DNA of 64,000 nt from Salipiger bermudensis (GTDB taxonomy: Bacteria > Pseudomonadota > Alphaproteobacteria > Rhodobacterales > Rhodobacteraceae): assembly GCF_019801965.1 (NCBI RefSeq), contig NZ_JAHVIA010000001.1, forward strand, positions 124,001-188,000. Direction: 5' to 3'. The position numbers and the translations under genes are program-made. Below are positions 1 to 64,000 of this stretch, piece by piece (within the stretch, counting starts at the first letter, position 1; every line of letters begins with the position of its first letter). The notes below the pieces were generated by a model. It was not told the origin of the DNA and did no database searches. It saw only the letters and a program-made list of their open reading frames with translations.

Positions 1-735
1 GGACAGGGCCTTGCCGACCGCATGCACCGCGATCCACGCGCCGGTCACGTCACGCTGTTCCAGGACTACCAGTTCGACGTCACCGCCATGCTCGAAGCCG
101 CGGAGGAGCTGGGCCTGCCCCGGCCCTTCTACCTGCTGGCGCATTCGATGGGCGGTTGCATCGGGCTGCGCGCCCTGATCGAGGGGCTGCCGGTCGAGGC
201 CGCCGCCTTCACCGGGCCGATGTGGGGCATCCGCATGGCCGCCGCCCTGCGCCCCGCCGCCTGGGCGCTAGGCTGGGGCAGCACGCAGATGGGCATCGGC
301 CATGTCTACGCGCCCTCGACGGGCCCCGACAGCTACGTCGCCACCGTGGTCTTCGAGGACAACCTGCTGACCCGCGACCGCGACAGCTGGGAGTACATGC
401 AGCGCCAGGTCCACGACATGCCCGAGCTGCAGCTCGGCGGGCCGTCGCTGCGCTGGCTGCACCAGGCGCTCAACGAATGCCTGACGCTGGCCCGCCTGCC
501 CTCGCCGACGGTCCCCGCCCTCGCCTTCGTCGGCAGCGACGAGCGCATCGTCGACGTGCCGCGCATCGCCGCGCGCATGGCGGCCTGGCCCGGCGGCCAG
601 CTCGAGATCATCGAGGGTGGCCGCCACGAGGTGCTGATGGAAGACGCGATCACCCGCGGCCAGATCGTCACCCGCATGGCCGACCTCTTCTCGACCTCGC
701 GCAAACACGGCAGCTCCGCCAGCCGCTCGGCATAA
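1..735 (+). CDS. Alpha/beta hydrolase, lysophospholipase-like (5' end outside window)
   Basis: The frame is open from base 1, so the start codon lies upstream; 244 codons plus stop are visible. The first visible residues read GQGLADR, which matches the loop after strand beta-4 in the serine aminopeptidase/lysophospholipase L2 family. The nucleophile elbow is HSMGG (visible residues 48-52, Ser49). A DERIVD segment near residue 180 supplies a plausible acid, and GGRHEVLME near residue 206 supplies the catalytic His. All three triad positions are therefore present. The substrate cannot be told from sequence: a lysophospholipase or monoacylglycerol lipase activity is the usual annotation. It is separated by 37 nt from the exonuclease gene downstream, so it may be cotranscribed with it. 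Confidence 0.85.
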   Translation, partial: GQGLADRMHRDPRAGHVTLFQDYQFDVTAMLEAAEELGLPRPFYLLAHSMGGCIGLRALIEGLPVEAAAFTGPMWGIRMAAALRPAAWALGWGSTQMGIGHVYAPSTGPDSYVATVVFEDNLLTRDRDSWEYMQRQVHDMPELQLGGPSLRWLHQALNECLTLARLPSPTVPALAFVGSDERIVDVPRIAARMAAWPGGQLEIIEGGRHEVLMEDAITRGQIVTRMADLFSTSRKHGSSASRSA

Positions 736-772
736 TCTGGCCCGCGGCCTGCGCCGCGCTACCCTCTGGCGC

Positions 773-1792
773 ATGACAGAGCCGGTCCTCAGCTTCACCG
801 AACGCGGCATCTACTGCCCGGCGGGCGATTTCCACATCGACCCGTGGCGCCCGGTCGCGCGCGCGCTGATCACCCACGGCCATTCAGACCACGCCCGCCC
901 GGGCCACGGCGCCTATCTCGCCACCGAGGCCGCCGCACCGGTGATCCGCCACCGGCTGGGCGACATCCCCCTCGACACCATCCGCTTCGGCGAGCGCCGG
1001 CAGATCGGTCGGGCCACGGTGAGCTTCCACCCCGCCGGCCATATCCCCGGCTCGGCGCAGATCCGCGTCGAGGTCGGCGGCGAGGTCTGGGTCGCCTCGG
1101 GCGATTACAAGCTGGCGCCGGACGGGCTCTGCGAGACCTTCGAGCCGGTGCGCTGCCACGCCTTCATCACCGAGTGCACCTTCGGGCTGCCGGTCTTCAC
1201 CTGGCGCCCGCAGCACGAGATCGCCGCCGAGATCAACGACTGGTGGGCCTCGACCGCCGCCGAGGGCCGGTACTGCCTGCTGGGCGCCTACTCGCTTGGC
1301 AAGGCGCAGCGGCTGCTGGCGCTGCTCGATCCCGAGATCGGCCCGATCCTCACCCACGGCGCGGTGGAAAACACCAACGCGGTGCTGCGCGCGCAAGGAT
1401 ATGCCCTGCCCGATACGCATCACGTGACGCCCGATCTCGACATCAAGGCGCATCCCGGCGCGCTGGTCATCGCGCCGCCTTCGGCGCTCGGCAGCACCTG
1501 GGCGCGGCGCTTCGGGCGCGCCTCCACCGGCATGGCTTCGGGCTGGATGCGGATGCGCGGGGTGCGCAGGCGGCGCGGGGCGGACCGGGGCTTCGTGCTC
1601 TCCGACCATGCCGACTGGCCGGAGCTGCACGAGGCGATCCGCGAGACCGGCGCCGAGCGCATCTTCGCCACCCACGGCTACACCGAGATCTTCGCCCGCT
1701 GGCTCAACACCCAAGGCTATCAGGCCGAGGTGGTGCCCACCGAGTTTGGCGGCGAAGAAGACGCGGCAGACGCTGCGGAGGATGCCGCATGA
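773..1792 (+). CDS. Ligase-associated DNA exonuclease, metallo-beta-lactamase fold
   Basis: 339 aa. The metal-binding signature HGHSDH lies at residues 35-40, followed by further His residues (HIPGS, HGAVENT, SDHADW, ATHGYTE) that fit the beta-lactamase/beta-CASP family of nucleases. The family predicted from the context is the ligase-associated DNA-damage-response exonuclease, which in other bacteria is encoded with an ATP-dependent ligase, an Lhr-type helicase and a metallophosphoesterase. The stop codon overlaps the ATG of the ligase gene (ATGA at 1789-1792), so the two are translationally coupled. The helicase and phosphoesterase partners are not downstream; upstream is only a hydrolase. 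The assignment is strong for fold and good for family because of the adjacent ligase. Confidence 0.9.
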   Translation: MTEPVLSFTERGIYCPAGDFHIDPWRPVARALITHGHSDHARPGHGAYLATEAAAPVIRHRLGDIPLDTIRFGERRQIGRATVSFHPAGHIPGSAQIRVEVGGEVWVASGDYKLAPDGLCETFEPVRCHAFITECTFGLPVFTWRPQHEIAAEINDWWASTAAEGRYCLLGAYSLGKAQRLLALLDPEIGPILTHGAVENTNAVLRAQGYALPDTHHVTPDLDIKAHPGALVIAPPSALGSTWARRFGRASTGMASGWMRMRGVRRRRGADRGFVLSDHADWPELHEAIRETGAERIFATHGYTEIFARWLNTQGYQAEVVPTEFGGEEDAADAAEDAA

Positions 1793-3381
1793 AGGCCTTT
1801 GCCGCGCTCTTCACCGCCGTCGACCAGAGCACCAAGACCACGGTCAAAACCGCCGCGCTGGCGGAATATTTCCGCACTGCGCCGGATGACGACCGGCTCT
1901 GGACCATCGCGCTTTTCTCCGGCCGCCGCCCGAAGCGCGCCGTCACCACCACGCAGCTGCGCGGATGGGCCGCCGAGCGCGCGGAGCTGCCGCTCTGGCT
2001 GCTCGAGGAGAGCTATCCCATCGTCGGCGATCTGGCCGAGACCATCGCGCTGCTGCTGCCACCGGCGAGCCGCGACTCGGATCAGAGCCTCAGCCAATGG
2101 CTCGCGGCGCTCTCCGACATGCCGAACCGCGATCTGGACGAGCGCAAGCGCTTCATCCTCGAGGCGTGGGACCAGCTCGACGAGACCGGGCGTTTCCTGT
2201 TCAACAAGCTGATCACCGGCGGCTTCCGCATCGGCGTGAGCCGCAAGCTGATGACCCGCGCGCTGGCGCAGGCCACCGGGCAGGACGAGGCAGCACTGGC
2301 GCTGCGGCTGATGGGCGACTGGACGCCGCAGAGCACCAGCTGGCACGCGCTGGTCGAGTCGCCCGACCCGGAGGAGAACGAGAGCCGCCCCTACCCGTTC
2401 TACCTCGCCTACCAGCTCGACGACGGCCCCGAGAGCCTCGGGCCGCCGGAGGATTGGCTGGCGGAATGGAAATGGGACGGCATCCGCGGCCAGCTCATCC
2501 TGCGCGGCGGATCGCATCACGTCTGGTCGCGCGGCGAGGAGCTGATGACCGACCGCTTCCCCGAGCTGGCGCGGGCGGCGGATTTCATCCCGCCCGGCCA
2601 TGTCTTCGACGGCGAGATCGTGGCGTGGGACGGTGCGCAGCCCCAGCCGTTCAACACGCTGCAACAGCGCATCGGACGCAAGACCGTGCCGAAAAAGCTG
2701 TTGAAGGAGGCGCCGGTCATCCTGCTGGCCTATGACCTGCTCGAAGCGGATGGGCAGGATCTGCGCGACACGCCCCTGGCCCGGCGCCGCGCCCGGCTCG
2801 ACGCGCTGCTCGCCGACCTGCCGCCGGATGCCCCGATCCGCCCCTCGCCGCGCCTCACGTTCGAGACATGGGAGGGGCTGGCCGAGACCCGCGCCACCGC
2901 CCGCGAGCGCCGCGCCGAGGGGCTGATGCTGAAGCGGCTGGGCGCGCCCTACCTTGCGGGGCGGAAGAAGGGCGATTGGTGGAAGTGGAAGCTCGACCCG
3001 CTCAGCGTCGACGCGGTGATGATCTATGCCCAGCAGGGCCACGGGCGGCGCGCCAACCTGTTCACCGACTTCACCTTCGCCGCCTGGGACGGCAACGATC
3101 TGGTCCCCTTCACCAAGGCCTATTCCGGCCTCACCGACGCGGAGTTCAACAAGATCACCTCATGGGTGCGCCGCAACACGCTGCAGCGCTTCGGTCCGGT
3201 GCGGCAGGTCAAGCCCGAGCTGGTCTTCGAGATCGCCTTCGAGGGCATCCAGCCGAGCCCGCGCCACAAGTCGGGGCTCGCCCTGCGCTTTCCACGCATG
3301 GCGCGCTGGCGCCACGACAAACCGGTGCAGGAGGCCAACACGCTGGCCGACCTCCAGGCGCTTCTGGCGGCCTATGGCTGA
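1789..3381 (+). CDS. ATP-dependent DNA ligase (cisplatin-damage-response type)
   Basis: 530 aa. The nucleotidyltransferase motif I is EWKWDGIRG, with Lys228 as the adenylated lysine. Motifs FDGEIVAW (about residue 280), EGLMLKR (about 380) and WWKWKLDP (motif V, about 400) follow in order, then an OB-fold region ending with a typical FEIAFEGIQPSPRHKSG segment. The N-terminal ~200 residues form the helical DNA-binding domain of bacterial ATP ligases. The open frame extends upstream inside the exonuclease gene, but the ATG at 1789 overlapping the previous stop is the sensible start. It is expected to seal nicks in DNA repair, working with the neighbouring exonuclease. It would be additional to the essential NAD-dependent LigA, which is not in this window. 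Confidence 0.93.
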   Translation: MKAFAALFTAVDQSTKTTVKTAALAEYFRTAPDDDRLWTIALFSGRRPKRAVTTTQLRGWAAERAELPLWLLEESYPIVGDLAETIALLLPPASRDSDQSLSQWLAALSDMPNRDLDERKRFILEAWDQLDETGRFLFNKLITGGFRIGVSRKLMTRALAQATGQDEAALALRLMGDWTPQSTSWHALVESPDPEENESRPYPFYLAYQLDDGPESLGPPEDWLAEWKWDGIRGQLILRGGSHHVWSRGEELMTDRFPELARAADFIPPGHVFDGEIVAWDGAQPQPFNTLQQRIGRKTVPKKLLKEAPVILLAYDLLEADGQDLRDTPLARRRARLDALLADLPPDAPIRPSPRLTFETWEGLAETRATARERRAEGLMLKRLGAPYLAGRKKGDWWKWKLDPLSVDAVMIYAQQGHGRRANLFTDFTFAAWDGNDLVPFTKAYSGLTDAEFNKITSWVRRNTLQRFGPVRQVKPELVFEIAFEGIQPSPRHKSGLALRFPRMARWRHDKPVQEANTLADLQALLAAYG

Positions 3382-3390
3382 GGCCCGACC

Positions 3391-4395
3391 TCAGCCGCAG
3401 GACGCCTCGAGCCCGACCATGCCATTGCCGACGCCGGTCACGGTCACCGAGCAGGCGCCCCCGTCGGTCTCGACCTCGACGCTCTCGCCCGCGCCAACTG
3501 CCTGCGTCTGCACGCCGTTGACGGCGATGCGCGCCGCCGATCCGTCCTCCGCCAGCCCCGAGACGAAGACCCGCAGCTTGCCGTCGGCCAGCATCGCCAC
3601 CTCTCCGGCGCGGTAGCCATCCTCGGGCGCCCCGGTCGACGCCGCGGCGCTCTCGCCCGCCTGTTCCGCGCCCTCCTCGGCCTCTTGCGAGCCCTCCTCG
3701 GCCGCTGCCCCGCAGTCCGAACCGAGAGTCGCCTTGCCGGCGTCGAGCCCCATCACCGCGACGGTGCAGGTGCCCTCGCCCAGCGTGGCCTGCGTGGTGC
3801 CGCCTGCGCCCAGCGCCGCGGCCTCGCCGTTGACCATCAGGCGTACTGAGCCGCCCGCCGGATCGACCCGCGAGACGAAGACCCGCACCTGCCCGTCGGC
3901 AAACAGCGCCGTCTCGCCGACACCCAGCGGATCGGTCACCATCATACCCTCGGCGCTGGCGCTCTCGTCGCCCGTGGCCCGCGCCGCGACCGCCGCAGCG
4001 GCCATCTGCGCCGCCTCCTGCATGCCGCCAGACAGCTCGGAGAGCGCCCCGCGCATCGCCTCGGCCTGCGACTCGGCCCGCGCCGAAAGGTCCTCGAGCC
4101 GGCTCTGCATCTCGGATTTCATCGCGTCGAGCCGCTCGCCCAGCGCGGCGGAGAGATCCTCGCCGCCCTCATCCTCCGACATCGCCGACTCGAGCGCCGC
4201 GATGCGCTCCGAGAGCCCGTCAAGCGCCGCCTGCTGGTCCGAGGCCGCCTTGCTGGCCGCCTCCTGCGCCGGCCCCATGGCGCGGCCCACCGCGTCGGTG
4301 ATCTTGCTGCCGTTGATGGCGCTGCCGGCGGCGACACCGCCGAGAAAGCCCAGAACGATCCCCACCGCGCCGTAAATGATTGGTTTCTGTGACAT
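3391..4395 (-). CDS. Membrane-anchored coiled-coil protein with duplicated C-terminal domain
   Basis: 334 aa, unrecognised. A hydrophobic Gly-rich segment at residues 6-27 is a likely membrane anchor. It is followed by Glu/Ala/Ser-rich heptad-like sequence (about 40-150) suggesting a coiled coil. Two copies of a ~72-residue domain follow: about 158-229 and 263-334. Both contain an A-x-G-(Q/K)-(V/L)-R-V-F-V-S motif, a VNG turn and a C-(T/S)-V-x-V-x-G...CG ending, so each copy could form one internal disulfide. The linker (230-262) is acidic and Ala-rich. The start at 4395 is preferred over an upstream ATG at 4413, because GGGAGG lies between them at the right distance. It is convergent with the ligase (9 nt between stops). 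Its place in the envelope is inferred; no function can be given. Confidence 0.75.
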   Translation of the reverse strand: MSQKPIIYGAVGIVLGFLGGVAAGSAINGSKITDAVGRAMGPAQEAASKAASDQQAALDGLSERIAALESAMSEDEGGEDLSAALGERLDAMKSEMQSRLEDLSARAESQAEAMRGALSELSGGMQEAAQMAAAAVAARATGDESASAEGMMVTDPLGVGETALFADGQVRVFVSRVDPAGGSVRLMVNGEAAALGAGGTTQATLGEGTCTVAVMGLDAGKATLGSDCGAAAEEGSQEAEEGAEQAGESAAASTGAPEDGYRAGEVAMLADGKLRVFVSGLAEDGSAARIAVNGVQTQAVGAGESVEVETDGGACSVTVTGVGNGMVGLEASCG

Positions 4396-4647
4396 ACGTA
4401 AATTCCCTCCCATACTCTGAAATGCAGGCCCGCCCCCTCCAAGGCGGACCCGGTGCCGAGTTTAGACCAATACCGCCCTTGATCTACGAATTTCCTTACC
4501 CGGGCGGCGATACATAGGTCGCAACGCCGCGCGGCCTGTCGGCAGGCGCCGGCGCAGGCACGCCTCCGTCGCGCTTTCCCGGCCGCGCCCATTGCCTTCT
4601 GCCCACCCCCGACCCTATGTCAGAGGGAAACTTCTGATGAGGACTCC

Positions 4648-6474
4648 ATGACGAACGCCTTTTCCCATCCCCGCCCCGTCTTCGACGCCAACGCTTCCGG
4701 GGGCCGCGACCTCGGCAAGCTGCCGGAATGGGACCTGAGCGATCTCTACGAGAGCGAGGACGCACCCGCGCTGAAGCGCGATCTCGACTGGCTGGAAGAC
4801 GCCTGCGCCCGCTTCGCGCAGGATTTCGAGGGCAAGATCGCCGGACTCGACGCCCCGGGCTTCCTCGAGATGGTCCAGCGCCACGAGAAGATCGAGGCGG
4901 TGGGCGGTCGGCTGATGTCCTTCGCCGGGCTGCGCTACTACCAGAACACCATGGACAGCGAGCGCGCCAAGTTCCTCTCCGACCTGCAGGAGAAGGTGAC
5001 GATCTACACCACGCCGCTGGTGTTCTTCACCCTCGAGCTCAACACCATCGAGGATGACGCCTATGCCGCGCTCTTCGAGGCCAATGACGAGCTGGCGCGC
5101 TACAAGCCCGCCTTCGACCGCATCCGCGCCATGAAACCCTACCAGCTCTCCGACGAGCTCGAGCGCTTCCTGCACGACATGGGCGTGGTGGGCGACGCGT
5201 GGATGAAGCTCTTCGACGAGACCATCGCCGGGCTGACCTTCACCATCGACGACGAGGAGATGTCGATCGAGGCGGCGCTCAATTTCCTGACCGAGCAGGA
5301 TCGCTCCAAGCGCGAGGCCGCCGCCCGCGAGCTGGCCCGCGTCTTCGGCGAGAACATCCGCACCTTCGCCCGCGTGCACAACACGCAGGCCAAGGAGAAG
5401 GAGGTCATGGACCGCTGGCGCGGCATGCCCTCGGCGCAGATGGGCCGTCACCTCTCCAACGATGTCGAGCCCGAGGTGGTCGAGGCGCTGCGTGACGCGG
5501 TGGTCGCGGCCTACCCGCGCCTGTCGCACCGCTATTACGAGCTTAAGCGCAAGTGGCTCGGCCTCGACACCATGCAGGTCTGGGACCGCAACGCGCCGCT
5601 GCCGATGGAGAGCACGCGCATCGTCGGCTGGGACGAGGCGCGCGACACGGTGATGCAGGCCTATGCGGGGTTCGATCCGCGCATGGCCGAGATCGCCGAG
5701 CCGTTCTTCACCAAGGGCTGGATCGATGCCGGCGTGAAGCCCGGCAAGGCGCCGGGCGCCTTCGCCCACCCCACGGTCACCGACGTGCACCCCTACGTGA
5801 TGCTGAACTATCTCGGCAAACCGCGCGACGTGATGACCCTGGCACACGAGCTCGGCCACGGCGTGCACCAGGTGCTGGCCGCCGGACAGGGCGAGATGCT
5901 GGCCTCGACGCCGCTGACGCTCGCCGAGACCGCCTCGGTCTTCGGCGAGATGCTGACCTTCCGCGCCATGCTCGACAAGGCCACCGACCCGAAGGAGCGC
6001 AAGGTGCTGCTCGCCGGCAAGGTCGAGGACATGATCAACACCGTGGTGCGGCAGATCGCGTTCTACGATTTCGAGTGCAAGCTGCACGAGGCGCGCCGCT
6101 GCGGCGAGCTGACCCCGGACGACATCAACGCGCTGTGGATGTCGGTGCAGGCCGAGAGCCTCGGGCCGTGCTTCGAGTTCATGGAAGGCTACGAGAGCTT
6201 CTGGGCCTATATCCCGCATTTCGTGCACTCGCCCTTCTACGTCTACGCCTACGCGTTCGGCGACGGCCTCGTGAACGCGCTTTACGCGGTCTACCAGGAG
6301 GATCCGGCGGGCTTCGAGGACAAGTATTTCGACATGCTGAAGGCCGGTGGCTCGAAGCACCACAAGGCGCTGCTGGCGCCCTTCGGGCTCGACGCCTCGG
6401 ATCCCAAGTTCTGGGACAAGGGCCTGTCGATGATCGAGGGCTTCATCGACGAGCTGGAGGCGATGGAGGGCTGA
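4648..6474 (+). CDS. pepF: M3 family oligoendopeptidase (PepF type)
   Basis: 608 aa, the usual length for M3B oligoendopeptidase F. The zinc-binding motif HELGH is at residues 400-404, with the downstream Glu in LAETASVFGEM supplying the third ligand, and the conserved SPFYVYAYAFG segment is near the C terminus. The protein has no signal peptide, so it should act in the cytoplasm on short peptides. Its start is ATG 4648 after GATGAGGACTCC, which contains an AGGA. It stands alone, with 252 nt of non-coding sequence upstream. A small membrane-protein gene follows 18 nt after its stop and may be cotranscribed. Confidence 0.95.
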   Translation: MTNAFSHPRPVFDANASGGRDLGKLPEWDLSDLYESEDAPALKRDLDWLEDACARFAQDFEGKIAGLDAPGFLEMVQRHEKIEAVGGRLMSFAGLRYYQNTMDSERAKFLSDLQEKVTIYTTPLVFFTLELNTIEDDAYAALFEANDELARYKPAFDRIRAMKPYQLSDELERFLHDMGVVGDAWMKLFDETIAGLTFTIDDEEMSIEAALNFLTEQDRSKREAAARELARVFGENIRTFARVHNTQAKEKEVMDRWRGMPSAQMGRHLSNDVEPEVVEALRDAVVAAYPRLSHRYYELKRKWLGLDTMQVWDRNAPLPMESTRIVGWDEARDTVMQAYAGFDPRMAEIAEPFFTKGWIDAGVKPGKAPGAFAHPTVTDVHPYVMLNYLGKPRDVMTLAHELGHGVHQVLAAGQGEMLASTPLTLAETASVFGEMLTFRAMLDKATDPKERKVLLAGKVEDMINTVVRQIAFYDFECKLHEARRCGELTPDDINALWMSVQAESLGPCFEFMEGYESFWAYIPHFVHSPFYVYAYAFGDGLVNALYAVYQEDPAGFEDKYFDMLKAGGSKHHKALLAPFGLDASDPKFWDKGLSMIEGFIDELEAMEG

Positions 6475-6492
6475 GCGCCCTCCCCGCACCCC

Positions 6493-6843
6493 ATGCAAGA
6501 GCCCCAGCCCCGCCGCACCAAGCGCTCGCTCAAGGGCCGGACACGCCGCTTTCAGGTGCATGTCCGGCGCCGGGTGCCGCCGGGGCTGCGGCTGGTGCTG
6601 GGGCTCTTGCTGATCGGCGGCGGCATCCTCGGCTTCCTGCCGATCCTCGGCTTCTGGATGATCCCGCTTGGCTTCGCGGTGGCGATGCTCGACCTCGTGC
6701 CGCTCTACCGCGCCGGCCTACGCCGCGCCGGACTCGACACGCCCACCGACACCGATGCCCTGCACCCAACGGATATCGATCCTCTGCGCCCGAGCGATAC
6801 CGATCCCCCGCCGCTGACCGACAGCGATCCTGATCCCCGGTGA
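6493..6843 (+). CDS. Small basic membrane protein with acidic Asp-Pro-rich tail
   Basis: 116 aa. The N terminus (1-33) is strongly basic (many Arg/Lys). It is followed by two closely spaced hydrophobic segments at about 34-53 and 57-72, with the Gly/Pro-rich turn common in two-helix PGPGW-like membrane proteins. After residue 83 the sequence becomes a degenerate repeat of about 10 residues built on T-D-(T/I)-D-x-L-x-P, four imperfect units. The repeat is visible in the DNA as recurring GATxCCGATCC-like words. It follows pepF by 18 nt. The first 83 residues look like a real conserved small membrane protein. The tail may be lineage-specific and recently expanded. Function unknown. Confidence 0.72.
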   Translation: MQEPQPRRTKRSLKGRTRRFQVHVRRRVPPGLRLVLGLLLIGGGILGFLPILGFWMIPLGFAVAMLDLVPLYRAGLRRAGLDTPTDTDALHPTDIDPLRPSDTDPPPLTDSDPDPR

Positions 6844-7128
6844 GTCTCCGGCGGGTCAAGGATGGCCGCAGGCCACCGCGCGCGGCGGCGCAGGCGTCCT
6901 TGAGGCGACAGCGACTCGCCCCCAGACTCGCAAAGGCGCTCTGAGCGCAGACCTGCCTCTCAGACGCCTCTCCGCAGACGGACAAGCCCGCCAACGGGCC
7001 CCACGCCAAGATGTCCGCAAGACCCGCCCCACCGGCGCCAACCCGAGGTCCCGGCCCGAAGGGCCGGGGACGAGACGACCTGCGCGGGCGCCCTGCGCCC
7101 GCTCCGCCAGATCAGCTCCGCGTCAAGG

Positions 7129-7398
7129 TCATTTGAGCTGGGAATCCTTCGAGCCGCGCCGGTTGATGCCGCCGCGCGCCCGCTGCGCCCCGTCGCGCTC
7201 CTGCTGGCAATCGATGCAGAGCTTGACCCCGGGCAGCGCCAGCCGGCGCTTCTCCGGGATCTCCTCGCCACATTCGGCACATTCGGTCAGGCTTTCGCCC
7301 ACCGGCGCACGGCGTGCTCGCATGCGCTCCAGCTCCTCCGAGATCGACGCCTCGATCTGTTCACTCACCGCCCCGTCGCGGCTCCAGCCTCCGGCCAT
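7129..7398 (-). CDS. DksA/TraR family C4-type zinc finger protein
   Basis: 89 aa. The zinc finger is CAECGEEIPEKRR...CIDCQ (Cys37, Cys40 and the second CxxC at about 58-61), the classic DksA/TraR-type C4 finger. The N-terminal half is too short for the long coiled coil of true DksA and lacks its DxxDxA tip, so this is a short TraR-like or YbiI-like relative. Such proteins may bind the RNA polymerase secondary channel, but that role is not shown for this one. A good ribosome-binding site (AAAGGGAG) lies 6 nt before the ATG at 7398. It is monocistronic, divergent from the peroxidase gene. Confidence 0.88.
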   Translation of the reverse strand: MAGGWSRDGAVSEQIEASISEELERMRARRAPVGESLTECAECGEEIPEKRRLALPGVKLCIDCQQERDGAQRARGGINRRGSKDSQLK

Positions 7399-7505
7399 GG
7401 CACACTCCCTTTCCGGGAAAAAAGATAGGCCCGCGCACGCCCTCTGACCAGCCCCATTGACTTCGCCCGCGCCGCCCTATCTTGCCTGCTCAAAGGAGTG
7501 CCCGC

Positions 7506-8021
7506 ATGTTCCGCGTTCTCGCCACCCTCGCCGCCCTGATCCTAGCCCTCCCCGCGCTTGCGGCGCAGGGCTTCAGCTTCGGCAATATCGATGGCGGCGA
7601 GCTCAACCTCGAGAGCTATCGCGGCCAGCCCGTGCTGGTGGTCAACACCGCCTCGCGCTGCGGCTTCACCCCGCAATATGACGGGCTACAGGAGCTCTAC
7701 GACACCTACCGCGATCGCGGACTGGTGGTTCTGGCGGTGCCCTCCAACGACTTTCGGCAGGAACTCGGCAGTGAGGCCGAGGTCAAGGATTTCTGCGAGC
7801 TTAACTTCGATCTCGACCTGCCGATGACCACCATCACTCACGTAACGGGCTCGCAGGCCCACCCGTTCTACCGCTGGCTGGCCCAGCAGGGGTTTTCACC
7901 GTCCTGGAATTTCAACAAGGCGTTGATTGCCCCCGACGGCAGTTTCGTCGAGGGCTGGGGCGCGCCCACGCGCCCCATGTCCGCGGCGATCACGTCGCGG
8001 GTGGAATCGCTGCTCGAGTGA
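7506..8021 (+). CDS. Glutathione peroxidase family protein, exported, Cys type
   Basis: 171 aa from ATG 7506, chosen because AAAGGAG sits 7 nt before it. Residues 1-20 form a signal peptide ending ALAA, so the product is probably periplasmic. The peroxidatic residue is Cys52 in VNTASRCGFTPQ, where animal enzymes have selenocysteine. The WNF(N)K motif supplies the conserved Trp and Asn. The catalytic Gln that normally lies in CNQF is Asp here (PSNDFRQE), so the tetrad is incomplete. The family reduces hydroperoxides, in bacteria usually with thioredoxin rather than glutathione. Convergent with the YdcH-like gene (4 nt between stops). Confidence 0.9.
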   Translation: MFRVLATLAALILALPALAAQGFSFGNIDGGELNLESYRGQPVLVVNTASRCGFTPQYDGLQELYDTYRDRGLVVLAVPSNDFRQELGSEAEVKDFCELNFDLDLPMTTITHVTGSQAHPFYRWLAQQGFSPSWNFNKALIAPDGSFVEGWGAPTRPMSAAITSRVESLLE

Positions 8022-8025
8022 CCGC

Positions 8026-8271
8026 TCAGGCGGCCTCTCGGGTCAGCAGCGCATAGAGCTCGTCCTTCAGCAGCGCACGTTCCTTGCGCAGGTCGTTCTC
8101 GGCCAGGCTGTCCATCGGCTGCACGAAGGTCTCGACCCGGTGCACCTCGCGGTTCACCTCGTGATAGCGCGCCGCGAGATGGGCAAAGCGCTTGTCGGAA
8201 GCTTTGAGCTCCGAGATCCGGTCGGCGAGGTCGGGAAATTCCTTGGCGAGGTCGTGCGGGACGTGGGACAT
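8026..8271 (-). CDS. YdcH/DUF465 family small protein
   Basis: 81 aa, all helical, with alternating charged and hydrophobic residues (HLAARYHEVNREVHRVE, LRKERALLKDELYALL) as in the DUF465/YdcH family. The family is widespread in proteobacteria, and the length is within the usual 70-85 residues. The function is not established. The end of the gene is 4 nt from the end of the peroxidase gene on the other strand. An SD-like GGAGGAGA lies just before the start. Confidence 0.88.
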   Translation of the reverse strand: MSHVPHDLAKEFPDLADRISELKASDKRFAHLAARYHEVNREVHRVETFVQPMDSLAENDLRKERALLKDELYALLTREAA

Positions 8272-8425
8272 GCTCTGTCTCCTCCTTCTTCGGGTCGTCG
8301 TCTTCGGGCCGTTCGCCCGCCCGGCGCCGTCATGAGACCGGCGCGGGAGCCCAAGCTGGCACGCGCCGCGACGCGCCGGCCTTGACCCGGATCAAACCGC
8401 CCGCTGTTTTCGCGACATTGTTTCG

Positions 8426-9094
8426 CTAGCGCTTTGCCCGGCGCCAGCCGGCAGCGCGGGCCTCGGCCTCGGAGCAGAACCACCGCTCGCCCTTGCCGGG
8501 GCTGATCCGCGTGGCGCCGTAATGCTCCTGCCCCGGGACGTGGTAGATCCTCACGCCCTTGCTCGAGATGTTGCCCTTGATGGCGCAGCCCTGCGGCGCA
8601 CCGGCGCCGTTGGCCACCTCGCGCCCCTTGCGGGCATCTGCCCGGAACGCCGCCGGCGCCTGAACCCCGGTGCCGTGCAGCCCGAGTTCGCGCACCGCCG
8701 CGCGCTTCTCGTCGAGATCATAGGCCATCGAGTATCGCCTGTAGGCGAAGGCCAGCCCGCCGCGGACCATCTCGCGGCCGATATCGCGGCCACCGACCTC
8801 GCAGCGCGCCACCACGCGGCCGTAGCGGTCGGTGTCGAGCGTCTCGCAGCGCGCCAGCCGGCCCTCGTAGCGGTTGCGGGCCTCCTGCGACACCCACGCG
8901 CCGCACGCCCATGTCGGCGCGCCCTCGCCGCCGCACATTTGCTTGACCTCGGGCGCGTCTATGCCGTGCAGCCGCACCCGCGTGCCGCCCACGTCGAGCG
9001 TATCGCCATCGACCACATGCACCTGCCCAGACGGCCCGGCCGCCGCCGCGGCCCCGGCCAGCATCAGGAGAATACTGGAAAAAATCTGTCTCAT
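8426..9094 (-). CDS. Exported thermonuclease (SNase-like) with C-terminal sunset domain
   Basis: 222 aa. Residues 1-20 form a signal peptide. The staphylococcal nuclease-like core follows: VVDGDTLDV (28-36), RLHGIDAPE (41-49), then DRYGRVVARC (89-98). These are the calcium and active-site regions of the family. The C-terminal ~50 residues (about 171-222) read GNISSKGVRIYHVPG...GERWFCSEAEARAAGWRRA, the pattern of the small sunset domain often attached to such nucleases. Together they predict a periplasmic or secreted nuclease. The extra Cys residues (54, 64, 83, 98, 170, 207) fit an exported, disulfide-bearing protein. Divergent from SURF1 with 172 nt between. Confidence 0.92.
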   Translation of the reverse strand: MRQIFSSILLMLAGAAAAAGPSGQVHVVDGDTLDVGGTRVRLHGIDAPEVKQMCGGEGAPTWACGAWVSQEARNRYEGRLARCETLDTDRYGRVVARCEVGGRDIGREMVRGGLAFAYRRYSMAYDLDEKRAAVRELGLHGTGVQAPAAFRADARKGREVANGAGAPQGCAIKGNISSKGVRIYHVPGQEHYGATRISPGKGERWFCSEAEARAAGWRRAKR

Positions 9095-9266
9095 CCTGCC
9101 GACCTAGCGGGCAATTCAGGCGAAACTCGGGCAGTTGCGCCAAACCCCCGAGAGACCGCCACGGCACAGGCAGAGACCCGCCGCGAACGCCCCCGGCATC
9201 CCGTCTTGCACCACCCTGCCCGGGCGCGATAAAGCAGGCGGCATTGCAATCCGCTTCGGAGCCCGC

Positions 9267-9944
9267 GTGACCCGCTACCTCGCCCCCCTGCTCTTCGGCC
9301 TGATCGGCGCCGGCATTCTTGTCGGCCTCGGCCTGTGGCAGCTGCAGCGGCTGGACTGGAAGCTCGGCGTGCTGGCCGATATCGAGGCCCGCATCGCCGC
9401 CGATCCCGAGCCGCTTCCCGTCATGGTCTCGCCCACCGAGCAGCGCTACCAGCCGGTGGCACTCAGCGGCGAGATCCTGCCCGGAGAGGCCCGCGTGCTG
9501 GTCAGCCGCAAGATGATCGGCGCCGGCTACCGCATCGTCTCGCCGTTCCGCACGGACGGTGGCCGACTGGTCCTGCTCGACCGCGGCTTCACCGGTGACG
9601 CCAACAAGGACGCCGCGCGCTATACCGGCCCGGCCGAGATCACCGGCAACCTGCACTGGCCCGACGACCGCAATTCCTCGACCCCCGAGAACGACGTGGC
9701 CGCCAATATCTGGTTCGCCCGCGATATCGGCGCGCTGGCCGAGACGCTGCAGACCGAGCCGCTTCTGGTCATCGCCCGCGAGATTTCGCCCGGCGACCCG
9801 CAAATCGAGCCGCTGCCGGTGGACACCAGCGGCATTCCCAACGATCACCTGCAATATGCCCTCACATGGTTCTCGCTGGCCGTGGTGTGGCTCGTCATGA
9901 CCGCCTATTACATCGTGCGGCTGAAAAAGACCGGAGAGACCTGA
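9267..9944 (+). CDS. SURF1 family cytochrome c oxidase assembly protein
   Basis: 225 aa from GTG 9267. The start is chosen because a CGGAG lies 6 nt upstream and it gives the normal short cytoplasmic N terminus before the first membrane helix (YLAPLLFGLIGAGILVGLGLWQL). The second helix is at the C terminus (YALTWFSLAVVWLVMTAYYI). The family hallmarks GLWQLQRLDWK, YQPV, LLDRGF and PNDHLQYALTWF are all present. The protein helps insert heme a into cytochrome oxidase. Its stop overlaps the thrC start (TGATG), and in this group SURF1 commonly closes the ctaB-G-coxC cluster, which would lie upstream but is not present here. Confidence 0.93.
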   Translation: MTRYLAPLLFGLIGAGILVGLGLWQLQRLDWKLGVLADIEARIAADPEPLPVMVSPTEQRYQPVALSGEILPGEARVLVSRKMIGAGYRIVSPFRTDGGRLVLLDRGFTGDANKDAARYTGPAEITGNLHWPDDRNSSTPENDVAANIWFARDIGALAETLQTEPLLVIAREISPGDPQIEPLPVDTSGIPNDHLQYALTWFSLAVVWLVMTAYYIVRLKKTGET

Positions 9945-11335
9945 TGCGCTACATCTCCACCCGCGGACAGGCGCCCGCGCTGAGTTTCGAAGAAGCCATG
10001 CTGTCGGGCCTCGCCCGCGACGGCGGGCTCTACGTGCCCGAAACGGTGCCGACCATGTCGCCGGACGACATCCGCGCGCTGCACGGGCTGAGCTACGAGG
10101 AAACCGCGTTTCGCGTGATGCGGCCTTTCGTCGGCGACGGCTTCACCGACGAGACCTTCGGCGACCTGATCTCGAAGGCCTATGCCAATTTCGGCCACAA
10201 CGCCCGCGCGCCGATGGTGCAGCTGGCGCCGGGGCATTTCCTGCTCGAACTGTTCCACGGCCCGACGCTGGCCTTCAAGGACTTCGCGATGCAGCTGATC
10301 GGTCAGCTCTTCGAGGAGGCGCTGACCCGGCGCGGCGAGCGCGTGACCATCGTCGGCGCGACCTCGGGCGACACCGGCTCTGCGGCCATCGAGGCCTTCA
10401 AGGGGCTCGACGCAGTCGACGTGTTCATCCTGTTCCCGCATGGCCGCGTCTCGGAGGTGCAGCGCCGCCAGATGACGACGCCGAGCGAGGCCAACGTCCA
10501 CGCCCTCGCGCTCGACGGCCATTTCGACGACTGCCAGGCCAAGCTCAAGGACATGTTCAACGACTTCGCCTTCCGCGACGAGGTGCGGCTCGCAGGCGTC
10601 AACTCGATCAACTGGGCACGGGTGCTGGCGCAGGTCGTCTACTACTTCTCCGCCGCCGTTTCGCTCGGCGCGCCCGACCGCAAGGTGAGCTTCACCGTGC
10701 CCACCGGCAATTTCGGTGACATCTTCGCCGGCTACATCGCCAAGAAGATGGGCCTGCCGATCGACCGGCTGGTGGTTGCCACCAACCAGAACGACATCCT
10801 GCACCGCTGCCTGTCCTCGGGCGATTACCAGACCTCCGAGGTCTTCCCGTCGATCTCGCCCTCGATGGACATCCAGGTCAGCTCGAATTTCGAGCGCGCG
10901 CTGTTCGATGCCTATGGCCGCGACGGCAGCGCCGTGGCGCAGCTGATGGACGAGCTCAAATCCGGCGGCGGCTTCCACGTCAGCCAAGGCGCGCTGCAGG
11001 CGCTGCGCGAGCATTTCGAGAGCGGTCGCGCCTCCGAGGAAGAGACGCTGGCGACGATCCGGAAGGCCCATGACAGCATGGGCGAGCTGCTCTGCCCGCA
11101 CTCCGCCATCGGCGTGAAGGTGGCCGACGAGCACCGCGACCCGGCAACGCCGATGGTCACGCTCGCCACCGCCCATCCGGCGAAATTCCCCGACGCGGTG
11201 GAGACCGCCAGCGGCATCCGCCCGCCCCTGCCCGAGCGCATGGCCGATCTCTTCGACCGGCCCGAGCGCGTGACCCGCGTGGCCAACGATCTCTCCGCCC
11301 TCGAAACCCTGATCCGGGAGCGTATCAACAAGTGA
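9944..11335 (+). CDS. thrC: Threonine synthase
   Basis: 463 aa. It converts O-phosphohomoserine to threonine with pyridoxal phosphate. The Schiff-base lysine is Lys112 in PTLAFKDFAMQ. GATSGDTGSAA follows and PTGNFGDIFAGY binds the PLP phosphate; both are diagnostic of the long (type with N-terminal domain) threonine synthase. The ATG at 9944 overlaps the SURF1 stop by one base. Its own stop overlaps the GTG start of the M16 protease gene. The four-gene run SURF1-thrC-M16-GNAT is therefore one tightly coupled operon. Confidence 0.97.
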   Translation: MRYISTRGQAPALSFEEAMLSGLARDGGLYVPETVPTMSPDDIRALHGLSYEETAFRVMRPFVGDGFTDETFGDLISKAYANFGHNARAPMVQLAPGHFLLELFHGPTLAFKDFAMQLIGQLFEEALTRRGERVTIVGATSGDTGSAAIEAFKGLDAVDVFILFPHGRVSEVQRRQMTTPSEANVHALALDGHFDDCQAKLKDMFNDFAFRDEVRLAGVNSINWARVLAQVVYYFSAAVSLGAPDRKVSFTVPTGNFGDIFAGYIAKKMGLPIDRLVVATNQNDILHRCLSSGDYQTSEVFPSISPSMDIQVSSNFERALFDAYGRDGSAVAQLMDELKSGGGFHVSQGALQALREHFESGRASEEETLATIRKAHDSMGELLCPHSAIGVKVADEHRDPATPMVTLATAHPAKFPDAVETASGIRPPLPERMADLFDRPERVTRVANDLSALETLIRERINK

Positions 11336-12594
11336 CTGTCGAACTGACCACCCTGAAGAACGGCCTGCGCATCGTCAGCGAGCGCATGGACGGGCTGCAA
11401 TCCGCCTCGATCGGAGTCTGGGTCACCGCCGGTGGCCGCAACGAGCGCATCGAGCAGAACGGTGTGGCGCACTTCCTCGAGCACATGGCCTTCAAGGGCA
11501 CCAAGACCCGCTCGGCCCTGCAGATCGCCGAGGCGATCGAGGATGTGGGCGGCTATATCAACGCCTATACCTCGCGCGAGGTCACGGCCTATTACGCCCG
11601 CGTGCTGGAAAACGACACCAAGCTGGCGCTCGACGTGATCGCCGACATCCTGCGCAACCCGGTCTTCGACGAGCGCGAGATCGAGACCGAGCGCCACGTC
11701 ATCCTGCAGGAGATCGGCCAGGCGCTCGACACGCCCGACGACGTGATCTTCGACTGGCTGCAGGAGCGCGCCTACCAGCAGCAGCCGCTGGGCCGCACCA
11801 TCCTCGGCGAGGCCGCCAATGTGCGCGGCTTCGGCAAAGGCGATCTCGAGACCTTCGTCGACGAGCATTACGGCCCCGAGCAGCTGATCATCTCGGCGGC
11901 GGGCTCCGTCGATCACGAGGCGCTGGTCGAGCAGGCCGAGGCGCTCTTTGGCGACATGGGCTCGCGCAAGGCCAAGGAGCCCGAGACCGCGCGCTTCACC
12001 GGCGGCGAGATCCGCCGCGAGAAGGAGCTGGAGCAGGCGCATTTCGCGCTCGCCTTCGAGGGCCCCGGCTATCGTGATCCCGGCTTCTACACCTCGCAGA
12101 TCTATTCCATCGCGCTTGGCGGCGGCATGTCCTCTCGGCTGTTCCAGGAGATCCGCGAGAAGCGCGGCCTGTGCTACACGATCTTCGCCCAGAGCGGGGC
12201 CTACGAGGATACCGGGCTGATGACGGTTTATGCCGGCACCAGCGGCGACGAGCTGGCCGACCTCGCCCATCTCACCATCGACGAGATGAAGCGCGCCGCC
12301 GACGACATGTCGCCGGAAGAGATCGCCCGCGCCCGCGCCCAGATGAAGGCCGGGCTGCTGATGGGGCTGGAGAGTTCGTCGTCACGGGCCGAGCGTATGG
12401 CGCGCATGGTGCAGATCTGGGGCAAGGTGCCTCCCATCGAGGACACCGTCGCCCGGATCGACAATGTCACCACCGGCGATGTCCGGCTCTTCGCCGAGCA
12501 GATGGCGGCCAGCGCCCCGGCGGCACTGGCGCTCTACGGGCCGGTAGGCAAGGCGCCCGACCTCGCCGCGCTGCAGGCACGTCGAGCCGCCTGA
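11332..12594 (+). CDS. M16 family zinc metallopeptidase (processing-peptidase-like)
   Basis: 420 aa, starting with GTG 11332 inside the thrC stop (GTGA). The inverted zinc motif HxxEH is His47-Phe-Leu-Glu50-His51, with the downstream Glu in EREIETERHVILQEI completing the site. FRET-like Gly-rich and R/Y elements (GGMSSRLFQEIREKRGLCYTI) in the C-terminal half are typical of the beta subunit of mitochondrial processing peptidase and its bacterial homologues. It is probably cytoplasmic, since no signal peptide is visible. The cellular substrate is unknown. Confidence 0.95.
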   Translation: MTVELTTLKNGLRIVSERMDGLQSASIGVWVTAGGRNERIEQNGVAHFLEHMAFKGTKTRSALQIAEAIEDVGGYINAYTSREVTAYYARVLENDTKLALDVIADILRNPVFDEREIETERHVILQEIGQALDTPDDVIFDWLQERAYQQQPLGRTILGEAANVRGFGKGDLETFVDEHYGPEQLIISAAGSVDHEALVEQAEALFGDMGSRKAKEPETARFTGGEIRREKELEQAHFALAFEGPGYRDPGFYTSQIYSIALGGGMSSRLFQEIREKRGLCYTIFAQSGAYEDTGLMTVYAGTSGDELADLAHLTIDEMKRAADDMSPEEIARARAQMKAGLLMGLESSSSRAERMARMVQIWGKVPPIEDTVARIDNVTTGDVRLFAEQMAASAPAALALYGPVGKAPDLAALQARRAA

Positions 12595-13178
12595 TGCTCG
12601 GACGGCGGCGCAGGTTCCGGCTCGACACCGAGCGGCTGGTGCTGCGGCCGCCGCAGCATGGCGACTTCAACGCCTGGGTCTCGCTGCGCGTCGAGAGCGA
12701 AGCCTACCTGACGCCCTGGGAGCCGTCCTGGGCGCCCGATCACCTGACCCGCCGCGCCTTCACCAACCGCGTCTACTGGGCCAACCGCTCGATCGCCGCC
12801 GGCACCGCGGTGCCGTTGTTCCTGTTTCGCCGCGAGGACGAGCAGCTGCTGGGCGCCATCACCCTCGACAACATCCGCCGCGGTCCGGCGCAATCGGGGG
12901 TGCTGGGCTACTGGACCGGCCAGCCCTTCGCCCGCCACGGCTACATGCGCGAGACCATCGCGGCGCTGGTGCACCACGCCTTCGAGCGCCTCGACTTGAG
13001 CCGCATCGAGGCCGCCTGCCTGCCGGAGAATGTCGCCTCGCGCGGTCTGCTCGAGCGTTCGGGATTCAAATACGAGGGCGTGGCGCAGAGCTACCTGCAG
13101 ATCAATGGCCGCTGGCGCACCCATGTGCTCTATGCCGCGCTGCGCGGCGACCGGCGCGGCAAGACACAGGTCGGCTGA
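12594..13178 (+). CDS. GNAT family N-acetyltransferase, RimJ/RimL-like
   Basis: 194 aa, ATG 12594 overlapping the preceding stop (TGATG). The opening TERLVLRPPQHGDFNAW, the acetyl-CoA-binding region YWTGQPFARHGYMRETIAALVHHAF and the ending NVASRGLLERSGFKYEGV fit the RimJ/RimL subgroup that acetylates protein N termini, classically ribosomal proteins S5 and L12. The substrate here cannot be assigned. It is the last gene of the SURF1 operon. Confidence 0.9.
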   Translation: MLGRRRRFRLDTERLVLRPPQHGDFNAWVSLRVESEAYLTPWEPSWAPDHLTRRAFTNRVYWANRSIAAGTAVPLFLFRREDEQLLGAITLDNIRRGPAQSGVLGYWTGQPFARHGYMRETIAALVHHAFERLDLSRIEAACLPENVASRGLLERSGFKYEGVAQSYLQINGRWRTHVLYAALRGDRRGKTQVG

Positions 13179-13320
13179 TCACGCCCGAGCCCTCTCTGCC
13201 CTGCCCGCGCTTTGGGCGCTGTCGCCCCGGGATGTGCCGAAAGCCTGACCCTACGGAAATGTCAGGTGGCAGGCGCGGCTTCCCTGCTAGGCTGGTCTCA
13301 CGCAACAAGGAGACCCGCCC

Positions 13321-14148
13321 ATGCTGCGCCACGCGCTCGCCCTCGGACTTGCCCTCTTCACCGCCGCCCCGGCGCTGCAGGCCCAGCAGGCCCGCCAGCC
13401 CTCGCATTGCATCGCCATCGCCGATGCCGCGCCGGGGCTCCAGTATCTCCACAAGGCCGCCTGGACCGATCCGGTGCCGGAGTACTCCGTGCGCATCCGC
13501 TACCTGTCGCATGCCAGCTTCCTGATCCAGACCGTCGGCGGGCTCGAGGCGGTCACCGATTACACCGGCTTCATCGGCAACACGGATTTGGTGCCCGACA
13601 TCGTCACCATGAACCACGCCCACTCCTCTCACTGGACCGCCACCCCCGATCCGGCGATCCCACATGTGCTGCCCGGCTGGGGGCCGTTCGGCGAGGGCAT
13701 CGAGCACCACCTCGACCTTGGCGAGATGCTGGTGCGCAACGTCTCGACCGATATCCGCTCGGCGATGGGCGGCACCGAGGAGCGCGGCAACTCGATCTTC
13801 GTCTTCGAGGCCGAGGGGCTCTGCATCGGCCATCTCGGCCACCTGCACCACGAGCCCAACGATGCGCAATACGCGGCCCTCGGGCGGCTCGACGTGCTGA
13901 TGGTGCCGGTGGATGGCGGCTACACGATGCGCCTCGACACGATGATCGAGGTGGTCGACCGGCTGAAGAGCTCGATCATCATCCCGATGCACTGGTTCTC
14001 GGGTTATTCGCTCAATGCCTTCATCGAGGGGGTCTCAGACCGCTTCGTGATCGACCGCCGCTCCGGGCCGGAGATGGTGGTCAGCCTGCGCGACCTGCCC
14101 TCGCGCCCCACGGTGGTGGTTCTGCAACCGATGCCCCTCAGGGACTAG
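13321..14148 (+). CDS. Exported metallo-beta-lactamase-like protein with altered metal motif
   Basis: 275 aa. A signal peptide is evident (residues 1-20, LALGLALFTAAPALQAQ). The body resembles UlaG-like MBL-fold proteins: YLSHASFLIQT near residue 61, then ADVVTMN-like strand VPDIVTMNHAHSSHW where the canonical HxHxDH is expected, and a late IPMHWFSGYS. The usual HxHxDH reads HAHSSH, so the Asp that normally contacts the second metal is absent. A start at 13321 follows CAACAAGGAGACCCGCCC, a strong ribosome-binding site. It may still be a hydrolase with one metal, or a binding protein. It is followed by an inverted repeat (14173-14195). Confidence 0.82.
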   Translation: MLRHALALGLALFTAAPALQAQQARQPSHCIAIADAAPGLQYLHKAAWTDPVPEYSVRIRYLSHASFLIQTVGGLEAVTDYTGFIGNTDLVPDIVTMNHAHSSHWTATPDPAIPHVLPGWGPFGEGIEHHLDLGEMLVRNVSTDIRSAMGGTEERGNSIFVFEAEGLCIGHLGHLHHEPNDAQYAALGRLDVLMVPVDGGYTMRLDTMIEVVDRLKSSIIIPMHWFSGYSLNAFIEGVSDRFVIDRRSGPEMVVSLRDLPSRPTVVVLQPMPLRD

Positions 14149-14172
14149 CGGCGCGATCCCGCACAGGGGCCC

Positions 14173-14195
14173 CAAATCTTTCTTCGAAAGATTTG
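14173..14195. terminator. Inverted repeat after MBL-like gene
   Basis: Two 10-nt perfectly complementary arms (CAAATCTTTC and GAAAGATTTG) flank a TTC loop, 24 nt after the MBL-like stop. No run of T follows, so factor-independent termination is uncertain. The arms resemble those of the palindrome at 15711-15734. Confidence 0.5.
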
Positions 14196-14267
14196 CCCGC
14201 GCCCGCCCCTGACCGCCCCTTGGCTTCGGGCGGAAAATCGGCACAGTCGGCGCCGAAAGGAGCCCCC

Positions 14268-15683
14268 ATGACGCTCACGCCCGCCGACGACCGCTTCGCC
14301 GAGACCCTTGCCGCCCGCTTGCCCGAGGCCACCCTGCGCCGCGCCGAGCCGCGCTATCTCGAGGAGCCGCGCGGCCGCTGGCAGGGCAGCTCGGGGTGGG
14401 TCGCGCTGCCACGCAGCGCCGAGGAGGCCGCGATCATTCTGCGCGCCTGCAACGAAGCCCGCGTGGGAGTGGTGCCCTATGGCGGCGGGACCGGGCTGGT
14501 GGGTGGACAGGTGGCGCAGGACGGGCCAGCGCCGCTCTTGATCTCGATGGAGCGCATGTCCGCGATCCGCGCCGTCTACCCGCGCGAGAACGTGCTGATC
14601 GCCGAGGCCGGCGCGGTGCTGGCCGACGTGCAGGCAGCGGCGCGCGAGGAAACCCGGCTCTTTGCCCTGTCGCTCGCCTCGGAGGGCACCGCTCGGATCG
14701 GCGGGCTGCTCTCGACCAATGCCGGCGGGGTCAACGTGCTGCGCTACGGCAATGCCCGCGAGCAGGTGCTTGGGCTCGAGGCGGTGCTGCCCGACGGCAC
14801 GATCTGGCACGGGCTGAAACGGCTGCGCAAGGACAACACCGGCTACGACCTGCGCCACCTGCTGATGGGGGCCGAGGGCACGCTGGGGCTGATCACCGCC
14901 GCTGCGCTCAAGCTCTCGCCGGTGCCCGCCGCCACCGGCACCGCGCTCTTCACGGTGGCAAGCCCCGCCGCGGCGCTCGACCTGCTCGCCATGGCGCGCG
15001 ACCAGCTTGGCGAGGGCATCAGCGCCTTCGAGCTGATCTCGCGGCAGGGGCTCGCCTTCCTGACCGAGAAACTGCCGGACGTGCGCCAGCCCTGGCCAGA
15101 GGCCCCGGAATGGTGCGTCCTGGTCGAGCTCGGCCTGTCGCGGGGGCTCGACCCCGAGGCGGCGCTGGAAACGCTCTTCGGCAACGCGCTCGAGGCGGGT
15201 CTGGTCAGTGACGGGCTGGTAGCGCAATCCGAGCAGCAGCGCGCGGAGTTCTGGGCCATCCGCGAGCGCATCCCCGAGGGCAACAAGGCGATCGGCGCTA
15301 TCTCGTCGCATGACATCTCGCTGCCGCTCGGGCTGGTGCCGGAGTTCATCGAGCGCGGGGCGCCACGGCTGGCGAAGGTGGGCGATTTCCGCATCAACTG
15401 CTTTGGCCATCTCGGCGATGGCAACCTGCACTACAATGTCTTCCCCCTGCCCGGTCACAGCAAGGACGAACACGTTCACCAGCGCGAGGAGATCAAGCGC
15501 ACGGTGCATGACCTGGTGCACGAGATGGGCGGCTCGGTCAGCGCCGAGCATGGCATCGGGCGGCTCAAGGTCGACGATCTGGAGCGCTACGGCGATCCGG
15601 CGAAGCTCGCGGCGATGCGGGCGATCAAGGCGGCGCTCGATCCGAACGGCATCATGAATCCCGGCGCAGTCCTGCGCGGCTGA
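14268..15683 (+). CDS. FAD-linked oxidase (D-lactate/glycolate/2-hydroxyglutarate dehydrogenase-like)
   Basis: 471 aa from ATG 14268, which follows GAAAGGAG by 6 nt; the longer open frame upstream is rejected. The PCMH-type FAD-binding domain shows VPYGGGTGLVGGQ (about residues 66-78) and STNAGGVNVLRYGNAREQVLG. The C-terminal FAD-oxidase domain shows NCFGHLGDGNLHYNVFP and SAEHGIGRLK. These motifs place it with bacterial D-2-hydroxyacid dehydrogenases (GlcD, Dld2 and D-2-hydroxyglutarate dehydrogenase relatives). The substrate is not resolvable from sequence. It probably passes electrons to ETF or quinone. Confidence 0.93.
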   Translation: MTLTPADDRFAETLAARLPEATLRRAEPRYLEEPRGRWQGSSGWVALPRSAEEAAIILRACNEARVGVVPYGGGTGLVGGQVAQDGPAPLLISMERMSAIRAVYPRENVLIAEAGAVLADVQAAAREETRLFALSLASEGTARIGGLLSTNAGGVNVLRYGNAREQVLGLEAVLPDGTIWHGLKRLRKDNTGYDLRHLLMGAEGTLGLITAAALKLSPVPAATGTALFTVASPAAALDLLAMARDQLGEGISAFELISRQGLAFLTEKLPDVRQPWPEAPEWCVLVELGLSRGLDPEAALETLFGNALEAGLVSDGLVAQSEQQRAEFWAIRERIPEGNKAIGAISSHDISLPLGLVPEFIERGAPRLAKVGDFRINCFGHLGDGNLHYNVFPLPGHSKDEHVHQREEIKRTVHDLVHEMGGSVSAEHGIGRLKVDDLERYGDPAKLAAMRAIKAALDPNGIMNPGAVLRG

Positions 15684-15710
15684 GACCTGCTGCGCCTCGG
15701 TCGCCGCCGA

Positions 15711-15734
15711 AAGATTTTTCGTACGAAAAATCTT
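15711..15734. terminator. 24-bp perfect palindrome between convergent genes
   Basis: An AAGATTTTTCGT arm is followed directly by its exact reverse complement, between the ends of the FAD-oxidase gene (+) and the transglycosylase gene (-). Its symmetry and position suggest a bidirectional terminator. The core closely resembles the arms at 14173-14195. Confidence 0.6.
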
Positions 15735-15743
15735 GGGCGGGCT

Positions 15744-16568
15744 TCAGTTGGCCGACACCCGGAACACGCAGCCATCCGAGATCAGCTCGGGCGGGGTCAG
15801 GCACAGGCCCCGCGCCACGCTGAACGCCGCCAGCACCTTCGGCACGTAATCGCGGGTCTCGGCATAGGGGGGCACGCCCTTGTGCTTCGGAATGGAGTTC
15901 TCGCCGGCATTGTAGCCCGCCAGAACCATGATCGGATCGCCGTCGAAGGTCTCCATCAGGAAATCGAGGAAGGCCACGCCGCCCCGGATGTTCTGCACCG
16001 GGTCCAGCGAATTCGCGACCCCGAAGCGCGCGGCGGTGGCGGGCATCAGCTGCATCAGCCCCTGCGCGCCGGCGCCGCTCACGGCATCCGCGCGGCCCGC
16101 GGATTCGATCGCCATAACCGCGAGCGCCAGCGCCGGCGACACCCGCGTCCCGACCGTGGCGGTCAGCAGCTCGACGCCCCAGGACGCCGCCATGGTCTGC
16201 AGATCCTGCAGTCGCGGCGCGGCAACGCCGTATCCCTGCGGCGGGGTCGAGAGCTTGATCAGCGTCGGCTCGAGCCGCCCCGGCCCGCTATCGGCCAGCG
16301 CCGGCGAGACCGCCTCCCAGAACCAGCCATAGGAGCCCGGGCCGCCGGTGCGCCCGGAGGGCACCGCCACCGCGGCCTCCGGTGCCGGCAGCGGCCTCGG
16401 CTTCATCGGGGCGGGCGCGATCTGAACGGTGATCCGACGCTTGGTGCCGGGCTTCGGCGGGGTCACCCGCTTGGCGGAGAATTCCGGGAACGGCGCCGGC
16501 TGCTCTGCGATGAGCGCAGGCGCGCTTGCCATGGCCACGAAAACCGCGGCTGCCATCATGCGAAACAT
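15744..16568 (-). CDS. Lytic transglycosylase, SLT domain, exported
   Basis: 274 aa. A signal peptide occupies residues 1-21. A Pro-rich basic linker follows (about 22-70), then the SLT domain from about 140 to 260. The catalytic Glu is Glu155 in AVMAIESAGRADAVSGAGAQGLMQLMP, and the family motifs GLMQLMPATA, NIRGG and AGYNAGENSI are all clear. It should cleave the MurNAc-GlcNAc bond of peptidoglycan in the periplasm, forming 1,6-anhydro ends. It is divergent from the pilus locus that starts 355 nt away. An envelope role alongside pilus assembly is possible, but only by proximity. Confidence 0.93.
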   Translation of the reverse strand: MFRMMAAAVFVAMASAPALIAEQPAPFPEFSAKRVTPPKPGTKRRITVQIAPAPMKPRPLPAPEAAVAVPSGRTGGPGSYGWFWEAVSPALADSGPGRLEPTLIKLSTPPQGYGVAAPRLQDLQTMAASWGVELLTATVGTRVSPALALAVMAIESAGRADAVSGAGAQGLMQLMPATAARFGVANSLDPVQNIRGGVAFLDFLMETFDGDPIMVLAGYNAGENSIPKHKGVPPYAETRDYVPKVLAAFSVARGLCLTPPELISDGCVFRVSAN

Positions 16569-16922
16569 TTTTGGACCTGCCTCTGGTCTCTGCTCTTTTG
16601 CGGGAGTCTCTCACGCAATGGCAAATCGACCAAGACGGCCCGGGGGAATCGGTCTCGCGCCGTGCCATTTTCGCCGGCGATGCAAGAAGACAAGAGGAGC
16701 GAGAAAAGATATCCCATTGATTTCGTTGTGATTTCATTAAGGTGACGCTGCCAGAATGTTTCCTTCCACCTCCTGAAAACAAACCAATTGCGCCAAATTC
16801 GTGCCCGATTCCGGGGGCTATATATGCCCATACCGCAACGGACGGGGCATGAGAGAGAGGCCTCGAGGCACCGGCGCGGTGAGTGAGTGAACTGAGACCA
16901 GTATTACATTACGGAGAGAGAC
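16569..16922. other. Gene-free leader/promoter region upstream of the pilins
   Basis: 354 nt without a credible gene; open frames here lack start signals and are antisense shadows. It must hold the divergent promoters of the transglycosylase and the first pilin. Visible elements are an AT-rich GGGCTATATATGCCC at about 16815-16829 (a short inverted repeat around TATATAT, possibly a -10 region) and an SD GGAGAGAG just before the pilin ATG. No terminator or RNA gene was recognised. Confidence 0.5.
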
Positions 16923-17111
16923 ATGCTTAACTTCATCAAGAACTTCCGCGCAGACGAAGACGGTGCCGTGACGGTTGACTGGGTCGTGCTGACCGCAGCC
17001 GTGGTCGCGATGGCGATCGGTGCCTACACCACCATCAAGAACAACTCGGACAACATGATCGGCGCGGCTGGCAACGCTATCGCCGCAGAACAGACCAACC
17101 TGTTCAACTAA
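16923..17111 (+). CDS. Flp-type (type IVb) pilin-like protein 1
   Basis: 62 aa. A short charged leader (1-14, FIKNFRADEDG) precedes a hydrophobic segment AVTVDWVVLTAAVVAMAIGAY, then a polar tail. This is the layout of Flp prepilins, cleaved after Gly14 by a CpaA/TadV peptidase, and that gene lies at 27130. The classical Flp motif G-x4-E-Y is replaced by G-AVTV-D-W. A strong SD (GGAGAGAG) precedes it. It is followed by a 12-bp hairpin and then a paralogue. It is the likely major pilin because it is first and precedes an attenuating hairpin, but this is inference. Confidence 0.88.
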   Translation: MLNFIKNFRADEDGAVTVDWVVLTAAVVAMAIGAYTTIKNNSDNMIGAAGNAIAAEQTNLFN

Positions 17112-17132
17112 GTCGAACGATCCGGATTTCTT

Positions 17133-17162
17133 GCCCACCGGTCGGCCAGACGACCGGTGGGC
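17133..17162 (+). terminator. 12-bp perfect hairpin between the two pilin genes
   Basis: Arms 17133-17144 and 17151-17162 are fully complementary around a 6-nt loop. The downstream T-rich stretch (CGTTTTCGTTTTGA) is discontinuous, so partial termination or 3'-end protection of the pilin-1 message is likely. Confidence 0.7.
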
Positions 17163-17211
17163 AGATCCACCCACGTTTTCGTTTTGATCAGTTTTCCCTT
17201 GGAGGGTCTCG

Positions 17212-17403
17212 ATGTTGCAACGTTTCCAGGATTTTCTGAGCGACGAAAGCGGCGCCATCACCGTTGACTGGGTCGTTCTGACCGCCTCGGTCGTCGCGAT
17301 GGCCGCAATCTCCTTCTACCAGATCCGCGACAACAGCGCGAATCTCGAGAGTGCTGCAGGCAACGCCGTCGCCGACGAGCAGGCCCGCCTCTTCCCCGAC
17401 TGA
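17212..17403 (+). CDS. Flp-type (type IVb) pilin-like protein 2
   Basis: 63 aa, a paralogue of pilin 1. It shares the D-E/S-x-G-A-(V/I)-T-V-D-W-V-V-L-T-A core, the N-N-S/N-S-A centre and an AAGNA(I/V)A(A/D)EQ tail. The predicted cleavage is after Gly in SDESGAITVDW. A GGAGGGTC ribosome-binding site lies before ATG 17212. It lies 100 nt after pilin 1, behind a hairpin, so it is probably expressed at a lower level or as a minor pilin. A terminator follows at 17431. Confidence 0.87.
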   Translation: MLQRFQDFLSDESGAITVDWVVLTASVVAMAAISFYQIRDNSANLESAAGNAVADEQARLFPD

Positions 17404-17430
17404 CCGGCGCGACAGGCCGGGAGCTTGTGC

Positions 17431-17457
17431 AAGCCGCCTTCCCGAGAGGCGGCTTTT
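17431..17457 (+). terminator. Rho-independent terminator after pilin 2
   Basis: A 9-bp stem (AAGCCGCCT/AGGCGGCTT) with a 7-nt loop ends in TTTT. It separates the pilin messages from cpaB. Confidence 0.75.
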
Positions 17458-17514
17458 CCAATGCTTCGGCCCCTCGCCCAGCCCCCCGCTTCCCGCCCGG
17501 AAAGCGATACACCC

Positions 17515-17558
17515 ATGGCCAAGTCTGGCCATATTTGACGATTAACGTACGCGTTAAC
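17515..17558. promoter_or_regulatory. Two inverted repeats upstream of cpaB (candidate operators)
   Basis: ATGGCCA-AGTC-TGGCCAT (17515-17532) and TTAACG-TACG-CGTTAA (17542-17557) lie back to back about 60-100 nt before the cpaB start. The second resembles a CtrA box (TTAA-N7-TTAAC), but its spacer is 8 nt. TTGACG at 17535-17540 could be a -35 element. Their function is inferred from position and symmetry only. Confidence 0.4.
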
Positions 17559-17617
17559 GCCCCTTTTGGACGGCCCGATGCCGTCTCGGACAGGGCGAGA
17601 ACTCGAGAGGTAAAACC

Positions 17618-18475
17618 ATGCGATTGGTATTTGGACTTGTGCTTGTGGCGGGCCTCGCCCTGGCGGGTTTCGCCGTGCATCTGGCCCAGAAGCAATTCGG
17701 CGCCTATCAGACCGCTCTTGAGCAGGAACGAAGCAAGGCCGTCGAAGCCGTGCCGACGCATCACATCTACGTCACGGTCAAGCCGATCGCGCGCGGCGAG
17801 GTGCTCACCGAAGACGCCGTGAAGCTCGCGCCCTGGCCGATGGAAATCATGCCCGAAGGCGTCTTTGCCGAGGAGCGCCCGCTCTTTGTCGAGGGCGATG
17901 CCCCGCGCGTCGTAACCCGCGCGATGGACAAGTTCGAAGCGGTGCTGAGCTCGCGCGTCAGCGAGCCGGGCGGCGATGCCGGCCTGACCTCGCAGCTCGA
18001 GCGCGGCGAGCGCGCCTTCGCGCTGCGCGTCGACGTGGCCACCGGCGTGTCGGGCTTCCTGCGCCCCGGCGACCGCGTCGATGTCTACTGGACCGGCCGC
18101 GTCGCCTCGAACAACCCGAACCAGCCGCAGGGCGACGTCACCAAGCTGATCGAGACCGGCGTCCGCCTGATCGCCGTCGACCAGACGGCGGATTCCGCCG
18201 CCGCCGATGCCACCATCGCCCGCACCGTGACGGTCGCCGTCACGCCGCAGCAGGTCGCCGGGCTGGCGCAGGCCCAGAGCACCGGCCGGCTATCGCTCTC
18301 GCTGCTCGCGGTGAACGATGAGAGCGTCGCCGAGAATATCGAGATCGACCAGCGCGCCCTGCTCGGCATCGTCGAGCAAAAGCGCGAGACGGCGCAGGCG
18401 GCACCGGAAACCTGCAGCACCCGGGTGCGGCGCGGCTCCGAGGTGGTCACGATCCCGATCCCCTGCACGAACTGA
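17618..18475 (+). CDS. cpaB: Flp pilus assembly protein CpaB
   Basis: 285 aa. An N-terminal membrane anchor (2-20, FGLVLVAGLALAGFAVHLA) is followed by an SAF domain, YVTVKPIARGEVLTEDAVKLAPWP (about 49-72). The RcpC/CpaB core with ALRVDVATGVSGFLRPGDRVDVYWTG (about 132-157) comes next. CpaB works with the secretin and outer-membrane lipoproteins to let the pilus cross the envelope. SD GAGAGG lies before the ATG at 17618. The last residues contain two Cys (CSTRV...IPC) that may form a disulfide. A hairpin terminator-like element follows, before cpaC. Confidence 0.92.
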   Translation: MRLVFGLVLVAGLALAGFAVHLAQKQFGAYQTALEQERSKAVEAVPTHHIYVTVKPIARGEVLTEDAVKLAPWPMEIMPEGVFAEERPLFVEGDAPRVVTRAMDKFEAVLSSRVSEPGGDAGLTSQLERGERAFALRVDVATGVSGFLRPGDRVDVYWTGRVASNNPNQPQGDVTKLIETGVRLIAVDQTADSAAADATIARTVTVAVTPQQVAGLAQAQSTGRLSLSLLAVNDESVAENIEIDQRALLGIVEQKRETAQAAPETCSTRVRRGSEVVTIPIPCTN

Positions 18476-18495
18476 GCCTTTTCAAGAGCTTGAAC

Positions 18496-18524
18496 AGGGG
18501 CGCCTCCGGGTGCCCCTTTGTTTT
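18496..18524 (+). terminator. Hairpin with T-rich tail between cpaB and cpaC
   Basis: GGGGCGCC pairs with GG-TGCCCC (one G-U) around a tiny loop, followed by TTTGTTTT. It lies 21 nt after the cpaB stop, so cpaC probably also has its own promoter in the remaining ~150 nt. Confidence 0.65.
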
Positions 18525-18680
18525 GGCCCGGTGCCGACAGCGCGCCCTGTTGCCCACACCCCACATGAGCGACGGCACTGAAATCATTGATTCTTGCATG
18601 AAAACCGAAACTGGCGCACAGTCACCCGCAAAGTGGGCAGAAAAGACCCGCACCCGAGGCGTGATCGAAAGGCAGGTCAC

Positions 18681-20096
18681 ATGAACATCGATAAGACCCT
18701 CAAGGCGGCCCTCGTCGGGCTGGCCCTGGCCGCGAGTCCGGTTGCGCAGGCGAGCTGGGCGGACACTCTGCGCGTGGTCCAGACCGGCACCGAAAGCGTG
18801 CTCAGCGTTCCGATGAACCGCGCGGTGGTCGTCGAGAGCGAGAGCCCTTTTGCCGAGCTCTCTATCGCCAACCCCGCCATCGCCGACATCTCGTCGCTGT
18901 CGGACCGGACGATCTACGTCCTGGGCAAGACCCCCGGCACCACCACGCTCACCATCCTCGATGCCAACGGGCAGCTGATCACCAATGTCGACGTGCGCGT
19001 CGCCGCGGACGTGACCGAGTTCAAGGAACGGCTGCGTCAGATCCTGCCCAACGAGCCCATCGAGGTGCGCACCGCCAATGACGGCATCGTGCTATCGGGC
19101 ACCATCTCGAGCTCACAGAAGCTGCAGCGCGCCCTCGACCTGGCGGAGCGCTACGCGCCCGAACGGGTCTCGAACCTGATGACGGTGGGCGGCGTGCAGC
19201 AGGTGATGCTGAAGGTGCGCTTTGCCGAGATGCAGCGCTCGGTCGCCAAGTCCCTGCGCTCCTCGCTTTCGGTCACCGGCACCCTTTTCGGCAATGACGA
19301 GACCTCACTGGCCTCCCAGACCGGCACCCTGATCGGACAGGGCGGAGGCAGCGGCGTCAACGTCAGCGACGACACCGAGGGCGCCTTCCTCCTCGGTTTC
19401 AATTCCGGCGGCCTCGAGGTCGGCATCCTGCTCGAGGCGCTCGAGGCCAAGGGCATCTCGCGCACGCTCGCTGAGCCCAACCTGACCGCCCTGTCGGGCC
19501 AGGAAGCGCGCTTCCTCGCCGGCGGCGAATATCCCGTGCCGGTGTCCCAGGACGAGGGCACCACCACGGTCACCTACAAGCCGTTCGGGGTCGAGCTGAA
19601 CTTCATTCCGCGCGTCATCGACGGCGAGCTGATCAATCTCGAGCTCGAGGCGGCGGTGTCGTCGATCGATGCCGCCAACGGCATCAGCAGCGGCGAGATC
19701 ACCATCGATGCCTTCCGGCGCCGCGAGACCTCGACCACGGTCGAGATGCGCGACGGCGAGAGCTTTGCGATCGCGGGCCTGCTGCAGGACGATTTCACCG
19801 ACCTCAACGGCCAGGTGCCGTGGCTCGGCGACATCCCGGTGCTGGGGGCGCTGTTCCGCAGCGCCGAATATGCCCGCGAGCAATCCGAACTGGTCATCAT
19901 CGTGACCCCGCACCTGGTGTCTCCGACTCGGGGCGAGGTGCTGGCGCTGCCGACGGACCGCGTGCGTCCGCCCACCGAGAAGGACCTGTTCCTCTATGGC
20001 CGGACCGCTTCGGATAGCCGGCGGCCGCAATCCGGCGGCGCGGCGGAAGTCGCGAAGCAGGATTTCACCGGCTCCTACGGCTATGTGATGGACTGA
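18681..20096 (+). CDS. cpaC: Flp pilus secretin CpaC/RcpA
   Basis: 471 aa from ATG 18681, preceded by AAGGCAGG; the longer frame back to 18594 is rejected. A signal peptide ends near residue 26. An N-terminal pilus/secretin domain (VPMNRAVVVESESPFAELSIANPAIADI) and a BON-like segment (about 107-150) precede the secretin core, with VGILLEALEAKGISRTLAEPNLTALSGQEARFLAGGEYPVPV (read in parts), GVELNFIPRVI and the final EQSELVIIVTPHLVSP, all hallmarks of type II/III secretins. It forms the outer-membrane gate for the pilus. It precedes the OmpA-like lipoprotein gene by 16 nt. Confidence 0.95.
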   Translation: MNIDKTLKAALVGLALAASPVAQASWADTLRVVQTGTESVLSVPMNRAVVVESESPFAELSIANPAIADISSLSDRTIYVLGKTPGTTTLTILDANGQLITNVDVRVAADVTEFKERLRQILPNEPIEVRTANDGIVLSGTISSSQKLQRALDLAERYAPERVSNLMTVGGVQQVMLKVRFAEMQRSVAKSLRSSLSVTGTLFGNDETSLASQTGTLIGQGGGSGVNVSDDTEGAFLLGFNSGGLEVGILLEALEAKGISRTLAEPNLTALSGQEARFLAGGEYPVPVSQDEGTTTVTYKPFGVELNFIPRVIDGELINLELEAAVSSIDAANGISSGEITIDAFRRRETSTTVEMRDGESFAIAGLLQDDFTDLNGQVPWLGDIPVLGALFRSAEYAREQSELVIIVTPHLVSPTRGEVLALPTDRVRPPTEKDLFLYGRTASDSRRPQSGGAAEVAKQDFTGSYGYVMD

Positions 20097-20112
20097 GATG
20101 AGGACTGGCGAG

Positions 20113-20778
20113 ATGACCGGGCGCAGCAAGATGATCAGGATCGGCCTCGCGGGGCTCGGACTCTCCCTCCTCGCCGCCTGCGGCGCCTCCAGCCAGTGGG
20201 GGCAGGAAGCCGGACGGGTTGTCGACAACGGCAGCTTCGGCAACGCCACGATGAACAACACCCAGTTCCAGAACGGCGAACGCAATTACGTCATCGACCT
20301 TGGCTCGCGCTTCGCCGAGGAGGTGCCGACCATGGTCACCTTCGCGTTCAACAGCTCTCAGCTCGACAACGGCGCCCGTGCCACCCTGCGCGAGCAGGCC
20401 AACTGGATCCGCCAGTTCCCCGAGGTGCGTTTCCGCGTCTACGGCCATACCGACCTCGTTGGCTCCGCCGCCTACAACAAGCGCCTTGGCATGGCCCGCG
20501 CGCAGGCCGTCGTCGGCTATCTTGCCTCGCTGGGCATCTCCCGCGCGCGGCTCGAGGCGGTGGTCTCCTACGGCGAGACGCAGCCGCTGATCGTCACCAG
20601 CGATCGCGAGCGCCGCAACCGCCGCACCGTGACCGAGGTCTCGGGCTTCGTGGGCTCGCATCCGATGGTGCTCGACGGCAAATATGCCGAGGTCATCTAC
20701 CGCGAATACATCCGCTCCGCAGAGCCGGCCACCGGCCTGACGGGCATCTCCGGCGCAGAGCTCTCAACCGATAGCTAA
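20113..20778 (+). CDS. OmpA-family lipoprotein at the CpaD position of the tad locus
   Basis: 221 aa from ATG 20113, which has GAGG 9 nt upstream; ATG 20098 is an alternative. The lipobox LLAAC is followed by Gly, so it is lipid-anchored. The C-terminal OmpA peptidoglycan-binding domain has TFAFNSSQLDNGARATLREQA, VYGHTDLVGSAAYNKRLGMARAQAV and VVSYGETQPL with RRNRRTVTEV, the motifs that bind diaminopimelate. No CpaD gene is present here, so it may dock the secretin to the cell wall in its place. This role is an inference from position. Confidence 0.9.
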   Translation: MTGRSKMIRIGLAGLGLSLLAACGASSQWGQEAGRVVDNGSFGNATMNNTQFQNGERNYVIDLGSRFAEEVPTMVTFAFNSSQLDNGARATLREQANWIRQFPEVRFRVYGHTDLVGSAAYNKRLGMARAQAVVGYLASLGISRARLEAVVSYGETQPLIVTSDRERRNRRTVTEVSGFVGSHPMVLDGKYAEVIYREYIRSAEPATGLTGISGAELSTDS

Positions 20779-20988
20779 TTGCGGCGCGCGGCCACTGATC
20801 GTCCAGCTTTACCGTACAATTTCGGTTTTTCGGCCCAAATGTCGCCCAGTTTCTGAGTGAATTTACCGTCAAAGGGACAGTTGTGCCGAGCGACTCGGTA
20901 CAGCATCCCGGCGACGGGAAAAGATATGTGTGCTGTCTTTCCACGCCTCGCCGGGTGCGTCCCCAAGAAGGCAAAGGATGACAGGCAA

Positions 20989-22221
20989 ATGACGAGTATC
21001 ACTGCTGTTCAGAACGACCCGAGCCCGATCGTCGCCTGCACGATCAGCCGCAACGTGCAGAATTTCGATCTTCTCATCGAGGACATGGAAGCACTGCTCG
21101 GCGAGGGTTGGGGCGATCTCGGCTTTGGCGAGGCGCTGGCCTTCCTCGGCCAGCCTGACGCCGCCGAGCTCGAGTTCGTCGCGATGGCCATCGACGAGGA
21201 GGACGAGGACAATCTCGCCCTGATCTCCGAAGTCATCGGCGCCGCCAAGGAACGCAACATCAAGGTCGTGCTGATCGCCGAGGATGTCACCCCGGCGGCA
21301 CTGCACCAGCTGCTGCGCCGGGGCGCCGACGAGTTCGTCCCCTACCCGCTTCCCGAGGGCGAGCTCGCCTCGGCCGTCGACCGCATGCGGCGCGAGACCG
21401 TCACCGCCGCGGCAGACCCGCAGGGCGTCAAGCTGTCGGGCGATGGCGATGGCGTGCTGATCGCCGTGCAGGGCATGTGCGGCGGGTGCGGTGTCACAAA
21501 CTTCGCAGTCAACCTCGCCTGGGAGCTGGCCAACGTCACCAAGGATCGCCCCCCGCGGGTCTGCCTGCTCGATTTCAGCCTGCAATTCGGATCCGTCGCC
21601 ACCTATCTCGACCTGCCCCGCCGCGAGGCAGTGCTCGAGATGCTGAGCGACGTCGAGTCGATGGATGGCGAGAGCTTCGGCCAGGCACTGGTGAGCTTCG
21701 AGGACAAGCTGCAGGTGCTGACCTCGCCCGCCGACCTCGTGCCGCTCGACCTGATCGGCCCCGAGGAGGTGAAGCAGATCCTCGACGTCGCCCGCGAGCA
21801 TTTCGATTACGTCGTCGTCGACATGCCCTCAACGCTGGTGCAGTGGACCGACACCGTGCTGACCGAGGCCCAGGTCTATTTCGCTCTGCTCGAGCTCGAC
21901 ATGCGCTCGGCCCAGAACACGTTGCGCCTGAAGCGCGCGATGCAGGCCGAGGAACTGCCGTTCGAGAAAATGCGCTTCACGCTCAACCATGCTCCGAAAT
22001 TCACCGACCTGCAGGGCAAGAGCCGGGTGCGCCGGATGGCGGAAAGCCTCGGCATCAGCATCGACCTGCAGCTTTCGGATGGCGGGCGCCTGGTCGGGCA
22101 GGCCAACGATCACGGCATGCCGCTGGCGCAGCACGCGCCGAAGAATCCTCTGCGCAAGGAAATCGCGAAGCTGGCGGCCGAGCTGCACAGCATCGGCCAG
22201 TCCGACGCGCAAGCGGCCTGA
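20989..22221 (+). CDS. cpaE: Pilus assembly protein CpaE/TadZ, MinD-like ATPase with variant P-loop
   Basis: 410 aa from ATG 20989 (AAAGGA 10 nt upstream). The N-terminal ~135 residues form a receiver-like/atypical domain, and the C-terminal half is a ParA/MinD fold. The P-loop reads GMCGGCGVTNFAVN where MinD has KGGVGKTT, so both lysines are missing and a CGGC pair is present. The following LLDFSLQFGSVATYLDL, VVDMPSTL and HAPKF segments fit CpaE/TadZ. It localises the tad machinery at the pole in other species. ATP hydrolysis by this copy is doubtful. It is followed by cpaF 15 nt away. Confidence 0.92.
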   Translation: MTSITAVQNDPSPIVACTISRNVQNFDLLIEDMEALLGEGWGDLGFGEALAFLGQPDAAELEFVAMAIDEEDEDNLALISEVIGAAKERNIKVVLIAEDVTPAALHQLLRRGADEFVPYPLPEGELASAVDRMRRETVTAAADPQGVKLSGDGDGVLIAVQGMCGGCGVTNFAVNLAWELANVTKDRPPRVCLLDFSLQFGSVATYLDLPRREAVLEMLSDVESMDGESFGQALVSFEDKLQVLTSPADLVPLDLIGPEEVKQILDVAREHFDYVVVDMPSTLVQWTDTVLTEAQVYFALLELDMRSAQNTLRLKRAMQAEELPFEKMRFTLNHAPKFTDLQGKSRVRRMAESLGISIDLQLSDGGRLVGQANDHGMPLAQHAPKNPLRKEIAKLAAELHSIGQSDAQAA

Positions 22222-22236
22222 GAAGGAGCCTGACGG

Positions 22237-23700
22237 ATGTTCTCCCGCTACAAGAAGCCTTCGGCCAAGAGTGCCGAACCTGTCGTCGCGCTGGCGGAGG
22301 GCCAGGCAGCGGCCAAGGCCCCTGCCCCGCAGCAGCCCAAGGCCACCCCCAAGCCGACCCCGGCCAACATGCGCAAGCCGCGCAGCAAGCCTGCCGAGGT
22401 CAGCCCGCAGGACCGCGAGAAGAAGCGCAAGGAGCGCCTCGGCGACATCAAGCTCGAGATGCACCGGGTGCTGCTCGACAACCTCAACCTCGCGGCCATC
22501 GACCAGGCCAGCGAGAAGGAACTGCGCGAGGAAATCAGCGCCATCGTCGCCGAGACCCTGCAGGACAAGGGCATCGTGCTGAACCGCGAGGACCGGCAGG
22601 CCCTCAACCAGGAGCTCTATGACGAGGTCAAGGGGCTCGGACCGCTCGAGGCGCTGCTGCAGGACGACACGGTGTCCGATATTCTCGTCAACGGCCCGCA
22701 CCAGATCTTCGTCGAGCGCGCCGGCAAGCTCCAGATGTCGGACATCGTCTTCAAGGACGAGCGGCACCTCATGCGGATCATCGACAAGATCGTCTCGGCG
22801 GTGGGCCGCCGGGTCGACGAGTCGAACCCCTATGTCGACGCCCGTCTCGCCGACGGCTCGCGTTTCAACGCCATGGTGCCGCCGATCGCCGTCGACGGCT
22901 CGCTGGTCTCGATCCGGAAATTCAAGAAGGACAAGCTGTCGATCGACGACCTGATCCAGTTCGGCGCCTTCACCGAGGAGATGGCCGTCTACCTTCAGGC
23001 CGCCGTCGCCACCCGGCTCAACGTCATCGTCTCCGGTGGCACCGGCTCGGGCAAGACCACCACGCTCAACGCGCTGTCGTCGTTCATTGATGACAGCGAG
23101 CGCATCCTGACCATCGAGGACACTGCGGAACTCCAGCTTCAGCAGAGCCATGTGGGACGCATGGAAAGTCGTCCGCCCAACGTCGAGGGCAAGGGCGCCG
23201 TCACCCCGCGCGACTGCCTCAAGAACGCGCTGCGGATGCGCCCCGACCGCATCATCGTCGGCGAGACCCGCGGCGAGGAGGTGATCGACATGCTTCAGGC
23301 CATGAACACCGGCCATGACGGCTCGATGACCACGATCCACGCCAACAACCCGCGCGACGGCATCTCTCGGCTCGAGAACATGATCGCGATGGCCGGCGTG
23401 GAAATGCCGCTCAAGGCGATGCGCAGCCAGATCTCCTCTGCGGTCAACCTCATCGTGCAGGCCTCGCGCCTGCAGGACGGCTCGCGCCGGATGACCTCGA
23501 TCAGCGAGATCACCGGCATGGAGGGCGACGTCATCTCCATGCAGGAGATCTTCCGCTACCAGCGCGTCGGCCTGACCCCCGACAACAAGATCATCGGCCA
23601 TTTCACCGCGACGGGCGTGCGTAGCCACTTCTCCGAGCGCTTCAAGATGTGGGGCTACGATGTCCCGCCGTCGATCTACGAACCCTTCCGTCCGGAGTAA
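22237..23700 (+). CDS. cpaF: Pilus assembly ATPase CpaF/TadA
   Basis: 487 aa. The Walker A motif [11 protein letters not shown] is at residues 267-276 (Lys273). Walker B is seen in [16 protein letters not shown], and the Asp/His boxes lie in [11 protein letters not shown] and [12 protein letters not shown]. These are typical of the secretion ATPase family that powers tad pilus extension and retraction. A Pro/Ala/Lys-rich tail at residues 8-58 is poorly ordered. It lies between cpaE and tadB with 6 nt to the latter, as one transcript. Confidence 0.97.
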
Positions 23701-23706
23701 CCCGCG

Positions 23707-24672
23707 ATGTTTTCCGCAGAACTGATTATCTACGGCCTGATCTTCGTCGGCGTTCTGATCCTCGTCGAAGGCGTCTACCTCGTGGCCTTCGGCAAATCGA
23801 TCAGCCTCAACAGCAAGGTCAATCGCCGGCTCGAGATGCTCGACAAGCACGCCAACCGCGAGGAGGTCCTGGCCAAGCTCCGCAAGGAGATGGACCAGCA
23901 CATGAAGAGCCGCGGCCTGCCGCTCTACTCGCTGCTGGCCGACCGGGCCCAGAAGGCGGCGCTGGCCTTCACCCCGAACCAGCTCATCATGATGATGGTG
24001 GGCGTCAGCGCCTTCGCCTTCTTCGGCCTCACCATGGGCACCGAGGCCGGCCTTGGCGTGCGGGTGGTGATCGCCATCGGCATGGGCGTCGGCGGGGTCT
24101 TCATGTGGGTCAACGGCAAGGCCAAGAAGCGCCTCGCGCTGATCGAGGAGCAGCTCCCTGATGCGGTCGAGCTGATGGTGCGCTCGCTGCGCGTCGGCCA
24201 CCCGTTCAGCTCGGCGATCTCCGTGGTCTCGAAGGAGATCAAGGATCCGCTCGCCACCGAGTTCGGCGTCATCGCGGACGAGTCCACCTATGGCCGCGAT
24301 ATCGGCGAGAGCCTCAAGCACATGGCCGAGCGGCTCGACATGCAGGACCTGCGCTTCCTCGCGGTGGCCGTCTCGATCCAGCAGCAATCCGGCGGCAACC
24401 TCGCCGAGATCCTCGAGGGTCTGGCCAAGGTGATCCGCGCCCGCTTCCGGCTGTTCCGCCGCGTCAAGGCGATCACCGCCGAGGCGCAATGGTCGGGCAA
24501 GTTCCTGTCGGGTTTCCCCGTTGCGGTGCTGCTGGTGATCCAGCTGACCGACCCGAATTACTATGACGAGGTTCTGGACCACCCGTGGTTCATCCCCGCC
24601 TGCTTCATCGTCGCGATCTTTCTGGCGCTGAACCTCATCGTCATGCGCATGCTCGTGAACATCAAGGTCTGA
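23707..24672 (+). CDS. tadB: Pilus inner-membrane protein TadB (T2SS F family)
   Basis: 321 aa. Hydrophobic helices lie at about residues 2-22, 92-110, 113-130, 262-282 and 291-315. The GspF-type domain has ALIEEQLPDAVELMVRSLRVGHPFSSAI and QQSGGNLAEILEGLAKVIRARF, the characteristic pattern of the family. Together with TadC it forms the inner-membrane platform on which CpaF acts. It starts 6 nt after cpaF and ends 13 nt before tadC. Confidence 0.95.
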   Translation: MFSAELIIYGLIFVGVLILVEGVYLVAFGKSISLNSKVNRRLEMLDKHANREEVLAKLRKEMDQHMKSRGLPLYSLLADRAQKAALAFTPNQLIMMMVGVSAFAFFGLTMGTEAGLGVRVVIAIGMGVGGVFMWVNGKAKKRLALIEEQLPDAVELMVRSLRVGHPFSSAISVVSKEIKDPLATEFGVIADESTYGRDIGESLKHMAERLDMQDLRFLAVAVSIQQQSGGNLAEILEGLAKVIRARFRLFRRVKAITAEAQWSGKFLSGFPVAVLLVIQLTDPNYYDEVLDHPWFIPACFIVAIFLALNLIVMRMLVNIKV

Positions 24673-24685
24673 GAGGGGCTCCCCG

Positions 24686-25657
24686 ATGATCGAAACGCTC
24701 AACACCATGGTGACCGACATGCTGGGCCCGGCGGGTCCGCTGATGGTGGTCGCCGGCCTCGCCTTCCTGCTCATCGTCGCGGCGATCCCGCTGATGCTCA
24801 GCCAGAAGCCCGATCCGCTCGACAAGCTGGCCAAGTCCGGCCGCGACCGCGTCGACGCCGAGACCAAGGCCATCCTCCGCGAGAAGGGCAAGAACGCCAA
24901 GCTCAACAAATACGCCCAGTATCTCGAGCCGAAGAGCGCCGAGGAGCTCGGCGAGGTGCGCATGAAGCTGCTGCAGGCGGGCTATCGCACCCGCGATGCG
25001 GTGCGGCTCTACTACCTCGCACAGATGGTCATGGGGCTCGGCCTGCTGGCCGCGGGCCTTGCCTATTACCTGATGTTCATCGACGGCCCCGAAAGCACGA
25101 TGCAGCAGAAACTGATGTACATCATCCTGCCCGGCGCGCTCGGCTACCTGGCGCCGAAATACTGGATCACCAAGCGGGTCGAGGAGCGCAAGAAGCAGAT
25201 CGAGGAAGGCTTCCCCGATGCGCTCGACATGATGCTGGTCTGCGTCGAGGCAGGCCAGTCGCTCGACCAGTCGATCGTGCGCGTCTCGAAGGAAATCCGC
25301 GCCTCCTACGCGGCGCTGGCCGACGAGTTCGAGATCATCAGCCACGAAATGAAGGCCGGCAAGGACAAGTCGGCGGTGCTCAACGACATGGGCGAGCGCT
25401 GCGGCGTGGCCGATGTCTCGTCCTTCGTCACGGTGCTCAACCAGGCCTCGACCTTCGGCACCTCGATCGCCGACGCGCTGCGCATCTATGCCAGCGAGAT
25501 GCGTGACAAAAGAGTCATGCGCGCCGAGGAAAAGGCAAACAAGCTGCCGACAAAGATGACGCTCACCACTATGATGCTCACCGTGCCGCCGCTGCTGATC
25601 ATCCTGGTCGGCCCGTCGGTCGTGAACATCACCAAGCTCGGGAGCCTCGGCTTCTAG
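24686..25657 (+). CDS. tadC: Pilus inner-membrane protein TadC (T2SS F family)
   Basis: 323 aa. It has helices at about residues 15-34, 113-133, 143-160 and 293-313. The F domain shows EEGFPDALDMMLVCVEAGQSLDQSIVRVSKEI and FVTVLNQASTFGTSIADALRIYASEMR. It partners TadB. It begins 13 nt after tadB and is followed 20 nt later by the TPR lipoprotein gene. The GGGGCTCCCCG before the ATG is a weak ribosome-binding site, so coupling to tadB translation is likely. Confidence 0.95.
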   Translation: MIETLNTMVTDMLGPAGPLMVVAGLAFLLIVAAIPLMLSQKPDPLDKLAKSGRDRVDAETKAILREKGKNAKLNKYAQYLEPKSAEELGEVRMKLLQAGYRTRDAVRLYYLAQMVMGLGLLAAGLAYYLMFIDGPESTMQQKLMYIILPGALGYLAPKYWITKRVEERKKQIEEGFPDALDMMLVCVEAGQSLDQSIVRVSKEIRASYAALADEFEIISHEMKAGKDKSAVLNDMGERCGVADVSSFVTVLNQASTFGTSIADALRIYASEMRDKRVMRAEEKANKLPTKMTLTTMMLTVPPLLIILVGPSVVNITKLGSLGF

Positions 25658-25677
25658 CAGCGCCATGTAAGACCGCC

Positions 25678-26235
25678 ATGCTCCGAGGCCTGATCGCCTG
25701 CCTGACCCTACTGCTGCTGGCCGCCTGTTCTTCAGGCGGCCAAGTCTTGCCCGAAGACCAGGTCTATGCCCCTGCCCTCGATCCCGGCGGCGAGGCGGTC
25801 GACGGTCTGATCGTCGGCCACCGGCTGATGGAGGCGGGCCAGTACGAGCTCGCGCTCGAGGCCTTCACCCGCGCTGCCGGCACCCACGGCCTCACCGGCG
25901 AGGTGCTGAGCTCGCTCGGCACCGCCAATCTCGGGCTCGGGCGCCTCAACCAGTCGGAAGCGCTGCTGCGCCGCGCCGTCGAGGAAGAGCCCGACTGGGC
26001 CGAGGCTTGGAACAATCTCGGTGTCGTGCTGATGGAACGCGGCGAAACCTCCGAGGCCTCCGAGGTCTTCCGCCGCGCCTACGCGCTCGACAATGGCGAA
26101 AGTGACGCAATTCGCGACAATCTGCGGTTGGCGCTCGCAAAAATGGAAACTTCGGGATATGGTGAGCCCAGGCAAGAAGACTACAAGTTGGTCCGCCGGG
26201 GCAGCGGCAGCTACCTCATCCGGTCGATCGACTGA
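25678..26235 (+). CDS. TPR lipoprotein 1 (TadD-like)
   Basis: 185 aa. A lipobox LLAAC gives an acylated N terminus at Cys17. TPR-like helices run from about residue 40 to 150: GQYELALEAFTRAA, GEVLSSLGTANLGLGRLNQSEALLRRAV, WAEAWNNLGVVLMERGETSEASEVF. TadD proteins are TPR lipoproteins (pilotins) needed for tad secretion, and the position after tadC fits. It ends with a Tyr/Arg-rich tail. It is 20 nt after tadC and 29 nt before a second TPR gene. Confidence 0.9.
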   Translation: MLRGLIACLTLLLLAACSSGGQVLPEDQVYAPALDPGGEAVDGLIVGHRLMEAGQYELALEAFTRAAGTHGLTGEVLSSLGTANLGLGRLNQSEALLRRAVEEEPDWAEAWNNLGVVLMERGETSEASEVFRRAYALDNGESDAIRDNLRLALAKMETSGYGEPRQEDYKLVRRGSGSYLIRSID

Positions 26236-26264
26236 CGAGGCAAGAGCAGCAAAAGGACGCAAAC

Positions 26265-27125
26265 ATGCGCCACCCCATCCTTGCGACCCTCTGCGCGGCA
26301 GGGGTGTTCGGACTCTCCGCATGTGACAAGACCATCGACAAGGACGCCGTCGACCGCGAGTTCACCGGTGTGAACGCCATCGACGGGACCGGCCTCAACG
26401 ATGTCATGCTCAAGGCGGCCGATCCGGCCGAGGCGGTGGTCTATTTCCAGCGCGCCGACAGCATGGACCCGGGCCGCATCGACCTGATGCGCGGCCTCGC
26501 CGCCTCGCTGGTGCGCGCCAAGCGCAGCCAGGAAGCCACCATCGCCTGGGCCAAGGTCGTCGATCACGCCGACAGCACCAGCGATGACCGCGTGGCGCTG
26601 GCCGATGCGCTGATCCGCAACAATGACTGGGAGCGCGCCGAGCAGACGCTGAACTCGATCCCGCCGACCCACGAAACCTACAAGCGCTACCGGCTCGAGG
26701 CGATGATCGCCGACGCCAACCAGAACTGGGACAAGGCCGACAGCTTCTACGAGACCGCGGTGGGCCTGACCACCAAGCCGGCCTCGGTCCTGAACAACTG
26801 GGGCTATTCCAAGCTCAGCCGCGGCGACTACGAGGGCGCGGAAAAGCTGTTCTACGAGACCCTGCGCCACGATCCGTCGATGTTCACTGCGAAGAACAAC
26901 CTCGTGCTGTCGCGCGGTGCTCAGGGCAACTATGCCCTGCCGGTGATGCAGATGACCCAAGTCGAGCGCGCCGAGCTGCTGCACACGATGGGCCTCTCGG
27001 CGATCAAGCGCGGCGATGTGCGCATCGGGAAGGGCCTGCTGGAAGACGCGATCGAGACCCATCCGCAGCATTTCGATGCCGCAGCCACGGCGCTGGCGGC
27101 GCTGGACCCCGGCCTTACGAACTGA
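26265..27125 (+). CDS. TPR lipoprotein 2
   Basis: 286 aa. The lipobox is LSAC (CDKTIDKDA follows). Helical repeats with TPR-type spacing run through most of the protein (AVVYFQRADSMDPGRIDLMRGLAASLVRAK, NNDWERAEQTLN, SVLNNWGYSKLSRGDYEGAEKLFYETL). AAAAGGACG gives a good ribosome-binding site at 26265. It is a second TPR lipoprotein in the tad cluster and may act as an assembly cofactor. It ends 4 nt before the prepilin peptidase ATG. Confidence 0.9.
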   Translation: MRHPILATLCAAGVFGLSACDKTIDKDAVDREFTGVNAIDGTGLNDVMLKAADPAEAVVYFQRADSMDPGRIDLMRGLAASLVRAKRSQEATIAWAKVVDHADSTSDDRVALADALIRNNDWERAEQTLNSIPPTHETYKRYRLEAMIADANQNWDKADSFYETAVGLTTKPASVLNNWGYSKLSRGDYEGAEKLFYETLRHDPSMFTAKNNLVLSRGAQGNYALPVMQMTQVERAELLHTMGLSAIKRGDVRIGKGLLEDAIETHPQHFDAAATALAALDPGLTN

Positions 27126-27129
27126 GCCG

Positions 27130-27627
27130 ATGCTGTCGATTTCCGCCGCCGCCGCGACCTGGTTCGCGCCGTTCGTGCTGCCGATCTGTCTCTATGTCTG
27201 CTTCACCGACATGCGCGAGATGCGGATCACCAACCAGGCCAACCTGGCGCTGCTGCTGGTCTTTGCGCTCATTGGGGCCTTCGTGCTGCCCTTCGACGCC
27301 TATCTCTGGCGCTACGCCCATTTCGGCGTCGCGCTTGTGGCCGGCATCGCGCTCAATGCAGGCGGCATCATGGGCGCGGGAGATGCCAAGTTCATCGCCG
27401 CAGCGGCGCCCTTCATCCACGTCGGCGACCTGCGCTTCCTGATGGCGCTCGGCGCCGCCGTGACGCTCGCTGCCTTCCTTGCCCACCGCATCGCCAAGCT
27501 GACCCCGCTGCGCAGGCTGGCGCCCGAGTGGAAGAGCTGGTCGAGCGGCAAGCGATTCCCGATGGGCGTGGCGCTCGGCGGGACACTGGCCATATACCTG
27601 ATCCTCGGCATACTCTACGGCACCTGA
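27130..27627 (+). CDS. cpaA: Prepilin peptidase CpaA/TadV (A24 family)
   Basis: 165 aa from ATG 27130. The two catalytic Asp residues are Asp27 in CFTDMREMRI and Asp85 in the GxGD-type motif MGAGDAKF. Six hydrophobic segments span the chain. The small size, without the N-terminal methylase domain of PilD, is normal for the tad type. It should cut the pilin leaders encoded at 16923 and 17212 after Gly. It is the last of the tad structural genes here. Confidence 0.93.
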   Translation: MLSISAAAATWFAPFVLPICLYVCFTDMREMRITNQANLALLLVFALIGAFVLPFDAYLWRYAHFGVALVAGIALNAGGIMGAGDAKFIAAAAPFIHVGDLRFLMALGAAVTLAAFLAHRIAKLTPLRRLAPEWKSWSSGKRFPMGVALGGTLAIYLILGILYGT

Positions 27628-27669
27628 CGGGCGCGGGATCGGCCGGCGCCCGCCGCAAGGAGGGCCGCC

Positions 27670-28359
27670 ATGTTCCTGCGCCTGCTCTGCGTCGCCGCGC
27701 TCGGCCTGCTGGCTGCCTGTGGCGAGCGTGTTGCCCCCGACAGCGATGCCCGCATCCTGATGATGGGCGACTCGATGCTCGCCACCCATCGCGGCACCGG
27801 GCAGTCGGTGGGCGACGGGCTCGAGGCGCTGCTCGGCCAGCCGGTCATCGACCGCTCGGTGCCGGGCGCCCGGATGATCTATGTCTTTCCGATCAGCGGC
27901 AGCGCGGGTCTGCGGATTCAGGCGCAATACCGCGCCCATGACTGGGACTGGGTGGTGCTCAACGGCGGCGGCAACGATCTGCTCTTCGGCTGCGCCTGTG
28001 CGCTCTGCGACGCCCGCCTCGACCGGATGATCTCGGAGGATGGCAGCAGCGGCGTGATCCCCGATCTCGTGACCAAGCTGCGCGCCGGCGGCGCCCGCGT
28101 GGTCTATCCCGGCTATCTGCGCAGCCCCGGGCGCTGGTCGCTGATCGATGGCTGCCGCGAGATCGGGGGCCGTTTCGAGAGCCGCCTCGCGAGGCTCGCG
28201 GAGCGCGACCCCGGGGTCAGCTTCGTGTCGCTGGCCGACCTGGTGCCCGAGGGCGACCGCTCGTTCCACGGCCCCGACCTGATCCACCCCTCCCCCAAGG
28301 GCAGCCGGGCCATCGCCCGGCGCATCGCCGACGCGATCGAGGCAGCGCCGCCCCCCTGA
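27670..28359 (+). CDS. SGNH/GDSL-hydrolase lipoprotein
   Basis: 229 aa. Lipobox LLAAC at about residue 17. The SGNH blocks are GDSMLATH (block I Ser near residue 36), the Gly of VPGARM (block II), NGGGNDLL (block III Asn) and DLIHPSPKG (block V Asp-x-x-His). It belongs to the SGNH/GDSL esterase superfamily and is presumably anchored to the inner or outer membrane in the periplasm. Substrates of the family range from lipids to acetyl groups on glycans. It is directly downstream of cpaA (42 nt), so it may be part of the tad transcript. Confidence 0.88.
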   Translation: MFLRLLCVAALGLLAACGERVAPDSDARILMMGDSMLATHRGTGQSVGDGLEALLGQPVIDRSVPGARMIYVFPISGSAGLRIQAQYRAHDWDWVVLNGGGNDLLFGCACALCDARLDRMISEDGSSGVIPDLVTKLRAGGARVVYPGYLRSPGRWSLIDGCREIGGRFESRLARLAERDPGVSFVSLADLVPEGDRSFHGPDLIHPSPKGSRAIARRIADAIEAAPPP

Positions 28360-28479
28360 GCCTGCCCGCCCTTGCTGCGCCCTGCCTCGAGGCGCCGCTG
28401 CAATTCCCAAGCCCGGTCAAGCTGTTGCCACAAAGCTACCGTTTCCTCATCGGCAACACTTTCTACGGGACCCCCGCCA

Positions 28480-29790
28480 ATGAACATGGAATCGAGCTCC
28501 GTCATGGCTCCGCCGGCGCCCAAGCGTCTGGACGAGATGAGCCTGTCGACGGTCTTCATGCGTGACATCGCGATCAAGACCCTGTTCCGCAAGAACGCCA
28601 ATACCGTCACCGCGCTGGCGAAGGCGCTCTGCCTGCCGATCGGCATCACCCAGGAGCTGATCGACCTCGCCCGCTCGCAGAACCTCGTCGAGGCGATGGG
28701 CACCTTGAGCGCCAGCAGCAGCGGCGGGGAGATGGGCTACCAGCTCACCGATTCCGGCAAGGCCCGCGCTCTCGACGCGCTGTCGCAGTCGGAATATTTC
28801 GGCGCCATGCCGGTGCCGCTCGAGATCTACCGCCAGCAGGTCAAGCGCCAGTCGATCCGCAATATCCAGATCACCCGCGACCAGCTCATGCGCGCGATGG
28901 GCCATCTCGTGCTGCCCGAACAGCTGATCTCGCATCTTGGGCCGGCGGTCGGCTCCGGGCGCTCGATCCTGATGTATGGCCCGCCGGGCAACGGCAAGTC
29001 CTCGATCTCCAACGGCATCCGCGACGCCATGGGCGACAAGATCTACGTGCCGCGGGCCATCGAGTATTCCGGCCAGGTGATCTCGGTCTACGATCCGATC
29101 GTGCACAACGCCGCCGAGACCGCCGAGGACGACCCCACCGCCCTGCGACGCACCAACCGCTTCGACACCCGCTACGTGCTCTGCGAGCGCCCCACGGTGA
29201 TCACCGGCGGCGAGCTGTCGCTCAACATGCTCGACCTCGTCTACAACCCCACCGCGCGCACCTACCAGGCGCCGCTGCAGCTCAAGTCGACGGGTGGCAT
29301 CTTCATCGTCGACGACCTCGGCCGCCAGGCCGAGCCGCCGCAGGCGCTGGTCAACCGCTGGATCGTGCCGCTGGAGGAATCGAAGGACATCCTCGCCCTG
29401 CAGTCGGGCGAGAAGTTCGAGGTGCCCTTCGACACGCTGGTGATCTTCTCGACCAACTTCCACCCCAACGAGATCTTCGACAAGGCGGCGCTGCGCCGGA
29501 TCTTCTTCAAGATCAAGATCGACGGCCCCAACCAGCAGGACTTCCTGAAGATCTTCGCATTGGTTGCGCGCAAGAAGAAGCTGGAGCTCGACGAGGGCGC
29601 CCTGGTCTACCTGTTGAAGAACAAGTACCCGACGATCCAGAACGTCTACGCCAACTACCAGCCGGTCTTCCTGATCGACCAGATGATCGCGATCTGCAAC
29701 TTCGAGGGCTGGCCCTACCGCATGACCAAGGAGTTGGTCGATCGCGCCTGGGCCAACATGTTCGTGAAGGATGAGACCATCGTGAAATGA
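28480..29790 (+). CDS. AAA-type ATPase with N-terminal helical/winged-helix-like region
   Basis: 436 aa from ATG 28480 (ATG 28486 is also possible). The P-loop GPPGNGKSS is at residues 167-175 (Lys173) and Walker B is GGIFIVDDLGRQ (about 270). Sensor and arginine-finger-like segments (IFSTNFHPNE, ALRRIFFKIKI) follow. Residues 20-100 look like a winged helix (MSLSTVFMRDIAIKTLFRK, then LTDSGKARALDAL). In roseobacter-type genomes a protein of this kind sits beside tad genes, but its function there is unknown. It lies 121 nt after the SGNH hydrolase, so it may have its own promoter. Confidence 0.85.
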   Translation: MNMESSSVMAPPAPKRLDEMSLSTVFMRDIAIKTLFRKNANTVTALAKALCLPIGITQELIDLARSQNLVEAMGTLSASSSGGEMGYQLTDSGKARALDALSQSEYFGAMPVPLEIYRQQVKRQSIRNIQITRDQLMRAMGHLVLPEQLISHLGPAVGSGRSILMYGPPGNGKSSISNGIRDAMGDKIYVPRAIEYSGQVISVYDPIVHNAAETAEDDPTALRRTNRFDTRYVLCERPTVITGGELSLNMLDLVYNPTARTYQAPLQLKSTGGIFIVDDLGRQAEPPQALVNRWIVPLEESKDILALQSGEKFEVPFDTLVIFSTNFHPNEIFDKAALRRIFFKIKIDGPNQQDFLKIFALVARKKKLELDEGALVYLLKNKYPTIQNVYANYQPVFLIDQMIAICNFEGWPYRMTKELVDRAWANMFVKDETIVK

Positions 29791-29820
29791 GCCCCCGCAA
29801 GGGCCCTCCACCGCCTCGCA

Positions 29821-29845
29821 CGCCGCCCTTTCGGGGCGGCGTTTT
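29821..29845 (+). terminator. Rho-independent terminator after the AAA ATPase gene
   Basis: An 8-bp GC stem (CGCCGCCC/GGGCGGCG) with a 5-nt loop precedes TTTT. It ends the tad-region transcription unit. Confidence 0.8.
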
Positions 29846-29929
29846 GCGTCCTGCCCCGGCCATTGCGGCGCGTCGGATTGAGGCGGCGCGTTCAATTTCA
29901 GAAACCGCGAAAAATCGCGTCTTTTCCGC

Positions 29930-29958
29930 TTGACGAGTCAGCGCCCCTGTCATACCCA
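29930..29958 (+). promoter_or_regulatory. Promoter of tRNA-Met
   Basis: TTGACG (29930-29935), a 17-nt spacer and TACCCA (29953-29958) lie 15 nt before the tRNA. The same -35, spacer and -10 recur upstream of rpsM (44477-44505). Confidence 0.5.
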
Positions 29959-29972
29959 CCGCTCCACGGTTT

Positions 29973-30049
29973 GGCGGAGTAGCTCAGTTGGTTAGAGCAG
30001 CGGAATCATAATCCGCGTGTCGGGGGTTCAAGTCCCTCCTCCGCTACCA
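29973..30049 (+). tRNA. tRNA-Met (CAT), elongator type
   Basis: 77 nt including encoded CCA. The acceptor GGCGGAG pairs with CTCCGCT (first pair G-U), the anticodon stem is GCGGA/TCCGC and the loop ATCATAA holds the anticodon CAT. The D and T arms are normal. The G-U first pair, rather than the unpaired C-A of initiators, indicates an elongator. A tRNA-Ile with lysidine-modified CAT cannot be excluded from the sequence alone. No integrase adjoins it. Confidence 0.93.
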
Positions 30050-30212
30050 AATCCCCCCTCAGTTCTGAATACAGCCACTGGCTTGCGCACGGCATTCGAG
30101 CATCGGGCAGGCTTGGTCTTGTGGATGCGTGGAGAGGCCGCGCGTGCGCAGCATCGCATTGACAAGCGGCGCACCGCCCGCACCTTGGTGGCATAGACCC
30201 GAGGAGCTCCCC

Positions 30213-30827
30213 ATGCCCGACCTTCACCTCTACGGACACCCCGACAGCGGCCATGCCTGCAAGGTCGCCCTGGCGCTTTCGCTGGCCGGTCTCGCGCACC
30301 AGACAACCCGGATCGACATCTGGGCGGCGCCGGAAAGCCGGCCCCCGGCGTTCCTCGCCGTCAGCCCCTTCGCCGAGGTGCCGGTCCTGCTCATCGACGG
30401 CACCGCGGTGTTCCAGTCCGGCGCGATCCTGATGGAGCTGGCGCAGCGCTTCGCGGTGCTGGGCGGCGACACGCCGGAGGGGCTCCGGCGGGGGCGCGAG
30501 ATCCTGATGTGGGAGGCCAACCGCATCGGCATGTGCCTGCCGCAGCTCAAGGAAGCGCGGCGCCCCGGCAACGGCGGGCTACCGGCGGAGGTGATCGCCT
30601 GGCTGACCGCGCGCTACGAGATCGACCGACAGAATTTCGACCGGCTGCTGGGCGACGCCCGCTTCCTTCATGGCGATGCGCCGGGCATCGGCGACTGCGC
30701 GGTCTGGGGCTACGTCCAGTGGCTAGAGGCGGCAGGGGTTGCCCCCTCCCCCGCCATGGCCGGCTGGCGGGCGGACATGGGCGCGCTGACCGGAATGAAG
30801 ACACCGGACGCCTTCTTCCCCACGTAG
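30213..30827 (+). CDS. Glutathione S-transferase family protein
   Basis: 204 aa from ATG 30213, which follows GAGGAGCTCCCC. The N-terminal thioredoxin-like domain starts LHLYGHPDSGHACKVALALSLAG, and PFAEVPVLLIDGTAVFQSGAILMELAQRF carries the cis-Pro and Ser of the glutathione site. The C-terminal helical domain follows (LGDARFLHGDAPGIGDCAVWGYV). The catalytic Ser or Cys is probably Ser9 in HPDSGHAC. The substrate is unknown. It stands alone after tRNA-Met. Confidence 0.9.
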   Translation: MPDLHLYGHPDSGHACKVALALSLAGLAHQTTRIDIWAAPESRPPAFLAVSPFAEVPVLLIDGTAVFQSGAILMELAQRFAVLGGDTPEGLRRGREILMWEANRIGMCLPQLKEARRPGNGGLPAEVIAWLTARYEIDRQNFDRLLGDARFLHGDAPGIGDCAVWGYVQWLEAAGVAPSPAMAGWRADMGALTGMKTPDAFFPT

Positions 30828-30900
30828 CGCCGCCCCGCTCCCGACGCAGCAGCGCAAAGCACGCGACGGCGCGATCCGGGCCACTTGCGCCGGCATGGCC

Positions 30901-31953
30901 TCAGCCTGCATCGCGCAGCGCGGGGGCCCCGATCAGCGTGTCGTTCTCCGCCAGAAGCGCCCGCGCCTGCCAGCGCCGCAGCACCGGGCGGGCCGCCGGC
31001 ATCGCCCTGCCATCCCAGACCTTGCGCAGCCCGTCCCACTGGCCGCGCGTCAGACTGGCCTGCGCCCGCGGCGCCGGGCGGTAGCTTTCGCACAAAACAC
31101 CGCTTGCGCTGAGAAGCTGGTGCTCCCCGGTCATCAGATGCACCCAGGTCACCCGCGTGCAGGGCGCACGCCGCACCCCGGCGACACCGCAGAGCGCCGC
31201 GGCCGGCAGCAGCACCTCGGATGTGCCGAAGAGCAGCTCCGCCCGGGGCGATCGCAGCAGCACCAGGTGCCGCGCCGAGAGCCGCAACGGGGCGCTTGCG
31301 CCCAGCACCCCCGGCGGCACCAGGACCGGCGCCCGATGCCCGCCCTGCCCCGATGCCCGCACATGGCCGACCCAGACCAGCGCCTGCCATCCTGCATCGA
31401 GCGTCCAGACCCGGTCGCCGGGCTGCAGCTGCACCGCCGGTCGCGGCCCGCGCTCGGTGCAGAGCTGCGCCTCGGCGGCAAAGCACAGCGGCTGGTCGAC
31501 CCCGGCGGTGTAGATGCCGCTATACTCGACGCCATTCCACGTGCCGAGCGTGACCGAGCTGACCTCGTTCGGGAAGATGTTGGGCGGGATGGAATAATCC
31601 ATCAGCCGCGCGCCCCAGCTGCCGTCGGTGAACAGCGTCACCTCGATATCGAGCCCGGTAAAGACCTGGCCATCCGCCACCATCGTCGAGCCGGTATAGA
31701 GCGCGATCTCGGCCGGATATAGGATCGTCGAGGGGCCGATCACGTATTCGCCGAGATCGCCCGCCGACCCGTCACCACTGTCGAAATCGCGGATCACCCC
31801 GTCGCCATCGGCATCGCGCATGGTGAAGATGATGTATCCGGCGGGATCGATCGAGGTGCCGTTCAGCCGGGCATCGAGATTGTTCTGGTTGAGCGGGTCC
31901 CAGCCAGGATAGATTCCCGACTGGTACCAGCCCCAGGTGGTGACATCGACCAT
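30901..31953 (-). CDS. Hint-domain protein with DxDxDG calcium-type loop
   Basis: 350 aa. The C-terminal region carries a Hedgehog/intein (Hint) domain starting at Cys157 (PLCFAAEAQLCTERGPRPAVQLQPGDRVWTLDAG, in pieces), with block F near HLVLLRSPRAELLFG. The N-terminal ~155 residues include D47-A-D49-G-D51-G, a calcium-binding-type loop. This part is not recognised and is rich in Tyr, Gly and Asn, as in secreted or surface proteins. No classical signal peptide is visible, so type I export is possible. A Hint-type self-cleavage is known for the domain, but the missing C-terminal Asn and the following residue cannot be confirmed here. Confidence 0.83.
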   Translation of the reverse strand: MVDVTTWGWYQSGIYPGWDPLNQNNLDARLNGTSIDPAGYIIFTMRDADGDGVIRDFDSGDGSAGDLGEYVIGPSTILYPAEIALYTGSTMVADGQVFTGLDIEVTLFTDGSWGARLMDYSIPPNIFPNEVSSVTLGTWNGVEYSGIYTAGVDQPLCFAAEAQLCTERGPRPAVQLQPGDRVWTLDAGWQALVWVGHVRASGQGGHRAPVLVPPGVLGASAPLRLSARHLVLLRSPRAELLFGTSEVLLPAAALCGVAGVRRAPCTRVTWVHLMTGEHQLLSASGVLCESYRPAPRAQASLTRGQWDGLRKVWDGRAMPAARPVLRRWQARALLAENDTLIGAPALRDAG

Positions 31954-32073
31954 GGCGCCCCACGCCTGTTCCGCGTTGTCACGAGACTAGGAGCTTAAGG
32001 TGAGGCTAAGGTTAACGGCTGCTTTGCCCTGCTCTGCCCCGGAGACAGTGCTGGGCCTGCCGAAGACGATGCG

Positions 32074-32376
32074 TCAGCGTCGGAGGAGGTTTCTCAGCCG
32101 GGTCTTCTTGTCGGCATCGCTGAAGTTTCCGTAGAGGATGGTGCGAACCCGGCCCCATTTCTCGGGCGGGATGCTGGCCGGGTCGGTCCCCGGCAGCAGG
32201 AAGACCACCTGCTGCTGTTCGCCGTCCGTCAGCGCATTGGGCCGGCCCATGCTCATCGCAAGGCGCTCGCCCGCGTCGCTGCGTGCCTCCTCGCGGCTCT
32301 CGGGCGCCCCTCGCGCCGCCTGGGCGACACCGGCCACCGTCACCGCGGCGGCAAGGAGAATGATGAAGAGTTTCAT
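32074..32376 (-). CDS. Small exported protein of unknown function
   Basis: 100 aa from ATG 32376; the longer frame to 32418 lacks a signal. Residues 1-20 form a signal peptide (KLFIILLAAAVTVAGVAQA). The mature part is charged and Gly/Glu-rich with no known domain: DGEQQQVVFLLPGTDPASIPPEKWGRVRTILYG. The ending RNLLRR is basic. It lies between the Hint-domain gene (-) and sat/cysC (-), 143 nt from the latter. Function unknown. Confidence 0.65.
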   Translation of the reverse strand: MKLFIILLAAAVTVAGVAQAARGAPESREEARSDAGERLAMSMGRPNALTDGEQQQVVFLLPGTDPASIPPEKWGRVRTILYGNFSDADKKTRLRNLLRR

Positions 32377-32465
32377 GGCCAAACTGCCTTTCCTGCATGT
32401 GGCCCGAGGATAGCCCATCGCGGCGCCGGGGCAAACGCGCCCGCGCGGCCCCGCCGACGCAATGC

Positions 32466-32497
32466 AAAAAGGCCACGCGCGGTGTCGCGCGTGGCCC
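32466..32497 (-). terminator. Rho-independent terminator of the sulfate-activation gene
   Basis: An 11-bp stem (GGCCACGCGCG/CGCGCGTGGCC) is followed on the minus strand by TTTTTG, 24 nt beyond the stop of sat/cysC. Confidence 0.82.
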
Positions 32498-32519
32498 CTG
32501 TTTCGAGCGTGGTCGCGGC

Positions 32520-34232
32520 TCAGTGGCCGGCGATCAGGCCCATGCTCTCGAGCTTCAGGATCACCTGGTGCGCGCAGTTGTCGACATCGGTGCCCTCGGT
32601 CTCGACCCGCAGCTCCGGGTTGGCCGGAACGTCGTAGGGATCGGAGATGCCGGTGAACTCCTTGATCTTGCCTTCGCGGGCCAGCTTGTAGAGGCCCTTG
32701 CGGTCACGGCGCTCGCACTCCTCGATCGAGGTCGCGACATGCACCTCGATGAAGGCGCCGAACTGCTCGATGTCCTCGCGCACCGCGCGGCGGGTGGTCG
32801 CGTAGGGCGCGATGGGCGCGCAGATCGCGATGCCGCCGTTCTTGGTGATCTCGGAGGCCACATAGCCGATGCGGCGGATGTTGAGATCGCGGTGCTCCTT
32901 GGAGAAGCCCAGCTCGGAGCTGAGGTTCTTGCGGACGATATCGCCGTCGAGCAGCGTCACCGGGCGGCCGCCCAGCTCCATCAGCTTGGTCATCAGAGCG
33001 TTGGCGATGGTCGACTTGCCCGAGCCAGAGAAGCCGGTGAAGAACACGGTGAAGCCCTGCTTCGAGCGCGGCGGCTTGGTCTTGCGCAGCTCGGCGACCA
33101 CCTCGGGGAAGGAGAACCACTCGGGGATCTCGAGGCCTTCCTGCAGACGGCGACGCAGCTCGGTGCCCGAGATGTTCAGGATGTTGACGCTGTCCTTGTC
33201 GGCGATCTCGTCGGCGGGCTCGTACTGGGCGCGCTCCTCCACATAAACCATGTGTTTGAACGGCACCATCTCGATGCCCATTTCTTCCTCATGCGCCTTG
33301 AACAGCTCCTGCGCGTCGTAGGGGCCGTAGAAATCCTCGCCGGCGGAGTTCTTGCCGGGGCCGGCGTGGTCGCGGCCGACGATGAAGTGGGTCACGCCGT
33401 AGTTCTTGCGGATCAGGCCGTGCCAGACCGCCTCGCGGGGGCCGGCCATGCGCATGGCGAGCGGCAGCAGCGACATCGAGGTGGTGGCGGCCGGGTACTT
33501 GTCGAGGACGGCCTCGTAGCAGCGCACGCGGGTGAAGTGATCGACGTCGCCCGGCTTGGTCATGCCGACGACCGGGTGGATCAGCAGGTTGGCCTGCGAT
33601 TCACGGGCGGCGCGGAAGGTCAGCTCCTGGTGGGCGCGGTGCAGCGGGTTGCGAGTCTGGAACGCCACCACCTTGCGCCAGCCGAGCTTACGGAAATAGG
33701 CGCGCAGCTCGTTCGGCGTGTCGCGGCGGGCGCGGAAATCGTAGTGCACCGGCTGCTGGATGCCGGTCACCGGGCCGCCGAGATAGATCTTGCCGGCGTG
33801 GTTGTGCAGGTAGTTGACCGCCGGGTGCGCATCGTCATCGGCACCGAAGACCTTCTCGGCTTCCTTCGACTTGTTCGGCGCCCACTTGTCGGTGACGGTC
33901 ATGGTGGCGAGGATCACGCCTTCCTGGTCGCGCAGGGCGATGTCCTGACCGATCTCGATGCTGTCGGCGAAGTCTTCCTTGACGTCGAGGGTGATCGGCA
34001 TCGGCCAGAGCGTGCCGTCGGCCAGACGCATGTTGTCGACGACGCCGTCATAATCCTCTTCCGACAGGAAGCCCTTCAGCGGGTAGAAGCCGCCGTTCAT
34101 CAGCAGCTCGAGGTCGCAGATCTGGCGCGGCGAGAGATCGTGCGAAGTCAGCTCGCCGGCTTCGACCTTCAGTTTCTGCGCGCTGTCATACGAGACGTAG
34201 AGCTCGGGAATGGGAGCGAGATTGTTCTGCAT
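32520..34232 (-). CDS. Bifunctional sulfate adenylyltransferase / adenylylsulfate kinase
   Basis: 570 aa from ATG 34232, the usual length of the fused Sat-CysC enzyme of this group. Residues ~10-380 carry ATP sulfurylase motifs (QTRNPLHRAHQELT with the HxxH pair, VGRDHAGPGKN, PLRDLAL-like). The C-terminal ~190 residues are APS kinase with the P-loop FTGFSGSGKST and a later FIEVHVATSIEECERRDRKGLY. It makes PAPS from sulfate in two steps. AGGA lies 8 nt before this ATG, supporting an independent start. However, the frame continues in frame upstream with no stop for 122 codons back to ATG 34598, encoding a MarR-type winged helix (see next entry). The real product may be the longer 692-residue fusion. 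Confidence 0.93.
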   Translation of the reverse strand: MQNNLAPIPELYVSYDSAQKLKVEAGELTSHDLSPRQICDLELLMNGGFYPLKGFLSEEDYDGVVDNMRLADGTLWPMPITLDVKEDFADSIEIGQDIALRDQEGVILATMTVTDKWAPNKSKEAEKVFGADDDAHPAVNYLHNHAGKIYLGGPVTGIQQPVHYDFRARRDTPNELRAYFRKLGWRKVVAFQTRNPLHRAHQELTFRAARESQANLLIHPVVGMTKPGDVDHFTRVRCYEAVLDKYPAATTSMSLLPLAMRMAGPREAVWHGLIRKNYGVTHFIVGRDHAGPGKNSAGEDFYGPYDAQELFKAHEEEMGIEMVPFKHMVYVEERAQYEPADEIADKDSVNILNISGTELRRRLQEGLEIPEWFSFPEVVAELRKTKPPRSKQGFTVFFTGFSGSGKSTIANALMTKLMELGGRPVTLLDGDIVRKNLSSELGFSKEHRDLNIRRIGYVASEITKNGGIAICAPIAPYATTRRAVREDIEQFGAFIEVHVATSIEECERRDRKGLYKLAREGKIKEFTGISDPYDVPANPELRVETEGTDVDNCAHQVILKLESMGLIAGH

Positions 34233-34598
34233 AAATCTGGTCCTGTTAGTGGTGGGAACGTAGCCGATGGCGGTCCCGGTCAATTCGGCATGAAGCGCCT
34301 GGTACTCGAGGAACTTCCGCGCCAGAAAGCGGTCCGTGAGCCGGGCCTTTTCAGCCGCGCCGCGCGAAGTCAGGGAATAGGCGAAACGCTGGCGCCGGTC
34401 GGGCCCCGAACGTTCGCGGATGGTGATGAACCCGGCTTCGGCTGCGGCCCGAAGCTGTGCATTGAGACCCCCGAGCGACACCCCGATGGCCGAGGAGATC
34501 TCCCGCTGCGACGCATCCGGCGACAGATCGAGCTGACGCAGAAGCCGAAACAGCGGGCCTTCCTCATCGGTAATCGGTTTTGCACCAGGCGCGGACAT
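34233..34598 (-). CDS. In-frame winged-helix (MarR, EPS-associated type) module fused upstream of sat/cysC
   Basis: 122 codons from ATG 34598 (TTG 34613 also possible), running directly into the sat/cysC frame at 34232 with no stop codon. The sequence has the MarR-EPS regulator pattern: SQREISSAIGVSLGGLNAQLRAAAEAGFI (helix-turn-helix and wing, read in parts), AYSLTSRGAAEKARLT, then RFLARKFLEYQALHAEL. In relatives these ~110-residue regulators are separate genes near exopolysaccharide clusters. Here the last residues before the sulfurylase start are TTNRTRF. Either this is a fused regulatory module of the enzyme, or two proteins share one frame by internal initiation at 34232. Confidence 0.72.
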
Positions 34599-34802
34599 AA
34601 ATGGACGACTCAAAGTGTGTTCACGAGTGAACGCATTGCACAGACGATCGGCTCAGGGAAGGAAAAATTGCTGCAGGCGCATAATTCGCGCCTGCCGCGA
34701 GCTCAGAGTTGCGAAGATGCGGCAGACCTTCGCCTCAACCAATGATTGTCGCCGCTGCGTCAACGGCCCAAGTCGGCCCCGATTCTGCACTACAACGAGA
34801 AA

Positions 34803-34825
34803 GGGGCGCGCCAGTGGCACGCCCC
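34803..34825 (-). terminator. Hairpin after thioredoxin reductase
   Basis: GGGGCG-c-GCC pairs with GGC-a-CGCCCC around AGT; read on the minus strand it ends in CCCCTTTCTC. It is 39 nt beyond the trxB stop. Confidence 0.55.
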
Positions 34826-34863
34826 CGAAAAAAACTCGCGCAAAATCGCGCCCAGTCGCGGCC

Positions 34864-35868
34864 TTAACCGGCGACCGGGTTCTCGGCACCGTAGCCCAGC
34901 GGCTCGGAGGTGTCCTTGCCCTCGTCGATGCCCTGCTCGGCCAGCCAACGCTCGGCCTCGAGCGCTGCCATGCAGCCCATGCCAGCGCTGGTCACCGCCT
35001 GCCGGTACTTGTGGTCGGTCAGGTCGCCAGCGGCGAAGACGCCCGGGATCGAGGTCGCTGTGCTGTCGGGCTGGGTCTTCACATAGCCGCCCATGTGGGT
35101 CTCGAGCACGTCCTTGACCAGCTCGTTGGCCGGCGCGTGGCCGATGGCGATGAACACGCCCTTGCAGGGGATCTCGGTGATTTCGCCGGTCTGCACGTTC
35201 TTGGCCCGCACCGCGGTGACGCCCTTGGGGCTGTCCTCGCCCACCACTTCCTCAAGCGCGTGATGCCAGAGCGGCACGATCTTCTCGTGCTTGAGCAGCC
35301 GGTCCTGCAGGATCTTCTCGGCGCGCAGCTCGTCGCGGCGGTGGATCAGCGTCACCTTGCTTGCGAAGTTGGTGAGGAAGAGCGCCTCTTCCACGGCGGT
35401 GTTGCCGCCGCCGACCACAACGATCTCCTGGCCGCGGTAGAAGAAGCCGTCACAGGTGGCGCAGGCAGAGACGCCGAAGCCCTTGTAGGCCTCCTCGGAC
35501 TCGAGACCCAGCCACTTGGCGCGCGCGCCGGTGGCGAGGATCACCGCGTCGGCGGTGTAGGTGGTGCCGCTGTCGCCATGCGCCACGAACGGGCGCTTGT
35601 CGAGCTCGAGCTTGGTGATGATGTCGCCGATGATCTCGGTACCCATGGCGCGGGCATGGGCCTCCATGTTGACCATCAGCTCGGGGCCCTGCACCTCGGT
35701 GTGGCCGGGCCAGTTCTCGACCTCGGTGGTGGTGGTCAGCTGACCGCCCGGCTCGAGCCCCTGCACGAGGATCGGCTCGAGCATGGCGCGCGAGGCGTAG
35801 ACACCGGCGGTGTAGCCGGCCGGGCCGGAGCCGATGATCAGGACCTTGGTGTGGCGGGTATCGGACAT
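34864..35868 (-). CDS. trxB: Thioredoxin-disulfide reductase
   Basis: 334 aa from ATG 35868, with GAGGA 7 nt upstream; TTG at 35886 is rejected. The FAD Rossmann motif [13 protein letters not shown] is at residues 13-25, the redox pair is Cys136 and Cys139 in ACATCDG, and the second Rossmann (NADPH) motif [10 protein letters not shown] follows. The C-terminal FAD contact is [21 protein letters not shown]. It uses NADPH to reduce thioredoxin. Divergent from the Lrp-type regulator, a layout that suggests it may be regulated by it. Confidence 0.97.
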
Positions 35869-36176
35869 TGGGCAATCCTCGGACAAAGCGTTTCGCGCTC
35901 ATATAGTCGCCTTGCCAGCGCAGCGAAAGCCCTGCCCCGAAGCGCTTGCCGTTTCCGCCGCAGCGCGGCATAAGTCGCGCGATCCGGACCGGGACGCGCC
36001 TGCCCAGAGCGAGACGTACGGACCGGAGCGGATGACGGCTTCAACCATACAGTGTCATGATGCGAAAAACGGCGCTTCGGCGCAGCAGATCTTAATATTC
36101 TTTCGCCAGAGTGAAACTTTATTGCGCCAGCCTGTCGGGATGCTATAACAATCGCGAAATCAAAAGAGGTATGACG
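35869..36176. other. Divergent trxB-lrp regulatory region
   Basis: 308 nt without a gene. It contains the trxB leader, an AT-rich stretch (about 36080-36160) and a good promoter toward the regulator at 36122-36149. No RNA structure or repeat was recognised. Confidence 0.55.
36122..36149 (+). promoter_or_regulatory. Promoter of the Lrp-type regulator
   Basis: TTGCGC (36122-36127), 16-nt spacer, TATAAC (36144-36149), 27 nt before the start codon. It is the most consensus-like sigma-70 promoter seen in this intergenic region. Confidence 0.5.
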
Positions 36177-36677
36177 ATGCCCGGGAACCGGCTCGATCCG
36201 ATCGACCGCAAGATTCTGGCGGAGCTGCAGGCCGATGGTCGCATGACCAATGTCGAGCTCGCCAAACGTGTCGGGATCTCCGCCCCGCCCTGCCTGCGCC
36301 GAGTGCGCACGCTCGAGGAACAGGGCTTCATCCGCGGCTACCATGCCGATGTCGATCCGCGCGAACTGGGCTTTGAGGTTCAGGTCTTCGCGTCGGTCGG
36401 GCTCCAGAGCCAGGCCGAGGTCGATCTGCGCGCCTTCGAAGAGCGCTGCCGCAACTGGCCGCTCGTGCGCGAGTGCCACATGCTCAACGGCGAGGTCGAT
36501 TTCATCCTGAAATGCGTGGCGCCAGATCTCTCGACCTTCCAGAGCTTCCTGACCGGAGAGCTGCTCACCGCCGAGAATGTCGGCAGCGTGAAGACCTCGC
36601 TGGTGATCCGCGGCGCCAAGGACGAGCCGGGCGTGCCGTTCGACGTTCTGGAGGAGCGGCTGAGCCGCTCCGCCTGA
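36177..36677 (+). CDS. Lrp/AsnC family transcriptional regulator
   Basis: 166 aa from ATG 36177 (AGAGG 7 nt upstream; ATG 36171 is too close). The helix-turn-helix is LDPIDRKILAELQADGRMTNVELAKRVGISAPPCLRRVRTLEEQGFI in pieces. The AsnC ligand-binding domain follows (VFASVGLQSQAEVDLRAFEERCRNWPLVRECHMLNGEVDFIL). Residues are normal for the family. It commonly lies beside trxB in this group. The ligand, presumably an amino acid, is unknown. Confidence 0.93.
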   Translation: MPGNRLDPIDRKILAELQADGRMTNVELAKRVGISAPPCLRRVRTLEEQGFIRGYHADVDPRELGFEVQVFASVGLQSQAEVDLRAFEERCRNWPLVRECHMLNGEVDFILKCVAPDLSTFQSFLTGELLTAENVGSVKTSLVIRGAKDEPGVPFDVLEERLSRSA

Positions 36678-36696
36678 GGCCGCCCGCCTCCGGGCT

Positions 36697-37488
36697 TCAG
36701 AGAGAGGTCAGGCTGTCGATCACCTCGCGCGAGCTGCGCGTGAGGCTGAGCTCGCCGAAATCCTGAAGCCGCTCGATATTCGGGAACATCGACAGGAACA
36801 GCGCGGCCGCCGCCTCGCCCATCGGGCGAGTCACGGCCTTGCCGGGGTGATAGCTTTCCATCTCGATGCCGCCGATCTGCACGGTCGCGTGACGGCCGAG
36901 CATGAAGTGGTAGAGCTGCACCGAACCCACCGGCGTCACCTCGACGATGCGGTCGCCATCGGCGAAATCCGACACCGGCACCAGCACGGCTTCGCTGCCA
37001 ATCAGCGATTTCAGACGGTCGCGCCGCATCACCATATGCGCCGCCGGGCCGACCAGCACGTCGACCATCGGGCGGCCGGGGCCGAAGCTGTCTGAGGTGA
37101 TGCGCGACAGCGAGGCGAGGGTCGTCGCATCGTCGGGAATGCCGGGAACATAGGTGGTCGAGCCGATCCAGGTCACCGGCTGGGCGCCGTGGCTGCTCTG
37201 GACGTAATCGCCGGGCAGCAGATCCTCGACGGCGATCGGGCCGCGCACCGTGGGAATCAGCGTGCCGCGCGCGAAGGCGGTGCAGGCTTCCTCGAACAGC
37301 GGGCTGGCCGGAGCGATGTGGCTCTTGAAGGAGATCGAGAGGTCCGGCATCAGCGCGGACGCTTCGTATTTGCGCATCAGCGCCGAGCTGCGGCGCGGGC
37401 GCTCGGCCCGAAGCGGCGCGGGCTTGCGCGGAATCTGGAGAGAAACCCTGCGTGCGACGGCAGAGTGAGACTGGTTAAGACTAGACAC
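36697..37488 (-). CDS. Hint-domain protein
   Basis: 263 aa from GTG 37488, chosen because AAGGGG lies 7 nt upstream. The Hint domain begins at about residue 71: CTAFARGTLIPTVRGPIAVEDLLPGDYVQSSHGAQPVTWIGS (in pieces), with LVGPAAHMVMRRDRLK as block F. Only this domain is recognisable, after a basic N terminus (RRVSLQIPRKPAPLRAERPRR) without a signal peptide. It is the second Hint-domain gene of the window, 4.7 kb from the first, but they share little outside the domain. The Lrp gene ends 19 nt from its end on the other strand. Confidence 0.85.
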   Translation of the reverse strand: MSSLNQSHSAVARRVSLQIPRKPAPLRAERPRRSSALMRKYEASALMPDLSISFKSHIAPASPLFEEACTAFARGTLIPTVRGPIAVEDLLPGDYVQSSHGAQPVTWIGSTTYVPGIPDDATTLASLSRITSDSFGPGRPMVDVLVGPAAHMVMRRDRLKSLIGSEAVLVPVSDFADGDRIVEVTPVGSVQLYHFMLGRHATVQIGGIEMESYHPGKAVTRPMGEAAAALFLSMFPNIERLQDFGELSLTRSSREVIDSLTSL

Positions 37489-37720
37489 GTGAACACCCCT
37501 TAAAGGACTGGTCACAACCGTGTTGGCCCCCACCAACAACAACAGAAGGACTGTTGTAAAACGAATGATGACAGGTAGGGCACAATGCCCCCGGTCTGTC
37601 AAAATTTAACCGGATTTGACCGATCTGGCGCGATCAATCCGGCGCGTGACGAAGGATTGTCACCATATTTGACCCCAATCCGCCGGATCGTGCCGAAAGC
37701 ACGGCGAATCGGGATCGAAA

Positions 37721-37864
37721 TCAGGCCCGCTTGAGAATGAGCGCCTGCCCCTTCCTGCGCGCGATGGCGGCTTCCCGACGCGTGCCGCGCGCCCAGGGAA
37801 GCTCCATCTCTGCCGACTTGGAGGTCGCGACGACCGACTTGATGAACCGGCTCTGCTTTTTCAT
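37721..37864 (-). CDS. 47-aa basic protein, probably a conserved small protein
   Basis: 47 aa from ATG 37864. The start is supported by AGGAG 7 nt upstream; the long frame to 37972 has no such site. The sequence is basic: MKKQSRFIKSVVATSKSAE, MELPWARGTRREAAIARRKG, ending LILKRA. I recall similar very short basic proteins in roseobacter-type genomes, but cannot verify it. It is a leaderless-looking unit in a 520-nt gap between the Hint gene and pgeF. Function unknown. Confidence 0.68.
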   Translation of the reverse strand: MKKQSRFIKSVVATSKSAEMELPWARGTRREAAIARRKGQALILKRA

Positions 37865-38009
37865 TTCACTGCTCCTGCTCGATTTTCTTGCCTGTTTCCG
37901 CAGGTGCCTGCCTGCGGCCTTGCCGGGACATTGCCGGGCAATTGGGGCGCCTTTTTGACAAAGCGCGGACAATTTCAGGGGCGCGGCAGGTTTGTTTCCG
38001 ATCTCGCGA

Positions 38010-38765
38010 TCAGATCCGGATCGACGAGATCAACCGGCCGTAATCCGCCTCGCGCTCATGCACCGAACGCCGGAAGGAGAAGAAGCGCTGCGGGTCGGAA
38101 TAGGTGCAGTGGCGGGTCCATTCCGCCTCGACCCCGGCCTCGCGCAGCTTGTGCAGGCCGAAGCCCGGCAGGTCGAATTGCATCCGGTCGCCCTCGCCGC
38201 CGGCGAAGAAGCGGCCGTTCACCGCGTCTTCGCTCATGAAGGCGTCGAAAAACTCGGGGCCAACCTCGTAGGCGCGCTGGCTGATGCTCGGCCCGATCAC
38301 CGCGCGGATGCGCTCGCGCGCCGCGCCGAGCCCGACCATCGCGGCAACGGTCTCTTCCAGAACCCCGTCGATGGCGCCGCGCCAGCCCGCATGGGCGGCC
38401 CCCACGACGCCGGCCTCGGCATCGGCGAAGAGAACAGGCTGACAATCCGCGGTGAGCACCGCGATCGCCAGACCCGGCGTTGCCGTCACAAGGCCATCGG
38501 CCTCGGGCGTCGGGCCTTCGTGCGGGCCGTCGACCACCAGCACCTTGGCGGAATGGGTCTGGTGCACGTTGACCAGCCGCTCGACCGGCACCTCCATCGC
38601 CGCCGCGACCCGGGCGCGATTGATTGCCACGATCTCGGACTGGTCCGAGGAGCCGTTGCCGCAGTTCAGCCCGGAGAACACGCCCGACGAGGCGCCTCCC
38701 TTGCGGGTGAAGAAGCCGTGCCGAAGGGGGGCGAGGCTTTCCGAGGTGATGATCTCAAGCGTCAT
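38010..38765 (-). CDS. pgeF: Peptidoglycan editing factor PgeF (laccase-domain, YfiH family)
   Basis: 251 aa. Family motifs are FFTRKGGASSGVFSGLNCGNGSSD, VHQTHSAKV (His), VLTADCQPVLFAD (Cys) and GAAHAGWRGAIDGV (His). These supply the His/Cys metal ligands of the PgeF fold. In other bacteria PgeF removes miscoupled L-Ser from muropeptide stems. It starts at 38765 inside the end of the methyltransferase gene (11-nt overlap), so it is translationally coupled to it. Confidence 0.92.
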   Translation of the reverse strand: MTLEIITSESLAPLRHGFFTRKGGASSGVFSGLNCGNGSSDQSEIVAINRARVAAAMEVPVERLVNVHQTHSAKVLVVDGPHEGPTPEADGLVTATPGLAIAVLTADCQPVLFADAEAGVVGAAHAGWRGAIDGVLEETVAAMVGLGAARERIRAVIGPSISQRAYEVGPEFFDAFMSEDAVNGRFFAGGEGDRMQFDLPGFGLHKLREAGVEAEWTRHCTYSDPQRFFSFRRSVHEREADYGRLISSIRI

Positions 38766-39825
38766 GTGTCAGCAGTCCGGGCGGAGGGGCAGCGCCCTCG
38801 GGGAAGGCCCCGAGCGTCTTGAACAGCGAACCCATTTCCTCGGGGTGCGTCAACCGGCGATGTGCGGCGACGTGGCTGTCGAGCTGCGCTCCGCTGAGCC
38901 GTGCGGCAAGCGCGCGCGCCCGATCGGTGATGCCGAGGCGCTCGAGGAAAACGCCCTGCGGCGTGAGCGCGCTGGTGGCGCAGGGCGTGGCGGCGGCGAG
39001 CGCGCCGAAATCCACATGCGCGGTGAGGTCGGCGCTGCCCGGCGCGGAGAGCGGCGAGACCTTGTCGTGCCGCCGCACCGCCTGAAACGTATCGCCGAGG
39101 CTTCGCGCGCTGCCGTAATCGACGATCAGAGCCGCGCCGCCATGCGCCTGAAGGCGGCGGCCGATCTCCTCGGCGATGCCGGCGGCGGGGGCGCAGGTCT
39201 CGACCAGGTCGCCCTCCTGCGTGTCGGCCAACCGGGATTCGAGATCGCCGCGCGGCGCCGGCTCGGTCAGGCCGAAGGCGAGCGCGCCGTCCTCGAAGCC
39301 GACCACGCGCTCGCACCACGCATCGCCTTTGCGGAGGAACTGGCGGATCGGCAGCGCGTCGAAGAACTCGTTGGCAAGCAGGAAGAGCGGTGCCTCGGGC
39401 AGCTTCTCAATGCTGTCATGCCAGACCGGCATCAGCGGCGCGAGCCGGCGGTGCTGCTCGTCGCGCAGGCGCGGCGAGGTCTCGACGAGATGCAGATGCG
39501 CCGCCTCGAGCATCCCCGGCACGCCGCGCATGGCGCGGGTGGCGTCGGCCATCAGCGTGCCGCGGCCGGGCCCTAGCTCGGCCAGAACGAACGCGCTCGG
39601 CCGCCCCTGCTCCAGCCAGCATTGCGCGAGGCAGAGCCCAAGCAGTTCGCCGAACATCTGGCTGATCTCGGGCGCGGTGGTGAAATCGCCCGCCGCCCCC
39701 AGCGGATCACGAATCTGGTAATAGCCGTGCTGCGGATGGCCGAGACAGGTCGCCATGTATTCGGCGATGGTCATCGGCCCCTCGGCGGCGATGCGCCGGT
39801 GCAGGATGTCCTCGAGCGGGCTCAT
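38755..39825 (-). CDS. SAM-dependent methyltransferase of the MidA/NDUFAF7 family
   Basis: 356 aa from ATG 39825. Family blocks are [53 protein letters not shown] (SAM-binding), [12 protein letters not shown] and [11 protein letters not shown]. In mitochondria the homologue methylates an Arg of complex I subunit NDUFS2. It overlaps lgt at ATGA (39822-39825), so the order lgt, methyltransferase, pgeF is one operon. The target here has not been established. Confidence 0.92.
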
Positions 39826-40709
39826 GCCCGCCGCCTCGCCGTGACCAGCAGCGCAACCCCGATGAGAATCATCGGCAGCGACAGGATCTGCCCCATGGTC
39901 AGACCATAGCCGCCCACCTGCAGCGCAAGCCCCAGCGGATTGCCCGGCGCGACGAACTGCGCATCGGGCTGACGGACGAACTCGACGACGAAGCGCGCGA
40001 GCCCGTAGCCCGCGAAAAATGTCCCGGCGACGACGCCCGGCCGCGTCAGCGCGCCACGGGCGAAGGCCAGCCAGACCAGCACCGCGCCGAGGATCAGCCC
40101 TTCGAGCCCGGCCTCGTAGAGCTGCGAGGGGTGGCGCGCGCAGAGCTCCCCCGCCGCCTGCCCGCAGGCCTGCGCCGCCTGACCGGGGAAGATCACCCCC
40201 CAGGGCAGATCGGTGGGTCGGCCCCAGAGCTCGGCGTTGACAAAATTGGCGATCCGTCCGAGCAGCAGCCCCGGCGGCACAGCGAGCGCCATCAGGTCGG
40301 CGGTGGGCATCAGCCGGATGCCGTGCTTCAGGCAGAAGGCCAGTGCTGCCAGAATCACCCCCAGGAGTCCGCCGTGAAACGACATGCCGCCGTGCCAGAT
40401 CATCAGGATCTCGCCGGGATTGGCGAGGTAATAGGCCGGCTGGTAGAACAGCACGAAGCCCAGTCGCCCGCCGAGGATGATGCCGAGGATCACCCAGGTG
40501 AGCAGTTGTTCGAGTTGCTCGGTGCTCATCGGCGGGGTGTCGTCGCGCCAGAGCCGCGTCCGGCGCAGCGCCGCGGCGGCGAGCTGCCAGCCGATCAAGA
40601 TGCCGGCGATATAGGCCAGCGCGTACCAGCGCAGGGCGAACTCGAAACCGCCGAGCGAGATCGAGAACAGTTCGGGCGAGAGCGAGGGGAATTGCAGGGC
40701 AGCTTTCAT
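39822..40709 (-). CDS. lgt: Prolipoprotein diacylglyceryl transferase
   Basis: 295 aa, seven membrane segments. Conserved elements include [32 protein letters not shown] (signature), [20 protein letters not shown] and [14 protein letters not shown]. It transfers diacylglycerol from phosphatidylglycerol to the lipobox Cys, in the inner membrane, and the window contains several lipoprotein precursors. It starts 96 nt from the divergent ubiK gene. Confidence 0.96.
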
Positions 40710-40805
40710 GCCGGCATGAGTGCCGTCGCTTTACGGGCGAAGTCAACCTTGAGGCCGGCGCCCGCAGGTCCCATATTGAGGCCAACATCGTATCAGGAGC
40801 AGCCC

Positions 40806-41051
40806 ATGCAGACCCGCAACAAGGTATTCGACGACATCTCGCAGCTGATGACCAACGCCATGGGCGTGGCGCAGGGCGCCAAGGACGAGGCCGAGACCGC
40901 GATGAAGTCGATGATCGACCGCTGGCTGGCCGATCGCGATTTCGTCACCCGCGAGGAGTTCGACGCGGTGCGCGCCATGGCACAGAAGGCCCGCGAGGAG
41001 AACGAGGCGCTGAAGGCCCGTCTCGACGCGCTGGAGAAAGGCGCCGAGTGA
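40806..41051 (+). CDS. ubiK: Ubiquinone biosynthesis accessory factor UbiK (BMFP family)
   Basis: 81 aa from ATG 40806 (SD AGGAGCAG). It has an N-terminal amphipathic helix (VFDDISQLMTNAMGVAQGAKDE) and a C-terminal coiled coil (DFVTREEFDAVRAMAQKAREENEALKARLDALE). Such proteins trimerise and help aerobic ubiquinone synthesis. It is a monocistronic gene upstream of a long gene-free stretch. Confidence 0.9.
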   Translation: MQTRNKVFDDISQLMTNAMGVAQGAKDEAETAMKSMIDRWLADRDFVTREEFDAVRAMAQKAREENEALKARLDALEKGAE

Positions 41052-41372
41052 TTGCCCGGCCTCGGCGTGGCAAGGGGGCGCTGCCCCCTCTTGGCGCTGT
41101 GCGCCAATTCACCCCCGAGGTATTTTGAAACCAGAGAAGGCGGGAGCACGGCGCCCCTGGCTTCTCTTCGTGAAAAATACTCCCGCCGGAGGCAGGCCGA
41201 TCCGTGACGTCGCGCTGCCCATCGGATAGGGCACCGCCGAGCCGCGCCCTTGCTTTGGCGGGGACACTGCGTTACAGGCCCCCGGTGGCCTCGCGCCACT
41301 GATTCAGAAAACCAAGAAACGCCGTGGTTGGCCCGTTCGCTTCGGGGTCACATCCGGCAATGGAGAAGCGAC
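41052..41372. other. Gene-free region with intergenic repeat, upstream of rplO
   Basis: 321 nt without a gene. It holds repeat copy 1 (41073-41194) and the promoter/leader of the L15-SecY-Adk operon. TTGCTT near 41250 is a possible -35, but the -10 is unclear. No ribosomal protein gene precedes rplO here. Confidence 0.55.
41073..41194 (+). repeat. Dispersed intergenic repeat, copy 1
   Basis: Contains a GGGGGCGCTGCCCCC hairpin, then CCCCCGAGGTATTT, an ACCAGAGAAG block, and ends with AAAAATACTCCCGCCGGAGGCA. Copy 2 (49469-49585) is the same element in the opposite orientation, almost base for base over ~85 nt. Confidence 0.85.
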
Positions 41373-41843
41373 ATGAAACTGAATGAACTTCGCGACAACC
41401 CGGGTGCCACCCGGTCCAAAAAGCGCATCGGCCGTGGCCCGGGTTCGGGCAAGGGCAAGATGGGTGGCCGTGGTATCAAGGGTCAGAAATCGCGTTCGGG
41501 TGTGGCCATCAACGGCTACGAAGGCGGCCAGATGCCGCTCTACCAGCGTCTGCCAAAGCGCGGCTTCAACAAGCCGAACCGCAAGAGCTACGCTGTCGTC
41601 AACCTGGGCCTGATCCAGAAATTCGTCGACGCCGGCAAGCTCGACGCCGGCTCGATCACCGAGGACAGCCTGGTGGCGTCGGGCCTCGTGCGCCGCAAGC
41701 TCGACGGCATCCGCGTGCTCGCCAAGGGCGAGGTGACCACCGCGCTGACCATCGAGACCACCGGCGCGTCGAAATCGGCCGTCGAGGCGGTCGAGAAGGC
41801 CGGCGGCGCACTCAAGGTCACGGCTGCGGCAGCCGCAGAATAA
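41373..41843 (+). CDS. rplO: 50S ribosomal protein L15
   Basis: 156 aa from ATG 41373 (SD GGAGAAG). The sequence [29 protein letters not shown] is standard L15, with [12 protein letters not shown] and a C terminus rich in Ala. In most bacteria rplO follows rpmD in the spc operon. Here it follows ubiK and a repeat. Confidence 0.97.
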
Positions 41844-41895
41844 GCGGGTTGTGAGCGGTGAGACAGCCGCTTACATAGGACCCCACGTTTTCCAC

Positions 41896-41934
41896 GAACG
41901 CCGCCGGAGCCGGAAAGCGCTTCCGGCGGCGTTC
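41896..41934 (+). terminator. Large hairpin between rplO and secY (attenuator-like)
   Basis: A perfect 13-bp stem (GAACGCCGCCGGA with TCCGGCGGCGTTC) encloses a 13-nt loop and is followed by TGCCTT, 19 nt before the secY ATG. It lacks a T tract, so it may attenuate or process the message. Confidence 0.6.
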
Positions 41935-41953
41935 TGCCTTCGAGAGGACCCGC

Positions 41954-43314
<1,361 letters not shown>

Positions 43315-43318
<4 letters not shown>

Positions 43319-43893
43319 ACATCATTCTTCTTGGACCGCCGGGCGCCGGCAAAGGCACACAGGCCGGATTCCTCGTCGAGGAGCGCGGCATGGTGCAGCT
43401 TTCCACCGGCGACATGCTGCGCGAGGCCAAGGCCTCGGGCAGCGAGATGGGCAAGCGGGTTGCCGCAATCATGGATGCCGGCGAGCTGGTCACCGACGAG
43501 ATCGTCATCGGCCTGATCCGCGAGAAGCTGCAGGGCACGAAGTCGGCCGGCTTCATCTTCGACGGCTTCCCGCGCACGCTGAAGCAGGCGGACGCGCTGG
43601 GTGAGCTGCTCGACGAGATGGGGCAGAGCCTCGACGCGGTGATCGAGCTGCGCGTCAATGACGAGGCCCTCGTGGGCCGGATCGTCGGCCGCGCCGAGGC
43701 GGCGGTTGCCGCGGGCGACAAGCCGCGCGCCGACGACAACGCCGAGAGCCTCAAGAAGCGTCTGATGGAATATTACAAGCAGACCTCGCCGCTGATCGGC
43801 TACTACTATGCCAAGGGCATGTATTCGCGCGTCGACGGCATGGCCTCGATGGACGAGGTCAAGGCCGCGCTGGCGGCGAAGCTCGACGGCTGA
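43315..43893 (+). CDS. adk: Adenylate kinase
   Basis: 192 aa, short-type (no full LID domain). The P-loop [13 protein letters not shown] is at residues 7-19, [12 protein letters not shown] is the NMP motif, and R-x-D-D-N appears in [12 protein letters not shown]. It equilibrates AMP, ADP and ATP. It starts in the secY stop (ATGA), and a terminator follows. Confidence 0.97.
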
Positions 43894-43914
43894 TCCCGGC
43901 GCTTCGGACAAGAC

Positions 43915-43943
43915 AAAAGGCGGACCTTCGGGTCCGCCTTTTT
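43915..43943. terminator. Bidirectional rho-independent terminator after adk
   Basis: AAAAGGCGGACC-TTCG-GGTCCGCCTTTTT has a TTCG tetraloop, with T runs on both strands, so it also ends the convergent BLUF gene. Confidence 0.9.
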
Positions 43944-43971
43944 CGTTTCCGGCACGACGGCCCCTGCCCCG

Positions 43972-44367
43972 TCACCCAGACACGCCGGCGATCCGGCCGA
44001 CCCGGTCGAAGGCCAGAAGCACCGCGCGCGGCGGGCCGGCAAAGCATCGCGACAGGATCGCAGCGTCGGACGAGGACAGGGTGGCATACCCCATCGACCA
44101 GCCGAGAAAGCTGCGCTCGGCGACGTCGCGCTGCATCCGCAGGACGATCTGGTAGTGCCGCGGATCGAGATGGATCCGTTCATAGAGGCTTTCGAGCACC
44201 TCCCTCGGACCCTCGAGAACCTGGCAGAACCGGTCGGTATCGCGCAGCAGGTATCCCGTCACGCCCCGGTCGCGATTGTTCTGCATCGCGTGTTGAAGGA
44301 TGTCGAAATCCGACGAATGCCCTCGCGGATGGCGCGACAGGCTTGTATAGAGCATCTGAGTGATCAT
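43972..44367 (-). CDS. BLUF-domain blue-light sensor
   Basis: 131 aa. All key BLUF positions align with AppA at a constant offset of 14: Tyr7 (Y21), Asn31 (N45), Gln49 (Q63), Trp90 (W104) and Met92 (M106). The sequence also has [18 protein letters not shown] and [25 protein letters not shown]. This is a single-domain BLUF photoreceptor that should bind FAD. It has no output domain and presumably acts by protein contact. It is on the minus strand, convergent with adk and divergent from rpsM, between two ribosomal operons. Confidence 0.95.
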
Positions 44368-44476
44368 ATGGGGATCAGGCGCGCTTTCCGCGTGCCGGGC
44401 TCTGGCGGGAGATGTTGTTCTCGATCATCATGTCGGGACAAACGCGCCGCGCCGGGACAAGGTTCCCCATATGGGG

Positions 44477-44505
44477 TTGACGCCTGTCCCGAATCCTCAT
44501 ACCCA
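44477..44505 (+). promoter_or_regulatory. Promoter of the rpsM-rpsK-rpoA-rplQ unit
   Basis: TTGACG (44477-44482), 17-nt spacer, TACCCA (44500-44505), about 158 nt before rpsM. The same elements precede tRNA-Met. A CCCCATATGGGG palindrome lies directly upstream (44465-44476). Confidence 0.5.
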
Positions 44506-44662
44506 CCCGCATCTCTATCAGAGAATCGATGTTTGCGGGGCGGGTCGCACCCCTACCGCAGATCACCTCATCAGCGGACAGCCCGACGGCGATCGCGCCT
44601 CGGGCTCATGTTGTGAAAAAAGGTTCTGGCACTACGGAACCGCAACGAAAAGGAACAGAGAT

Positions 44663-45031
44663 TTGGCACGTATCGCCGGCGTCAACATCCCGACCAACAA
44701 ACGGGTGCCTATCGCCCTCACCTACATCACCGGTATCGGCCACACCTCGGCCAAGGCCATCTGCGACGCCGTCAACATTGACGCCGCCCGCCGGGTCAAC
44801 GAGCTGTCCGACGCCGAAGTTCTCGCGATCCGCGAGCACATCGACGCCAACTACACCGTCGAAGGCGACCTGCGCCGTGAAGTTCAAATGAACGTCAAGC
44901 GCCTGATGGACCTCGGCTGCTACCGCGGCCTGCGTCACCGTCGCAACCTCCCCGTGCGCGGTCAGCGTACGCACACCAACGCCCGCACCCGCAAGGGCCC
45001 GGCAAAGCCGATCGCCGGCAAGAAGAAGTAA
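44663..45031 (+). CDS. rpsM: 30S ribosomal protein S13
   Basis: 122 aa from TTG 44663 (AAAGGAAC upstream), giving the canonical [10 protein letters not shown] start. It contains [61 protein letters not shown] (read in pieces). It is the first gene of the alpha operon; a non-ATG start here may reduce its rate of translation. 15 nt before rpsK. Confidence 0.97.
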
Positions 45032-45046
45032 GGGAGGCTACTCGAT

Positions 45047-45439
45047 ATGGCACGTGATACCCGTCGCGGAGGCAAGAAGAAGGTCTCCAAGAACATCGCC
45101 GCTGGCGTGGCGCATGTGAACTCGTCGTTCAACAACACCAAGATCCTGATCTCGGACGTGCAAGGCAATGCGATCTCCTGGTCGTCCGCCGGCACCATGG
45201 GCTTCAAGGGCTCGCGGAAATCGACCCCCTACGCCGCTCAGCTGGCCGCAGAAGATGCCGGCAAGAAAGCGCAGGAACACGGCGTGAAGACGCTGGAAGT
45301 CGAAGTCCAGGGCCCCGGCTCGGGCCGTGAGTCGGCGCTCCGTGCGCTGGCCGCCGTCGGCTTCAACATCACGTCGATCCGCGACGTGACGCCGATCGCG
45401 CACAACGGCTGCCGCCCGCCGAAGCGCCGCCGCGTCTGA
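45047..45439 (+). CDS. rpsK: 30S ribosomal protein S11
   Basis: 130 aa. It has the classic [36 protein letters not shown] and the C-terminal [18 protein letters not shown]. It starts 15 nt after rpsM. A large hairpin separates it from rpoA. Confidence 0.98.
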
Positions 45440-45453
45440 TCTTTCGCTACACC

Positions 45454-45489
45454 AAGGTGGGGCCCTGCCATTGTGCGGGGCCCCACCTT
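45454..45489 (+). terminator. 12-bp hairpin between rpsK and rpoA
   Basis: A perfect 12-bp stem (AAGGTGGGGCCC/GGGCCCCACCTT) with a 12-nt loop, 15 nt after the rpsK stop. The tail ACGTCATTTC has few T, so it may serve as an attenuator or a processing site. Confidence 0.65.
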
Positions 45490-45554
45490 ACGTCATTTCA
45501 ACCTCGGGCGTCTGAGCCTTTGGACATGGGGCACGGACAGGAATGGAGGGACGC

Positions 45555-46571
45555 ATGATCCACAAGAACTGGGCTGAACTGATCAAGCCGACCCAGCTGG
45601 AGGTTCGCCCCGGCGCCGACCCGAGCCGCGTGGCCACCGTCGTCGCCGAGCCGCTCGAGCGCGGCTTCGGTCTGACCCTCGGCAACGCGCTGCGCCGGGT
45701 GCTGCTGTCGAGCCTTCAGGGTGCGGCCATCACCAGCGTGCAGATCGACAACGTGCTGCACGAATTCTCCTCCGTCGCGGGTGTCCGCGAAGACGTGACC
45801 GACATCGTCCTGAACCTGAAGGGCGTCTCGCTGCGCATGGAAGTCGAAGGGCCGAAGCGCCTGTCGATCAACGCCACCGGCCCGGGCGCCGTCACCGCGG
45901 GTGACATCGCCGAGACCGCCGGCATCGAGGTGCTCAACAAGGATCACGTGATCTGCCACCTCGACGATGGCGCCGATCTCTATGTCGAGCTGACCGTCAA
46001 CACCGGCAAGGGCTATGTCTCTGCCGACAAGAACAAGCCGGAAGACGCGCCCATCGGCCTGATCCCGATCGACGCGATCTACTCGCCGGTCAAGAAGGTC
46101 GCCTACGAGGTGCAGCCGACCCGTGAGGGCCAGGTTCTCGATTACGACAAGCTGACCATGAAGGTCGAGACCGATGGCTCGGTCACCCCCGAGGACGCGA
46201 TCGCCTTCGCAGCGCGCATCCTGCAGGACCAGCTGTCGATCTTCGTCAACTTCGACGAGCCCGAAGCGGCTGGTCGCCAGGACGAGGACGATGGCCTCGA
46301 GTTCAACCCGCTCCTTCTCAAGAAGGTCGACGAGCTCGAACTGTCGGTGCGTTCGGCGAACTGCCTGAAGAACGACAACATCGTCTATATCGGCGACCTG
46401 ATCCAGAAGACCGAAGCCGAGATGCTTCGCACCCCGAACTTCGGCCGCAAGTCGCTGAACGAGATCAAGGAAGTGCTGTCCTCCATGGGTCTGCACCTCG
46501 GCATGGATGTCGAGGACTGGCCGCCGGACAACATCGAAGATCTCGCCAAGAAGCTCGAAGACCAGTTCTAA
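45555..46571 (+). CDS. rpoA: RNA polymerase subunit alpha
   Basis: 338 aa from ATG 45555 (GGAGG 5 nt upstream). The N-terminal domain shows [26 protein letters not shown] and the C-terminal domain shows [55 protein letters not shown], which contact promoter UP elements and activators. The length is normal. Confidence 0.98.
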
Positions 46572-46589
46572 GAGCTTAGAGACAAGGAG

Positions 46590-46617
46590 CGGGGCGCGGT
46601 GAGAGGGCGCCCCGTTT
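46590..46617 (+). terminator. Hairpin between rpoA and rplQ
   Basis: An 8-bp stem (CGGGGCGC/GCGCCCCG) with a 9-nt loop, followed by TTTCCTTCTC. Intercistronic, so probably attenuating, not terminating. Confidence 0.6.
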
Positions 46618-46732
46618 CCTTCTCCCTCTCGGGGGAACCCCGGGCATCCTGCCCCAAGGTGAGCGGTCCGCAACGCATGGGCCGCCTGACAAAGCAAAAC
46701 CGCCCGTAGAGGGCAAACCGGAGTAAAGAGAC

Positions 46733-47152
46733 ATGCGTCACGCAAAAGGCTACCGCCGCCTCAATCGCACCCACGAGCACCGCAAAGCACTGTGGGCAAA
46801 CATGGCCGGCTCGCTGATCGAGCACGAGCAGATCAAGACCACCCTGCCCAAGGCCAAGGAACTCAAGCGCGTCATCGACAAGCTGATCACCCTCGGCAAG
46901 CGCGGCGACGTGCACGCCCGCCGTCAGGCCGCCGCCCAGCTCAAGCAGGACATCCACGTCGCGAAGCTGTTCGAAGTGCTTGGCCCGCGCTACGCAGAGC
47001 GTTCGGGCGGCTACTGCCGCGTGCTGAAGGCCGGCTTCCGTTACGGTGACATGGCGCCGATGGCGATCATCGAGCTGGTCGACCGCGACGTCGACGCCAA
47101 GGGCGCAGCCGACAAGGCCCGCCTCGCAGAGCTCGAGGCCGCAGAGGAGTAA
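46733..47152 (+). CDS. rplQ: 50S ribosomal protein L17
   Basis: 139 aa. The N terminus [54 protein letters not shown] (in pieces) is standard L17, with an Ala/Glu-rich extension at the C terminus. It is preceded by GGAGTAAAGAGAC and ends the operon, followed by a strong terminator. Confidence 0.97.
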
Positions 47153-47175
47153 TCCTCTCGACCCGCGACCAAACG

Positions 47176-47206
47176 AAAGGCGCCGCAGGGTTCTGCGGCG
47201 CCTTTT
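47176..47206 (+). terminator. Rho-independent terminator of the alpha operon
   Basis: AAAGGCGCCGCAG pairs with CTGCGGCGCCTTT around GGTT, and six T follow. Confidence 0.92.
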
Positions 47207-47240
47207 TTCTTGCCCGGTTCTAGAGCCCGACGGGAGGCGC

Positions 47241-47696
47241 TCAGGCGGCGTCGAGCTCTTTCTTGACCAGCGTCTCGATCTTGTCGATCGGGTGGTTGGT
47301 CAGAGTCTTGGGCACCTCGGCGACCACCTTGTCGGCCACCTCCTTGTGCATCTCCCGGCGCAGATCACCCAGAACCTGCGGCGAGGCCACCAAGACCAGG
47401 TGTTCGAAGGCGCCCTTGTGAGCCTCGGCATAGAGCTGGTCGGCGAGGTCCGCCGCGAAGCGCTCCTTCTGCAGCTCATGCCAGTCGGTGTCATCCAGCG
47501 ACGAGCGCTGCCCTACCCCGGTATCGTGCATGCGCCCGGGGCGGTTGGCCCCCTGCTCGCGGTCGGAGGGGTTCTCCTGCTCCTCCTCGTCGAACATCTC
47601 GAGATTAGGGTTCTCGTGGTCGGTCAGGTTGCGCAGGAACAGCGCCTTCTCGCTGTCGGTGACAACAACCCATGTGCCTTGCTTCAACTCGGTCAT
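47241..47696 (-). CDS. Host-attachment family protein
   Basis: 151 aa. It matches the family named for proteins required for attachment to host cells: GTWVVVTDSEKALFLRN, an acidic middle (EMFDEEEQENPSDREQG), and FAADLADQLYAEAHKGAFEHLVLVASPQVLGDLRREM. The fold is like that of the C-terminal part of release-factor-like proteins. The true role is not established. It is 15 nt after a small gene on the same strand. The ATG at 47696 follows AGGAGA. Confidence 0.85.
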   Translation of the reverse strand: MTELKQGTWVVVTDSEKALFLRNLTDHENPNLEMFDEEEQENPSDREQGANRPGRMHDTGVGQRSSLDDTDWHELQKERFAADLADQLYAEAHKGAFEHLVLVASPQVLGDLRREMHKEVADKVVAEVPKTLTNHPIDKIETLVKKELDAA

Positions 47697-47711
47697 CTCG
47701 GTCTCCTCTCC

Positions 47712-47912
47712 TCAGCCGTCCTGCTTCTCTTCGGATTTGCGCACCCGCGTGACGCCCGGGCGGTCCTGTTCGGCCCGCTTGAGAAGATCGCGCGTCCCCA
47801 CCTGCCGCTCGGTCGCGCCGCCGGCGCGGCCCTGCTGGTCGGGGGTATCGGTGCTGTCGGTATAGGCCTCCGTCTCGCGGCGGCCGTCCTCGGATCTCTG
47901 ACGCTCTGGCAT
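47712..47912 (-). CDS. 66-aa polar protein, upstream partner of host-attachment gene
   Basis: 66 aa, very polar (MPERQRSEDGRRETEAYTD, STDTPDQQGRAGG, RDLLKRAEQDRP), probably disordered. The Shine-Dalgarno AAAGGAGG is strong, 5 nt before the ATG at 47912, and the gene lies 15 nt before the host-attachment gene. These features argue for real translation. I know of no domain in it. Function unknown. Confidence 0.72.
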   Translation of the reverse strand: MPERQRSEDGRRETEAYTDSTDTPDQQGRAGGATERQVGTRDLLKRAEQDRPGVTRVRKSEEKQDG

Positions 47913-48030
47913 GGGAGCCTCCTTTCAGTCTGTGCACCCTCAACGCCGAGCCTCACGTCCACGTTCCTTCGCCCGTCTTGATTCCGCCCCCTCGCACGGG
48001 CATATCGCTGGGGCACAGGAGGATCGCACC

Positions 48031-49419
48031 ATGCTTCGCAACGCCGTTGTCGCGCTCACCCTTTCCATCCTTGTCCTCGTCCCCCTGCCCGCCCTCGCCG
48101 AGAGCCGCGTGCCGCAGAGCCAGGCCGAGATCTCGCTCAGCTTCGTGCCGCTGGTGAAGCAGGCGACGCCGGCTGTCGTCAACATCTACGCCCGCCGCAC
48201 CGTCGAGACCCGAAGCCCCTTTGCCGGCGACCCGCTCTTCGGCAACCTCTTCCGAGACTTCGGCGGCCGGCCTCGGGTGCAGAACTCGCTGGGCTCCGGG
48301 GTGATCCTGTCGGAGGACGGCATCGTGGTGTCCAACTACCACGTGGTCGGACAGGCGACCGACATCCGCGTGGTGCTGAATACCGGCGAAGAATACGCCG
48401 CCACCGTGTTGCTCGGAGACGAGGAATCCGACCTCGCCATCCTCAAGCTCGACGGCGCCTCCGACATGCCGCACCTGGCCTTGCGCGACAGCGACACCGT
48501 CGAGGTCGGCGAGCTGGTGCTGGCGATCGGCAACCCGTTCGGCGTCGGCCAGACGGTGACCTCGGGGATCGTGTCGGGGCTGGCGCGCTCCGGCACCGCC
48601 ACCGGCAATGCACGCGGCTACTTCATCCAGACCGACGCGCCGATCAACCCGGGCAATTCCGGCGGCGCGTTGATCGACGTGAACGGCGACCTGATCGGGG
48701 TCAACACCTCGATCCTGACCCGCTCGGGCGGCTCCAACGGCATCGGCTTCGCCATCCCCTCGGCGCTGGTGGCGCAGTTCGTCGAGCAGGCCCGCGCCGG
48801 CAACGAGGACTTCGCCCGGCCCTGGGCCGGGATGTCGGGCCAGCCTGTGGATGCGGACCTGTCGGAGAGCCTCGGGCTCGGCCTGCCCGGCGGCGTGCTG
48901 ATCTCGGCCATCCACCCGGCGAGCCCCTTCGCCACCGCCGGGCTCGGGGTCGGCGACGTGGTGCTGGCGGTGGACGGCCAGCCGGTCAACACGCCGCCCG
49001 AGATGATCTACCGTATGTCGGTGGCCGGGCTCGGCCACGTGGCCCGCATTCGCTACCTGCAGGACGGGGAGGAGCGCGAGGCCGATGTCGAGATGATCGC
49101 CGCCCCCGAGGATCCGCCCCGCGACGCTGTCACGCTCAATGAGCGCGCCGTTCTGCCAGGCCTGTCGCTCGCGCGCGTGAACCCCGCCGTCGCCACCGAG
49201 CTCGGCCTGCCAATGGCGGCCGACGGCGTCGCGGTCACCGATCCCGGGCCCTATGCTGCGCGCATCGGCCTGCGTCAGGGCGATATCCTGCGGAAGATCG
49301 ACGGCCGCGCCGTCAGCGATCCGGGCGGGGTCGACCGCCTCCTGCGCCGCGCCGCCCCGCGTGTCGAGATCGAGGCGCTGCGCGGCAACCGCCGGGTCAT
49401 CCTGCGCTTCCGAACCTGA
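48031..49419 (+). CDS. Do-type periplasmic serine protease (DegP/DegQ family)
   Basis: 462 aa from ATG 48031 (AGGAGGA 8 nt upstream). A signal peptide ends near residue 23 (LPALAES). The triad is His104 (SNYHVV), Asp134 (EESDLAIL) and Ser210 (NPGNSGGAL). Two PDZ domains follow (about 250-350 and 370-462), with VLISAIHPASPFATAGLGVGDVVLAVDG and RIGLRQGDILRKIDG. It should degrade misfolded periplasmic proteins. Confidence 0.95.
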   Translation: MLRNAVVALTLSILVLVPLPALAESRVPQSQAEISLSFVPLVKQATPAVVNIYARRTVETRSPFAGDPLFGNLFRDFGGRPRVQNSLGSGVILSEDGIVVSNYHVVGQATDIRVVLNTGEEYAATVLLGDEESDLAILKLDGASDMPHLALRDSDTVEVGELVLAIGNPFGVGQTVTSGIVSGLARSGTATGNARGYFIQTDAPINPGNSGGALIDVNGDLIGVNTSILTRSGGSNGIGFAIPSALVAQFVEQARAGNEDFARPWAGMSGQPVDADLSESLGLGLPGGVLISAIHPASPFATAGLGVGDVVLAVDGQPVNTPPEMIYRMSVAGLGHVARIRYLQDGEEREADVEMIAAPEDPPRDAVTLNERAVLPGLSLARVNPAVATELGLPMAADGVAVTDPGPYAARIGLRQGDILRKIDGRAVSDPGGVDRLLRRAAPRVEIEALRGNRRVILRFRT

Positions 49420-49468
49420 GCCCGGCGCATCGCCCTCGCCAGGCGGCGGCGCGAACGTCAAAGGCAGA

Positions 49469-49585
49469 TGCCTCCGGCGGGAGTATTTTTGACGAAGAGA
49501 AGACAGGGGCGCGGTGCTCCTGCCCTTCTCTGGTTTTCAAATACCTCGGGGGAGTCCGCGGCACGCGGGCGGGGGCAGCGCCCCC
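49469..49585 (-). repeat. Dispersed intergenic repeat, copy 2 (inverted)
   Basis: Reverse-oriented copy of 41073-41194: TGCCTCCGGCGGGAGTATTTTT at the left, the GAAGAGAAGACAGGGGCGCGG block, then TACCTCGGGGG and a GGGGGCAGCGCCCCC hairpin. It lies between the convergent ends of the Do protease and the class-V enzyme. Confidence 0.85.
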
Positions 49586-49606
49586 ATCCGACCGTGGAGC
49601 CAGCGC

Positions 49607-50857
49607 TCAGCCGAGGATTCGCTTCACCGCCGACAAAAAGGCCGCGACCTCGGCCTCGGAGTTGTAATGCGCCAGCGACACCCGCACGCAGTCGGGCTGG
49701 CCGAGCGGCGTGAGGATGTTGCCCGAGTAGTGGTCGGCCTTGCGGGTGTGGGTGCGGATGCCGAGCTCCGACAGCGCCGAGACCAGCTCAGGCGACGGAC
49801 GGCCGGCGACGTAGAAGCTCACCAGACCCTCGCGCGCCGGATTGTCGGTACCGCCGACGATGACCACGCCCTCCATCTCCGCGAGCCCCGGCAGATTGCC
49901 GGTGCCGTGCAGCATGGCGTTGGTCAGCGCCGCCTCGTGATCATGGATCACGCGGCCCGCCGCCTCGATGCGCGCGCGCGGGTCGGTGGCGTCGGAGACG
50001 CGGCTGCCGAGCCATTCGAAATAATCGACCACGTCCGAGAAGGTGGCATAGGCGCCGGTGTCGCGCGTGCCGAGCTCCCAGTTGCCCTCGGGGCCGCCCA
50101 CAAGCGCGTCGTGCTGCAGCGCGCTCAGCCGGTCCGAGGCCCAGGCGATGCCGTAGCCGTGGCGCGAGAACACCTTGTAGGGCGAGATCACGTAGCCATC
50201 GACATCGTAGGACGCAATGTCGATGCCGCCGTGACAGGCATGCTGGATGCCGTCGACGATGATCAGTGCCTCGGGCGCCTTGGCGCGGATCGCCTTGGCG
50301 ATCGCGGCCACATCCATGCCCATGCCGGTCACCGGAGAGGTGTGTAGGATCGTCGCCACGCGGGTGTCTTCGGTGACCTCCGCCGCATAGGCCTCGGCCG
50401 TGACCACGCCGGTGGCGTCGTCATGGGCGATCAGCACGTGACGCTTGCCGGCGACCTCGGCCCAGCGGGCGCAGGCGCTGCGCGAGGCCGGATGTTCGAC
50501 GGTCGAGCCCAGCACGATGCCCTCGGGCGTGCCGAGGCAGGCATCGGCGATCAGGCGGAACAGCAGCTCGGTGCCGCTCTCGCCCACGAACACCTTGCCG
50601 CCCGGCGCGTTGAAGAAACTCGCCGCATCCTCGCGCGCCTTGGCGATGATCTCGCCGAGCGCGGCGGAGGCCGGGTTGTCGCGGCCCTGGTTGTCGGGGA
50701 TCGCGGCGAAGCGGGCGGTGGTCTCGACCACGGAATTCAGCGTCAGCGCGCCGCCGGCATTCTCGAAGAACACCCGAGGGCCGGTGAAGGGGCATTCCTC
50801 CACATGGGCGAATTTCGACCGGATCTCGGTGAGCAGCTCGGGGGTGATCGTCGTCAA
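49607..50857 (-). CDS. Class V aminotransferase-fold PLP enzyme
   Basis: 416 aa from TTG 50857, overlapping the yacG stop (TTGA) with AGGA 9 nt upstream. The PLP lysine lies in VISPYKVFSRHGYGIAW. GESGTELLFRL, ASRSACARWAEV and a C-terminal DCVRVSLAHYNSEAEV are family features. The fold covers cysteine desulfurases, selenocysteine lyases and kynureninases, and the substrate is not assignable. It is the last gene of the long minus-strand operon. Confidence 0.9.
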   Translation of the reverse strand: MTTITPELLTEIRSKFAHVEECPFTGPRVFFENAGGALTLNSVVETTARFAAIPDNQGRDNPASAALGEIIAKAREDAASFFNAPGGKVFVGESGTELLFRLIADACLGTPEGIVLGSTVEHPASRSACARWAEVAGKRHVLIAHDDATGVVTAEAYAAEVTEDTRVATILHTSPVTGMGMDVAAIAKAIRAKAPEALIIVDGIQHACHGGIDIASYDVDGYVISPYKVFSRHGYGIAWASDRLSALQHDALVGGPEGNWELGTRDTGAYATFSDVVDYFEWLGSRVSDATDPRARIEAAGRVIHDHEAALTNAMLHGTGNLPGLAEMEGVVIVGGTDNPAREGLVSFYVAGRPSPELVSALSELGIRTHTRKADHYSGNILTPLGQPDCVRVSLAHYNSEAEVAAFLSAVKRILG

Positions 50858-51042
50858 TGCTTGGTTTCCTCTTGCCGGGCCTTCTCGGCGGCCTCGATGG
50901 CCTCCTCGATATCCTCGGGATCGGTGGACGGGATGGCGTAGCTGCCCGAGACCCATTTCGCGAGGTCGATATCGGCGCAGCGCTTGGAGCAGAACGGACG
51001 GTATTTCGTCTCGGTCGGCTTGCCGCAGATCGGACAGCTCAT
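50854..51042 (-). CDS. yacG: DNA gyrase inhibitor YacG
   Basis: 62 aa from ATG 51042. Zinc ligands are CPIC (3-6) and FCSKRCADIDLAKW (Cys19, Cys23), the YacG signature. In E. coli YacG binds GyrB and inhibits gyrase. It overlaps the RNase gene (ATGA) and the class-V gene. Confidence 0.93.
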   Translation of the reverse strand: MSCPICGKPTETKYRPFCSKRCADIDLAKWVSGSYAIPSTDPEDIEEAIEAAEKARQEETKH

Positions 51043-52055
51043 TTCAGCACCTCGCGCAGCGGCATGCGCTCGCGCTTGCGCTGCAGCTCCATCAGGCCGA
51101 GCTGGGTCCAGCCGGCGAGGATGGTCTCGGTGGCGTCCTGCTTGAGGGCGGCGCGGAGCACCTGCTCCATCTGGCGGCGGTCCTTCTTGGGGGCGGGGGC
51201 GGCATCGACGAGGATCTGCCCGCCCAGCCCGCGCAGCCGCAGCTGGCGCGGCAGCTCGCGTAGAGCCGCCATGTTGGCCTTGAGGCCGGCGGCGGGCGAG
51301 GTGTCGTTGCCGGTGTTGATGTCGATGGCGACCAGCGCGCGGGTGGGTTCGATGCACATCGAGCCGCCGCCCGGGAGCGCCACCAGCGGCGAGCGCAGTT
51401 CCTCGAGCGCGTCGAGCACGCCGTGACGCTCGAAGCTGCCGGGCTCGGCATCGACGTCTTCGCTTTCCCACTCGCGCCAGGCCAGCGCGTGCGGGCCATC
51501 GCCCTCGACCAGCGTCTCGGCCTCGCCGGTGGCGTCGGCCATGACCTGCGCCGCGAGCTGCACCATGGCGGCGATGTCCTCGGCGATGTCGTCGGCATCG
51601 CCCGAAGCGCAGGAGGAGCGCAGGATCAGCCCGTGATCGCCCTCCATCACCTCGTGGGCGATGCCCAGAAGCTCGTCGCGCAGGTCGTCATCCTTGATCT
51701 GGCGCGAGACGTTGATGCCCGGCGCGCCCGGGGTGACGATGGCGTAGCGCGACTTGAACAGCAGCCGCGTGGTCACCGGGATGGCCTTGCCGGGCTCGGC
51801 GAAGCCGGTGACCTGCACCAGCAGCGCGTCGCCGGGGGCGAGCCCCTTGACCTGCCGCAGGAAGGCGTTGCCGTCGGGGGTGCGCAGGAACATGCCGCCC
51901 TGCCCCTTGACCGGGCGCAGGGCCACGGCGCGATAGATCGTGCCCGGACGCGGATGGTCGCTGTCGATGAGCAGATCTTGGAGCTGTCCGTCGACGATCA
52001 GCGCAGCGGCCTCCGTCCCGTCGAGCTCGTCCAATGCGATGGTTCGTCCCTTCAT
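51039..52055 (-). CDS. rng: Ribonuclease E/G family protein, short form
   Basis: 338 aa from ATG 52055. The catalytic region carries [52 protein letters not shown] (in pieces), with the DIN and D acidic residues that bind Mg2+, and LTRKR-like [11 protein letters not shown]. It is shorter than E. coli RNase G (489 aa), lacking the S1 domain (which would hold the RNA sensor). It is cotranscribed with maf and yacG. Confidence 0.9.
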
Positions 52056-52630
52056 GGGGCCGACTTGTAGAGCGGGAACCCGGCGGCTTGAAGCAGATTC
52101 GCGGTCTCTGCGAGCGGCAGGCCCACCACGGCGGTAAAGGAGCCGCCGATCCACGGGATGAAGGCACCGGCCATACCTTGTATGCCGTAGCCCCCGGCCT
52201 TGCCGCGCCAGTCGCCGCTTTGCAGATAGGCGTTGAGCTCCTCGTTGGAGAGGCTCTTCATCTTCACCTGCGTGACCACGTCGCGCTCCCAGACCCTGTC
52301 GCCGCGGCGCACCGCGACGGCGGTGATCACCCGGTGGCGGCGGCCAGACAGCGCGGTGAGGAAGGAAGCGGCCTCCTTCTCATCTTCCGGCTTGCCGAGG
52401 ATTCGCCGCCCCAGCGCGACAGTGGTGTCGGCGGAGAGCACGATCTCGTCATCCCCGGCGGGGATCGCCTCGGCCTTCTCGCGGGCAAGGCGCACGCAAT
52501 AGGGCCGCGGCAGCTCGCCGCGACGGGGATCTTCGTCGATGTCGGGGGGGCGGATGTCCGCAGGCACGATGCCAAGATGCGCCAGCAGCTCACGCCGGCG
52601 CGGAGATCCGGAGCCCAGAACGAGCTTCAT
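52052..52630 (-). CDS. maf: Maf family nucleotide pyrophosphatase
   Basis: 192 aa. It starts [19 protein letters not shown], then [49 protein letters not shown] and [13 protein letters not shown]. Maf proteins hydrolyse non-canonical NTPs and dTTP or UTP. It overlaps the RNase gene by 4 nt. Confidence 0.94.
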
Positions 52631-52696
52631 GCGCGGGCCCGAGCGGGCGCTGCCCGCATTGCGGGGTTCGCCAGTATCTTCAGGCCCATGCGAGGC

Positions 52697-52915
52697 TTAC
52701 TTGAAGCGGTAGTTGATCCGACCTTTGGTCAGATCGTACGGGGTCATTTCCACCTGGACGCGGTCGCCAGCCAGAACACGGATGCGGTTCTTACGCATCT
52801 TGCCTGCCGTGTGCGCGATGATCTCATGGCCGTTCTCGAGCTCGACCCGGAATGTCGCGTTGGGCAGGAGTTCCTTCACGACGCCGGGGAATTCGAGAAT
52901 GTCTTCCTTGGCCAT
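52697..52915 (-). CDS. infA: Translation initiation factor IF-1
   Basis: 72 aa from ATG 52915 (AGGAG, 5 nt upstream; GTG 52921 rejected). [32 protein letters not shown] is the IF-1 OB fold. It ends [13 protein letters not shown], as in the family. 66 nt before maf. Confidence 0.98.
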
Positions 52916-53011
52916 GGTCACTCCTGTGATTGCAATCCCGCCCTAGTTCGCGGAACGCACAAGGATATGCGCTCAATTCGCGCGTAATTCAAGGGCGCAT
53001 TGGCCCGGAAA

Positions 53012-53896
53012 TCAGGAAAGGCTCCGCAAGACGGCGGGGCTGTCACGCCCGGCCTGCTCTGCCCAGTGGGCGCGGTTGAGCACGACACCATCCTTGCGGA
53101 CCCGGCTGACGGCGTCAAGTTCGAGCGTGGCATAGGTCCATCCGGGCTGGTTCATCTGCCCCTGCGCCAGCACGCCATCGGCGGGAAAGCCGGTGTCGGG
53201 CGGGCCGAAGATGCCGCCCATGCCGCAATTGGTGTCGACCGCCTCGGACCAGTCGCAATCGCCCACGGTGGAGGACATCACCGTCACGCATTGCTGCTCG
53301 AGCGCGCGCGCCATGGCGCCGATGCGCACCCGGTTGTAGCCATGCGCGGCCTCGGTGCAGGAGGGGACGAGAATCAGGTCGGCCTCCATCATTGCGCGGG
53401 CCAGCAGCGGGTATTCGCTGTCGTAGCAGATCAGGATGCCGATCTTGCCGAGGCTTGTGTCGAAGAGATGCAGCGGCCCGCCGCCCACGACGCCCCAGTC
53501 CTCGCGCTCGAAGCGGGTCATGATCTGCTTGTCCTGGTGCCCCATGGCGCCGGAGGGGGCGAAGAAGCGCGCGCGGTTGACCGGGCGGGGGCCGATCGCG
53601 GGGTCAAACACCGGGGCGGAGGCGGCGAGGATGTGGACGCCGTGGCGTCTCGCGAGCTCGGCATGCAGCGCGTCGACCTGCGGGATGCGCTCGGAGACCG
53701 CGTGCAGCGAGGCCTCGAGATCGGCGGCGGCCTCTTTGCCTGCAAGCGTCGCCAGCTCCATCGCGCCGTATTCCGGAAACACCAGCAGGTCGGCCCCCTG
53801 CCCGGCCGCGTCTTCGACCCAGGCGGTGAGCTTCGCGGCGTAGGTCTCCCAGCTGTCGAGGAAATCCATCTTGTAGGCGGCGGTGGCGAGTTTCAT
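53012..53896 (-). CDS. Carbon-nitrogen hydrolase (nitrilase superfamily)
   Basis: 294 aa from ATG 53896. The triad is Glu42 (FPEYGAME), Lys123 (HQDKQIM) and Cys157 (ILICYDSEYP). EAAHGYNRVRIGAMARALEQQ is typical of the branch. It hydrolyses amides or nitriles; the substrate is unknown. It sits between the repeat at 53915 and infA, 96 nt upstream of the latter. It is an insertion in an operon usually made of core genes. Confidence 0.92.
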   Translation of the reverse strand: MKLATAAYKMDFLDSWETYAAKLTAWVEDAAGQGADLLVFPEYGAMELATLAGKEAAADLEASLHAVSERIPQVDALHAELARRHGVHILAASAPVFDPAIGPRPVNRARFFAPSGAMGHQDKQIMTRFEREDWGVVGGGPLHLFDTSLGKIGILICYDSEYPLLARAMMEADLILVPSCTEAAHGYNRVRIGAMARALEQQCVTVMSSTVGDCDWSEAVDTNCGMGGIFGPPDTGFPADGVLAQGQMNQPGWTYATLELDAVSRVRKDGVVLNRAHWAEQAGRDSPAVLRSLS

Positions 53897-53914
53897 GGCG
53901 GCGGTCCTTTTAGT

Positions 53915-53976
53915 GGGGGCGGACCGGGGCGCTGCCCCGGACCCCGGGATATTTTCGGCCAGAAGAAGCCCGGGGG
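53915..53976. repeat. Dispersed intergenic repeat, divergent copy 3
   Basis: GGGGGCGGACCGGGGCGCTGCCCCGG, then CCCGGGATATTTTCGGCCAGAAGAAG-CCCGGGGG. It shares the GCGCTGCCCC and ATATTTT ... AGAAGAAG layout with copies 1 and 2 but differs in sequence. It is in the gap between the nitrilase and GNAT genes. Confidence 0.6.
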
Positions 53977-53990
53977 CGGCCAGTTGGCGG

Positions 53991-54575
53991 TCAGGTGAGG
54001 GATTTAATCCAGAACTGCAAGGAATGGTCGGTTTCCGTGGGCTGATCGATGTCTTTCCATCGGAAATGTGCAGGAGCGCCGTCGAGCGGCTCGTAGCCGC
54101 GCTTGCGCCAGAACGGGTCGAGCGGAGCGTAATCCGCCGGGCGGAGCGGGTGATCGGCGGGGCGCTGAACGGCGCAGAAGGCGGAGCAGGTGCGGCCCAG
54201 TGCGCGGGCATGGGCCTCGCGCAGGTCGAAGAAGCGGTGACCGACGCCGCGGCCGCGATAGCCGGGCAGCAGCACGGATTCGGCGCAGTAGAAGATCCTG
54301 GAGAGGTCGAGGCCGGTTTCGGCGAAGGCGCTCGCGAAGTCGTCGGAATGGTCTTCCATCGGCGTGCCGGTGGCGGCGCCGACGAGCCTGTCGCCGTCGA
54401 AGGCGCCGACGAGGACCGCGCCGGGGCTGTCGCGGTAGGTCTGCAGGTAGGCGCGTTCGTAGGCGAGATCGCCGTCATAGAGATAGGGCCAGTCGCGGAA
54501 CACCGCGATGCGCAGCCGCGCCACATCGTCGAGCGCGGCGTCGAGCGCCGCGCCGGTCAGCACCTCGACCCGCAT
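53991..54575 (-). CDS. GNAT family N-acetyltransferase
   Basis: 194 aa. The acetyl-CoA site is SVLLPGYRGRGVGHRFFDLREAHARALG. A DGDRLVGAATGTP strand precedes it. It is 1 nt overlapping with the NTF2-like gene at 54575. The substrate is unknown. Confidence 0.88.
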   Translation of the reverse strand: MRVEVLTGAALDAALDDVARLRIAVFRDWPYLYDGDLAYERAYLQTYRDSPGAVLVGAFDGDRLVGAATGTPMEDHSDDFASAFAETGLDLSRIFYCAESVLLPGYRGRGVGHRFFDLREAHARALGRTCSAFCAVQRPADHPLRPADYAPLDPFWRKRGYEPLDGAPAHFRWKDIDQPTETDHSLQFWIKSLT

Positions 54576-54973
54576 CAGCCGACCTGCCGGATCCAGTCCG
54601 CGAGGTTGTAATAGGTCACCACGCGGGTGATCTTGTCGTCCTTCAGGGTGAAGAACGAGCCCGCCGGCAGGCGGTAATTCTGGCCGTTGGCCTCGGGCAG
54701 GCCGGAATCGGTCACGAGATAGGTGCCGTTGACGATGTATTCGGCGGCGGCGCGGGTGCCGCCCTCGGCCTCGAACACCACCATGTCGGTCAGGGTTTCG
54801 TCGTAGCAGTGGGACATGTGGGCACAGAACTCGGCGAACTTGGTCTTGCCGGTGCGCACCTGCCCCTCGTTGACGTGATGCGCCACATCGGCGTCGAGGC
54901 AGGCCAGCATGGCCTCGGTGTCCTTGGCGTTGAAGGCGTCGAAATAGCGCCGGATGGTGTCGGTTGCGCTCAT
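54575..54973 (-). CDS. NTF2-like/SnoaL-type protein
   Basis: 132 aa from ATG 54973, overlapping the LMW phosphatase stop (ATGA); an upstream ATG at 54985 is less likely. RRYFDAFNAKDTEAMLACLDADVAHHVNEG and GSFFTLKDDKITRVVTYYNLADW are typical of ketosteroid-isomerase-like folds. No active-site residue can be assigned. It may be an enzyme or ligand-binding protein. Confidence 0.88.
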   Translation of the reverse strand: MSATDTIRRYFDAFNAKDTEAMLACLDADVAHHVNEGQVRTGKTKFAEFCAHMSHCYDETLTDMVVFEAEGGTRAAAEYIVNGTYLVTDSGLPEANGQNYRLPAGSFFTLKDDKITRVVTYYNLADWIRQVG

Positions 54974-55416
54974 GTGGCTCCCCATCTGCTCTTCAGCTTG
55001 TCGGTGATCTGGTCTCGGGTCTGGCGATAGGCGTTGAGCTTCATCTCGCGGGTCTCGCCCAGCCCGGTCGGATCCATGACCGGCCAGTATTCGACGGTCA
55101 GGTGGTAATATCGCGTGAGATCGAGCGCGGCGCGCTGCGAGGCCGGCGACATGGCGACGATCAGGTCGAAGCCCGACAGCGCCTCGCCTATCTCCTCAAG
55201 CTCCTCGAAGCTGCGCGAGCGGTGCTTGTCGAGCTCGACGCCGATCTCGCGGCAGACCGCGATGGCGAAGCCATCGATGTCGAGATCGTTCACCACGCCC
55301 ACCGATTGCACGTAGGTGTCGAAGCCGTAGAGCTTCTTCATGATCCCTTCGGCCATGGGCGAGCGCACTGCGTTGTGATCGCAGCAGAACAGCACCGATT
55401 GCGGCAGTCCGGCCAA
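54970..55416 (-). CDS. Low-molecular-weight phosphotyrosine phosphatase-like protein
   Basis: 148 aa from TTG 55416. The start is uncertain because the GGAGG before it is only 1 nt away; an internal GTG is possible. The signature C-x5-R is C12-DHNAV-R18-S, in FCCDHNAVRSPMAEG. A DPTGLGETREMKL region follows. The family covers LMW-PTPs and arsenate reductases of the same fold. It is 3 nt after UPF0262. Confidence 0.87.
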   Translation of the reverse strand: MAGLPQSVLFCCDHNAVRSPMAEGIMKKLYGFDTYVQSVGVVNDLDIDGFAIAVCREIGVELDKHRSRSFEELEEIGEALSGFDLIVAMSPASQRAALDLTRYYHLTVEYWPVMDPTGLGETREMKLNAYRQTRDQITDKLKSRWGAT

Positions 55417-55419
55417 GCC

Positions 55420-55899
55420 TCAGCCTCCGAAATGCAGCACGCAGATGAGGGTGAAGAGCCGGCGCGCGGTGTCGTCATCGACCTCGGCCTTGCCCTCGAG
55501 CCGCTCCTGCAGGATGCGCGCGCCCTCGTTGTGAATGCCGCGGCGGGCCATGTCGATGGTCTCGATCTGGCTCGGAGCCGCCGTCTTCACGGCGTCGAAA
55601 TAGCTTTTGCAGATCTGGAAATAGTCTTTCACCACCTGCCGGAACGGCGACAGCGAGAGGTGGAACTCCGCCGCCTTCTCGTCGGCCTCGGTGGCGATGT
55701 CGAAGACCAGCCGCTTCTCGCGGATCGCGAGGCCCAGCTTGTAGGGCCCGGCGGGCACCTCGCGGCCGTCGCGCGCGGGCAGCGTGAAGGAGTTCTCCTC
55801 CATGAGGTCGAACATGGCGACGCGGCGCTCCTGCTCGATCTCCGGCGTCGGCGGCGGCAGGTTGGCGTCGTCAAGATCGATCTGCGAGATGTGGCTCAT
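55420..55899 (-). CDS. UPF0262 family protein
   Basis: 159 aa from ATG 55899 (AGGA 8 nt upstream). Family features are ERRVAMFDLMEENSFTL, GPYKLGLAIREKRLVFDI, FRQVVKDYFQICKSYFDAVKTA and DMARRGIHNEGARILQERL. The family is restricted to alphaproteobacteria and always linked to hisD. Function unknown. Confidence 0.9.
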   Translation of the reverse strand: MSHISQIDLDDANLPPPTPEIEQERRVAMFDLMEENSFTLPARDGREVPAGPYKLGLAIREKRLVFDIATEADEKAAEFHLSLSPFRQVVKDYFQICKSYFDAVKTAAPSQIETIDMARRGIHNEGARILQERLEGKAEVDDDTARRLFTLICVLHFGG

Positions 55900-55988
55900 G
55901 AGCACTGTCCTTCACCGGGCCCGAAAGGCTTAGCGCGGCCGCGATCCCACTGCAATGCGCCAGAAGCGCCGCAGCGCGCCGGCCGCGC

Positions 55989-57290
55989 TCAGTCGTTCAT
56001 CTTGCGCAGCCGCGCGGTCACGCTGAGCCCGTGGGCCTGAAGGCTCTCCGAGTTGGCCAGAATCTCGGCGGCGGGGCCGATGGCGCGCAGCGCCTGCGGC
56101 GACATCTGCGCCAGCGTGGTGCGCTTGAGAAAATCCAGCGCCGAGAGCCCTGAGGAGAACCGCGCCGAGCGCGCCGTGGGCAGGACGTGGTTCGGGCCGC
56201 CGACATAGTCGCCGATGGCCTCGGGCGTCCACTGGCCGAGGAAGATCGCGCCGGCGTGGCGGATCTTTTCCGACAGCGCCAGCGGGTCGGCGACGCAGAG
56301 TTCGAGGTGCTCGGGCGCCACCCGGTCGGAGAGCGCCACCGCCTCGTCGAGATCGCGCGCCACGATGATGGCTCCGAAATCGCGCCAGCTGGCACCGGCG
56401 ATGGCGCCGCGCTCGAGCACCTCGATCTGGCGCTCGACCTCGGCGGCGACCGCCTGCCCGAAGGCGGCGTCGGTGGTGACGAGGATCGACTGGGCGCTCT
56501 CGTCGTGCTCGGCCTGGCTCATCAGGTCGAGAGCGATGAACTCGGCATCGTTCTCGGCATCGGCGATGACGAGGATCTCGGAGGGGCCGGCGATCATGTC
56601 GATGCCGACCTTGCCGAAGACCCGGCGCTTGGCGGCGGCGACGAACGCGTTGCCCGGGCCGGTGATCTTGTCGACCGGCGCCACGGTCTCGGTGCCGTAG
56701 GCCAGAGCCGCGATCGCCTGCGCGCCGCCGAGGCGGTAGATCTCGTCGACGCCTGCGATGCGCGCGGCCAGCAGCACCAGCGGGTTCACCACGCCGTCGG
56801 GCGTCGGCACGGTGATGCAGAGCCGCTCGACGCCCGCGACCTTGGCCGGGATGGCGTTCATAAGAACCGAGGACGGATAGCTGGCAAGCCCGCCCGGCAC
56901 GTAGAGCCCGGCGGCGGCCACCGGTGTCCAGCGCCAGCCGAGGGTGGCGCCGTCGGGATCGGTCCAGAGCGCGTCTTCCGGCATCTGGCGCACGTGGTAG
57001 GCGCGGATCCGTTCGGCTGCCTTTTCCAGAGCGGCGCGTTCATCGTCGGGAACGCGGGCGCATTCCGCCTCGATCTCCTCCGGGGTGAAAGCCAGCCGCT
57101 CGGGCGTCAGCTCGAGCCGGTCGAATTTCGCGGTGTAGTCGATCAGCGCGGCATCGCCGCGCGCCCGCACCTCGGCGATGATCGCCGCGACCGTGTCGTC
57201 GACATCGGGGCTGTCCTCGCGCTTGGCCGTCAGCAGGCGGGAGAACTCGATCTCGAAATCCGGGTCTGTGGTGTCGAGGAAAACGGGCAT
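55989..57290 (-). CDS. hisD: Histidinol dehydrogenase
   Basis: 433 aa. It makes histidine from histidinol in two oxidations using NAD+ and zinc. GGAQAIAALAYGTETVAPVDKITGPGNAFVAAAKR and AGPSEILVIAD are family signatures; zinc ligands lie in the QAEHDE and APEHLEL stretches. It is the first gene of the long operon. Confidence 0.97.
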   Translation of the reverse strand: MPVFLDTTDPDFEIEFSRLLTAKREDSPDVDDTVAAIIAEVRARGDAALIDYTAKFDRLELTPERLAFTPEEIEAECARVPDDERAALEKAAERIRAYHVRQMPEDALWTDPDGATLGWRWTPVAAAGLYVPGGLASYPSSVLMNAIPAKVAGVERLCITVPTPDGVVNPLVLLAARIAGVDEIYRLGGAQAIAALAYGTETVAPVDKITGPGNAFVAAAKRRVFGKVGIDMIAGPSEILVIADAENDAEFIALDLMSQAEHDESAQSILVTTDAAFGQAVAAEVERQIEVLERGAIAGASWRDFGAIIVARDLDEAVALSDRVAPEHLELCVADPLALSEKIRHAGAIFLGQWTPEAIGDYVGGPNHVLPTARSARFSSGLSALDFLKRTTLAQMSPQALRAIGPAAEILANSESLQAHGLSVTARLRKMND

Positions 57291-57442
57291 GGCGCGGTCC
57301 TTTTCGCTGTCCTGCGCCTCTTACCCGCTGCCCGCCCCCGCCTCAAGCGCCTGCCGCCTTGATCCCGGTCAAGGCCCTGCAAGGACGCGCGCGCTAACAT
57401 TCGAAAGACGGGGAGTGTGTCACTTTGGGGAGGAGGAAACCC

Positions 57443-57841
57443 ATGAAGACCCTTGCAACAATCGCCGGCGTGCTGGCGCTTGCACTGCCGTTCACGGCGT
57501 CTGCGGACGAGGCCGGCGAGATCGAATACATGAACCACTGCGCCGCCTGTCACGGCGAGAGCGGCATGGGCGACGGGCCATTGGCCGAGCTGATGACCGT
57601 ACCGGTGCCCGACCTGACGCAGGTCTCGGCGCAGAATGACGGCGTGTTCCCGCTGCTCGACATGATCCAGGTGGTCGACGGGCGCACCGGCATCCGTGGC
57701 CACGGCTACCCGATGCCGGTCTGGGGCAAGCGCTTCAAGAGCGAGATCGAGGGCGACATCGGCGCCTATGCCAGCGAGATCGTGGTGCGCGGACGCATCC
57801 TGTCGCTGGCCTATTACCTCGAGTCGATCCAGGCCGAGTGA
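57443..57841 (+). CDS. Small c-type cytochrome, exported
   Basis: 132 aa from ATG 57443 (GGAGGAGGA upstream). A signal peptide ends near residue 22. The heme site is C33-AA-C36-H37 (NHCAACHGESGMGDG), and the Met in GYPMPVWG is a likely axial ligand. It is on the plus strand between DUF2948/murA (-) and hisD (-), so it interrupts an otherwise same-direction block. Electron partner unknown. Confidence 0.92.
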   Translation: MKTLATIAGVLALALPFTASADEAGEIEYMNHCAACHGESGMGDGPLAELMTVPVPDLTQVSAQNDGVFPLLDMIQVVDGRTGIRGHGYPMPVWGKRFKSEIEGDIGAYASEIVVRGRILSLAYYLESIQAE

Positions 57842-57857
57842 TCGGCCCGGAGCCGTC

Positions 57858-58322
57858 TTACAGTTCGTGATCCGGCGTCTTGCCGGAGACGGCCTGGTAG
57901 GGGCGGGTGACGTCGCGCAGGCGAAGCTCGAGCGCTTCGACCTGCGCGCGCAGCGCACCGTCGCCGGCGAGGGTGAAGACCACGTGGCCCGCGCCCTCCT
58001 CGGTCGGCTCGAAGCTCACCGCCAGGATCGACAGCACCATCTCCGGATCGTCGCGCGAGACGCCCTGGCTCGAGACGCCGATGACGTTTTCGACCGCGAG
58101 CAGCGCACGCACCCGCTCGGGCGGTGAGACGTGCACGCCATCCTCGCGGCGCAGGCGGTTGACCAGCAGGGTCAGCCGCTGGTGCCGTTTCTGCCAGGCG
58201 ACATCGCCCACGGTCAGCACCGCGTCCTGCAGCAGCGCCGAGAGCACCTGCAGGTCCTCGGGGTCCATGGCGCCGAGGTTCAGCGGCGCACCGGCGGCGT
58301 CTTCAAAGCGTGCGTCTGTCAC
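57858..58322 (-). CDS. DUF2948 family protein
   Basis: 154 aa. It has the family pattern [41 protein letters not shown] and [31 protein letters not shown] (in pieces). It overlaps murA (ATGA at 58319-58322), so it is coupled to it. Function unknown. Confidence 0.88.
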
Positions 58323-59590
58323 TCGTTTCTCACCCGTTCAATCTTGGCGCCCACGCCCGAGAGCTTGCGCACCACGTGTTCATAGCCGCGGTCGAGATGG
58401 TAGACCCGGTTGACCACGGTTTCGCCCTCGGCGGCAAGCCCCGCGAGGATCAGCGAGACGCTGGCGCGCAGATCGGTGGCCATCACCGGCGCGCCCTTGA
58501 GCTTGTCGACCCCGGTGACCTTCGCGGTGCCGCCATGGACATCGATCTGCGCGCCCATGCGCATCAGCTCGGGCGCGTGCATGAAGCGATTCTCGAAGAT
58601 CTTCTCCTCGAGCACCGAGGTGCCCTCGGCGGTGCAGAGCAGCGCCATCATCTGCGCCTGCAGGTCGGTCGGGAAACCGGGGAACGGCTCGGTGGTGACG
58701 TCGACCGCGCGCACCCGGCCATTCTTGCGGCTGACCTTGAGCCCGGTGGGGGTTTCCTCGACCGAGATCCCCGCGGCATCGAGCGTCTCGCAGAAGCTCT
58801 GGACCAGCTCGATGGTGCCGCCGAGGCACTCGACCTCGCCGCCGGCAATGGCAGGCGCCAGCATGTAGGTGCCAAGCTCGATGCGGTCGGTGACCACGCG
58901 GTGGGTGGCGCCGCCAAGGGTCTCGACGCCCTGCACCTCGATGGTGCTGGTGCCCTCGCCCGAGATCTGCGCGCCCATCTTCTGCAGGCAGCGCGCGAGA
59001 TCGACGATCTCCGGCTCGCGCGCGGCGTTCTTGATCAGCGTGGTGCCCTTGGCCAGCGTCGCCGCCATCAGCGCATTCTCGGTCGCCCCGACCGAGACCA
59101 GCGGAAAATCGACGATCCCGCCCTTCAGGCCGCCCGCCGGCGCCTTGGCATGGACATAGCCCTCGCGCAGGTCGAGCTCCGCGCCCATCGCCTCGAGCGC
59201 GCGCAGGTGCAGGTCGACCGGGCGGGCGCCGATGGCGCAACCGCCGGGCAACGAGACCTCGGCATGGCCGTGCTTCGCGAGCAGCGGGCCCAGCACCAGA
59301 ATCGAGGCACGCATCTTGCGCACGATGTCATACTCGGCGCGGGTCGAGGTCAGCGCGTGGCTCGACAGCGCCAGCACCTGGCCCTCGTTGAGCGCCTGCA
59401 CCTCGGCGCCCAGCGACTGCAGCAGCGTCGTCATGGTGCGGATGTCGGAGAGGCGCGGCGCGTTGGTCAGCGTCAGCGGCTCGTCCGAGAGCAGCGTCGC
59501 CGGCATCAGCGTGAGACAGGCATTCTTCGCGCCCGCGATGGGGATCTGGCCGGACAGCGGCCCGTTCCCTGTGACGATGATCGAATCCAT
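58319..59590 (-). CDS. murA: UDP-N-acetylglucosamine 1-carboxyvinyltransferase
   Basis: 423 aa. Lys22 (AGAKNACL) and Cys118 ([15 protein letters not shown]) are the catalytic residues. The Cys is the target of fosfomycin. It makes the first committed step of peptidoglycan synthesis in the cytoplasm. A 52-codon gene ends 3 nt upstream. Confidence 0.98.
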
Positions 59591-59593
59591 GTC

Positions 59594-59752
59594 CTACGTG
59601 TCCTTTTCACTGCTCTGGTCGCGCGCGGTGCTCTCCGCGCTGCGGGCCTTGGCCTGCTGTTTTCGCCGGGCGAGATTCGCCTTCAGCGCCGCTTTCAGCC
59701 GCGCATCACGCTCTTCTGCCTTGGTTTTAGTGCTGCCTGTCTTGCGCTCCAT
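59594..59752 (-). CDS. 52-aa basic small protein upstream of murA
   Basis: A start ATG at 59752 and a TAG stop at 59594 give 52 residues: MERKTGSTKTKAEERDARLK, then AALKANLARRKQQAKARSA and ESTARDQSSEKDT. It is helical, basic and Ala/Lys/Arg-rich, ends 3 nt before the murA ATG and has AAAGAAG 5 nt upstream. Similar short KANLARRK-type proteins are known to me from this group. No function. Confidence 0.78.
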   Translation of the reverse strand: MERKTGSTKTKAEERDARLKAALKANLARRKQQAKARSAESTARDQSSEKDT

Positions 59753-59795
59753 GACACTTCTTTAAAGCAGGGGCAAAAAAGCGTCCAGATTGCGC

Positions 59796-59824
59796 TTGCG
59801 CCCGTCTGAAATTGCCTTTAGAGA
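59796..59824 (+). promoter_or_regulatory. Promoter of tRNA-Thr
   Basis: TTGCGC (59796-59801), 17-nt spacer, TAGAGA (59819-59824), 28 nt before the tRNA 5' end. Confidence 0.45.
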
Positions 59825-59852
59825 CGCCGCCACGCCACCAAGGCGCACCGGC

Positions 59853-59927
<75 letters not shown>

Positions 59928-60057
59928 CTCTTCCCAAACAATATCAAAGAGTTGGAAACCAGCGCCCGTGCTGCACCGTTTGCGCGTGTTTCTTAACAGA
60001 GCATAAACGAAACTGCCCGATCCTGCGCATCCAGTGGTTTGGACGCGAGTGGATGGA

Positions 60058-60954
60058 ATGTCATTTTATGTCTGGCTCGATCGGGCCTTCCCTAGGAGTT
60101 TTCCAGTCAAGGTTTTCGCCGTCGCCTTCCTCGGCACGCACGTCCCGCTGATCGCCGTGGTGCTCTATGCACTGATCCAGACCGGCGGCATCGCGGCCCA
60201 TCTCGACGTGCTTGCCCTGCTGCTCGCCGCGACCCTGACAGGCTGCGGCGGGACACTTGCCGGCCTCTGGGCCCTGCTCGCGCCGGTGCGCCGAATGAAC
60301 GGCGCCATCGAATCGCTCGAACGCGGCGATTCGATCCCGCCCCTGCCCGATCGCCATCGCGACGAGGTCGGCGCGCTCATGCGACTCACCAACCTGATGG
60401 CCGACAGCATGCTGAGACGCCAGCAACAGGCGCAGACCGCGGCGCAGACAGACCCGCTGACCGGGCTGCCCAACCGGCGAGGATTCGATGCGCGCGTGCC
60501 CCGGCAGGCGCCCGGGGCCATCCTATTTCTGGACCTCGATCATTTCAAAAAGGTGAACGACACCTATGGTCATGCCATCGGCGACGATGTTCTGTGCCAG
60601 GCCGCGAAGGTGATCTCTGGCGAGCTGCGGCGCGACGATGTGGTGGCACGATTCGGCGGCGAGGAATTCGTGATCTGGCTCCCCGGTGCCACGCGAGACG
60701 CCGCGTGGAACGCGGGCGAACGCCTGCGCCTGGCCATCGCCGGCAGCGTCCGGGTGGCCGAGCAGCCCGTGACGGCCTCAATCGGACTGGCCCTCTGCGA
60801 CGCCGAGGATCGGCGCGAGGCGGTCATTGCCCGCGCCGACGCTGCGCTCTACGCCGCCAAGAACGGCGGCCGAAATCGGGTCGTCGAACGCTGCGAGAAG
60901 GCGGACGGGGAGCCCTTCGCCTTCGCTCACGATCGGGTGTTGCGGGCAGTCTGA
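60058..60954 (+). CDS. Membrane diguanylate cyclase (GGDEF)
   Basis: 298 aa from ATG 60058. Two membrane helices lie at about 18-41 and 49-75, then a HAMP-like linker (80-120). The GGDEF domain starts at TDPLTGLPNRRGFDAR; GGEEF is at residues 200-204 and the inhibitory I-site RRDD is at 191-194, so it should make cyclic di-GMP with feedback control. It is 130 nt after tRNA-Thr. The upstream GTG at 60034 is less likely. Confidence 0.92.
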   Translation: MSFYVWLDRAFPRSFPVKVFAVAFLGTHVPLIAVVLYALIQTGGIAAHLDVLALLLAATLTGCGGTLAGLWALLAPVRRMNGAIESLERGDSIPPLPDRHRDEVGALMRLTNLMADSMLRRQQQAQTAAQTDPLTGLPNRRGFDARVPRQAPGAILFLDLDHFKKVNDTYGHAIGDDVLCQAAKVISGELRRDDVVARFGGEEFVIWLPGATRDAAWNAGERLRLAIAGSVRVAEQPVTASIGLALCDAEDRREAVIARADAALYAAKNGGRNRVVERCEKADGEPFAFAHDRVLRAV

Positions 60955-60969
60955 CCGCCCTGCCCCGGC

Positions 60970-63012
60970 TCAAACCGTGCGCAGCAGGCGCAGCGCGTCG
61001 TAGATCGCCGCGTGGGTGTTGCGGGCAGAGACCGCGTCACCGATGCGGAAGAGCTGGTAGCCCCCCTCCGGATTGCGGCGGATCTCCTGCGGGCGCAGCG
61101 CGATCAGCGCCTCGTAATCCACCTCGCCGAGATTCAGCGAGCCAGGGCGGAGCTCGAAATAGAGATCGTCGAGCGGCCGCGTGCCGCGATTGACCACAAC
61201 CTGATCGACCCGCCGCTCCGCCGTCGCGGTGCTGAAATCGCTGCCCAGCGTGGCGACAAGCTGATTGCCCTCGCGCCGCACGGCGTCGAGCCGCCGTGTC
61301 ACGGTGAAGCGCACGTCGCGCCCCTGCAGCGCCCGCATCGCCGGGGTCAGCGACATCGACATGACCTCGCTCGAAATGTTGCGGTCGCGGGTGACGATCT
61401 CGACCGACGCGCCCGCCTCCGAGAGCAGCTCTGCCGCCTGCAGCGCGGCGAAATCGCCGGCATCATCCCAGATCAATGCGTTGCTGCCCGGCTGCGCATC
61501 GCCCGAGAGGATGTCCCAGGCCGACACCACCAGCCCATCGCCACTCTCGAGCCCCTCCGCGTGGGGCAGCCCGCCGGTGGCGATGATCGCCATGTCGGGG
61601 GCCTCCTCCAGCACCGTCTCGGCCTCGGCGAAGCTGTTGAACCGGAAGCGCACCCCCATGCGCTCGCACTCGGCGAAGCGCCAGTCGATCAACGACATCA
61701 TCTCGGCCCGTCGTGGCGTGCGCGCGGTGAGACGCACCTGCCCGCCGGGATCGCTCGCCGCCTCGAACACCACCACCTCGTGGCCGCGCAGCGCCGCCAC
61801 CCGCGCCGCCTCGAGCCCGGCCGGCCCTGCCCCCACGATCACCACCTTTCGGCGCGTCGCAGCGGGTGCGATCTCGTGCGGCATCTCGAGTTCGCGCCCG
61901 GTCGAGGGGTTGTGCAGGCAAAGCGCGCCGCCGCCCATGTAGATGCGGTCCAGGCAGTAATTGGCGCCGACGCAGGGCCGGATACGGTCTTCCTCGCCGC
62001 GCAGGATCTTGGCGACGATATGCGGATCGGCCATGTGGGCGCGGGTCATGCCGACCATGTCGAGCTTGCCGCTGGCGATGGCGTGACGCGCGGTGGCGAC
62101 ATCCTGGATCTTGGCGGCGTGGAAGGTGGGCAGCGCGGTCTCGGCGCGGATCTCGCCGGCGAAGTCGAGATGCGGCGCGCTGCGCATGCCCTGCACCGGG
62201 ATGACATCGGTCAGCGCCGCGTCGGTGTCGATGCGGCCACGGATCACGTTGAGGAAATCAACAAGCCCGCTGGCCTTGAGCCTGCGGGTGATCTCGAAGC
62301 CCTCATCTTGCGTGATCCCTCCCTTGGCGCATTCATCCGCCGAGTAGCGGATGCCGACGATGAACTCCTCGCCGACGCGCTTGCGGATCGCCCCCAGCAC
62401 CTCCATGGCAAAGCGCATCCGGTTCTCCAGCGTGCCGCCCCAGGGGGCGTCGAGCTCGTTGACCAGCGGGGTCCAGAACTGGTCCATCAGGTGGCCGTAG
62501 GATTCGATCTCGATGCCGTCGAGCCCCGCCGCCTGCATGCGCTCGGCGGCATCGGCGTAATCCGCGATCAGCCGGGCGATGTCCCAGTCCTCGACCTTTT
62601 TCGGAAAGGCCCGGTGCGCCACCTCGCGCTCGTGCCCGGCGGAGAGCGAGGGCAGCCAGTCCCCCTTGTCCCAGCGGGTGCGGCGGCCGAGGTGCGTGAG
62701 CTGGATCATCACCGCGCAGCCATGATCGTGGCACTCGTCGGTGAGCTCGCGCATCCAGCCGACGACCTCGTCCTTCCAGGCAAGGATGTTGTTGAAGGCC
62801 GGCGGGCTGTCGCGCGAGACGCTGGCGGAGCCCGCGGTCATGGTAAGGCCGATCCCGGCCCGCGCGCGCTCGGCATGGTAGGCGCGGTAGCGCGCCTTGG
62901 GCATGCCGTCCTCGGCATAGGCGGGCTCGTGCGAGGACAGCATCAGCCGGTTCTTCAGCGTGAGATGCTTGAGCTGGAAGGGTTGCAGCAGCGGATCGGA
63001 GGTTGGGGACAT
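60970..63012 (-). CDS. FMN/FAD Fe-S oxidoreductase, N-methylproline/dimethylglycine demethylase-like
   Basis: 680 aa from ATG 63012 (GGGAG 7 nt upstream). The N-terminal ~370 residues are an OYE-type TIM barrel with TSHEP-like SSHEPAYAEDGMPKARYRAYHAERA and IQLTHLGRRT. Then comes the Fe-S region with C347, C353 and C365; the position of the TMADH second Cys is Ala350. The C-terminal half has an FAD/NAD(P)-Rossmann motif VVIVGAGPAGLEAARVA (about 390-406). It resembles demethylases of betaine, methylproline and dimethylglycine breakdown; the substrate is inferred. Divergent from a TetR regulator with direct repeats between. Confidence 0.9.
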   Translation of the reverse strand: MSPTSDPLLQPFQLKHLTLKNRLMLSSHEPAYAEDGMPKARYRAYHAERARAGIGLTMTAGSASVSRDSPPAFNNILAWKDEVVGWMRELTDECHDHGCAVMIQLTHLGRRTRWDKGDWLPSLSAGHEREVAHRAFPKKVEDWDIARLIADYADAAERMQAAGLDGIEIESYGHLMDQFWTPLVNELDAPWGGTLENRMRFAMEVLGAIRKRVGEEFIVGIRYSADECAKGGITQDEGFEITRRLKASGLVDFLNVIRGRIDTDAALTDVIPVQGMRSAPHLDFAGEIRAETALPTFHAAKIQDVATARHAIASGKLDMVGMTRAHMADPHIVAKILRGEEDRIRPCVGANYCLDRIYMGGGALCLHNPSTGRELEMPHEIAPAATRRKVVIVGAGPAGLEAARVAALRGHEVVVFEAASDPGGQVRLTARTPRRAEMMSLIDWRFAECERMGVRFRFNSFAEAETVLEEAPDMAIIATGGLPHAEGLESGDGLVVSAWDILSGDAQPGSNALIWDDAGDFAALQAAELLSEAGASVEIVTRDRNISSEVMSMSLTPAMRALQGRDVRFTVTRRLDAVRREGNQLVATLGSDFSTATAERRVDQVVVNRGTRPLDDLYFELRPGSLNLGEVDYEALIALRPQEIRRNPEGGYQLFRIGDAVSARNTHAAIYDALRLLRTV

Positions 63013-63054
63013 GGGCGCTCTCCCTGTTGGCTGGGACGAACGCTGCGCCAAAAT

Positions 63055-63090
63055 GTTCACACCTGTCAAGTTTGAGTTCACCCCTGTCCA
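63055..63090. promoter_or_regulatory. Two direct repeats in the demethylase-tetR intergenic region
   Basis: GTTCACACCTGTCAA (63055-63069) and GTTCACCCCTGTCCA (63076-63090) match at 13 of 15 positions with a 21-nt period (two helical turns). They are 42 nt from each of the two start codons, a likely operator for the TetR protein. Confidence 0.6.
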
Positions 63091-63132
63091 TTTTTCATTG
63101 TGAGCCGCGTTGTCGGCGGCTAGGTTTGCGGC

Positions 63133-63777
63133 ATGAGCAATGAAGCGATGGATGGCGAGAAACCCGCCGGCTGGCGCGGCTCGCGCGAGCTTTGGCTCGA
63201 CGCGGCCAAGGAAGCGTTTGTCGAGGGCGGGCTCGAGGCGGTGAAGATCCAGCCTCTGGGCGCGCGGCTGAACCTTTCGCGCACCAGCTTCTACTGGTTC
63301 TTCAAGGACCGGAAGGCGCTGCTCGCGGCGCTGCTCGAGCATTGGGAGGCACGCAACACTGGCGCCATCCAGGCCAGCTGCGCGGCCTATTCCGAGACCC
63401 TGCCCGAGGCGGTGCTGTCGCTGATCGCGGTGTTCCTCGACCCGCGCGCCTTCGAGCCGCGCTTCGATTTCGCGGTGCGCGGCTGGGCGCATGCGGATGA
63501 GGCGGTCGCGGCCCGGGTGCATGCCGCCGACGAGGCACGGCTGACGGCGATCCGGCAGATGTTTGCCCGCTTCGGGCTCGCCGCGTCGGAGGCGGATGTG
63601 CGGGCGCGGACAGTCTACCTGACGCAGATGGGCTATGTCTCGATGCAGGTCCAGGAGACGCTGGACGTGCGGCTGGCGCGGATCGAGGACTACGTCGCGA
63701 TCTTCTCAGGCCAGCGCGCCGCGCCGCGCGAGCTGGCGCGGTTCCGGGCGCGTTTTGAACTCGTTTCTGAAGCCTGA
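63133..63777 (+). CDS. TetR/AcrR family transcriptional regulator
   Basis: 214 aa. The N-terminal helix-turn-helix reads RELWLDAAKEAFVEGGLEAVKIQPLGARLNLSRTSFYWFFKDRKALLAALL (in pieces). The C-terminal half is a helical ligand/dimerisation domain. It is divergent from the demethylase gene and probably regulates it, with the substrate or its product as the likely effector. That is inference from layout. Confidence 0.92.
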   Translation: MSNEAMDGEKPAGWRGSRELWLDAAKEAFVEGGLEAVKIQPLGARLNLSRTSFYWFFKDRKALLAALLEHWEARNTGAIQASCAAYSETLPEAVLSLIAVFLDPRAFEPRFDFAVRGWAHADEAVAARVHAADEARLTAIRQMFARFGLAASEADVRARTVYLTQMGYVSMQVQETLDVRLARIEDYVAIFSGQRAAPRELARFRARFELVSEA

Positions 63778-64000
63778 CCAGAACACCCGCGCCAACCCGA
63801 AGACGCCCGACATAGATTCGAGCGATGGCCGGCGCGGAGTCAAAGCGATGCGACAGCGCGGAAACTAGGCGAAGCCTCCGCGCCGGCGCCGGCCCGCCCG
63901 GACGAGCTGGCAATTTGGTGGCGCCGAGCGCCGGCTGTCGAGGCCCTTCGGACGTGATCAGGATAAGACAAGGGCTTTAAAACCACGGATTGCCCCACAG

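Follow-up and report, generated by a model that had tools for sequence, protein, structure and literature searches.

The CDS running from 34598 to 32520 on the minus strand of the window (the whole 64,000 nucleotide stretch of Salipiger bermudensis DNA analysed here, from a genome of 4.83 Mb) joins a MarR_EPS-type winged helix in one frame to a bifunctional ATP sulfurylase/APS kinase (Sat-CysC), and it quite probably encodes an autoregulating PAPS synthase with two isoforms translated from a single mRNA, the longer of which would bind a palindrome in front of the gene and most likely repress it. The long isoform, starting at 34598, should have at its N-terminus a winged helix of MarR_EPS descent and would recognize TGYGTTCAN4TGAACACA before its own start, and the short isoform from 34232, which has its own conserved Shine-Dalgarno-like AGG, should be the plain enzyme. 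Sequence evolution supports a fusion that is translated and selected, an internal start that is selected and a palindrome that goes with the helix family, and the putative 20-bp operator is nearly single-target in the 12 genomes searched; binding of DNA by the long form is what we infer. The features are listed in Table 1.

Table 1. Positions of the predicted features of the fused gene and its upstream region in the window.
Feature	Position	Strand	Basis
Long ORF, MarR_EPS-type winged helix fused to Sat-CysC, 692 aa	32520..34598	-	Open frame, profile matches
Winged-helix (MarR_EPS-like) module, residues 16-106	34281..34553	-	Profile match, AlphaFold2 model, Foldseek
Short product, Sat-CysC alone, 570 aa	32520..34232	-	NF004040, 1043.9 bits
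ATP sulfurylase part (PUA_2 and ATP-sulfurylase domains), residues 131-506	33081..34208	-	Domain match
APS kinase domain, residues 514-665	32604..33059	-	Domain match
Internal start (Met123 in long-form numbering), first codon of the 570-aa enzyme	34230..34232	-	Codon counts
Internal Shine-Dalgarno-like AGGA; AGG is Arg119	34241..34244	-	Codon counts
ACACTTTGAGTCG, a conserved block that overlaps the end of the operator and precedes the long start	34606..34618	-	Per-position counts over 122 loci
Operator candidate TGCGTTCACTCGTGAACACA, 17 nt before the long start; core GTTCAN4TGAAC at 34619-34632	34616..34635	-	Conservation
Terminator-like hairpin between trxB and the fused gene	34802..34826	-	Consensus scan
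Upstream neighbour, thioredoxin-reductase-like (trxB-like)	34864..35886	-	ORF reading

The frame contains no stop and gives 692 aa from ATG 34598 or 697 aa from TTG 34613. Residues 121–690 match NF004040, the bifunctional Sat/CysC family, with 1043.9 bits against a curated cut-off of 669 and over positions 4–571 of the 572 in the model, which places the enzyme in that family; the Sat and CysC domains are both complete and strongly conserved, and ATP sulfurylase and APS kinase activities are predicted. The enzyme part is similar over its full length to NF004040 homologues with solved structures (PDB 2gks, 1i2d and 1m8p), and no match to residues 1–120 is present among the 35 solved sequences listed. 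Residues 16–106 align to positions 6–96 of the 105 in TIGR04176 (MarR_EPS) with 80.9 bits in the full protein and 85.4 bits for the module alone, which is 2.6–7.1 bits short of the NCBI cut-off of 88, and orthologous modules in some other genera pass this cut-off (88–99 bits, with 99 in G272 and 98.1 in G228). The open frame together with the TIGR04176 and NF004040 matches confirms the original prediction, in which a MarR-EPS winged helix was read in frame with a full-length Sat-CysC from ATG 34598. An AlphaFold2 model of the module (mean pLDDT 84.8) has a winged helix and a long C-terminal helix, and the best Foldseek matches in the PDB belong to the MarR family, DNA complexes included (best E 4.1e-5), so that by sequence and predicted fold a DNA-binding domain sits on a complete metabolic enzyme, as in the trigger enzymes. 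The model of the full-length protein is poor (pLDDT 60.7, pTM 0.34), and the packing of helix against enzyme is not readable from it. In pairwise comparison with the window, the uncorrected pN/pS of the module stays under 0.5 in 108 of 109 pairs, with a median of 0.27, and the nine same-genus pairs lie at 0.09–0.20, indicating that the module frame is translated and kept as protein.

The high-scoring MarR_EPS members that were found are standalone genes, several of them in polysaccharide clusters, whereas the module of the window is fused to an enzyme and adjoins a trxB-like gene, and is thus not the standalone gene in an exopolysaccharide locus of TIGR04176. The two kinds are similar over the aligned model positions and have a palindromic core upstream in common; the form linked here to TIGR04176, GYTCAN4TGARC, is present upstream of the gene in the window and is a feature defined in the present analysis, not a published one. 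The fused module reads SLGGLNAQLR (consensus SLGRLNAQLR), while the standalone MarR_EPS proteins mostly have an NY or HY pair at the same place.

Both parts occur in one frame in 13 of 61 genomes, that of the window included, and by query coordinates in at least 57 of the 295 genomes sampled from the family; open-frame length gives the same 57. Because of this recurrence the fusion is neither chance nor an assembly error, and the conserved fused architecture across Rhodobacteraceae that was proposed as a check does exist. One of the 57 (G279) has a TAG reported in the matched stretch, and since the helix and the junction are open in the part fetched (L191) this stop does not lie between the two parts. 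The best 80 of 314 related loci were used, and L005, L053 and L056, which are fused by length and sequence, were counted as fused though one helix pattern missed them. A fused gene is also found at L143, whose record names the actinobacterium Nocardioides marinus; in the tree it shares a zero-length branch with G280, a member of the Rhodobacter-type family, and the record is probably mislabelled.

The original prediction held that a stop between the two parts in close relatives would speak against it, and such a stop was seen in one lineage, L199, the unfused locus that was searched for remnants of the module. Here the helix module has decayed, with a broken frame and stops, and the best operator core has two mismatches, while AGG-N9-ATG and an open enzyme frame are still there in the stretch fetched; operator and helix were lost together at this locus and the internal start was kept. 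In the enzyme tree, a quick tree for which 37 named rows were thinned out before building, at least nine changes between the fused and unfused states are needed among 95 rows (78 fused, 17 unfused), six of them forced by starred branches; a single origin of the fusion was set aside. Repeated loss at the trxB-linked locus would be the simplest reading of the tree, with the direction of change as we infer it. Of the fused loci, 89 of 123 have a trxB-like pattern upstream, as do 17 of 25 of the unfused, so the fused and unfused genes appear to occupy a single locus as alternatives. In G354 a standalone MarR_EPS gene is located directly upstream of an unfused Sat-CysC (L214, minus strand) in a polysaccharide cluster, with a palindrome in front and with neighbours that from their translations we take to be RfaH/NusG-like and polysaccharide genes. 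This two-gene arrangement was considered as the ancestor of the fusion and rejected, since its enzyme copy is 97.7% identical to the other copy in the same genome, and the pair is read as a recent juxtaposition.

The AGGA that had been claimed eight nucleotides upstream of ATG 34232 is present at 34244–34241. In 124 distinct fused loci the internal start codon is ATG (111), GTG (11) or TTG (2), so that the residue varies between Met, Val and Leu and the codons are restricted to bacterial starts. Four codons before it stands an Arg, encoded by AGG in 123 of the 124 loci and by CGG in L188, against 46 of 5337 (0.9%) of the other Arg codons, and among 26 columns with at least 95% Arg the next-highest share of AGG is 12%. 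All 13 Val/Leu codons at the internal start are GTG or TTG, with a mean of 21% over the 73 Val/Leu-type columns (internal start included), but as the next columns reach 91% and 83% this second test is modest when taken alone. The counts for the internal start and the operator come from 165 of 173 loci that could be parsed (missed were L011, L014, L017, L019, L050, L107, L138 and L158), and another pattern that parses the eight missed loci gave a concordant result in 116 distinct fused loci (115 and L171, which has one extra codon and retains AGG-N9-ATG). Unfused homologues start near the position of 34232. Judged by its codons the internal start is selected, and the AGG pattern is what selection for a Shine-Dalgarno sequence would look like.

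The long start is less sharply conserved than the internal one, and no strong Shine-Dalgarno sequence is found before it by reading of the sequence; the conserved block ACACTTTGAGTCG may serve as a weak ribosome-binding site. The operator is nevertheless followed by an in-frame ATG or GTG in 112 of the 114 loci in which operator and helix pattern were both found (9 further loci were unmatched by the helix pattern). The gene should thus have tandem in-frame starts that are both under selection, the internal one by the codon counts and the long one by a selected helix and a start codon that is present, and the earlier suggestion of two products has gained strong evolutionary evidence. A gene of which only the enzyme is made in quantity, the internal AGG-ATG being the true start and the upstream frame a trivially translated vestige, could also have a very strongly conserved internal start, a long start with a weak signal before it and, in the L199 lineage, a decayed helix. 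The helix module is however under purifying selection across genera, the long start is retained behind the operator as counted above, and operator and helix are present and absent together, which makes this explanation very unlikely.

Fused loci have the palindrome TGYGTTCA-N4-TGAACACA just before the long start, in full form TGYGTTCAN4TGAACACA, and the DNA farther upstream diverges. Of the fused loci, 123 can be read at this place (in one more the contig ends too early), and 122 of them have its core GTTCAN4TGAAC unchanged, the other with one mismatch; L217, a fused locus outside that set, has GCTCAN4TGAAC. Among 28 unfused loci, none has the core within one mismatch in 450 nt. As a word the exact core is frequent: 20 fused genomes contain it 95 times and 20 unfused genomes 88 times, in each case more than a reversed-pattern control (15 and 25), so that it may also serve other regulators or standalone MarR_EPS proteins. 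The core alone was accordingly rejected as a mark of the fusion, and the operator claim rests on position and co-occurrence.

In the 350 nt that precede standalone MarR_EPS genes, 28 of the 41 rows carry the related palindrome GYTCAN4TGARC without mismatch; shuffles that preserve base composition only give a mean of 0.05. Seven more rows have it with one mismatch, and 13 of the 41 are without an exact GYTCA core. The rows were picked on family or sequence matches, without regard to the palindrome; one gene is present twice (L205 and L235), and L262 and L263 are outside the scoring. The site lies mostly about 75–155 nt upstream of the matched helix (for example in L206, L214, L215, L216, L228 and L229), four rows have their best site farther away, at 266–326 nt, and L203 and L204 have the variant GATCAN4TGATC. 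GYTCAN4TGARC is therefore put forward as a candidate operator for NCBIfam TIGR04176. As the same core is located upstream of standalone MarR_EPS genes and is missing where the helix is absent, the palindrome before sat-cysC is probably the operator of the MarR_EPS helix family itself and, as judged by motif, an operator stands before the enzyme's own gene, as expected for a trigger enzyme. The coupling of sulfate activation to regulation, suggested at the outset from a DNA-binding module on a PAPS-forming enzyme, is supported by the presence of this MarR_EPS-type operator candidate in front of the gene.

The palindrome might instead be bound by a different regulator encoded elsewhere, the fused helix serving for protein contacts or other DNA targets. 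Binding of the palindrome by the fused helix is a prediction, several fused genomes (such as G203, G207 and G260) also encode standalone MarR_EPS proteins that could act on it, and the core word is frequent also in genomes that do not have the fusion. Such a regulator is nevertheless unlikely, as the core palindrome is found with MarR_EPS genes elsewhere too and goes missing along with the fused helix, and a profile search of the window's genome gave no second MarR_EPS match above 22 bits. For MetR, the motif in the consulted portion of PMC4239095 is ATGAA-N5-TTCAT, with half-sites in the opposite order.

The 20-bp operator was searched for in 12 fused genomes, and in each of them the best match is at sat-cysC. 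With up to two mismatches it is found there in 12 of 12 and elsewhere at one site only, in G203, and sites with three mismatches are present elsewhere in most of these genomes. In the window's genome the operator with up to three mismatches occurs only before sat-cysC, and the exact 14-base core occurs twice, there and at C1:332071 (L059), where no related function was found. Several standalone MarR_EPS genes are located in polysaccharide clusters of relatives, as the original prediction had stated of the separate regulators, with neighbours whose translations we take to be sugar-nucleotide dehydrogenases, RfaH/NusG-like proteins and polysaccharide genes. From this ancestry the long form might be expected to activate or derepress exopolysaccharide or sulfated-polysaccharide genes, but this is highly improbable: the window's genome has no second good operator, its one other exact core is not tied to such genes, and Sat-CysC probably serves general sulfate assimilation. 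An exopolysaccharide regulon was accordingly rejected on the search of the 12 genomes, and the exopolysaccharide link that had been proposed for this enzyme is unsupported. The ancestry of the module is EPS-associated, and its job at sat-cysC is probably not.

The assignment of Sat-CysC to general sulfate and sulfur assimilation is probable since no CysD was found and the window's genome, searched with the whole protein at E 0.001, gave one match. The search for a CysD-type match covered the PAPS-reductase-family proteins, and no ATP sulfurylase apart from Sat-CysC seems to have turned up in this genome (CysN by itself was outside the search). Two proteins of the PAPS-reductase family are presumably CysH-like, one beside what we take to be CysI and the other beside an SqdB-like gene. 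The latter, at L211 (G000:C14, near 13036), adjoins a presumed SqdB-like sulfoquinovose synthase, and is possibly a dedicated sulfite supply for sulfolipid.

The upstream neighbour is presumably thioredoxin reductase, trxB. Three terminator-like sites were found by consensus scan only in 34550–34900, against a shuffled mean of 0.7, and the hairpin between trxB and the fused gene suggests that the latter has its own promoter, although no σ70-like promoter was found in 34550–34900. No Rfam match was found in 34200–34950. An Lrp/AsnC-like regulator, recognized by eye, is divergent from the trxB-like gene (36111–36677, plus strand), and Hint-domain (hedgehog/intein-type)-like proteins, also by eye, flank the region at 30901–31953 and 36697–37602 (minus strand).

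The 14-base core ends 4–43 nt before the first in-frame long start, and 16–20 nt before it in 88 of 112 loci. For a site this close to the start, repression is the usual outcome, and this position is the reason for preferring repression to activation. The same architecture with the long form as activator of sat-cysC is rather unlikely on that ground, while the sign of the regulation is not fixed by the data.

In the autoregulating synthase proposed here the catalytic part would supply dimerisation or oligomerisation and would sense APS or PAPS, the product closing the loop. The best-scoring solved homologues, 1i2d and 1m8p, are fungal ATP sulfurylases that we take to be the Penicillium enzymes, and they give the lead to PAPS sensing: the Penicillium hexamer is described in an excerpt of PMC4220642 as allosterically regulated by PAPS through the APS-kinase domain. 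Tentatively, then, the catalytic half may be the sensor, PAPS or APS bound in the oligomer shifting the geometry of the helices and their affinity for the operator, and the ratio of long to short form, set by the tandem starts on one mRNA, fixing the number of helices in each oligomer; we put this somewhat below an even chance. The short form would supply the bulk of the activity and dilute the helices in mixed oligomers, and in this way might tune the repression.

In the trigger enzyme PutA, a DNA-binding domain on the enzyme serves to control genes of the pathway to which it belongs. The Group II biotin protein ligase BirA likewise combines an enzyme with a DNA-binding domain and controls genes of its own pathway, according to the part of PMC4016012 consulted. 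The protein of the window belongs to a different pathway and has another helix family, and, unlike BirA and PutA, it seems to exist in a form with the helix and a form lacking it, both made from a single gene through tandem starts. The conserved fusion of enzyme and regulator, the tandem starts and the likely operator of its own place it, with good likelihood, among the autoregulating enzymes. No report of the fusion or of a MarR_EPS operator was found in the titles and abstract openings of the open-licence papers listed; one paper under the MarR_EPS family name has, in the portion seen, a single mention and no binding site, and a text find in the available text of a Ruegeria pomeroyi proteogenomics paper gave no mention of the enzyme.

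Inorganic sulfur enters the cell through sulfate activation, and the helix, the operator candidate and the two starts have each been placed at base resolution with comparative evidence. The gene would add a case, apparently undescribed in the open-licence literature searched, to the enzymes that regulate their own genes, and it leads to a proposed operator for the NCBI regulator family MarR_EPS; if the reading is true, GYTCAN4TGARC would be the first DNA target for that whole family. Annotation of such genes with one start would then hide half of their biology. Sulfate activation in many marine bacteria would be controlled by its own enzyme through a one-gene feedback switch, a self-contained device that has been repeatedly kept or lost in bacteria.
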